In this document: positions 1 to 29,620 of the stretch, piece after piece | Position numbering within the stretch: position 1 is the first letter of the stretch | Layout: each line of letters opens with the position of its first letter | Source: a virus | Strand: one strand, 5' to 3' | Length of the DNA stretch: 29,620 nucleotides | IMG/VR virus record: IMGVR_UViG_3300028559_000147 | Span: 1 to 29,620 of that record | Notes under the pieces: generated by a model | Databases searched by the model: none | What the model was told of the DNA's origin: nothing | The model's input: only the letters and a program-made list of their open reading frames with translations | Program-made: the position numbers and the translations under genes

Positions 1-300
1 TTGATACGCCGCCGCAATCTCGCACGTGTTAATTGTGGAAAAGTCTAACAAAGCACAATCATCGTTGCACGGATCAGCGTATCCACTAATAAATTGTGGT
101 TCACCATTGCGCGCGGGTAATTGATAAACAATGCCACGATAAATTATGTCTTGGAAATAATCAGCATACCAACCGTTATGGCGGATACGTGTTGAGATTG
201 TATCAGCAAAGCCTTTAATCCTTAACCCTTGACTCGCGTTTTCAATCCAACGCGCGCCATTGCTTGCGGGGTTATAAATGATATGTTTAACTTTTTTCAT
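1..300 (-). CDS. Hypothetical phage protein, partial at window edge
   Basis: Reading the minus strand from an ATG at 300 gives 100 open codons to the window edge, so the C-terminus is missing. The protein starts MKKVKHIIYNPASNGARWIE and contains GYADPCNDDCALLDF near the edge. A Shine-Dalgarno GGAG lies about 10 nt before the ATG. The pattern (NPASxGARWIENAS..GLR near the start, then VYQLPARNG and SGYADP) resembles a family of small uncharacterised phage proteins that I recall from alphaproteobacterial phages; that link is from memory. No catalytic motif or membrane segment is visible. It is the last visible gene of the leftward block and follows a 34-residue membrane peptide by 14 nt. Confidence 0.8.
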   Translation of the reverse strand, partial: MKKVKHIIYNPASNGARWIENASQGLRIKGFADTISTRIRHNGWYADYFQDIIYRGIVYQLPARNGEPQFISGYADPCNDDCALLDFSTINTCEIAAAYQ

Positions 301-314
301 GGTGTGCTTCTCCG

Positions 315-419
315 TTAGTTTAAATATCCACACGCCATGCCGAGGGCAATGAGCGCGAGGATAAGGGTTAAGAGTTTTAAACACTGATTAGTGTTTAAAA
401 GTGGGTCACTGTTGCGCAT
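315..419 (-). CDS. Small single-pass membrane protein (34 aa)
   Basis: An ATG at 419 opens a 34-codon frame ending in TAA at 315-317. The start is preceded by AAGGAAAA, a good ribosome binding site, about 8 nt upstream. The peptide has a short polar N-terminus (MRNSDPLLNTNQ) followed by a hydrophobic stretch of about 17 residues (LLTLILALIALGMACGY), so it is probably a single transmembrane segment. It lies between the genes at 1-300 and 447-632 on the same strand and is probably co-transcribed. Function is unknown; short hydrophobic peptides in phage early regions can be membrane-targeted host-takeover or exclusion factors, but nothing here shows that. Confidence 0.6.
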   Translation of the reverse strand: MRNSDPLLNTNQCLKLLTLILALIALGMACGYLN

Positions 420-446
420 GGTGTTATTTTCCTTGTCTGTGTTGAA

Positions 447-632
447 TTAATAAAAACTGCGCGGTGTTGAGTAAAATTCAATATGCGTTTGCGCGGCAGC
501 TTCACGTGCTGCGATTTGACCGCGTTTTTTTAATTCTAAGCGATACGCCGCGCGTTCCTCTTTTGTCATATTGCCCATTTTTATTGAATGAGCAATTGCT
601 GCCTCTTTGGCTTTTTTTTCTGAATCGGTCAT
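447..632 (-). CDS. Small charged hypothetical protein (61 aa)
   Basis: The ATG at 632 has AGGGAGA about 6 nt upstream. The product is rich in Lys, Glu and Ala (MTDSEKKAKEAAIAHSIKMG...), predicted helical, and ends in an aromatic tail (TPRSFY). There is no membrane segment. It is the first gene behind the promoter at 669-697, which leaves a leader of roughly 30 nt. I do not recognise a family. The helical charged N-terminal half would suit a small nucleic-acid-binding or adaptor protein, but that is only a compositional remark. Confidence 0.65.
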   Translation of the reverse strand: MTDSEKKAKEAAIAHSIKMGNMTKEERAAYRLELKKRGQIAAREAAAQTHIEFYSTPRSFY

Positions 633-668
633 GTTGTTCTCCCTGGTTTTATTGACTTGATATATAAT

Positions 669-697
669 GTTATATTCGTATCGCGCGAATCTTGCAA
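669..697 (-). promoter_or_regulatory. Leftward sigma70-type promoter
   Basis: On the minus strand a -35 box TTGCAA (692-697) and a -10 box TATAAC (669-674) are separated by exactly 17 bp. A GANTC site (GAATC on the plus strand, 687-691) abuts the -35 box inside the spacer. The start of the 447-632 gene lies about 37 nt downstream of the -10 box. Assignment is by consensus matching only. Confidence 0.65.
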
Positions 698-721
698 GGA
701 TTATTTTCGTATCGCGCGAAT
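675..721. promoter_or_regulatory. Paired 16-bp operator-like repeat
   Basis: The 16-bp sequence TTCGTATCGCGCGAAT occurs at 675-690 and again, identical, at 706-721. The starts are 31 bp apart, close to three helical turns. Each copy is an imperfect palindrome with TTCG..CGAA arms. One copy fills the spacer of the leftward promoter and the other lies just upstream of its -35 box, the geometry expected for a repressor acting at two sites. No cognate repressor is in this window. Confidence 0.6.
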
Positions 722-757
722 TATTTTATTGATAGGGGCTAAAGTGTTGCGTTTGAG

Positions 758-1270
758 TCACAGTGGGTTAACAATTGCTTTGCCCGCTATGAGCGCACGG
801 GCCCCGCCAATTGATTCGAGTGTGACGCGCCGATATGTCCTCTTGTTAATAGTTTTATAACCAATGCGTTTGTTCAGGTGATTGCTGAGGCGGGAAGGCG
901 CTATATTATGGGCAATTGCACAATCGTGTGCGGTTTTGAACACCTCCAAAGTCTCATTGCACAGCACAATGCCGCCTTTTGACATATGTAACACTTTGTT
1001 AAAAATGGGCATGTGGCCGTTAGCTTGGCATGCCTCGCCCTGCGCATTGAGGGCTTGCCAGCGTGATTCGTGCGTTGAAAGTGATTCGATTCTATACCGC
1101 AAGGACTTATTGAAAAGTGGATTGCCGGCCAATTGGTAAAGTTTCGTGACATTGTGAAATTCCGACAGGCCAATGAATAGCACTTCAGGATTAGGCGGCT
1201 GAGTCACTTTGTAAACCACCCACATATCCGGCGCGCTGGCAGGTATCGTTTCAAGGATAATCTTAAGCAT
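758..1270 (-). CDS. Degenerate GIY-YIG-like plus NUMOD1-like protein
   Basis: I start this gene at the ATG at 1270 (MLKIILETIP..., 170 aa) rather than at 1378, because 1270 overlaps the stop of the upstream gene by 8 nt, a common coupling arrangement. Residues about 17-93 have a GIY-YIG-like outline: VVYKV, then LFIG, and near the end an ALNAQGEA helix followed by PIFNK. The second motif Tyr is Phe and the usual Arg after it is not evident, so nuclease activity looks lost. Residues about 100-149 form a NUMOD1-like DNA-binding module (IVLCNETLEVF...APSRLSNHL...TYRRV). The C-terminal part is clearly paralogous to the neighbouring protein at 1263-1592. The GIY-YIG call is inference; the paralogy is directly visible. 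Confidence 0.6.
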   Translation of the reverse strand: MLKIILETIPASAPDMWVVYKVTQPPNPEVLFIGLSEFHNVTKLYQLAGNPLFNKSLRYRIESLSTHESRWQALNAQGEACQANGHMPIFNKVLHMSKGGIVLCNETLEVFKTAHDCAIAHNIAPSRLSNHLNKRIGYKTINKRTYRRVTLESIGGARALIAGKAIVNPL

Positions 1271-1592
1271 GTGGCGCCTGCACTTTGCCGGCTGCAAGGG
1301 CCTGCGCGCCGCCAACACGGGACAAAGGGACACGTTGATAAGAGCGGCCACGAATGGCGCGATTGCCCGGCCGTGCATTCAAATGATTGCTAAGTCGGCT
1401 AGGTTGTATCCCATGCGCTTTACATGCCGCCGCCGCCGTTGGAAATAATTCATATGTTTCACAACACATAATAACTATCGGTTCACGTGAATCATGAAAC
1501 GTTAGATTGCGGCAATTGATTGTGTCTGAGTGAATCAGGCACTCAGCGTAGAAAGTTTGGTCATTGGTTTTAATTTGGTAGATTTTCCACAT
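1263..1592 (-). CDS. NUMOD1-like putative DNA-binding protein (109 aa)
   Basis: The ATG at 1592 is chosen over one at 1640 because AAGGAG lies 8 nt before it and because the protein then starts MWKIYQIKT, parallel to the MWVVYKV stretch of its neighbour. Residues about 38-88 (PIVIMCCETYELF, QPSRLSNHLN, RSYQRV) resemble NUMOD1 modules, helix-turn-helix-like units often attached to homing endonucleases. The last 60 residues align without gaps to the C-terminus of the 758-1270 product, including VGGAQALAAGK versus IGGARALIAGK. It has no recognisable nuclease domain. It is the first gene of the leftward block after the control region, so it is expected to be expressed early. Confidence 0.65.
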   Translation of the reverse strand: MWKIYQIKTNDQTFYAECLIHSDTINCRNLTFHDSREPIVIMCCETYELFPTAAAACKAHGIQPSRLSNHLNARPGNRAIRGRSYQRVPLSRVGGAQALAAGKVQAPHA

Positions 1593-1627
1593 TTTGGACT
1601 CCTTTGTGTTGATTTTAGCGAAAATGA

Positions 1628-1656
1628 ATAATGTTAGCAACTAGATTCGTGTGGAA
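1628..1656 (-). promoter_or_regulatory. Candidate leftward promoter of the control region
   Basis: Two overlapping readings exist on the minus strand: TTCCAC (1651-1656), 17 bp, CATTAT (1628-1633); or TTGCTA (1635-1640), 17 bp, TAAAAT (1612-1617). Both would drive the gene starting at 1592. A GATTC (GANTC) site at 1644-1648 sits inside the first spacer. Neither match is perfect. Confidence 0.4.
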
Positions 1657-1712
1657 CGTGTGGAAAATGTGTAACGTGTTGAAAACTAAAGATAAAATGT
1701 AGAAAATGTAGA
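1650..1712. repeat. Degenerate short tandem repeats
   Basis: The stretch contains CGTGTGGAA, CGTGTGGAAAATGTG, CGTGTTGAAAA and two AAAATGTAG units in succession, an array of 8-11-bp related words. It lies just upstream of the leftward promoter. Such arrays can be iterons or regulator sites. No replication gene is nearby to favour an origin. Confidence 0.4.
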
Positions 1713-1715
1713 TGC

Positions 1716-1856
1716 TAACTCTTATGTAAGATATAAGATGAAAAAACGACGTTCTTTTAGAGTAAGACTTGTTGTCATTAATTATATAAATACCCCCACA
1801 TAAAATGTTTTCTGTGGGAGTGCGTTTTTTTCATCTTATATCTTACATAAGAGTTA
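1716..1856. repeat. Long inverted repeat with 74-nt centre
   Basis: The left arm 1716-1748 and the right arm 1823-1856 are reverse complements over about 33 nt, interrupted only by a six-versus-seven A/T run. Both arms contain ATGTAAGATATAAGATG or its complement. The 74-nt centre (1749-1822) contains a smaller CCCACA/TGTGGG hairpin. Transcribed in either direction it would form a very long stem. No target-site duplication is evident at the outer ends. Confidence 0.85.
1793..1831 (+). terminator. Possible rho-independent terminator in the inverted repeat
   Basis: A CCCACA (1795-1800) and TGTGGG (1813-1818) stem is followed after six bases by a run of seven T (1825-1831). The gap between stem and T-run is longer than usual, so this is a weak call. 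The opposite strand gives the same stem with an AT-rich but not pure T tail. Confidence 0.3.
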
Positions 1857-1887
1857 CATGTGAATCAAGTTACTAACATTATACACG

Positions 1888-1915
1888 TTGACGCGAGGAA
1901 TGAGTGTCCTATAAC
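1888..1915 (+). promoter_or_regulatory. Rightward promoter towards the late genes
   Basis: TTGACG (1888-1893) and TATAAC (1910-1915) are 16 bp apart, a good sigma70-type match. The next gene is the small terminase at 2163, leaving an unusually long leader of about 240 nt. The -10 box is part of one of the repeated TATAACATTA motifs, and a second full copy (TATAACATTATA, 1960-1971) lies downstream inside the transcribed leader. Confidence 0.5.
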
Positions 1916-2035
1916 ATTACACCCGCCAGTGATCAACAGCGAGCCAATGAACCACATTGTATAACATTATACATTCGGCCCACGTTAGCCGCTGGGTGGA
2001 TATTGGTACGTGTGGCTAGGGTGGGGCGGGGGGCC

Positions 2036-2063
2036 CCTCCCCCACGTTTTCGGTGGGGGGAGG
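2036..2063 (+). promoter_or_regulatory. GC-rich hairpin before the small terminase
   Basis: CCTCCCCCAC (2036-2045) pairs with GTGGGGGGAGG (2053-2063) with a single extra G; an internal G-C pair leaves a TTTT loop. The preceding 2020-2035 is also G/C-run rich. No T-run follows, so it is not a standard terminator. Its place just upstream of the terminase genes fits a packaging (cos or pac) site, or a structured leader. Confidence 0.45.
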
Positions 2064-2162
2064 TCAACCCGACAAATTTTGGCAAAAGTGAAAAACATTT
2101 ACCACACGCCCCAGCTCCCACCCCGCTTGACCAAGTTCACCACATTCTGTTATCGTACAATT

Positions 2163-2765
2163 ATGACTAACCTTGTCCCGACCACAGCCTATGATCTGCT
2201 CGAACCACTGGAACGAGCCGCCGTTGACGAATACGTTAAGTATGCTGTAGAAAAGCAAGTGCGTTCCAACCAACGGATCGCCAACGCTATAACATTACCA
2301 ATTCCCGCTGAGTACATACGCCGGTCACGCGATGCTTTGTACAAGCCGCTCCTACGTGCCGCCATTACCGAGCGGATCACTGAGATTGCCCGTAGTTATG
2401 ACATAAGTCCCGATCGGGTCATTGATGAACATGCTAACATTGCATTCAGTACCATCTCAGACTTTTTGGAACCAGGTCATTACGGCGAAGTGACGCTCAA
2501 AGACCTCAAATCGATACCGAAACATAAGATGCAAGCCCTCAAGTCCATTGAGACGAGGCCTGGCAGTTATGGGATGGCGATCAAAGTGGTCATGCACGAT
2601 AAATTTCCATCACTTAAGGCGTTGGGCGACTATATGGGTCTCGTATCACCTGACGCTCCGCCCCCTTTGCGCAATTATGTGGCTGAGAAGTCCAAGGAGA
2701 AGATACTAGAGGCTGTGCCGGAGAAAGCTTACCTTGAATTGCTCGAACAATGCACCCAATCCTAG
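2163..2765 (+). CDS. terS: Terminase small subunit
   Basis: This 200-residue protein is the likely DNA-recognition subunit of the packaging motor. The N-terminal half is helical (LLEPLERAAVDEYVKY, then an arginine-rich stretch), and the C-terminal part has the layout of Terminase_2-type small subunits: a short ISDFLEPGHYGEVTLKDL segment, then KVVMHDKFPSLKALGDYMGL. The large terminase overlaps its end by 16 nt. The ATG at 2163 is not preceded by a visible Shine-Dalgarno sequence, which is odd in a window where most starts have one. An in-frame ATG at 2010 would add a low-complexity, unlikely N-terminus and was not used. The identification rests on position and overall pattern. Confidence 0.8.
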   Translation: MTNLVPTTAYDLLEPLERAAVDEYVKYAVEKQVRSNQRIANAITLPIPAEYIRRSRDALYKPLLRAAITERITEIARSYDISPDRVIDEHANIAFSTISDFLEPGHYGEVTLKDLKSIPKHKMQALKSIETRPGSYGMAIKVVMHDKFPSLKALGDYMGLVSPDAPPPLRNYVAEKSKEKILEAVPEKAYLELLEQCTQS

Positions 2766-4471
2766 GCTGGAATGACAACGACCGACCCACGCTCAAAATG
2801 TGGAAGCCGAAAGGCTTGTCCCATGCGGAGTGGCCGCCCGACTATGACGCTGTGTACCGGTGGCGGCACGCAACACTGAGCCGCATGACGGCAGACCCCA
2901 CCATGTTGGCCAGTGCGCGCACTTACTATTCCACCCGTCCGGCGGAGTTCATTATGGACTGGATGGACACCTATGACCCACGGCGCGACAAGAATAAATG
3001 GACACCTTTTGTCTTTTTTGAGAAGCAGGTCGAGTTTATTCAATTCCTGCGCGACTTGGACATTGAGCAGGAGAGTGGGTTGGACGAGAAGACCCGCGAC
3101 ATGGGTGCAACATGGGCTTGCTGTGCCTATAGCATCTGGTGTTGGCTGTTCATACCCAATGATGCAACCGGCTGGGGGTCGCGCAAGGAGCAGCTTGTGG
3201 ACAAATTGGGCGATGCGGACAGCATTTTCGAGAAGATGCGCCTCATTCTCAAACGGCTCCCCCCGCTCTGGCTACCCAAAGACTTTAATTGGTCAAGGCA
3301 CGCCACATTTATGAAATTGATCAACCCTGAGAACGGAGCCAGCATCACCGGCGAGGCTGGGGACAACATTGGGCGGGGGGGTCGTAAGAGCCGCTTTTTC
3401 AAGGATGAGGCCGCACACTATGAACGGCCTGAGCTGATCGAGGCTGCGCTCGGCGACACCACCAACGTGCAGATCGACATCTCATCCGTCAATGGGTTGG
3501 GCAACGTGTTCCACCGGCGGCGCAAGAACGGTGTCATGTGGCAGCGCGGCGTGCCGCTCCCCAAGGGCAAGGTGCGGGTCTTCGTCATGGACTGGCGCGA
3601 CCATCCGCTCAAGACGCAAGAATGGTATGAGCTGCGCAAGGCCAAATATGAGCGGGAGGGTATGGCGCACGTCTTTGCGCAGGAGGTGGACCGCAACTAT
3701 TCTGCGGCCATTCAGAACACGGTCATACCGCTCGACTGGATACATTCGGCCATTGATGCACATTTACGCATCCCAGGCTTTAAAGAGGCGGTCGAGGTCA
3801 ACCGTGGCCGGTGGGTGGCAGGGCTGGACGTGGCCGATGGCGGCATTGACCGCAATGCACTGGCCATGCGCGAGTGGGTCGTATGGCGCACCTGCGAGGA
3901 GTGGGGCAGCCGCGACACAGGGGTCACTGCGCGCAAAGCCGTCACAGAGTGCCGCGACATCAAAGGTATCATCGAGTGCCAATATGACTGCATCGGCGTG
4001 GGGTCAGGGGTCAAATCAGAGTATAACCGGCTGGTGGACGACAAACTCATCGACAAAGAGCGACTCCCCTTCATACCGTGGAACGCAGGTGCAGCAGTGA
4101 CTCGCCCCTACGACCGCATCATTCCCGACGACAGTGAGAGCATTCTCAACAAAGACTTTTATGAGAACTTCAAGGCGCAAGCATGGTGGTCGCTGCGCAC
4201 GCGCTTCTACAAGGTGCATAAAGTGGTCACTGCTGGTGAGATTTACCCCTTTGACGAGCTGATTTCACTTGACAGCCGCATGCCTTTGATTGAACAGTTA
4301 TGTCAAGAATTAGCACAGCCCACACACGGCAAATCGACTAAGTTGAAACTCTTGATTGAAAAGACACCTAAAGGTACGAAATCACCAAACCTTGCTGATA
4401 GCGGTGTAATGATGTATTATCCTGCGGACATCAATTCCTCTCAAGTGGAGACAGGTTCCTATGGCTACTAG
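2750..4471 (+). CDS. terL: Terminase large subunit (packaging ATPase and nuclease)
   Basis: The 573-residue product has the two-domain plan of large terminases. A deviant Walker A occupies residues about 114-122 (KTRDMGATW, in place of the usual GxGKT/S). Walker B with the catalytic acid is at 217-222 (FFKDEA, Asp219 Glu220). The nuclease domain shows an RNase H-like metal-binding series: GLDVAD around Asp360, YDCIGVGSG around Asp413, and NLADS at Asp550. It should pump DNA into the procapsid at the portal and cut the concatemer. It overlaps terS by 16 nt and the portal gene by 11 nt. Length and motif order are normal for the family. Confidence 0.95.
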   Translation: MHPILGWNDNDRPTLKMWKPKGLSHAEWPPDYDAVYRWRHATLSRMTADPTMLASARTYYSTRPAEFIMDWMDTYDPRRDKNKWTPFVFFEKQVEFIQFLRDLDIEQESGLDEKTRDMGATWACCAYSIWCWLFIPNDATGWGSRKEQLVDKLGDADSIFEKMRLILKRLPPLWLPKDFNWSRHATFMKLINPENGASITGEAGDNIGRGGRKSRFFKDEAAHYERPELIEAALGDTTNVQIDISSVNGLGNVFHRRRKNGVMWQRGVPLPKGKVRVFVMDWRDHPLKTQEWYELRKAKYEREGMAHVFAQEVDRNYSAAIQNTVIPLDWIHSAIDAHLRIPGFKEAVEVNRGRWVAGLDVADGGIDRNALAMREWVVWRTCEEWGSRDTGVTARKAVTECRDIKGIIECQYDCIGVGSGVKSEYNRLVDDKLIDKERLPFIPWNAGAAVTRPYDRIIPDDSESILNKDFYENFKAQAWWSLRTRFYKVHKVVTAGEIYPFDELISLDSRMPLIEQLCQELAQPTHGKSTKLKLLIEKTPKGTKSPNLADSGVMMYYPADINSSQVETGSYGY

Positions 4472-5918
4472 TGCATATATTCACCCACTCATGCGCCGTT
4501 CAAGTGACATCGATTCGATGGTTCCATATTGGGACAAAGTTGAGGACATTGTTGAAGGTCAACATCGCATCAAGGGCGCGTCTAAACAATACTTACCGAT
4601 GTTCCCAGATGAGGCTGGTGAAGAATATAAATTCCGCCTCAGCCTAGCCAAATTCACCAACATCTACCGCGACGTGCTTGAGGGTCTGGCGTACAAACCC
4701 TTTGAGGAAGAAATTACAGTCATTGGTGGTGATAGCGTACCAACCGAGGTACATGAGTTTATCGAAGACGTGGACGGAGCGGGTAATAATATCTCTGTGT
4801 TCTCAGCGTTAACATTTTTCAACGGCATTAACAATGCGATCGATTGGGTATTGATTGATTATCCTGCACCAGACGTATCAATCGTCACGGTGGCCGATGC
4901 CAAACGTGCCAACATCCGACCATTTTGGAGCCACATTCTTGCGAAGAATGTTTTGGAGGTTCGCACGGCGGTGATCGGTGCGAAAGAGGTCATCAGCTAT
5001 TTCAGAGTATTTGAACCATCGTTGACACTTGATAAAAACGACTGCGTTCGCGTCTTTGAACGTGAAGGTGATACGATCACATGGACGCTTTATGAGAAGG
5101 TCGAACAACCCAAGAAACCTGAAGATGGGTTTGTTAAAATTCAAGAAGGTGTTCTGAGCGTCAATCTTATTCCTGTCGTTCCATTTATCACAGGGCGCAG
5201 GGAAGGTAAGAGTTATAAATTCATGCCTGTGATGCGCGATGCTGCGGATTTGCAAATCACACTTTATCAAAACGAATCGGCTTTGGAGTTTATCAAGACG
5301 ATGGCCGGTTATCCAATGCTTGCTGCGAACGGGATGAAACCGAAGAAAGCGCAAGACGGTAAAACCGATGAGAAAGTAGCAGTGGGCCCAATGCGCGTGC
5401 TCTACGGTGTACCAGACGGCGCAGGTGGGCATGGTGAGTGGAAGTTCATTGAACCCAATGCTAACTCGATGGAGTTTTTGCAGAAGAACATCGACAAAAC
5501 CAAACAGGATTTGCGCGAACTGGGTCGTCAGCCGCTCACTGCACTGTCGAGCCAGTTGACCAACACGACAACGGCGATCGCTGCGGGTAAAGCGAAGAGC
5601 GCGGTGACATCGTGGGCGTTGGGTCTCAAAGACACACTTGAGAACGCAATGCGAATCACAATGTTATGGATGAAGATTGATTACGAACCAGAGGTGAACG
5701 TGTTCACTGGGTTCGACAATGTTTTGGATAACGGTAAAGATTTAGATGCACTCGATAAAGCACGTGCGCGCGGCGACATTTCACAAGAGACGTTCTTGAG
5801 CGAATTGAAACGGAGGAAAGTGCTTTCTCCCGAGTTCAATTTCGTTGATGAACAAAAACGTCAATTGGATGAAATCCCTTCGGACGGGGCAGACAGTCCA
5901 CTAGTTCAACAACCATAA
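4461..5918 (+). CDS. Portal protein (DUF4055-like)
   Basis: This 485-residue protein lies directly between large terminase and scaffold, the normal portal position. The N-terminus (HPLMRRSSDIDSMVPYWDKVEDIVEGQ..., KQYLPMFPDEAGEEYKFRLSLAKFTNIYRDVLEGLAYKPF) matches the DUF4055 portal pattern, in which a short helical start leads to a KxYLP segment and then the stem-building core. The C-terminal third (QDLRELGRQPLTALSSQLTNTTTAIAAGKAKSAV) looks like the portal clip/crown region. It should form the dodecameric ring through which DNA enters and to which connectors bind. The start overlaps terL by 11 nt. No anomaly is seen. Confidence 0.88.
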   Translation: MATSAYIHPLMRRSSDIDSMVPYWDKVEDIVEGQHRIKGASKQYLPMFPDEAGEEYKFRLSLAKFTNIYRDVLEGLAYKPFEEEITVIGGDSVPTEVHEFIEDVDGAGNNISVFSALTFFNGINNAIDWVLIDYPAPDVSIVTVADAKRANIRPFWSHILAKNVLEVRTAVIGAKEVISYFRVFEPSLTLDKNDCVRVFEREGDTITWTLYEKVEQPKKPEDGFVKIQEGVLSVNLIPVVPFITGRREGKSYKFMPVMRDAADLQITLYQNESALEFIKTMAGYPMLAANGMKPKKAQDGKTDEKVAVGPMRVLYGVPDGAGGHGEWKFIEPNANSMEFLQKNIDKTKQDLRELGRQPLTALSSQLTNTTTAIAAGKAKSAVTSWALGLKDTLENAMRITMLWMKIDYEPEVNVFTGFDNVLDNGKDLDALDKARARGDISQETFLSELKRRKVLSPEFNFVDEQKRQLDEIPSDGADSPLVQQP

Positions 5919-5928
5919 GGAAACTAAA

Positions 5929-6684
5929 ATGAAAACATGGAAAACTGATGAATCTGGCGCAATCGTCCTCAAAGACGGCGATCCAGTGTTCATCGATTCA
6001 TCGGGTCGTGAGATGGTCGTTTCGACCGATACGATTACCAAGCTTAACGGTGAAGCGATGGCGCACCGTAAAGAGAAAGAAAGCCTCGAATCAAAGTTGA
6101 AACAATTTGACGGTATTGACCCAGACCTTGCTAGAAAATCAATTGAGATCGCTGGTAAATTGGATGCCAAACAGTTGATCGATGCAGGTAAGGTTGATGA
6201 GCTTAAAAAGCAGATCACTGATCAGTTCAATACGCAGTTGAATGAAAAATCCAATTCACTGAGCCAACTTCAAGCCAAGATTGACGCAATGCAGATCGAT
6301 GGTATCTTCTCGAACAGTGATTTTGTTCGTAATTCGGTGGCAATACCACATGACATCTTCAAGGACAGCTTTAGCAAATACTTCAAGGTTGAAGATGGCC
6401 AGATCGTTGCTTATGATAAGGCGGGTAATCGTCTCTTGAGCAAGATCAAAGCTGGGGAACATGCAACACCTGAAGAGGCGTTCCAAATTCTTGTCGAATC
6501 ACACCCTCAAAAGGATACCTTGGTGCGCGCCGATACCGGAGCTGGCAGTGGCAGCAAGGGAGCAGGTGGCGGTCGCCCCAATCGAGCTATGGGACGTGAT
6601 GAGTTCTCTAAGTTGGCTCCGAACAAACAGGCTGAGATTGCCGCAAAAATTAAAGGCGGTGAAATGTTACCGTTGACTGAGTAA
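5929..6684 (+). CDS. Capsid scaffolding protein
   Basis: The 251-residue product sits between portal and major capsid genes. Residues about 35-125 are highly charged and helical (AHRKEKESLESKLKQF, ELKKQITDQFNTQLNEK), the usual coiled-coil rod of scaffolds. A Gly/Ser linker (GAGSGSKGAGGG) precedes a short basic C-terminal helix (MGRDEFSKLAPNKQAEIAAKIK), the usual coat-binding element. The pattern recalls DUF6651-type phage proteins. It would template procapsid assembly and leave or be degraded before packaging. No protease gene is seen next to it, so release by exit, as in P22, is more likely than cleavage. AAGGAAACTAAA precedes the ATG. It is followed by the first copy of the repeated leader. 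Confidence 0.82.
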   Translation: MKTWKTDESGAIVLKDGDPVFIDSSGREMVVSTDTITKLNGEAMAHRKEKESLESKLKQFDGIDPDLARKSIEIAGKLDAKQLIDAGKVDELKKQITDQFNTQLNEKSNSLSQLQAKIDAMQIDGIFSNSDFVRNSVAIPHDIFKDSFSKYFKVEDGQIVAYDKAGNRLLSKIKAGEHATPEEAFQILVESHPQKDTLVRADTGAGSGSKGAGGGRPNRAMGRDEFSKLAPNKQAEIAAKIKGGEMLPLTE

Positions 6685-6700
6685 TAGAATAATGATACGT

Positions 6701-6792
6701 TACTATCTGCTAATTCTTGGATGAGAAGAAGCGCACCGGCTGGATGGCCCTGAAAAGTCAACAATCGGTGCGTTCTTTTTAATGTTCGCACC
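6701..6792 (+). promoter_or_regulatory. Capsid-gene leader: conserved block plus attenuator-like hairpins
   Basis: Positions 6706-6734 are identical over 29 nt to 11381-11409 upstream of the major tail protein. A TACTAT box (6701-6706) precedes both copies, but here the nearest TTGAC is 22 bp upstream. After the block, GGC-TGGATG-GCC (6738-6749) forms a small hairpin. The arm 6727-6738 pairs with 6766-6776 (11 bp, one bulge) and four T follow, a terminator shape. GGTGCG (6767-6772) can instead pair with CGCACC (6787-6792), giving a mutually exclusive anti-terminator shape. The capsid start codon is at 6815. Confidence 0.65.
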
Positions 6793-6814
6793 TTCAATAT
6801 GAAAGGTTACGAAC

Positions 6815-7969
6815 ATGGCTAATACCCTAACTGGTTTAATCCCCGATCTTTTTGCAGCGGTAGACGTTGTTTCACGCGAAACAGTTGGTTTCATTCCTTC
6901 TGTTACACGTAATGCTTCGGCTGAACGCGCTGCTGTCAACGAATATGTTACCTATCCCGTCGCTCCGTCGCTGGCTTCGGCAAACATTTCTCCTGCAATG
7001 ACTGTTCCTGAACCAACTGATCGCACGATTGGTTATGGTCAGATTGCGATCACCAAGGCTAAATGTGTTGAGTTTGGCTTCGTAGGTGAAGAACAAAAGG
7101 GTTTGAACAACGGTCCAGGCTACCTCACGGTACAAGGCGACCTCATTGCTCAAGCACTTCGCACGCTCACCAATGAAATCGAAGTTGATCTTGCAACGGC
7201 AGCTTATGCTGCTGCTTCTCGCGCATACGGTACGGCTGCAACCACCCCGTTCGGTACGAACACTGGTGAAGCTGCTCAAATGCGTAAGATTTTGACAGAC
7301 AACGGCGCACCCCCAAGCGAACGCTCACTCATCATCGATACCGCTGCTGGTGCATCATTGCGTACCCTGACCCAATTGACCAAGGTCAATGAAGCAGGTA
7401 CAGCGATGACACTGCGTGACGGTGAGTTGTTGAACTTGAGTGGTTTCTCGATCAAGGAATCTGCTGGTATCCAAACCCACACCAAGGGTACTGCGGCTTC
7501 TGCAACCACCAATAACGCTGGTTATGCTGTTGGAGCAACGACCATTACCTTGGCTTCTGCTGGTACAGGTACGATCTTGGCTAACGATCTGATAACCTTT
7601 GCTGGTGACACTAACATCTACCAAGTTGTAACGGGTGATGCTGACGTTTCTGGAGGCGGTACAGTTGTTCTGGCTGCTCCTGGTCTGCGTAAAGCATTGG
7701 CAGCTTCCACCGTAGCGATTACGGTTGTTGGTAGTGCTACTCGCAACATTGCATTCTCCAAGGATGCTTTGCACTTGGTTGCTCGTGCTCCTGCTCTTCC
7801 ACAAGAAGGCGATAACGCAATGGACAGCATGATGATCACTGATCCTCGTTCTGGCTTGACCTATGAAGTTCGGATGTACGGTGGATACCGTAAGATTCGC
7901 TACGAAGTAGGCTTGGCATGGGGCGTTAAAGCTGTTAAAACGAACCACATTGCTACCCTCCTCGGCTAA
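6815..7969 (+). CDS. Major capsid protein (P22 coat-like, HK97 fold)
   Basis: The 384-residue product starts MANTLTGLIPDLFAAVDVVSRETVGFIPSV and follows the scaffold gene. It resembles the P22 coat family: an N-terminal arm, NEIEVDLATAAYAAASRAYGT in the spine-helix region, a serine/threonine-rich inserted domain at about residues 235-310 (TTITLASAGTGTILANDL...), and a family-typical end (NIAFSKDALHLVARAPALP, GLTYEVRMYGGYRKIRYEVGLAWGVKAV). It should build the icosahedral shell. GAAAGG lies about 10 nt before the ATG at 6815. It is isolated from neighbours by an upstream leader with a terminator-like stem and by a strong terminator at 7978-8012, so its mRNA level may be set separately. Confidence 0.92.
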   Translation: MANTLTGLIPDLFAAVDVVSRETVGFIPSVTRNASAERAAVNEYVTYPVAPSLASANISPAMTVPEPTDRTIGYGQIAITKAKCVEFGFVGEEQKGLNNGPGYLTVQGDLIAQALRTLTNEIEVDLATAAYAAASRAYGTAATTPFGTNTGEAAQMRKILTDNGAPPSERSLIIDTAAGASLRTLTQLTKVNEAGTAMTLRDGELLNLSGFSIKESAGIQTHTKGTAASATTNNAGYAVGATTITLASAGTGTILANDLITFAGDTNIYQVVTGDADVSGGGTVVLAAPGLRKALAASTVAITVVGSATRNIAFSKDALHLVARAPALPQEGDNAMDSMMITDPRSGLTYEVRMYGGYRKIRYEVGLAWGVKAVKTNHIATLLG

Positions 7970-7977
7970 TCGACTGA

Positions 7978-8012
7978 AACAGGCGGGGCGAAAACCCCGC
8001 CTGTTCTTTCTT
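7978..8012 (+). terminator. Rho-independent terminator after the capsid gene
   Basis: A perfect 11-bp stem (7978-7988 with 7995-8005; arm AACAGGCGGGG) closes a CGAAAA loop and is followed by CTTTCTT. It lies 8 nt behind the capsid stop codon and inside the late operon, so it probably reduces rather than blocks expression of the connector and tail genes. Confidence 0.88.
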
Positions 8013-8028
8013 ATGAAAAGGAAAAATA

Positions 8029-8274
8029 ATGTCTGATTCTCTTCCAACTGTGGTCATTTCGACAACTAACGGTCCTGTCATAATCAATGAGAGTGACTTT
8101 GACCCAAAGATTCATGTGCTCTTTGAAGCACCTGCTCAAGAAGCAGACGCATTCGACCGTAAAGGTGCGAAGGAATATCTCGATTCTTTAGGCGTGCAAT
8201 ACGCAAAGAACATCAAAGATGACGCTCTTGCACAATTGGTTGAAGATACCAAGAAAACAATGGCTGGTGTTTAA
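8029..8274 (+). CDS. Small protein with HeH/LEM-like C-terminus
   Basis: This 81-residue protein follows the capsid terminator, with AAAAGGAAAAATA before the ATG. The N-terminal half is acidic (IINESDFDPKIHVLFEAPAQEADAFD). The C-terminal half (KGAKEYLDSLGVQYAKNIKDDALAQLVEDTKK) fits the helix-extended loop-helix fold of HeH/LEM domains, small modules that are frequent in phage head proteins right after the capsid gene. It may be a minor head or head-completion protein. The stop codon overlaps the next start by 1 nt (TAATG). The domain assignment is by pattern only. Confidence 0.65.
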   Translation: MSDSLPTVVISTTNGPVIINESDFDPKIHVLFEAPAQEADAFDRKGAKEYLDSLGVQYAKNIKDDALAQLVEDTKKTMAGV

Positions 8275-8780
8275 TGAGCTACGGTACGGCCAGTGGATTC
8301 AGAGACTATCATGTTTCCAGAGGTCGTGTCGTTTCTTCTGATTGGGACGATTCAATCATAACTGCTGCATTGCTCGTGGCTTCAGAATGGCTCGACACTG
8401 CATATGATCATCTATGGTATGGTTACGCTGTTGGCGGCTATACCCAGACGCGCAAATGGCCAAGAGCCGCTGCGCAGACCAATACCAACCCTGTACATGT
8501 ATTCTCTGAGAGCGCGATCCCCGATCAAGTGCTCTACGCTACCTATGAGGCGGCGTTCAGGGAAGCCACCACTGCTGGCGCACTCACTGTTGACCACACG
8601 CCTCTCAAGTACAAGAGCGCGATGGTAGACGGAGCGGTGGATGTTGAATACATCATTCCCAACGATGCTTCTGAGATACAGCTACAGATGCCAATTATAG
8701 GCACGCTGATGAACGTGCTGATCGACCCTCGTGTCGGGTCATCGCGCAACGGTTATTCGAGCGGATCGGTGAGAACGTGA
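8274..8780 (+). CDS. Head-tail connector (DnaT-like family)
   Basis: The 168-residue protein begins MSYGTASGFRDYHVSRGRVV and carries an ALLVASEWLDTAYDHLWYGY segment and a TRKWPR motif. This is the layout of the phage proteins labelled putative DnaT-like ssDNA-binding proteins, which occupy the adaptor (gp6/gp15-like) position between head and tail. It probably forms the ring that docks under the portal. Despite the family label, a structural role is favoured by the context: capsid gene upstream, stopper-like gene downstream. Start and stop overlap the neighbours by 1 and 4 nt. Confidence 0.72.
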   Translation: MSYGTASGFRDYHVSRGRVVSSDWDDSIITAALLVASEWLDTAYDHLWYGYAVGGYTQTRKWPRAAAQTNTNPVHVFSESAIPDQVLYATYEAAFREATTAGALTVDHTPLKYKSAMVDGAVDVEYIIPNDASEIQLQMPIIGTLMNVLIDPRVGSSRNGYSSGSVRT

Positions 8781-9139
8781 CCATCTATGATGACCTGCAA
8801 CAACTGACCAAAGATTTGATGAAAGAGTTTAAGCAGGGTACTGCTAAACTTATCACGATCACACCTGGCACGGGCCCTGCTGATAATCCTGGTACATCAA
8901 CCGAAACAACCTACACAATCGAAGCTGTTGCTAAGGGTGTGTCGAAGAAATACATGGACAATTCCTCGGTTGTAGCGTCCGATCTTGAGGTCATCTCTTC
9001 AGTGCTTGATGGTGTCACACCGAGTGAAAAAGATTTCATTGAGCTTGATGGAACAAGATATAAGATAATCAGGGACATTTCAGTTCCTGCAATGGGCACA
9101 AAAGTCGCATGGAAGTTCATCGTCCGCAAAGGGGGATAA
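8777..9139 (+). CDS. Putative head-tail stopper/neck protein
   Basis: The 120-residue product starts at a GTG (8777) that overlaps the previous stop in a GTGA arrangement. It is short and beta-rich (TAKLITITPGTGPADNPGT, FIELDGTRYKIIRDISVPAMGTKVAWKFIVRKGG). The closing small beta barrel with DGxRYKIIRD is the pattern seen in neck or head-closure proteins that follow the adaptor. No motif proves the role; it is inferred from size, fold pattern and gene order. The next gene starts directly at its stop, using GGGGG within this gene as its ribosome binding site. Confidence 0.55.
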   Translation: MTIYDDLQQLTKDLMKEFKQGTAKLITITPGTGPADNPGTSTETTYTIEAVAKGVSKKYMDNSSVVASDLEVISSVLDGVTPSEKDFIELDGTRYKIIRDISVPAMGTKVAWKFIVRKGG

Positions 9140-10177
9140 ATGAACATCGATAAACTTTATCAACTGACATATCCACAGGTGCAAGAGATTTTTCTTGAGG
9201 TAATGCAAGGAATTGTTGACCGCGCCATGCTTAATGAGATGGTCAAAGCGATTGTGGATAACGATGTGGATGCTTTGCTCAGAGCGTCCGGCTTCACCCC
9301 CGCGACATTGGGTCCTATTCTCGACGGTATTGAAAACGCTTACCAAAAAGCCGCTGAGACCACTGTCGAAAGCTGGCCGAAGGTGATCCAAAGCCCGATC
9401 GGACCGGTCGTATTTACCTTTGATATGCGAAATCCAGAGGTTGAACAGAATATCCGTACCGCTTCATCGCTTTTAATAACCCGAATCAGTGATGAAGTGC
9501 GCGAAAACGTTCGAGCGACCCTCGAATCAGGTGTGATTCGGGGTGAGAACCCGCGTACCGTGGCTTTGGACATTGTGGGGCGCATCAACCCGTCCACCAA
9601 GCAGCGTGAAGGCGGCGTGATTGGTCTCACCGAAAGACAGACGAAGGCGGTCGATAACATCAGAAGGTCTCTTGAACAAGGTCAAAAGAAGTATTTTGAA
9701 TATGAGCTTCGTGATAAAAGGTTTGATAAATTGGTCAAAAAGTCCATTGACACTGGGATCAAACTTAAACCCGAAGAGATAGAGAAGCTCGTTACAGCTT
9801 ATAAAACGAAGGCTTTGCGTTATCGCGGTGAAATGATTGCGCGTACTGAGACCGCTCAGGCATTCGGGCGCGCAGAGTGGGACTCAATCCAACAAGCCAT
9901 AAAAGAAGGTATTATCAAGCATAAATTTGTGGAGAAGTCTTGGCAGGACACGAGTGACGGTCGAACGCGCACTACGCACCGTGTGATGGGTGAAAAATAC
10001 AAATACAGTAAGCCTATCGGTATTGATGAACCGTTTGTATCTCCATCTGGCGCGCGCCTGAACTTTCCTGGCGACACCTCGCTTGGCGCACCCGCGGCTG
10101 AGGTTGTGGCTTGCCGCTGTAGAGCGGATTACAACGTGCGATGGATTGATCAGGCAAAGGAGGCTGCAAATGGCTAA
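9140..10177 (+). CDS. Head morphogenesis protein (SPP1 gp7 / Mu gpF-like)
   Basis: The 345-residue product has the C-terminal signature of the Phage_Mu_F family: MIARTETAQAFGRAEWDSIQQA, KSWQDTSDGRTRTTHR, GEPF-like GIDEPFVSPSGARLNFPGD, then the closing ACRCRADY with paired cysteines. The N-terminal half is helical and variable (QEIFLEVMQGIVDRAMLNE...). Members are minor head proteins associated with the portal and needed for head assembly or DNA ejection. Its position after connector genes rather than right after the portal is a little unusual. It overlaps the next gene by 8 nt, and that gene's AAAGGAGG lies inside this coding sequence. Confidence 0.88.
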   Translation: MNIDKLYQLTYPQVQEIFLEVMQGIVDRAMLNEMVKAIVDNDVDALLRASGFTPATLGPILDGIENAYQKAAETTVESWPKVIQSPIGPVVFTFDMRNPEVEQNIRTASSLLITRISDEVRENVRATLESGVIRGENPRTVALDIVGRINPSTKQREGGVIGLTERQTKAVDNIRRSLEQGQKKYFEYELRDKRFDKLVKKSIDTGIKLKPEEIEKLVTAYKTKALRYRGEMIARTETAQAFGRAEWDSIQQAIKEGIIKHKFVEKSWQDTSDGRTRTTHRVMGEKYKYSKPIGIDEPFVSPSGARLNFPGDTSLGAPAAEVVACRCRADYNVRWIDQAKEAANG

Positions 10178-10586
10178 CTTTTCTGAAAAGGTGGATAAGT
10201 TCATCATAGATACCGAGGATAAACTCTTGGCGGTGGTGCGCACGTCGATAAAGAAGACAGTGCGAGACGCTCAGGATTTTGTAACGGTTGATACTGGGTT
10301 TCTCAGGCGTTCAGGCGCGGCAATGTTGAATGACATACCCAGAGGCCAAGGTAGGGGTCGCAAGAGACGACCTGGTGAAGCAGGTGTCTTGGCGGAATAT
10401 AATTCAGACAATTATGGCAGCTTCCTAGAGGCGACACTAGCTCGTATGAAATTGGGAGATGTTTTTTTCTGGGGTTGGACAGCTAAATATGCTAAATATG
10501 AAAATCTTCGTAGCGGTTTCTTTGACATAGCGGTTCAGAACTTTCCGCAACACGTCAAATCCGCAGTGCAGGAGTTCAAAAAATGA
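10170..10586 (+). CDS. HK97 gp10-like tail-completion protein
   Basis: I place the start at ATG 10170 because AAAGGAGGC lies about 7 nt upstream; an in-frame ATG at 10083 would lie deep within the previous gene. The 138-residue protein has the gp10-family outline: an N-terminal helix (MANFSEKVDKFIIDTEDKLLAVVRTSIKK), VTVDTGFLRRSGAAML, a basic RGQGRGRKRRPGE loop, then a helix ending in the C-terminus (YAKYENLRSGFFDIAVQNF). Such proteins sit at the head-tail joint or the top of the tail tube. The downstream overlap is ATGA. Confidence 0.75.
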   Translation: MANFSEKVDKFIIDTEDKLLAVVRTSIKKTVRDAQDFVTVDTGFLRRSGAAMLNDIPRGQGRGRKRRPGEAGVLAEYNSDNYGSFLEATLARMKLGDVFFWGWTAKYAKYENLRSGFFDIAVQNFPQHVKSAVQEFKK

Positions 10587-11002
10587 TAGATCATGAACGC
10601 TATATCATTGAAGCTTTGCAAAAAGCGGTTCTTGCTCTGAACCTGACTATTCCGGTCAAGTATATCGGTAGGACCTTTGATCCCCCGAGCGCGGGGAAAT
10701 GGTTAGAGATTGTGTTCATTCCGAACAATATCGAGGGTGAATTTTGGTCAGAAGGTAAAACATACAGGGGCATTCTGCGTTTGATATTGCATTGGCCAAT
10801 GAATAATGAAGGTATTTATCCGGCGATGGAAGTAGCGAAGACGATTGCTGCGGGTTTCACCAAGGGTTCTAAGTTCGCCAACACCGGTAACAATGTGCTG
10901 GTAAAAATCACCGATCATCCTAATTTGAGAGAAGTCCTTGAATCACCACCTGATATACTGATACCGCTTTCCATACGTTATTCCTATTTCTCAGGAGGTT
11001 AG
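10583..11002 (+). CDS. Tail terminator protein (DUF4128/gpU-like)
   Basis: The 139-residue product shows the tail-terminator outline: helix (HERYIIEALQKAVLAL), strand and loop (IPVKYIGRTFDPPSAGKWLEIVFIPN), a second strand pair (TYRGILRLILHWP), a helix (PAMEVAKTIAAGF) and closing strands (IPLSIRYSYF). This matches DUF4128 proteins that cap the tail tube and set its end after the tape measure is filled. It overlaps the previous gene by 4 nt (ATGA) and is followed by a Shine-Dalgarno AGGAGG for the next gene. No membrane or catalytic motif is present. Confidence 0.75.
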   Translation: MIDHERYIIEALQKAVLALNLTIPVKYIGRTFDPPSAGKWLEIVFIPNNIEGEFWSEGKTYRGILRLILHWPMNNEGIYPAMEVAKTIAAGFTKGSKFANTGNNVLVKITDHPNLREVLESPPDILIPLSIRYSYFSGG

Positions 11003-11003
11003 A

Positions 11004-11351
11004 ATGTCCGATTATGATATGACCATTAAACAAGGCGCGACTTTTACAAGGGTTATAACTTGGTATCAATCAGACGGTACGACACCGAATGACCTGACCG
11101 GTTATACCGCTAAAATGCACCTTAAGCGTAAATACACTGACGAAACGGAAGAGTTTGCTCTAACGACTGAGAACGGTCGGATTACTCTTGGTGGTACGGC
11201 TGGCACTGTGACTCTGAGCATCCCCGCGACCAACACGGATGATTTGAACGGGAAGTATCGTTATGAACTCAAATTGATTAGCGGGTCTTATGTTAAGAGT
11301 TTAATCGAGGGTGAGATCACGATCAGCCCAGAGATCACCAAACTGACTTGA
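11004..11351 (+). CDS. Small beta-rich tail protein of unknown function
   Basis: The 115-residue protein begins MSDYDMTIKQGATFTRVITWY and contains DLTGYTAKMHLK, NGRITLGGTAGTVTLSIPA and YRYELKLISG. This is a widespread phage beta-sandwich family, similar in outline to the N-terminal domain of BppU-type upper baseplate proteins. Members are frequent between tail terminator and major tail protein genes. It is most likely a minor tail-tube or neck decoration. AGGAGG lies about 7 nt before the ATG. The gene ends in TGA inside the -35 box of the promoter proposed at 11348-11376. Confidence 0.65.
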   Translation: MSDYDMTIKQGATFTRVITWYQSDGTTPNDLTGYTAKMHLKRKYTDETEEFALTTENGRITLGGTAGTVTLSIPATNTDDLNGKYRYELKLISGSYVKSLIEGEITISPEITKLT

Positions 11352-11376
11352 CAATGAGATGTGATTTAAATACTAT
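11348..11376 (+). promoter_or_regulatory. Internal promoter for the major tail protein
   Basis: TTGACA (11348-11353) and TACTAT (11371-11376) are 17 bp apart, six and five of six consensus matches. Transcription would start at about 11383, inside the conserved leader block, giving the tail protein mRNA a leader of about 75 nt. Confidence 0.6.
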
Positions 11377-11380
11377 GTAG

Positions 11381-11456
11381 TCTGCTAATTCTTGGATGAG
11401 AAGAAGCGCGCCGGTCGGATGACCTCGATTTAACTTTTGAAAAAGGGCTTCTCATC
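11381..11456 (+). promoter_or_regulatory. Major tail protein leader: second copy of repeated element
   Basis: The 29 nt at 11381-11409 are identical to 6706-6734. They are followed by GGT-CGGATG-ACC (11413-11424), the counterpart of GGC-TGGATG-GCC in the capsid leader, so one base pair changed from C-G to T-A while the pairing was kept. GATGAGAAG (11395-11403), inside the conserved block, is the exact complement of CTTCTCATC (11448-11456), which lies between the AAGGG ribosome binding site and the ATG at 11457. That 9-bp pairing would hide the translation start. Confidence 0.65.
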
Positions 11457-12206
11457 ATGGCGAATACAAACGCAGCATCAAAAATTTATATCTGCGCTAC
11501 AGCGCAAAACAGTGAACTTGACCAAACCGGATATGAAGCCCTGACGTGGGTAGAAATTACGGGTATTGGTCGTCGCGGTGAAATTGGTAAAAACACCAAC
11601 ATCGTGAATTACAATACTTGGGACACTAATGTAATTCAAAAAGCTAAGGGTATGACTGACGCAGGTTCACCTGAGCTTGAAGTTGCACGTTCGGCTACCG
11701 ATGCAGGTCAAATCCTTCTCCGCACTGCTGCTGCTGTTGGACATAATAGTAATTATGCTTTCAAAGAAGTGCGCGCTGACGGTGTATCCGGTGCAACTGG
11801 CACCGTGATTTACAATCGCGGCCTTGTAGTTGGCCCAAAGCGTCCAGGCGGCGGTAATGAAGACTTTGATCTTGAAATCTTCATGTTGGCATTTCAACAA
11901 GAAGAAATTGTAGTAGCTCCAAGTTCTGCTGGTACTGCACCATACGTTACCGCTGTTCCAACGATCAGTGGTACGGCTACGGTCGGTCAAACGCTCACCG
12001 GCGCAAACGGTACATGGGCTGGCGACGCAACAATCACTTACGCTTACCAATGGTACGCAAACAACATCGCAATCTCTGGCGCGACCTCCGGCACTTACGT
12101 GCTTCTGGCTGCTCAGAGCGGCAAACGCATCACTCTGCGCGTAACGGCAAGCAACGCTTCCGGTAACGCAAGTGCAACCACATCTCCAACATCGGCAGTC
12201 GCTTAA
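11457..12206 (+). CDS. Major tail protein with C-terminal Ig-like domain
   Basis: The 249-residue protein has an N-terminal tube domain (residues about 1-155: MANTNAASKIYICATAQNSE, WVEITGIGRRGEIGKNTNIVNY, GPKRPGGGNEDFDLEIFMLAF) followed by a linker and an Ig-like domain (about 160-249: VPTISGTATVGQTLTGANG, ITYAYQWYANN, GKRITLRVTASNASG). Lambda gpV has the same plan, with a surface Ig domain on each tube subunit. It should polymerise around the tape measure. It is preceded by its own promoter and the repeated leader and followed by the chaperone genes with a 1-nt overlap. Confidence 0.85.
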   Translation: MANTNAASKIYICATAQNSELDQTGYEALTWVEITGIGRRGEIGKNTNIVNYNTWDTNVIQKAKGMTDAGSPELEVARSATDAGQILLRTAAAVGHNSNYAFKEVRADGVSGATGTVIYNRGLVVGPKRPGGGNEDFDLEIFMLAFQQEEIVVAPSSAGTAPYVTAVPTISGTATVGQTLTGANGTWAGDATITYAYQWYANNIAISGATSGTYVLLAAQSGKRITLRVTASNASGNASATTSPTSAVA

Positions 12207-12583
12207 TGGAAATCCTAGAAATAAAAGCTAACGAACGTGTCATCGAGATAATGCACCCTAAGACTGATGAACCCATTGGTCTTAAGGTGTACCTCGTTTC
12301 TTTTGATGATGAAAAAGTCAAAAAGGTTCGTCGCAAATTTTTGGATGAAAAGTTGCGTTTAGAAGCGCGCAACAAGCACTTCAATGCGGAAGAGATTGAA
12401 GAAAACAATCTCGCTATGATGTTCGCTGCAATGACCGGCTGGGAGTGGAGCAATGACCTCACTCTCGATGGTGATAAGCAACCAGCGTTCAATCAGAAGA
12501 ACGTCTATACGGTTCTCAAGAAGATTCCTTTCGTCGCCTCTCAGATTGAGAAAGAGGTTGTAGATGAAAAGGCTTTTTTTTAA
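12206..12583 (+). CDS. Tail assembly chaperone, short form (gpG-like)
   Basis: The 125-residue acidic protein (MEILEIKANERVIEIMHP...) lies between major tail protein and tape measure genes, the position of tail chaperones. Its last codons are GCT TTT TTT TAA, ending on a run of eight T. A -1 slip there fuses it to the frame 12580-12990, as gpG and gpGT do in lambda. The short form should bind the tape measure during tail assembly and is absent from the virion. It overlaps the tail protein stop by 1 nt (TAATG). Confidence 0.85.
   Translation: MEILEIKANERVIEIMHPKTDEPIGLKVYLVSFDDEKVKKVRRKFLDEKLRLEARNKHFNAEEIEENNLAMMFAAMTGWEWSNDLTLDGDKQPAFNQKNVYTVLKKIPFVASQIEKEVVDEKAFF
12574..12580 (+). promoter_or_regulatory. 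-1 ribosomal frameshift site (T7 heptamer)
   Basis: The heptamer TTTTTTT has the canonical X XXY YYZ spacing in the zero frame (GC T TTT TTT, stop TAA at 12581-12583). A perfect 6-bp hairpin CCGTGT-TTTC-ACACGG follows at 12612-12627, about 31 nt downstream, which is farther than typical stimulators. The downstream frame is open immediately after the slip and has no good start codon of its own. Confidence 0.85.
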
Positions 12584-12990
12584 CACTCAAAACATCTCTT
12601 GTTGAAGCTGTCCGTGTTTTCACACGGTACGACATACCTGATGATCGCGGTGAGACCCGTCGTGAGAGAAACGAACGGGTCGGTGAATATAGCCCTGAGT
12701 TTAAAATCCCTGAGTCTGGAAAATATATTTGGAACTGGTTCAATGAATTAAACCAGTCCATATCGCGCACCCGTGAAGGTCTGTGCTATCTGCTCCCACC
12801 GAGCGAAGTGAAAGCGTGGATAGAACTTACTGCGAACCTTGTTTATTCTTGGGAATATGATATTATCGTAGCTATGGATCAGGCGTTTTGCGAAGAAACG
12901 AATAAAGAAATACTGAGTATAAGATCGAGGAACGAAGAGGCGCAGAAAAGACAGGCTGAGAACGCTAGATCGAAGAAGGGTAGACGATAA
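12580..12990 (+). CDS. Tail assembly chaperone frameshift extension (gpT-like part)
   Basis: In the -1 frame the sequence stays open from the slippery site to TAA at 12988-12990, adding 136 residues after residue 125 of the short form for a fused product of about 261. It begins LTLKTSLVEAVRVFTRYDIP and includes WNWFNELNQSISRTREGLCYLLPPSEVKAWIEL, with a basic tail (AQKRQAENARSKKGRR). There is no plausible independent start until a GTG at 12808, which supports expression as a fusion. The T-type part is expected to contact tail tube subunits and bring them to the tape measure. The stop overlaps the tape measure start by 1 nt. Confidence 0.82.
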   Translation, partial: LTLKTSLVEAVRVFTRYDIPDDRGETRRERNERVGEYSPEFKIPESGKYIWNWFNELNQSISRTREGLCYLLPPSEVKAWIELTANLVYSWEYDIIVAMDQAFCEETNKEILSIRSRNEEAQKRQAENARSKKGRR

Positions 12991-15239
12991 TGACTGAGAT
13001 TGCCGAACTCATTTTTAGTGCACAAACTAAGGAACTTCAGGAAGCAACTATAGAGTTGAATAAAGTTCGTCTTGCCGCACAAGGTTTAGAAAAAAGTTCG
13101 CTTGCTGCCAAAGTTATTGTGGAAAAGTCTGCTGCAATTATTGCTAAAGCTGAAACACAACTTGCGCGTGAGATATACAATAAAACTAAAGCTACAAAGA
13201 CGGCAACCGAGGCCGAGATTGCGCAAGCTAAAGTAAGGCTCAATGCCGCAAGAGAAGATGAAAAAAGAATAGAGATAATGCGTCGTTCGATCTCTGTTGC
13301 TCATGCGCTTGAGAAAGCAAACCTTGCAGTGCGCGCATCTGAAACCGGTCTGTCCGGTGCAGCCGGTGTTGGCAGACCTACGCCGGTGACAACGCGGCGC
13401 GGCGTTGGCGGTATCGCAAACGATCAGCTCCCTAACCGTTTTAACACGTCAAACATTGCCGCACAGTTCCAAGATATTGCGGTGACGGCTTCGATGGGTA
13501 TGAACCCACTGCTCGTAGCGATGCAACAAGGTACACAGGTTGCGGCTATCATGAACTCGATGAAAAACCCTCTACAAGGTCTTGCGGCGGCGTTCACGCA
13601 GGTAATCAACCCTGTGTCCATCCTATCCATTGCACTAACCGGTCTGGCTGTAGTCGGCTTACAAATGGTCGATTGGCCTACGGTTGGCGCAAATGCTCTT
13701 GGATTGTTGGCAGACTCGATACAGTATCTCGCACCGCTTGTAGTCGCTCTCGGTGCTGCGCTCATAGCCTTGAATTGGTCTGCTGTGGTTTCGGGTGTAA
13801 CCGCTGCGACTGTAGGTATCGGTTCACTCACCGTTGCGGCAGGTGCGGCCACTCTTGCCTTTGTTCGTATGGCTGCTGCATGGGTCATTACGCCAATAGG
13901 TGCTTTAACGACTGCTGTAGGGCTTTTAGCAGGTGGTCTTGCTTATGTGTATAAGGTGTTTGATAAAGCAGGTGACGCTGTTCGTGGTTGGGCTGATGAT
14001 ATAAGGGCTTCAAAAGGTGAAACAACTGATTTAACTGATAGGTTGTTCAAACAGACGGTAGAACTTTATAATCAAATTGAAGCGATGAAACTCCATGGAG
14101 TAGCAAGGCGCGCATATATTATCGAACAAGAAGAAGTCAACAGACTAATTGATGAAAACATTAAAAACGGAAAAAAAGCCACTGACGGTCTTGCTGAACG
14201 TCTTCCTATAATCAAATCAAGTGCCATGAGGCTTGCGGAAATGCAAGCCGTATCAGATAAACTGAGGGAGTCAGAAAATAAGAGAAACAAAACAACCAAA
14301 GAATCGACCAAGATCGAAGTCGACCATTACGAGAAACTTATTGAAGGTACGAACTCAAAAATAGCAGCGTTGGAAAACGAACGGATAGCCATTGGTCTGT
14401 CCGGTAAGGCCGCTGCTGAACATAAATATCAGACTGAGTTGCTCAACGAAGCAAACAGTAAAGGTATCGAGCTTGGTCCACAGGAAATTGAAACATTGAC
14501 CAACAAAGCAAAAGTTATGGCTGAGTTGTCAGTAGCAAACGATAATTATCGTGAAGGTGTCGATTTCGCAAAGAGCGCATCGAAGAGTTTCATCACCGAC
14601 ATGATATCCGGTCTTTCATCGGGTAAATCCGCATGGGAATCGTTCGGTAACTCCGTACTCAACATACTCAATAAAATCTTCGATAAACTTATAAACAGCG
14701 GGTTAGAAACTCTATTCGGTGGCGACGGAGGTTTATCGAGCGTAGCAGGTGGGTTCTTCGGTGATCTCTTCGGCGCATCAAGTGGATCATCTTATACGGA
14801 TATGGGCAACTTTAACGCTGACTTGTCATCCGGTTTCAGTTTCTCACAAGGGCTGACAGGTGCATATGCCAAAGGCGGCGCGTTCACCAATGGCATCTAT
14901 AACAGCCCCACAATGTTTAGGTTCGCCGGCGGAGGCAAATTTGGCCTCATGGGAGAGGCTGGTCCTGAGGCTGTTATGCCTCTCAAGCGCGGCGCGGACG
15001 GGTCGCTGGGCGTGGCTCTCAATGATGCTGGCAGCGGTGCAAGCGGCAACGGTAACGTTGTAGTCAACGTGTATAATAATTCCGATAGTTCAACGAAGGT
15101 TGAACAGCGTCAAACTTCACAAGGTGTTGAGATTGATGTTATGATTGATCGCATTGTGAGTGAGAAGTTAGGTACACAGGGTACAGCAACGAACCACGCG
15201 CTCAATACGTATCAACAACGCAGACTGATAACGAGGTAA
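12990..15239 (+). CDS. Tail tape measure protein
   Basis: The 749-residue protein sets tail length and is ejected at infection. Residues 1-115 are a charged coiled coil. About 148-190 (NRFNTSNIAAQFQDIAVTASMGMNPLLVAMQQGTQ) matches the conserved core of TMP_2-type tape measures. Residues about 195-335 are strongly hydrophobic with several membrane-capable stretches, and 370-545 is helical again. The C-terminus has GGGKFGLMGEAGPEAVMPLKRG and DGSLGVAL, typical of these proteins. At about 1.5 angstrom per residue the tail would be roughly 110 nm; that figure is a rule-of-thumb inference. It follows the chaperone pair and precedes the gpM-like gene by 2 nt. Confidence 0.92.
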   Translation: MTEIAELIFSAQTKELQEATIELNKVRLAAQGLEKSSLAAKVIVEKSAAIIAKAETQLAREIYNKTKATKTATEAEIAQAKVRLNAAREDEKRIEIMRRSISVAHALEKANLAVRASETGLSGAAGVGRPTPVTTRRGVGGIANDQLPNRFNTSNIAAQFQDIAVTASMGMNPLLVAMQQGTQVAAIMNSMKNPLQGLAAAFTQVINPVSILSIALTGLAVVGLQMVDWPTVGANALGLLADSIQYLAPLVVALGAALIALNWSAVVSGVTAATVGIGSLTVAAGAATLAFVRMAAAWVITPIGALTTAVGLLAGGLAYVYKVFDKAGDAVRGWADDIRASKGETTDLTDRLFKQTVELYNQIEAMKLHGVARRAYIIEQEEVNRLIDENIKNGKKATDGLAERLPIIKSSAMRLAEMQAVSDKLRESENKRNKTTKESTKIEVDHYEKLIEGTNSKIAALENERIAIGLSGKAAAEHKYQTELLNEANSKGIELGPQEIETLTNKAKVMAELSVANDNYREGVDFAKSASKSFITDMISGLSSGKSAWESFGNSVLNILNKIFDKLINSGLETLFGGDGGLSSVAGGFFGDLFGASSGSSYTDMGNFNADLSSGFSFSQGLTGAYAKGGAFTNGIYNSPTMFRFAGGGKFGLMGEAGPEAVMPLKRGADGSLGVALNDAGSGASGNGNVVVNVYNNSDSSTKVEQRQTSQGVEIDVMIDRIVSEKLGTQGTATNHALNTYQQRRLITR

Positions 15240-15241
15240 GA

Positions 15242-15577
15242 ATGACAACGTGGCCATCCACACTTGTGATACGCCGCGATGCGTTTAACGAAACCCCTCC
15301 TGCTCGTCAACTGCGTTCTTCAATGGACGTGGGTCCTGACAAGGTGCGCCGCCGCACCACATTGGCTCCTCGGAACATCACTATTCAGATGTTACTGACC
15401 GATGCGTTGTTGGATACGTTTGATGATTTTTACGTTGCCAATGACACAGGGATTTTTGACTTTGTGCATCCGCGCACGACTGAAACAATGACTGCGCGCT
15501 TCACCGACGAACCACCAACGTATGAATCAATGGATAACCTTTGGAACGTTAAGGTGACATTGGAGTTGTTACCATGA
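15242..15577 (+). CDS. Minor tail protein (lambda gpM-like)
   Basis: The 111-residue product starts MTTWPSTLVIRRDAFNETPP and has RTTLAPRNITIQMLLTDALLDTFDDFY and IFDFVHPRTTETMTARF, the outline of lambda gpM-type tail tip proteins, which attach the tube to the tip. It is the first of an M-L-K-I/J ordered series here. Start GAGGTAAGA precedes the ATG. The next gene overlaps by 4 nt. Confidence 0.78.
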   Translation: MTTWPSTLVIRRDAFNETPPARQLRSSMDVGPDKVRRRTTLAPRNITIQMLLTDALLDTFDDFYVANDTGIFDFVHPRTTETMTARFTDEPPTYESMDNLWNVKVTLELLP

Positions 15578-16077
15578 CAGATGTCACTGATGATTTTAAA
15601 TCTTCGGTATATGCACAAGAAACTGATGATGTTTTCATCGTGCTGGTCACGCTTTACAGTGATGAACTGGCGGAAGATATTCTCTTGTCCAATGTGGCGC
15701 ACGAAAAATTTGATGACCTTGGCGACAACATTTACGGCGTAACCAGCAATGGTGATAGGTACATTTATTGCCCGTTTAAAATATCCCTTCCGAGAGATGA
15801 TAAAACTGGAACGGTGTCTGCCAAACTGTCCATTCAGAATGTTGACCGGAGCATCGTGAGTTACGCACGCTCGGTGCAAAGGTCGATCACTGTTAAAATC
15901 CAAGTCGTTTTATCGAGAGACACTGATGTGGTCGAACTTGAGTTCGACAATTTTAGACTGTCCAGTGTCTCGTATGATGCTCTGGTTGTTGAGGGTGCGC
16001 TCACTTTGGATTATTGGGGTTTAGAACCTTTTCCATCGGGTCGTTTTACACCTTCAAAGTTTCCTGGGCTTTTCTAA
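15574..16077 (+). CDS. Minor tail protein (DUF1833 / gpL-like)
   Basis: The 167-residue protein has the DUF1833 pattern: FIVLVTLYSDELAEDILLSN, YIYCPFKISLPRDDKTGTVSAKLSIQNVDRSIVSYARSV, and a closing LEFDNFRLSSVSYDALVVEGALTLDYWGLEPFPSGRFTPSKFPGLF. This family occupies the gpL position of the tail tip in many proteobacterial siphoviruses. Lambda gpL carries an iron-sulfur cluster; no cysteine cluster is present here (a single Cys, in YCPFK), so that feature is absent. Its stop overlaps the NlpC/P60 start by 1 nt. Confidence 0.82.
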   Translation: MTDVTDDFKSSVYAQETDDVFIVLVTLYSDELAEDILLSNVAHEKFDDLGDNIYGVTSNGDRYIYCPFKISLPRDDKTGTVSAKLSIQNVDRSIVSYARSVQRSITVKIQVVLSRDTDVVELEFDNFRLSSVSYDALVVEGALTLDYWGLEPFPSGRFTPSKFPGLF

Positions 16078-16505
16078 TGTGGAGCAATGATTACATCCAC
16101 GTGCAATTCAAAGATCACGGGAGAAGCAAAGTCGGTGCGGACTGTTGGGGTTTAGTTAGGATAATTTATCAGGAGCGATTAGGAATTATCCTACCCTCTT
16201 ATGATGAAGTTTACACCGATGTTTTAGACCGTCAGGGAATCGCCGATAATTACCAACAGCACCGTCAAGATTGGTTGCCAATTGAGCAAGGTTTTGAAAA
16301 AGAATATGATTTAGCGGTGTTTAGGATGCTCAACCTACCGACACATGTGGCTGTTGTAATTAAGCCTAATTTGATGATACATTGTGAGCGCGGCTGTGGA
16401 ACTTGTGTCAGCGATTACAAGGAAGAAAGACAGTGGTCACGAAGGCTAGAAGGGTTCTACAGGTATGCGGCAAGTTCAGACATCTCTTCTACCGTTTCAC
16501 CTTGA
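16077..16505 (+). CDS. NlpC/P60 tail tip peptidase (gpK-like)
   Basis: I use ATG 16077, which overlaps the previous stop (TAATG), instead of an in-frame ATG at 16014. The 142-residue product has the NlpC/P60 catalytic layout: Cys23 in GADCWGLVRIIY, His90 in LPTHVAVVI, and a polar third residue, His102, in MIHCERG. It matches the C-terminal domain of lambda gpK; the N-terminal JAMM domain of gpK is missing, as in many related phages. It probably cuts peptidoglycan cross-bridges during entry or acts in tip assembly. The next gene overlaps it by 41 nt. Confidence 0.85.
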   Translation: MWSNDYIHVQFKDHGRSKVGADCWGLVRIIYQERLGIILPSYDEVYTDVLDRQGIADNYQQHRQDWLPIEQGFEKEYDLAVFRMLNLPTHVAVVIKPNLMIHCERGCGTCVSDYKEERQWSRRLEGFYRYAASSDISSTVSP

Positions 16506-19500
16506 TCGCAAGACAATTCTTGTTGATGAGGGTATGTCTGTAGAGCGTGTTATCGACAGTCTTTTCCCGCAAAATATAAAAGTTCAAGTGATGATCGATG
16601 ATAAAACCGTCGAGCGAGAACTGTGGGCAGAATTAATTCCGCCTTTAGATTCACATTTTTCAATTATAGCAATTCCGGCGGGTGGTAAAGGTAAAAACCC
16701 TCTTGCTATCATCCTAATGCTTGCTGTGGTGGTTGCTGCGGCTTGGGCTGCACCTATTCTTCTTGCTGGAACTGCGCTTGCGGGTTCAGCAGCAGCGATC
16801 GCAGGTGTTACAGCAGCTATCGGCGCGGTCGGGTCTCTATTGGTCTCAATGATTGCTTCAACACCTCTACAATCATCTTCGAATAGAAACTCTGATGTCA
16901 AAGAATCAACGACTCAATTTATCGAAGGTGCATCGAACGCTATCGATCCTTATGGTGTGATACCGATTAATCTCGGTACAAACCGCATGTTCCCTAAACA
17001 AGCTGCGAGACCTTACACTGAAACAAGTTCAAACCTGCAATATGTGCGCCAACTTTTCACTTATGGGTTCGGAAAACACGTTATAACAGACAGAAAGTTC
17101 GGTGAGACACCTATAGGTGAATATAGTGATATAGATTTAGAAGATAAATTGAATGGTGATCTTAGCGATGGAACATCTATTTATTCAAACGATGTATATC
17201 AGGAAAGTATAAGTACAGTCGTAGCAGCGAGTGAAGGTTATATTTTGAGAACGACTCAAACCAACAGCAACGAAGCTGAGATGGATTTAACTTTCGGAAG
17301 AGGTTTGACGATCTACAATGATGCAGGTAACAGAACTGAAGCATCGGTTGAATTTGAACTTCAATTTGCACCAACTGGTACGTCCGATTGGAGTTCAGGT
17401 TCAGCAGGGATTAGTTATTCATCTAAAAACGTAACGATACCTTCAAGATATATTGGTCAAGTATTGATTCATAGACAGGGGTACTTCAGCGTATTCTATA
17501 GAAACTCCCATGTGGTGTTTCTTAATTACTATACCGGTGAAGTAGTTCTTAAATCCTATACGTCGGCTAACTCTGTTTTACCATCTGATCCTGTACCGCC
17601 GACACCTTATGGTCACATACGTATTGCTTCAATCTTGGTCACGGACTCAGGTGCTACAGTGACCGACGAACGTATCAACAATGTACCTGAGTATTTTGCT
17701 GATCTGACACATTTTACACCGTCAGTATCAAGTATGACGCTGACCATTGGGGCAGGTACGATAACATCTAACAAGTTTAGAATTACAGCAAGCACTGCTG
17801 AACCTTTAAGGATTTCTAAGCGTATGGTCTTTCCCTCAGCAGCTCAATATGACGTGCGTATAAAGCGTCTTACTGCGGATTCGGTAATTGATAAGCAGAT
17901 TGATGAATGTACTTTGACCGCTCTGAAAAGTATTAGATATATTCAACCAGTAGCACAAGAGGACATCTCTGGTACTGCGATGCGTATACTTGGTACAGAT
18001 CAGCTCAACGGGTCTATACAAAATTACAATGTGATATGCTCAACAATCATACCTTTTTACGATGTGGACACCGATAGTTGGGTAGAGGGTGTTTCTTCTG
18101 ATCCTGCTTCTATTTACAGATATGTTTTACAGTGCGATGCGTTTGTAGAGAGCAAGCGTTTGCCTGACGCGCGCATAAACATATCCAAGTTGGAAGAGTG
18201 GTCAGATTATTGCCGTGAGAAAGGTCTCACTTACAATCGCGTTATAGATTATGAAGCGAGCATTGACGATGTGCTGAATGACATTTGTGCTGCGGGTATG
18301 GCCACTAAACATTACGTGGATGGTGTTTACAGTGTGATCGTCGATAACGAACGAGACACGGTTAAGGGTCTTGTAACACCGCGCAATAGTTGGGGATATA
18401 AAGGAATAATCACCTATCCAGAATTACCACATGCTTTTCGTGTTGAGTTCCGTAATCCTGATAAGGGTTATCAGATAGACGAAAGGATAGTTTATCAAGA
18501 CGGGTACAATGAGAGTAATGCAACAGATTTTGAACGCATAGAATTGAGTAATTGCACAAGTGCTTCTTTGGCTTACTATTACGCTCGTAGATATTTAGCC
18601 ACTCTGAAATTGCAACCAGAAGTGCACACCTTTAACATGGACTTTGAGAACCTAGCGTTCAACAGAGGGGATCGTATTCAGCTCGTGAACGATGTCGTGT
18701 TAGTCGGCGTAGGTCAAGGTCGCATCACTGCGCTGACGGATAATGGTACACACGTTACATCATTCACCATCGATGAAACGTTGACCATCCCGACAGTGAC
18801 CAACTTCGGCGCGCGCATACGACACGCAGACGGTTCAGGATGTCTATGGTACGAGATTGTCAATGTGCCTGGTGAAAGAAACACGTTCACCTTTGTCACA
18901 CCTGTTTTGATAGCCAGCGCACCTGGTCTTGATAGTTTGTGTGCGTTTACCGATTTTTCTTCTCAGTTGGATTTGGTCGTTTCATCGATAACCTTAGACA
19001 CGAACCATAATGCTCAGATCAACGCGATTAATTATGCACCATCTCGGTTCAATGCTGATACAGAAGTTATACCTGATTTCACAAGCAACATCATCCAACA
19101 GATTGGTGCATACACACCAGACGCTCCGATTTTAAATGGTGAAATAGCTTCAGATGAAACTGTCATGAGTAAGAATAGCGATGGTTCTTACACGTCACGC
19201 ATGATCATAAATCTCACCAATACGAATGAAGCAACGGTTCAGCCGATTATAAAATATCAAAGAGTTGGTGATACACTGTGGTCTCGACCTGACACTCTAA
19301 TCCGCGACGCTGATCGGGTAGTATTAACTAACCTCGAAGATGGTAAGTTCTATAATTTTGAAATCCGTTATCAGCGTCAAACAGGGCAGATGCTTTTGTC
19401 CCAGCCTTTACGTCTGAATAACGTGAAATTTCTGGGAGCGAGTTCAATACCTGATGATGTATCTACGTTCAAGGTTTCGATCATTGGTGCTACAGGCTAT

Positions 19501-20478
19501 TTTAATTGGACAGGTGTGAGTGACGTTGACCTATCGCATTACGTGATCAGACACTCATCTCTGACCAGTGGAGCCACGCGCTATAATTCGCAAATCGTGC
19601 GTTCTGACATCAAAGGTAATTCCATTGCTCTACCCATACAGGTCGGTACTTATCTGATATATGCTGTGGATATTTTGGGTAATGAGAGTGCTTCAGCAAC
19701 AACGATTGTCAATTTCAACTCCGGCGTTGAGAACAACCTTGTCACGACACTTATCCAAGAACCAACATGGTCGGGAACTAAGGTTAATTGTCATGTGATA
19801 AACGATCAGCTTTATTTAATCGATCCTACGGAAATTGGGTATTATTATTTCACACCTTCACCTTATGATCTCGGTGATGTTTATGATTCAATTATGTCCG
19901 CAAAATTGGAAATGTATGGGTCATTTTATTTGAGAGTGCGCGACATAGCGAGTATCAGATCGGTCGCTTCTTTCAGAGGCACAGGTGGTCCAAACATTCG
20001 TTCGCTGACATCGGTTCGTTCTGTGTCATCACTCAGAGGTATCGATCAGAACGCATGGTTTGTGACGCTTCAAATCAGCACTAGTGAAGATAATATCACC
20101 TACACTGACTGGGAAGAGATGGAAAACGCTTCCTACAGGTGGAGATATGTCAAATTAAGGTTGAAACTTGCATCGAACGATGAGAGCATAAGCCCAAGGG
20201 TTGTAATGGCTCAGGTCAAGATCGACATGCCTGAACGACAAGAAAAAGGTGTAGATGTAACGATTCCTTCCACTGGTTTAACTATTACATATTCCTCACC
20301 TTTTAAAGAAGAACCGGTGGTTTTGTTCACCTTGCAAGACGGTGCTGTTGATGATAGACTTGAGTACGTTTCAAAGACTGCAAGCGGCTGCACGGTGAAG
20401 GTTTATAATCAAACGGCAGCGGCTTATGTGGAAAGAACGACAGATTATACCATAACTGGTTTCGGAAAGGCCATCTAA
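16465..20478 (+). CDS. Tail tip/host specificity protein, gpI-J fusion
   Basis: The 1337-residue product combines two lambda-type modules. Residues 1-75 form a small ubiquitin-like domain (LDRKTILVDEGMSVERVIDSL, ELWAELIPPLDSHFSIIAIPAGGKG), and 79-130 is a long hydrophobic stretch; together they match lambda gpI. The rest is gpJ-like, beginning around SNAIDPYGVIPINLGTNRMFPKQAARPY, with beta-rich central domains, fibronectin-like segments around 870-1060, and a C-terminal domain with IRSVASFRGTGG/LTSVRSVSSLRG repeats ending TDYTITGFGKAI. It should form the tail tip that recognises the host receptor and may enter the membrane. It overlaps the NlpC/P60 gene by 41 nt and the next gene by 1 nt. Confidence 0.88.
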   Translation: MRQVQTSLLPFHLDRKTILVDEGMSVERVIDSLFPQNIKVQVMIDDKTVERELWAELIPPLDSHFSIIAIPAGGKGKNPLAIILMLAVVVAAAWAAPILLAGTALAGSAAAIAGVTAAIGAVGSLLVSMIASTPLQSSSNRNSDVKESTTQFIEGASNAIDPYGVIPINLGTNRMFPKQAARPYTETSSNLQYVRQLFTYGFGKHVITDRKFGETPIGEYSDIDLEDKLNGDLSDGTSIYSNDVYQESISTVVAASEGYILRTTQTNSNEAEMDLTFGRGLTIYNDAGNRTEASVEFELQFAPTGTSDWSSGSAGISYSSKNVTIPSRYIGQVLIHRQGYFSVFYRNSHVVFLNYYTGEVVLKSYTSANSVLPSDPVPPTPYGHIRIASILVTDSGATVTDERINNVPEYFADLTHFTPSVSSMTLTIGAGTITSNKFRITASTAEPLRISKRMVFPSAAQYDVRIKRLTADSVIDKQIDECTLTALKSIRYIQPVAQEDISGTAMRILGTDQLNGSIQNYNVICSTIIPFYDVDTDSWVEGVSSDPASIYRYVLQCDAFVESKRLPDARINISKLEEWSDYCREKGLTYNRVIDYEASIDDVLNDICAAGMATKHYVDGVYSVIVDNERDTVKGLVTPRNSWGYKGIITYPELPHAFRVEFRNPDKGYQIDERIVYQDGYNESNATDFERIELSNCTSASLAYYYARRYLATLKLQPEVHTFNMDFENLAFNRGDRIQLVNDVVLVGVGQGRITALTDNGTHVTSFTIDETLTIPTVTNFGARIRHADGSGCLWYEIVNVPGERNTFTFVTPVLIASAPGLDSLCAFTDFSSQLDLVVSSITLDTNHNAQINAINYAPSRFNADTEVIPDFTSNIIQQIGAYTPDAPILNGEIASDETVMSKNSDGSYTSRMIINLTNTNEATVQPIIKYQRVGDTLWSRPDTLIRDADRVVLTNLEDGKFYNFEIRYQRQTGQMLLSQPLRLNNVKFLGASSIPDDVSTFKVSIIGATGYFNWTGVSDVDLSHYVIRHSSLTSGATRYNSQIVRSDIKGNSIALPIQVGTYLIYAVDILGNESASATTIVNFNSGVENNLVTTLIQEPTWSGTKVNCHVINDQLYLIDPTEIGYYYFTPSPYDLGDVYDSIMSAKLEMYGSFYLRVRDIASIRSVASFRGTGGPNIRSLTSVRSVSSLRGIDQNAWFVTLQISTSEDNITYTDWEEMENASYRWRYVKLRLKLASNDESISPRVVMAQVKIDMPERQEKGVDVTIPSTGLTITYSSPFKEEPVVLFTLQDGAVDDRLEYVSKTASGCTVKVYNQTAAAYVERTTDYTITGFGKAI

Positions 20479-21542
20479 TGTCCCAGAATAGTGTAGATTT
20501 TTCAGCCGATCCGAATGGTACTGTTCTCCTCGATACGCTGTTGACAAATCAAAAACAAAATATCTTGACGAACAATAGTGGTTCATCGAGACCAACTTAT
20601 GTGCTTGCGGGGACGCATTGGATAAATACAACTACTAATCCTTGGGTTGTGAATTATTATGACGGTTCATCAGATGTAAAGATCGGTGAAATAAATACCA
20701 GCACGCATATTTTCACGCCTTATTTCGGTGACGGAAGCGCAGCTACCCCGTCTATGACGTTCGATTCCGATAAGGACACAGGGTTATATCGTATCGGTAC
20801 AAACATTCTCGGTATTGCAACGAATGGTGTAGAGCGAGTCCGCATTGATGCTTCTGGTGATATGACATTGCAGAATTATCTTAATGCTAACCTCGGTATT
20901 CGGGCGAACACGGTAGCAGTGAACGGTTTCGGAGTACGAGTCACACAACCTTCAAGCGGAACTACCGATGCAATTTTACAATTTACGGATTATGCACAAA
21001 CTACTCAACGCGCTTCGATTCAAGGTACAAATGATGGTGATTTAACCCTTAACCCGTCTTCTGGTCGAGACATCCTCTGTGTAACAAGGTTTGCTCCTAA
21101 TTCAACTTTAGGCATTAAAGGTACGACCACAAATGACAGCGCACAGGCCGGTTCGGTTGGTGAGTACAAATCTAGTTTCTTAACATCTGGTTCGGCGGTT
21201 AATATAGCAACTGCAACAGCAACAAATCTGACATCTCTGTCTTTGGAGGCTGGAGATTGGGATGTGTTTGGTGAGGTTAGAGTTATCGTTCCAAACACTA
21301 AAGTAATGAGTTTATTCTACGCAAGTTCGAGCACTGTTTCAGCCACCACAAATGCCGACGTTGCTGGATTCGCTTCATGGATTGGCTCATTTACGGGAGA
21401 TGGTAGCACTATTTTAAGTATTCCATTGCCTTTAAAGCGTGTTTCAATTGCATCCACAACCACGGTTTATGCTTGTGTCTACCACAACGCAAATGCAACC
21501 AGTCCCTTTTACGGTGGCATTTATGCAAGGAGGGTACGTTAA
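20478..21542 (+). CDS. Tail fibre or tip appendage protein
   Basis: The 354-residue protein follows the J-like gene and has fibre features: a start MSQNSVDFSADPNGTVLLDTL, RPTYVLAGTHWINTTTNPW (a segment common near the N-terminus of phage fibres), PSMTFDSDKDTGLYRIGTNILGIATNGVERVRI (a repeat-like motif of trimeric fibre shafts), then a Ser/Thr-rich beta head ending YGGIYARRVR. It likely attaches to the tip and binds host surface. No catalytic or chaperone domain is seen. The stop overlaps the next ATG by 1 nt. Confidence 0.8.
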   Translation: MSQNSVDFSADPNGTVLLDTLLTNQKQNILTNNSGSSRPTYVLAGTHWINTTTNPWVVNYYDGSSDVKIGEINTSTHIFTPYFGDGSAATPSMTFDSDKDTGLYRIGTNILGIATNGVERVRIDASGDMTLQNYLNANLGIRANTVAVNGFGVRVTQPSSGTTDAILQFTDYAQTTQRASIQGTNDGDLTLNPSSGRDILCVTRFAPNSTLGIKGTTTNDSAQAGSVGEYKSSFLTSGSAVNIATATATNLTSLSLEAGDWDVFGEVRVIVPNTKVMSLFYASSSTVSATTNADVAGFASWIGSFTGDGSTILSIPLPLKRVSIASTTTVYACVYHNANATSPFYGGIYARRVR

Positions 21543-21709
21543 TGACTTTATACGAAAAGATAAAAGCTATTTATCCAAGCTTAACAATCGCAGATTTTGA
21601 CCCTATGAACGGGACGATCAATCTCATATGTGAAGATGGGGTGGAGAGTATCCGCAAATGGGAACATCCAACATTAGAACGACCTACGGATGAAGAGTTA
21701 GATGGATGA
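21542..21709 (+). CDS. Small tail-fibre-associated protein (55 aa)
   Basis: ATG 21542 overlaps the preceding stop in TAATG, and AGGAGGG lies about 10 nt upstream, so I prefer it to upstream in-frame codons. The product (MTLYEKIKAIYPSLTIADFD, ending HPTLERPTDEELDG) is an acidic protein of a small family found next to fibre genes. The role is unknown; fibre attachment or folding help is plausible. The last 8 nt overlap the next fibre gene. Confidence 0.72.
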   Translation: MTLYEKIKAIYPSLTIADFDPMNGTINLICEDGVESIRKWEHPTLERPTDEELDG

Positions 21710-23294
21710 CACAATTGAAATCGTAGAACAGGCACCGGAAGTAATATCGCTTCTAGAGGCGAACGATGATACACATGTTACAGTTGTTGAAGAGAACCTT
21801 GTAGTCACCGGTGAAGTTGTCAGTGAGATCGTTGAGACAGTTGATCCGACACCCATCACTATAACTGAATTGGGCGCACAAGGTCCAAAGGGTGATACGG
21901 GCGCGGTTGGAGCACAGGGAGAGCAAGGAGATACAGGCATAGGAGTGCCAACGGGAGGCACAACCGGACAGGTTCTTACCAAAAAAACTAACGCTGATTA
22001 TGATACGGAATGGGAAGATGTTGAAGGTGGTGTCACGTCCGTATTCGGGCGCACAGGCGCGGTCACGGCGCAAACTGGGGATTACACCACCGCGCAGGTA
22101 ACGGAAATTACTAATTTGTATTTCACCAATGCGCGCGCGGTTACAGCGTTGACTGGACAAAATGTAAGTTTGTTTGTGAATGATGCGGGGTATGTTCAAT
22201 CATCCCGTACACTATCAACCACCGCGCCTTTATCTGGTGGCGGGGATTTATCAGCGAATCGTACGCTGTCAATTGCGGATGCGGCGGCGGATGGCACAAC
22301 CAAGGGCGCGGCGACATTTAATGCTTCGGATTTTAATTCAGCATCCGGTGTTATATCGATTGATTACACGAACGGACAAGCAGCGAGCGCAGGCACAAAG
22401 GGTTTTTTAACCGCTGCGGATTGGACAACGTTTAATGGGAAGTTCAACTTACCCGCATTGACTAGTGGCTCATTGCTATTCTCAAATGGTTCAACAATCG
22501 CCCAAGATAATGCCAATTTATTTTGGGATGATACAAATAATCGGTTGGGGATTGGGACGGCATCACCCTCTAAAGTCCTTCATGTTGCTGATTCCACAAA
22601 AGGTTTTATGACTTTTGAGGGAAATATCGGCAGCGGCGTTTATTCTGGGGGTGCTCTCTTATCCGTATCTGTGGGGGCGTCTTCTGGTGCTCAAGCTGGC
22701 GCGTATATGAGCTTTGCCGGAAAATTTGAAGCGTGGATTGGTGTTCAGGCTACTAATAACGCCGCTGGTTATAAGTATATGCGATTTGGCAATTCAACCA
22801 ATAATGTTATTGATACAACAAATGGCACTTTTGCGATCCAAAGATTAAATGATGCGGCTACGGCAGTATCTGCTACTCCATTTCAAATGTCTAATGCTGC
22901 GCCATCCAGCTCGCTTATCATAACCTCCGTAGGTAATGTAGGTTTTGGGGCGGGTACAACGCCTTCGGCACGTATTCACGCAATAGCAACAACTGAACAG
23001 CTTCGTGTAGGGTATAATGCTTCAAATTATTATTCAACCACGGTAGGTTCAACTGGCGGTGTTACGTTTGATGCAGTTGGAAGTGGTGCTGGGTTTACGT
23101 TTAGCGACAGGGTTATAAACAATTCAACTGTTAGATTAAAAAACTATACGGTTGCAACTCTGCCAGCAGGAACACAGGGTGACATGGCGTATGTAACCGA
23201 TGCTCTTGCACCAACATATCTAACTGCTGTTGTAGGAGGCGGGGCAGTGGTTTGTCCTGTGTTTTATAATGGAACAAACTGGGTAGCTCATTAA
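21702..23294 (+). CDS. Tail fibre with short collagen-like segment
   Basis: The 530-residue product starts MDDTIEIVEQAPEVISLLEA. Residues about 64-85 have Gly-X-Y triplets (GAQGPKGDTGAVGAQGEQGD), a short collagen-like rod. This is followed by GVTSVFGRTGAVTAQTGDYTTAQVTE and LYFTNARA, motifs frequent in fibre shafts, then LGIGTASPSKVLHVAD trimerisation-type repeats. The C-terminus (VATLPAGTQGDMAYVTDALAP...PVFYNGTNWVAH) is a typical fibre end. It is the second fibre candidate, so it may be a side fibre or the receptor-binding tip. Codon choice from about 22040 onward is richer in GCG alanine codons than the neighbouring fibre gene, which may mark module exchange. Confidence 0.8.
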   Translation: MDDTIEIVEQAPEVISLLEANDDTHVTVVEENLVVTGEVVSEIVETVDPTPITITELGAQGPKGDTGAVGAQGEQGDTGIGVPTGGTTGQVLTKKTNADYDTEWEDVEGGVTSVFGRTGAVTAQTGDYTTAQVTEITNLYFTNARAVTALTGQNVSLFVNDAGYVQSSRTLSTTAPLSGGGDLSANRTLSIADAAADGTTKGAATFNASDFNSASGVISIDYTNGQAASAGTKGFLTAADWTTFNGKFNLPALTSGSLLFSNGSTIAQDNANLFWDDTNNRLGIGTASPSKVLHVADSTKGFMTFEGNIGSGVYSGGALLSVSVGASSGAQAGAYMSFAGKFEAWIGVQATNNAAGYKYMRFGNSTNNVIDTTNGTFAIQRLNDAATAVSATPFQMSNAAPSSSLIITSVGNVGFGAGTTPSARIHAIATTEQLRVGYNASNYYSTTVGSTGGVTFDAVGSGAGFTFSDRVINNSTVRLKNYTVATLPAGTQGDMAYVTDALAPTYLTAVVGGGAVVCPVFYNGTNWVAH

Positions 23295-23304
23295 GGAGTA
23301 AACT

Positions 23305-23601
23305 ATGACTAAACAAATCATCACAACAATCGAATATGCTTATGTTCAAACAATCGAGTTTTTACCAAACATTGCCTTTACATCCAACGAAGGTGGTGCT
23401 GGTTATAAACATAGAATATCTATCGCATATGAGCTCAAGGATGTTGATGGCAAGTTAGTAGGACTAGAGCGTAGAGAGCATTATTCAAATCTTTATGAAG
23501 CGATGCAGACCTATGAAGAATACTCTACATGGCGGACAACAAATGAAGCCGGTTTTATCGCCGCCGATAAACTTGACCTTGCTGGATATACAGGAGATTA
23601 A
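23305..23601 (+). CDS. Hypothetical protein after the tail fibre (98 aa)
   Basis: AAGGAGTAAACT precedes the ATG at 23305, a strong ribosome binding site. The protein (MTKQIITTIEYAYVQTIEF..., ISIAYELKDVDGKLVGLERREHY, EYSTWRTTNEAGFIAADKLDL) is mixed alpha/beta and has no membrane segment. I do not recognise a named family. Its position directly behind the fibre gene and on the same strand suggests fibre-related use, such as a chaperone or a cap, but no motif supports this. Confidence 0.65.
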   Translation: MTKQIITTIEYAYVQTIEFLPNIAFTSNEGGAGYKHRISIAYELKDVDGKLVGLERREHYSNLYEAMQTYEEYSTWRTTNEAGFIAADKLDLAGYTGD

Positions 23602-23604
23602 ATC

Positions 23605-23766
23605 ATGGCGAACGTACCTGATGACATTAACGTACGTATTGGCGATGAGTTTAAAATCGAGTTTGGCTTTATCGCAACCGAGGAAGGCTTGCATACGGTG
23701 GCAATCTTCAAGGGTGCGGATAGGCATCACTTGCAAATTATCAATGCGTTTAGATCGGAGATTTAG
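23605..23766 (+). CDS. Small hypothetical protein (53 aa)
   Basis: CAGGAGATTAAATC precedes the ATG at 23605, and the frame stays open for 53 codons to TAG at 23764. The product starts MANVPDDINVRIGDEFKIEF and ends AFRSEI. It begins 3 nt after the previous stop, so it is probably co-translated. The stop codon lies exactly where the HNH-like fragment begins in another frame, so this protein may itself be cut short by the recombination that left that fragment. Function is unknown. Confidence 0.55.
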   Translation: MANVPDDINVRIGDEFKIEFGFIATEEGLHTVAIFKGADRHHLQIINAFRSEI

Positions 23767-23992
23767 CCATGTGCCTGATCGGGGAAAGAAGAAGTTTGGG
23801 ATTGGTAAGAGTAAAAGCAAAACGCTGAAAGAAATACTCAAAGAGTTAAGAAAATGCGATCTGGTTTGCTCAAACTGCCACAGGACACGGACGTACTATC
23901 GGGCGCGGAATCGGTTTATAATCATGCAAGCCATGCTAGATCGAACGGACTTTAAAGTGCCGAAGAAGTTTAGGGAATACACGTTGAAATAA
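23762..23992 (+). pseudogene. C-terminal fragment of an HNH homing endonuclease
   Basis: From 23762 the frame reads FSHVPDRGKKKFGIGK, then KTLKEILKELRKCDLVCSNC, HRTRTYY, and ends at TAA 23990-23992. This is the characteristic second half of small phage HNH nucleases (DHxxGxKKF...IxKCDVxCxNCHRxRT). The first half, with the upstream zinc pair, is absent; the same frame upstream is only the shadow of the two small genes before it. The expected Asp of the DH pair is Ser. A GTG at 23771 could start a short protein, but it would lack the His of the HNH motif. Interpretation: a decayed or recombined homing endonuclease, probably inactive. Confidence 0.7.
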
Positions 23993-24040
23993 GGCAGCTT
24001 TTGTGGTTTAATTCCTAAACGCTTAAAGAAGGGTTAATCT

Positions 24041-24349
24041 ATGACACCAATTCCCGAAGACATTCAGATAGGCGCAGCCATTGGCTCGGTGTTTTTTATG
24101 CTGCAAAATAGCAATATACCACTTTGGAAACGCCTTGTATTTTGTGCTATCGGTTTTGCCGCCTCCGCACTTACCACAAACGCACTTGTGAATTATTTTA
24201 GTCTTGGTGCTGGTATGTCTGGAGGTATTGGTTTTTTTGTCGCAGTGACGGTTATTCCACTTGCTGATACCATGATTAACTTTGCGAAAAACCCCGCAAG
24301 TTTGGTTGATCTCGTTCTTAAAATTATGGGAAAAGGTGAAGGAAAATGA
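24041..24349 (+). CDS. Putative holin
   Basis: The 102-residue protein is the first gene of the lysis cassette and has AAGAAGGG about 10 nt before its ATG. It shows about three hydrophobic stretches (residues about 10-24, 31-50 and 58-78: AAIGSVFFMLQ, LVFCAIGFAASALTTNALV, GGIGFFVAVTVIPLADTM) and a short basic tail (KIMGKGEGK). Size, topology and position fit a holin, which would permeabilise the inner membrane at lysis time. It overlaps the next gene by 4 nt (ATGA). Holins have little sequence conservation, so the call rests on context. Confidence 0.7.
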   Translation: MTPIPEDIQIGAAIGSVFFMLQNSNIPLWKRLVFCAIGFAASALTTNALVNYFSLGAGMSGGIGFFVAVTVIPLADTMINFAKNPASLVDLVLKIMGKGEGK

Positions 24350-24672
24350 CACTCGAATCCGCATATCACGAATTTCTAAACACTGTTATTTGCATATCTG
24401 CCGCCATTAATTTTGCTATGTTGGCGTTTTTTTATAAGCGCAAATGCCCGACATCGTTCTCAAGATTATACAGTCTCGCCGCGTTCATGATTGTAGGCGG
24501 TCAAATCTATTACGTTATTAAGGGTTTAAATGGCGGTTTGGAAGGATCATTCCTAATCGCCTTATCACAAATTGGGCTATCAATTATTCTCATTAAAACC
24601 AACGGCAACGTGAAAAAGGCGGGTGAGGTGATGACCTATCACCACCCCGTGAAACTCAAAAAGGTGGCGTGA
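24346..24672 (+). CDS. Second small membrane protein of the lysis cassette
   Basis: The 108-residue product has three likely transmembrane segments (about 10-28 FLNTVICISAAINFAMLAFF, 42-60 LYSLAAFMIVGGQIYYVI, 67-84 GSFLIALSQIGLSIILI) and a basic cytoplasmic-type tail (HHPVKLKKVA). It starts inside the stop of the putative holin and ends 1 nt before the lysin candidate. It could be a second holin, an antiholin or a holin partner. No sequence feature separates these. Confidence 0.65.
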   Translation: MTLESAYHEFLNTVICISAAINFAMLAFFYKRKCPTSFSRLYSLAAFMIVGGQIYYVIKGLNGGLEGSFLIALSQIGLSIILIKTNGNVKKAGEVMTYHHPVKLKKVA

Positions 24673-24673
24673 C

Positions 24674-25135
24674 ATGAAGATTCTTCTTATGCGTGAACCA
24701 TCGCAAAATGGTTGCACTATCGGCAGTTTATATGTGGAAGGCGAGTTTCAGTGTTACACGTTGGAAGATGTTATTCGTGAAGTGCAGGGCGTGCCTGTTG
24801 AGCAATGGAAGATTAAAGGCGAAACAGCCATTCCCGAAGGTGATTATCCAGTTGAAATAACCCAAAGTGTTCGCTTTGGCAAACCACTACCTATCATTTT
24901 AAACGTCAAAGGTTTCACAGGTGTGCGTATTCATACGGGCAACGTGGCAGCCAATACCGAAGGCTGTATTCTGGTTGGCAATAAGGTTGCAACGGACAAA
25001 CGCAGCATTTTAAATTCAAAGGATGCTTTTGTGCCACTTTATGCTAAGATACAAGAAGCCCTTGATGACGGGGATAATGTGTGGCTCACGATTAATAACC
25101 CTGAGATAACCGATGCTGTCGCTTCTACTCGCTAA
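24674..25135 (+). CDS. DUF5675 protein, candidate lysin
   Basis: The 153-residue protein has the DUF5675 pattern: an N-terminal strand set (MKILLMREPSQNGCTIGSLY, CYTLED), GETAIPEGDYPVEITQSVRFGKPLPI, then GFTGVRIHTGNVAANTEGCILVG. The conserved RIHxGNxxxxTxGCILVG segment with its His and Cys recalls the active-site region of L,D-transpeptidase/YkuD-type folds. Its place between holin candidates and spanins, and the lack of any other muralytic gene in the cassette, make it the best endolysin candidate. Enzymatic activity for this family is not something I can confirm from sequence. It overlaps the spanin gene by 23 nt. Confidence 0.7.
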   Translation: MKILLMREPSQNGCTIGSLYVEGEFQCYTLEDVIREVQGVPVEQWKIKGETAIPEGDYPVEITQSVRFGKPLPIILNVKGFTGVRIHTGNVAANTEGCILVGNKVATDKRSILNSKDAFVPLYAKIQEALDDGDNVWLTINNPEITDAVASTR

Positions 25136-25556
25136 CTGGAAAATTGCAATAATCGTTGGGCTTGTCACTGCCCTGGCGTGGCAGTCATGGGTAAGTAACG
25201 AGCGCGGTCATGCCATTGAAAGCATGAAAATAACGATAGCGGAACTAGCCCAATACCGCGAGACATGCGAAAAGAACAAGAAAATAACGGAGGATGTCAG
25301 CTATGAATATCAGGGGAATCTTGCTCGGCTTAATACTCACCTTGCCAAGCTGCGCCGGACAGCCAATAAATGCCCCGTGCCAGTTGCCAGCAATCCCGCA
25401 GGAGCTTCTAATCCCACCGGACAAGCAAAGCCAGCTCGACAAACTGGAGTTGATCCTGAAGCCTTATTTGACCTCGCGGGGCAGGGTGACGAATACCGTA
25501 TCCGATTGATTGGGTTGCAAAGCATTATTAATCAGTTGCGCAGTGGGGAACGATGA
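25113..25556 (+). CDS. Inner-membrane spanin (Rz-like)
   Basis: The 147-residue product has a single N-terminal signal anchor (LLANWKIAIIVGLVTALAW) followed by a charged periplasmic helix (ISM-type MKITIAELAQYRETCEKNKKITEDVSYEYQGNLARLNTHLAKL), the standard i-spanin plan. The C-terminus is Pro/Ala rich. A lipoprotein gene lies fully inside it in another frame. The pair would fuse inner and outer membranes as the last step of lysis. It starts inside the DUF5675 gene and overlaps the next gene by 4 nt. Confidence 0.85.
   Translation: MLSLLLANWKIAIIVGLVTALAWQSWVSNERGHAIESMKITIAELAQYRETCEKNKKITEDVSYEYQGNLARLNTHLAKLRRTANKCPVPVASNPAGASNPTGQAKPARQTGVDPEALFDLAGQGDEYRIRLIGLQSIINQLRSGER
25303..25509 (+). 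CDS. Outer-membrane spanin lipoprotein (Rz1-like), nested
   Basis: The frame +1 to the i-spanin gene encodes a 68-residue lipoprotein: MNIRGILLGLILTLPSCAGQ with a lipobox ending at Cys17. I choose ATG 25303 because GGAGG sits 9 nt upstream; the ATG at 25294 directly abuts that GGAGG. After the Cys the protein is proline-rich (NAPCQLPAIPQELLIPP), as in Rz1. The gene lies entirely within the Rz-like gene, the nested architecture also seen in lambda. Confidence 0.85.
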   Translation: MNIRGILLGLILTLPSCAGQPINAPCQLPAIPQELLIPPDKQSQLDKLELILKPYLTSRGRVTNTVSD

Positions 25557-26077
25557 TTATGTTATGGGCAATCATAGGCGCACTATACCGCCGCTATCAC
25601 GGGGGATGGATTGAGTTCCCACACCCTTCCATTTATAAAAAGTTCACCAAGATATTTTTGTCCTTCGCTTTGGGCATAGCAGCGTGCTGCATGGCGACAG
25701 GCTCTATAAGTTGGCTTGCGTTAGGCATGGGGGTTTGGCTTGGCTATGGGCTTATTTTCATGCCATTTCATGCCCTTGGAATGGGGGTTGAAAACGCAGA
25801 GCAAGTCCACATGCTTTCACAGCGTTATTTTGACGTGACCTTCCCCATTGGGATATGCTGGTATTTTATAGGAGGCGATATTTCGGGTTTGTATTACGCG
25901 CCGATAGGCTTACTTATTCCGTGGTGTTACCTTGCGGCAAGAGCAGTGTGGGCGAAATGGGGAGCAAAATACGGATGGCCAGTTGAGGACATGGAACGCC
26001 CTAATTTTATAAATGGATATACCAGCGTAGGGGAATTATGTTTAGGCGCGATCTTGTTCGGCGGGTTGTTTTTGTAA
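25553..26077 (+). CDS. Membrane protein at the end of the lysis cassette
   Basis: The 174-residue protein overlaps the i-spanin stop by 4 nt (ATGA). It has about four hydrophobic stretches (SFALGIAACCMATGSISWLAL, VWLGYGLIFMPFHALGM, PIGICWYFIGG through APIGLLIPWCYLAARAVW, and GELCLGAILFGGLFL). A related kind of membrane protein is often found behind spanins in phages of Alphaproteobacteria and Betaproteobacteria, to my memory without known function. The region PNFINGYTSVGELCLGA near the end is the most family-like part. A role in lysis timing or superinfection exclusion is possible but not shown. Confidence 0.7.
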   Translation: MIMLWAIIGALYRRYHGGWIEFPHPSIYKKFTKIFLSFALGIAACCMATGSISWLALGMGVWLGYGLIFMPFHALGMGVENAEQVHMLSQRYFDVTFPIGICWYFIGGDISGLYYAPIGLLIPWCYLAARAVWAKWGAKYGWPVEDMERPNFINGYTSVGELCLGAILFGGLFL

Positions 26078-26112
26078 ACTATAATTGCATTAAAGCGGTG
26101 TTTTAGGATAAT

Positions 26113-26178
26113 ATGCTTACCAATAGAACCCGCCAAGGCTATGACCGCAAGGTTATCCTCAAACCGGTGGGTCGTTAA
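26113..26178 (+). CDS. Possible 21-residue basic peptide
   Basis: ATG 26113 is preceded by TTAGGAT at a suitable distance and opens 21 codons to TAA 26176 (MLTNRTRQGYDRKVILKPVG, then R). The peptide is strongly basic. It lies between the last membrane protein and the late terminator. Such a short frame can arise by chance; the ribosome binding site is the only positive evidence. Confidence 0.3.
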   Translation: MLTNRTRQGYDRKVILKPVGR

Positions 26179-26183
26179 CTAAT

Positions 26184-26209
26184 TTGGCCGATCTTTTGGC
26201 CGATGTTTG
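26184..26209. repeat. Short tandem repeat
   Basis: TTTGGCCGAT occurs at about 26184 and again about 12-13 bp later, just behind the 21-codon frame. No gene covers it. Confidence 0.6.
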
Positions 26210-26302
26210 AGACCCCTAGAAATAGGATGTCTTTCTGCCCGAAAGGGAGCTGATTGCGGCTCTGCTAAGCCAGATGTCCGTTACCCCATTCGCACGATGG
26301 GG
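26210..26302 (+). ncRNA. Structured 3' segment of the late transcript
   Basis: Four hairpins follow one another on the plus strand: CCTA-GAAA-TAGG (26215-26226), CCC-GAAA-GGG (26238-26247), GGCT-CTGCTA-AGCC (26258-26271) and CCCCAT-TCGCACG-ATGGGG (26284-26302). Two have GAAA tetraloops of the GNRA class, which favours the plus strand as the functional RNA. The terminator at 26313-26346 would form the 3' end. It may be a stable 3' untranslated region or a processed small RNA. Confidence 0.45.
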
Positions 26303-26312
26303 AGTTGATTGG

Positions 26313-26346
26313 CAGCGGCTCATGTTTGCGCATGGCCGCTGTTTTT
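26313..26346 (+). terminator. Late operon rho-independent terminator
   Basis: CAGCGGC (26313-26319) pairs with GCCGCTG (26335-26341), with an inner CAT/ATG pairing, and five T follow (26342-26346). It ends the rightward late block. It overlaps the last codons of the convergent GcrA-like gene. Confidence 0.88.
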
Positions 26347-26862
26347 CTCCACATACCTCGTCTTAATCTCATTCCGCATTAACCCAGCCCGTAGCATTGC
26401 ATCAATGTCCTTTGGCGTTTCTGGCACATGTAGCGGCTTCCAGTCTAGACCGACGTTATCCTTCCACACGCTATGATTTTGCTTATTGGTTGTATCGAGT
26501 CGTTTCTTTGTGCATTTTGGCATTTCAACACCTTTCTCTTTCAGTCTGTGCATCATACCAACTATGGCATTTTTGGTTGTATCGAACGCGGTTGCTATCT
26601 CTCTCAGCGTGTAACCATCCTCAATCATTTTGAAGATTGTATCGACTTTGTCTTTCCAAAGTATTTTTATGTATCCGCATTTGTTTGATTTTGGTAATGA
26701 ACCATCCTGCCGCAACCGAAACAACATTCCAGCTATGGCATTGCGCGATTTACCAAAATGCTTGCCGATTGTCTTCAGCGGCACTTCTTTGCTGTGCATT
26801 TCGATAAGTAGTTTTATACGTTCGGTTGACCACATGTGGTTATCTGCCTCTTCAAGAGTCAT
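26320..26862 (-). CDS. GcrA-like regulator with two HTH repeats
   Basis: The 180-residue product contains two tandem GcrA-type DNA-binding modules: residues about 11-52 (WSTERIKLLIEMHSKEVPLK, TIGKHFGKSRNAIAGMLFRL) and 69-112 (WKDKVDTIFKMIEDGYTLRE, IATAFDTTKNAIVGMMHRLK). Host GcrA has one such module (WTDERVELLKKLW...SASQIA...TRNAVIGKVHRLGL) and activates promoters at CcrM-methylated GANTC sites through sigma70. The C-terminal third (SVWKDNVGLDWKPLHVPETPKDIDAML...) does not resemble the sigma-binding part of GcrA in any way I can see. TAGGAGCG lies 6-8 nt before the ATG. It faces the late operon and ends inside its terminator. A role in steering GANTC-dependent transcription of host or phage is inference; the double module is directly visible. 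Confidence 0.82.
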   Translation of the reverse strand: MTLEEADNHMWSTERIKLLIEMHSKEVPLKTIGKHFGKSRNAIAGMLFRLRQDGSLPKSNKCGYIKILWKDKVDTIFKMIEDGYTLREIATAFDTTKNAIVGMMHRLKEKGVEMPKCTKKRLDTTNKQNHSVWKDNVGLDWKPLHVPETPKDIDAMLRAGLMRNEIKTRYVEKNSGHAQT

Positions 26863-27014
26863 GTTCGCTCCTATAAAAAGATGGCACTATCGCAGTTCCC
26901 GCGCACATGGTGATGTACAATGATTTATGTTGTAAGAAGCTACAAAAACAACACTTACCATCGTGCTCATTCGTGGTATTCGCACAATCACCAATTAAAA
27001 TATAGCCCCTGTAC

Positions 27015-27291
27015 CCACCGTCAAGCACCAGTAGGCACAGGTTTTGGTTTGGCAAGTCCCCCGCTTGACTAGGTGGAAGGCGTATAGCAGTAACGTCCCC
27101 TCCCCCGCACTTGGCTAAACACACCTTCCGGTGCTTCAACCTCGCTGCCTAAGTGAAATCGTGGCAGGTGTATGCTAGACCATACACAGTCCCCCATTTC
27201 CGCCACGTATCTATCTCACGGGAGATACACGCTGCTAGGGAGCAGCTATGGCGAAACCCTAAAACCAATTTCGTGAGGTCACGAAAATGGT
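27015..27291 (-). ncRNA. Candidate structured noncoding RNA (about 280 nt)
   Basis: In this gene-free gap the sequence folds into consecutive stems (given on the plus strand): ACCA..TTTCGTGA with TCACGAAA.TGGT (27264-27291, 13 positions, one mismatch); TTTCCGCC 27197-27204 with GGCGAAA 27250-27256, enclosing ATCTC/GAGAT (27213-27226) and GCTGCT/AGCAGC (27231-27246) as a three-way junction; GTGTATG/CATACAC (27168-27187); CTGCC/GGCAG (27145-27167); CACC/GGTG (27122-27133); and CCACC-GTCAAGC (27015-27026) with GCTTGAC-TA-GGTGG (27063-27076). On the minus strand the CACC stem has a GGAA (GNRA) loop, and all neighbouring genes are leftward, so I assign the minus strand. No known RNA family was recognised. 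No promoter or terminator was firmly identified. Confidence 0.55.
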
Positions 27292-27375
27292 CAAAAACTT
27301 GTGGCTGTGAGAAGCTTGTAAAATGCCTACTATTACGTTTGGCACTATGGATTATTAGCCATTATTAGCCCATCA

Positions 27376-27744
27376 TCACTTCCCTTCCATGATTTTATCA
27401 GCAAGCGCGATGGCGGCACGTGCCTTATCACCACAATTATCTTCATGCTCATATTTATAATATGGAAATGGCGTGCAGCAATCTGGATCAGAGCAAGAGT
27501 TATCTAGGTCTATGTATGTATTTTTATCGGCATAAAAATTTAACGCCTCACGCGTAACCCGTATTACTTCATCGCGCTCCATCAACTTCACGGTTAGTAT
27601 TTCATGCTGTCCGCAATACCAGTTTAGTTTATCATCGCGTGGGTCGATTTCCACTATACGTGCGTTTTCCCAGCCAGTCGTATTCCCCATCACGTGATTA
27701 AGCGCATTGTGCTGATCTGCTGTTGTTGGTTTATCGTTGGTCAT
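27376..27744 (-). CDS. Hypothetical accessory protein (122 aa)
   Basis: AAGGAAAGATTAAAG precedes the ATG at 27744. The protein starts MTNDKPTTADQHNALNHVMG and has a middle part (NWYCGQHEILTVKLMERDEV, IRVTREALNFYADKNTYIDLD) and a cysteine/aromatic patch (SCSDPDCCTPFPYYKYEHED) before DKARAAIALADKI. The ALxFYADxxxY...DKARAAL pattern is common in small phage and prophage accessory proteins of the Ead/Eaa-like kind. Function is unknown. It starts 2 nt after the stop of the 39-residue gene upstream. Confidence 0.7.
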   Translation of the reverse strand: MTNDKPTTADQHNALNHVMGNTTGWENARIVEIDPRDDKLNWYCGQHEILTVKLMERDEVIRVTREALNFYADKNTYIDLDNSCSDPDCCTPFPYYKYEHEDNCGDKARAAIALADKIMEGK

Positions 27745-27746
27745 CT

Positions 27747-27866
27747 TTAATCTTTCCTTAACGGTTCATAAAGCCCACACGCTGCACAGGTACGTGCGTT
27801 ACATATTATGCCTTCGCCGTATTCCCAATCGTGCCAGCCGAAGAAGCATAGTATTTTATGTAGCAT
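27747..27866 (-). CDS. Small cysteine-rich protein, zinc-ribbon-like (39 aa)
   Basis: ATG 27866, preceded by GGGGGAAG, opens 39 codons to TAA at 27747. The peptide begins MLHKILCFFGWHDWEYGEGI and carries Cys-x5-Cys-x2-Cys (CNARTCAACG). The CxxGxHxW start with a following C..C..CG resembles DUF1660-type prophage proteins, which are probably zinc-binding. It sits 2 nt before the 27376-27744 gene in an operon. The family link is from pattern memory. Confidence 0.65.
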   Translation of the reverse strand: MLHKILCFFGWHDWEYGEGIICNARTCAACGLYEPLRKD

Positions 27867-27868
27867 GT

Positions 27869-28060
27869 TCACGACTTCCCCCTGTGAATCCAATCAACAA
27901 TAATCTTCGTTGTGAATAGCAATATTATTGTAATGCCATATGATGCCATGGTGAGTAGCAAGCCGTTCGTTCCAAAAAAACAAAAGAACAAAAGACAAAT
28001 AAACAAAATACCCATAACATGCACCAGCATTTCTCTGTGTGTTTTCTTTTCAAACATCAT
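27869..28060 (-). CDS. Small two-pass membrane protein (63 aa)
   Basis: The start overlaps the end of the upstream gene by 11 nt; either of two adjacent ATGs (28060 or 28057) could be used. After a charged start (MFEKKTHREM) there are two hydrophobic stretches (about 12-32 LVHVMGILFICLLFFCFFG and 34-52 LLLTMASYGITIILLFTTK) and a basic tail (DWIHRGKS). The positive-inside pattern puts both ends in the cytoplasm. Function is unknown. Confidence 0.6.
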   Translation of the reverse strand: MMFEKKTHREMLVHVMGILFICLLFFCFFGTNGLLLTMASYGITIILLFTTKIIVDWIHRGKS

Positions 28061-28274
28061 ACAAATCCAATCGTTCTGTTTCTGTGGTTAGTTCATCGAG
28101 TGTGCCTGTGTATGGTTGCAAGCATCGAAGCATTTCTGCGTAAAGTTTATCTAGTGTCACTTCGACATTAAATCTAATGCTGTCTATATTTTCTGCATCC
28201 GTATCAGAAAATAATGGCTCAATTGGCATAACCCTATGCGTGTCCGTGTTGATCGTTACTGTGATTATTGGCAT
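28050..28274 (-). CDS. Acidic hypothetical protein (74 aa)
   Basis: GAGGTG lies about 8 nt before the ATG at 28274, within the end of the preceding gene. The product begins MPIITVTINTDTHRVMPIEP and continues with a helical acidic half (TLDKLYAEMLRCLQPYTGTL, DELTTETERLDLYDV). No domain is recognised. It is tightly packed, with 2 nt to the upstream stop and an 11-nt overlap with the downstream gene. Confidence 0.65.
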   Translation of the reverse strand: MPIITVTINTDTHRVMPIEPLFSDTDAENIDSIRFNVEVTLDKLYAEMLRCLQPYTGTLDELTTETERLDLYDV

Positions 28275-28276
28275 GG

Positions 28277-28432
28277 TTACACCTCGCTTAATACTGCTAG
28301 TTGTTCATCCCATTCAGCAAATCCCATTTGCTCAGGGTACGTTTCAGGATATACCGATTGCTGCACAACCCACGTTTTTTCAAATGCCGCAAGCTGCTGT
28401 TTTTTAGCTTTGGTGTATTCGTGCAGTGTCAT
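28277..28432 (-). CDS. Small hypothetical protein (51 aa)
   Basis: ATG 28432 overlaps the stop of the upstream gene (ATGA) and the frame runs 51 codons to TAA at 28277. The product starts MTLHEYTKAKKQQLAAFEKT and ends WDEQLAVLSEV; it is probably helical and soluble. Overlap on one side and a 2-nt gap on the other make it a convincing operon member. Its end carries the ribosome binding site of the next gene. No family is recognised. Confidence 0.65.
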   Translation of the reverse strand: MTLHEYTKAKKQQLAAFEKTWVVQQSVYPETYPEQMGFAEWDEQLAVLSEV

Positions 28433-28716
28433 TTCGTAGCCTCCCATGCTTTAATCGCGGCGTTCTGCATAGCGTCCAATGGGGTTGTTCCGCTTTCTTC
28501 AACGCATCTACCGCCAAGGTCTTTTGCTTCCACAACAATGCACAAATAAAGATCGGCTGCTTGGTGAACAAGCCGCGATAAAAACCAATTCTCAGGCAAA
28601 ATAAACCCGCCACGCAAAGCCTTGTTGTCATCCTCAAGGCGCTTTATCGTATCATGCTGCCGAGCGATTTCTTTGTTCAACTCTTGATACATGGCGGATG
28701 AGATTGGGTCGGTCAT
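28429..28716 (-). CDS. Hypothetical accessory protein with N-terminal coiled coil (95 aa)
   Basis: AAGGAAATCCC precedes the ATG at 28716. Residues 8-37 (AMYQELNKEIARQHDTIKRL, EDDNKALRGG) form a heptad-like coiled coil; the second half (LVHQAADLYLCIVVEAKDLG, PLDAMQNAAIKAWEATK) is helical. The pattern fits small phage early proteins of unknown function. ATGA overlaps join it to both neighbours. Confidence 0.68.
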   Translation of the reverse strand: MTDPISSAMYQELNKEIARQHDTIKRLEDDNKALRGGFILPENWFLSRLVHQAADLYLCIVVEAKDLGGRCVEESGTTPLDAMQNAAIKAWEATK

Positions 28717-28889
28717 GGGATTTCCTTATCTGCATATAGAATGCCCGATGTTACACCCCATTTTGAGGGCTCATAACGTTGCCTGTAAATACGTCCGTCC
28801 GCGCTAACTATTACCTTTATATTTTCAGCGGATAAAATCTGCGATGGTGTATGGTTTACAATGTAATAGTTAAACTCAGTAGCAATCAT
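28713..28889 (-). CDS. Small hypothetical protein (58 aa)
   Basis: ATG 28889 overlaps the stop of the hexapeptide-repeat gene by 4 nt, with AAGGAG about 8 nt upstream. The frame runs 58 codons to TGA at 28713, overlapping the next ATG by 4 nt. The product (MIATEFNYYIVNHTPSQILS, ADGRIYRQRYEPSKWG, ending ADKEIP) is mixed alpha/beta and soluble. Overlaps on both sides and a good ribosome binding site make it likely real. No family is recognised. Confidence 0.65.
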   Translation of the reverse strand: MIATEFNYYIVNHTPSQILSAENIKVIVSADGRIYRQRYEPSKWGVTSGILYADKEIP

Positions 28890-29515
28890 TCCCGTTTCTC
28901 CTTCTCCAAGCGTTGCGCGATTTTCTTTAAAAGATTGATTGCATCGTGGTAAAGGCTTTCCTTGCCGTATTTTTCTTCAATTGCAATTAATATTTTTTCT
29001 TCATCGCCAAATCTGCACCCAATCTGAAAACGATAAACATCATCTTCACCATGCCAACAGGATATACCGCCAGAATATCCAATTGAATGGCATTGAATTA
29101 TTCTGTTATTCTTAAATTTAAATCCGCCAAAGCTGCACCCCTCGCCAAAGCTGCACCACTCGCCAAAGTTGCATCCCTCGCCAAAGCTGCATCCCTTGCC
29201 AAATCTGTACCGCTTGCCAAAGCTGCACTGCTCGCCAAAGCTGCATTCCTTGCCAAAGCTGCACCACTCGCCAAAGCTGCACCGCTCGCCAAAGCTGCAC
29301 CGCTCGCCAAAGTTGCATGCCTCGCCAAAGCTGCACCACTCGCCAAAGTTGCATCCCTCGCCAAAGCTGCATCCCTTGCCAAAGTTGCACCACTCGCCAA
29401 AGCTGCACCACTCGCCAAAGCTTTCTATATTTGAATAATCAGTAAGGGCTGGGCAAAGCGTAATCCCATCCACCACAGGAAGATTATCAAACTCTTGTTG
29501 TGTGATTGTGTTCAT
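28886..29515 (-). CDS. Hexapeptide-repeat protein (CSFGEx repeats)
   Basis: The 209-residue protein has a short start (MNTITQQEFDNLPVVDGITL), then 17 consecutive six-residue units at about 32-131 with consensus C-S/N-F-G-E/K-x (for example CSFGEWCNFGKG). A C-terminal domain (about 137-209: IIQCHSIGYSGGISCWHGED, EEKILIAIEEKYGKESLY) ends in a basic helix. The strict six-residue period suggests a left-handed beta helix with three units per turn, about 5-6 turns, with stacked Cys and Phe. Similar CSFG-repeat proteins occur in other phages; their function is not known to me. The ATG overlaps the stop of an almost identical upstream gene end. Confidence 0.75.
   Translation of the reverse strand: MNTITQQEFDNLPVVDGITLCPALTDYSNIESFGEWCSFGEWCNFGKGCSFGEGCNFGEWCSFGEACNFGERCSFGERCSFGEWCSFGKECSFGEQCSFGKRYRFGKGCSFGEGCNFGEWCSFGEGCSFGGFKFKNNRIIQCHSIGYSGGISCWHGEDDVYRFQIGCRFGDEEKILIAIEEKYGKESLYHDAINLLKKIAQRLEKEKRE
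28900..28997. repeat. 98-bp direct repeat, copy 1
   Basis: Positions 28900-28997 are identical base for base to 29523-29620. It covers the C-terminal coding part of the hexapeptide-repeat gene; copy 2 covers the same part of the preceding gene. The repeat continues beyond the window on the copy 2 side, so its true length is unknown. Confidence 0.9.
29126..29419. repeat. 18-bp tandem coding repeat (17 units)
   Basis: Seventeen starts of an 18-bp unit, GCCAAAGCTGCACCACTC or a close variant, occur without spacer. Units 2-4 are identical to units 12-14, a 54-bp segmental copy within the array. The units encode the six-residue repeats on the minus strand. The absence of spacers and the open frame exclude a CRISPR array. 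Confidence 0.92.
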
Positions 29516-29620
29516 TTTGTTTCCTTCTCCAAGCGTTGCGCGATTTTCTTTAAAAGATTGATTGCATCGTGGTAAAGGCTTTCCTTGCCGTATTTTTCTT
29601 CAATTGCAATTAATATTTTT
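29512..29620 (-). CDS. Second hexapeptide-repeat-type gene, partial (C-terminus)
   Basis: At the window edge the minus strand encodes KILIAIEEKYGKESLYHDAI and onwards to RLEKETK followed by TGA at 29512-29514. The first 32 visible residues equal the C-terminus of the 28886-29515 protein; only the last few differ (ETK versus EKRE). The stop overlaps the next ATG in ATGA. Its upstream part lies outside the window, so whether it has the CSFG repeats is unknown. Confidence 0.75.
   Translation of the reverse strand, partial: KILIAIEEKYGKESLYHDAINLLKKIAQRLEKETK

Follow-up and report, generated by a model that had tools for sequence, protein, structure and literature searches.

The repeated block and its genes

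The stretch of viral DNA analysed here in its entirety, and referred to as the window, is a 29,620-base phage fragment from IMG/VR, and a search of the phage collection gave no close DNA relatives. A 29-nt block stands in it twice, letter for letter, as the initial annotation had noticed, at 6706-6734 and at 11381-11409; the 29,620 bases contain no third copy, and none would be expected by chance. The two copies precede genes for virion proteins, as had also been claimed, and these belong to a capsid family and a tail family (phrog_283 and phrog_158, respectively). The genes and blocks concerned are:

5929..6684, + strand: scaffold protein gene (DUF6651, phrog_784)
6706..6734, + strand: 29-nt block, copy 1, in the capsid leader
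6815..7969, + strand: major capsid protein gene (P22-coat type, phrog_283)
11381..11409, + strand: 29-nt block, copy 2, in the tail leader
11457..12206, + strand: major tail protein gene (phrog_158)

On the evidence of sequence, the block is one half of a cis-acting RNA element made of two hairpins tipped with GGAU. The first of these (HP1) lies inside the block and has the same GGAU tip as the second (HP2), a point that the initial annotation overlooked. The change from GGC/GCC to GGT/ACC that it reported belongs to HP2 and is confirmed (6738-6740/6747-6749 in the capsid leader; 11413-11415/11422-11424 in the tail leader). The scaffold gene of the window starts 10 nt after the portal gene and lacks the element. 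Far from these genes, at 28886-29515 on the - strand, there is a reading frame for a highly repetitive protein (CSFGEW/CNFGE repeats).

Structure and covariation of the RNA family

A covariance model of the element, designated R1, was built from 15 copies, in which covariation was already to be seen. The two copies in the window are among its training sequences, so their own R1 scores, included in the following list, are not independent:

6713..6751, + strand: tandem GGAU-hairpin element, copy 1 (R1, 50 bits, E 8.4e-9)
6714..6727, + strand: HP1 of copy 1, TTCTT-GGAT-GAGAA (arms 6714-6718/6723-6727)
6738..6749, + strand: HP2 of copy 1, GGC-T-GGAT-G-GCC
6709..6732, + strand: lower stem P1, GCT 6709-6711 with AGC 6730-6732
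11388..11426, + strand: tandem GGAU-hairpin element, copy 2 (HP1 11389-11402, HP2 11413-11424; 48.7 bits)

Searching with R1 retrieved further copies in diverged relatives. A covariance-model search for copies with compensatory changes had been set beforehand as a test by which the idea might be refuted; the relatives do have them. The family that emerges consists of two hairpins, each with the tip Y-GGAU-G, joined by a (G)GCGC linker. Among 70 non-redundant elements, the tip-to-tip spacing is 19-28 nt (mode 23-24), a pyrimidine precedes the GGA at -1 in 138 of 140 tips, and U is the fourth loop base in 134 of 140. The lower stem below HP1, GCY/RGC, can be formed in 45 of the 70 (shuffled mean 29.8, maximum 39). 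Pairs of Y-GGAU-G hairpins with quite different stems are found in viral contigs just upstream of the genes of capsid homologues. Four-base loops closed by Y-G in these loci are GGAT 62 times on the coding strand versus 4 times on the opposite strand, the next most frequent loop being found 27 times.

The alignment of 72 sequences was fitted to the model structure, which favours its pairing counts: 92.7% of paired cells versus 62.4% on shuffling, and 236 double-sided changes versus 73, distributed over 10 of 10 pairs. The covariation score for these sequences is 0.854 versus 0.270 shuffled, and at most 0.191 when the structure is slid along the alignment. A consensus predicted afresh on the same 72 sequences consists of the same two hairpins. 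Mimicry of the 16S RNA 3' end (GGUUGGAUCACCUCC) was rejected as an explanation, since the stems are free to vary while their pairing is maintained.

The first reading of the DNA had recognised no described RNA family, and Rfam agrees: neither the window nor any of nine relatives yields a match above the gathering cut-off, the best sub-threshold match being potC (15.6 bits, other strand). No earlier description of the element or of its mechanism was found in the literature searched, which included few subscription journals. The element is thus new to Rfam and to that literature. The window also holds a weak partial R1 match (12337-12361, 16.5 bits, AAATTTTTGGATGAAAAGTT) within a reading frame past the tail gene, which is probably due to chance.

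Distribution

In relatives, the element is found before the same class of genes. Of the 73 R1 matches examined, some of them from close relatives, 72 have a scaffold (36), capsid (33) or major tail (3) gene downstream, making the scaffold gene the commonest client; all 73 lie on the coding strand. The odd one out (L081, 803-842) precedes a putative phage metallopeptidase (PF18894). A second R1 match in the phage behind locus L009 also precedes a tail gene. Two scans of 2.9 million viral contigs used the RNA pattern and nothing else: in the first, 5 of 5 loci lie before scaffold or capsid genes of the same group, and in the second, all but two of 80 loci do so. Most of these 80 are near-identical, with the leader found in the Pseudomonas aeruginosa phages D14P and AUS531phi, and therefore represent few independent cases. 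In this P. aeruginosa group the scaffold protein is matched by that of the window and the capsid protein is not, so that, of the two, scaffold is the more constant neighbour in these phages.

Known carriers are the Rhizobium phages P106B and RHph_X2_24, Salicola CGphi29, Caulobacter DMCA, E. coli HK639, Pseudomonas PS-1, D14P, AUS531phi and YMC11/02/R656, Erwinia Gungnir39, Acinetobacter AM106, Klebsiella ST405-OXA48phi1.3 and Synechococcus Ssp-JY42. Prophage sequence of the HK639 type is present in 14 of 5,426 E. coli genomes, with DUF6651 annotated in those listed. The RNA pattern has 12 matches in 257 Gb of bacterial genomes which, judged by their sequence context, look like chance occurrences in coding DNA. 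A host RNA as the source of the element was rejected: 240 alphaproteobacterial genomes gave no DUF6651 and, under stricter filters, no R1 match. This evidence is weak, because of those filters and because nothing at all registered in the search.

Some carriers present a separate peculiarity: their scaffold, capsid and (where seen) tail proteins share an N-terminal extension of 10-30 amino acids that is hydrophobic and resembles a signal peptide (loci L008, L009, L010, L014, L016, L049, L050, L073, L077, L079, L083 and L099). It often ends in A-[YF]-[ADN]-N, as in the tail protein (MKKLLLATSFLANLAAFA followed by NSNAASK), the capsid protein (MRKNILLGGSVLAAPFIGHLSAYASA followed by NTLTG) and the scaffold (MKAHILALLTATAFNNAGWKLD). 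Other carriers, including the window, have the extension on none of the three; it looks to be all-or-none in each phage.

Scaffold leaders: hairpins at the ribosome-binding site

Leaders of 57 non-redundant scaffold genes were fetched by protein homology only. A Y-GGAN-R hairpin is present in 40 of the 57, versus 6.9% of random stretches, and the loops counted in this sample are GGAU (65), GGAA (10) and GGAC (4), with any other at 3 or fewer. The remaining 17 homologues have no such hairpins; several of them have a misassigned start codon. The position of the last hairpin would suit a translational operator: in 35 of 37 scaffold leaders its GGA lies between -8 and -26 relative to the start codon, placing a structured site at the ribosome-binding region. 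In ten leaders, including that of Acinetobacter AM106, the loop GGA at -9 to -14 is itself the sole sequence resembling a Shine-Dalgarno (SD) element; in others, an SD GGAG directly follows the 3' arm of the last hairpin. Complementarity of HP1 to downstream sequence does not rise above permutation in scaffold leaders, and in those examined no terminator follows the element.

The number and tips of the hairpins vary. Many scaffold leaders have one more GGAU hairpin, the third, immediately upstream of the SD (L054, L056, L058, L095, L104, L105, L150, L240 and L241), and in several loci the tip has drifted to GGAA in single or repeated hairpins (L243 and L248, from Mannheimia and Pasteurella phages; L053; L042).

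Capsid and tail leaders: mutually exclusive pairing

In capsid and tail leaders the element lies further upstream of the start codon than it does in scaffold leaders. The relevant segments of the window are:

6673..6678, + strand: -35-like hexamer TTGACT, upstream of copy 1
6726..6782, + strand: terminator-like outer stem, 6726-6738 with 6766-6777, then T-rich
6767..6792, + strand: alternative pairing, GGTGCG 6767-6772 with CGCACC 6787-6792
6782..6816, + strand: hairpin over the capsid ribosome site, ATGTTCG 6782-6788/CGAACAT 6810-6816 plus ACCTT 6790-6794/AAGGT 6803-6807
11348..11376, + strand: sigma70-like promoter, TTGACA-17-TACTAT (10/12 matches)
11395..11456, + strand: anti-ribosome-site helix, GATGAGAAG 11395-11403 with CTTCTCATC 11448-11456, excluding HP1

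The terminator-like stem with its T's and the competing GGTGCG/CGCACC pairing, both proposed at the outset, are there. The outer stem has one bulged G and encloses HP2; its 3' arm can pair instead with the 5' arm of the ribosome-site hairpin. The capsid copy of the window thus has the sequence attributes of a terminator-attenuator: a G+C-rich stem, a U tract and a competing anti-terminator. In the tail copy, the block can form a perfect 9-bp helix with the sequence that abuts the ATG on its 5' side, and no terminator follows the element. This helix had escaped the initial annotation, as had the lower GCT/AGC stem and the hairpin over the capsid ribosome site.

These arrangements are not peculiar to the window. 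The mean energy of the duplex between HP1 and its own downstream sequence is -11.3, versus -9.8 ± 0.43 with the downstream sequences of other phages (p=0.00045); HP2, the control, does not exceed permutation (p=0.64). The effect of HP1 is confined to short leaders (22; p<5e-5); in the 11 long leaders, downstream complementarity belongs to the linker that joins the hairpins (p<5e-5). The window has both kinds, the HP1-type helix in its tail copy and the outer stem in its capsid copy. The proposed mutually exclusive pairing is, as far as comparison of sequences goes, conserved in capsid and tail leaders beyond permutation controls. A terminator-like outer stem is restricted to a subset of capsid leaders whose 3' parts are long; of these, only some have a T-tract. 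The attenuator design originally put forward therefore survives in part: the leaders of virion genes are structured and their alternative pairings conserved, but the central feature is the two GGAU hairpins, and the terminator belongs to a subset.

The promoter-like sequence at 11348..11376 would start RNA at about block copy 2; promoter-like sites across the whole window are no more frequent than chance. No convincing -10 hexamer lies 16-18 nt after TTGACT in the capsid leader, TACTAT (6701-6706) being 22 nt away; many relatives have TTGACN in the same place, with an AT-rich hexamer ~17 nt further on. Just past the capsid gene, at 7978-8005, lies a strong hairpin of 11 bp resembling an intrinsic terminator.

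A proposed two-site switch and its rivals

The interpretation that we consider probable is that the element offers two docking sites to a trans-acting RNA-binding protein that would tune translation of scaffold, capsid and tail-tube mRNAs, scaffold down and capsid and tail up. Binding of a protein, the sign of its control and its identity are all matters that we infer. The putative protein, probably with two binding faces, would dock on both GGAU hairpins. In a scaffold leader, where the last hairpin covers or contains the SD, bound protein would block the ribosome (OFF). In capsid and tail leaders not occupied by the factor, HP1 could pair downstream if the leader is short and the linker if it is long, closing the ribosome site or forming the terminator-like stem; with the factor present, HP1 and the linker would be held, leaving the capsid or tail ribosome site free (ON). 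Since holding the hairpins and the linker would free the ribosome site in both kinds of leader, repression of scaffold and activation of capsid and tail could come from a single factor. These opposite signs are read from the anatomy of the leaders. Repression of this kind would not extend to every carrier, given that the scaffold gene of the window lacks the element.

The factor may be encoded by the phage and would most simply be the scaffold protein itself, a candidacy that we rate somewhat short of an even chance. It is a lead resting on neighbourhood, the DUF6651 scaffold being the phage protein that most consistently adjoins the element, and on the precedent of P22, whose scaffold limits its own synthesis post-transcriptionally; to our knowledge, the molecular basis of that autoregulation is not settled. 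Structure prediction for the scaffold gives one long helix, a small beta part at the N-terminus and two paired helices at the C-terminus, and the PDB provides no informative match to it. The fuller version, in which free DUF6651, by binding the tandem GGAU hairpins, would halt its own translation and open that of the capsid and tail-tube mRNAs, so keeping the assembly proteins in proportion, is offered as a tentative and rather unlikely elaboration. A host protein of the CsrA/RsmA family is a less likely candidate for the factor than a phage protein, and another host or phage factor accounts for the remaining probability.

With host CsrA/RsmA as the factor, the reading would be this: recruited by tandem GGA hairpins, the host regulator would make the late structural genes follow host physiology. 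GGA loops at two sites ~23 nt apart, one of them over the SD, are the usual plan of a CsrA target, the GGA is exposed in a hairpin loop in 140 of 140 tips of the 70 elements (as the way of selecting elements ensures), and many carrier hosts are gammaproteobacteria. The details fit less well. CsrA prefers ANGGA (PMC7366521) and binds with highest affinity to an ANGGAX hexaloop (PMC4005645), whereas only 6 of 140 sites have A at -2, and a Y-R pair closes the tip. CsrA was found in 48 of a sample of 240 alphaproteobacterial genomes, though Rhizobium and Caulobacter phages carry the element, and none is encoded in 13 carrier phage records. We regard this reading as unlikely. A classical transcription attenuator, with termination as the main output, would explain the capsid leader of the window, with its outer stem, U tract and competing anti-terminator, and the conservation of the outer stem in long capsid leaders; it is improbable, in that most elements, the tail copy and the examined scaffold leaders included, have no terminator downstream and overlap ribosome sites instead, and terminator-like matches across the window are no more frequent than chance.

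Two further explanations were weighed. If tandem GGA hairpins raised translation of the most abundant virion proteins, as standby sites for ribosomes or as exposed SDs, no trans factor would be called for, and the ten scaffold leaders in which a loop GGA is the only candidate SD would find a ready explanation. The near-invariant U, the Y-R closure and the narrow spacing would be left unaccounted for, as would an element 60-100 nt upstream in capsid leaders that have an SD of their own; this notion is, if anything, slightly less probable than attenuation. A conserved loop in structural-gene leaders could, finally, be the cleavage signal of a phage or host endoribonuclease that processes late mRNA. 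GGAG is such a signal for T4 RegB; the tip here is GGAU, not GGAG, and processing is the least credible of these explanations.

Significance

A strongly covarying, previously undescribed element before the scaffold, capsid and tail genes of widespread phages and prophages suggests that double-stranded DNA phages have post-transcriptional control dedicated to virion assembly. The matching of scaffold synthesis to capsid assembly, an old question, becomes directly testable in E. coli with HK639, and the element provides a marker RNA for annotating scaffold genes, which are now mostly labelled hypothetical or DUF6651. If the scaffold switch is real, one RNA signal would have opposite outputs at different genes in phages of many proteobacterial hosts.

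Comparison with known systems

CsrA/RsmA-controlled leaders and sRNAs of the CsrB/RsmZ type resemble the element in their GGA loops, in sites 20-odd nt apart and in the frequent location of one site on the SD. Unlike CsrA/RsmA targets, the element has a Y-R-closed GGAU tetraloop without the A of ANGGA and stands only before phage structural genes, with 0 matches in 240 alphaproteobacterial genomes. The coat-protein translational operator of RNA phages (MS2 type) likewise places a hairpin where ribosomes load on a gene linked to assembly, an arrangement that lends itself to repression by a protein of the assembly pathway; the element differs in belonging to double-stranded DNA phages, in its tandem hairpins and in serving several genes per phage. 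P22 shares control of scaffold after transcription and the P22-type coat. Its gene 8 begins 14 nt past the portal gene and lacks such a leader; an element there was considered and rejected, the leader being too short to hold one. The long capsid leaders, in which pairings A:B and C:D compete with B:C, are built like the four-segment attenuators of amino-acid operons; they differ from these in having no known leader peptide and in the site of the proposed factor, which would lie over segment A.
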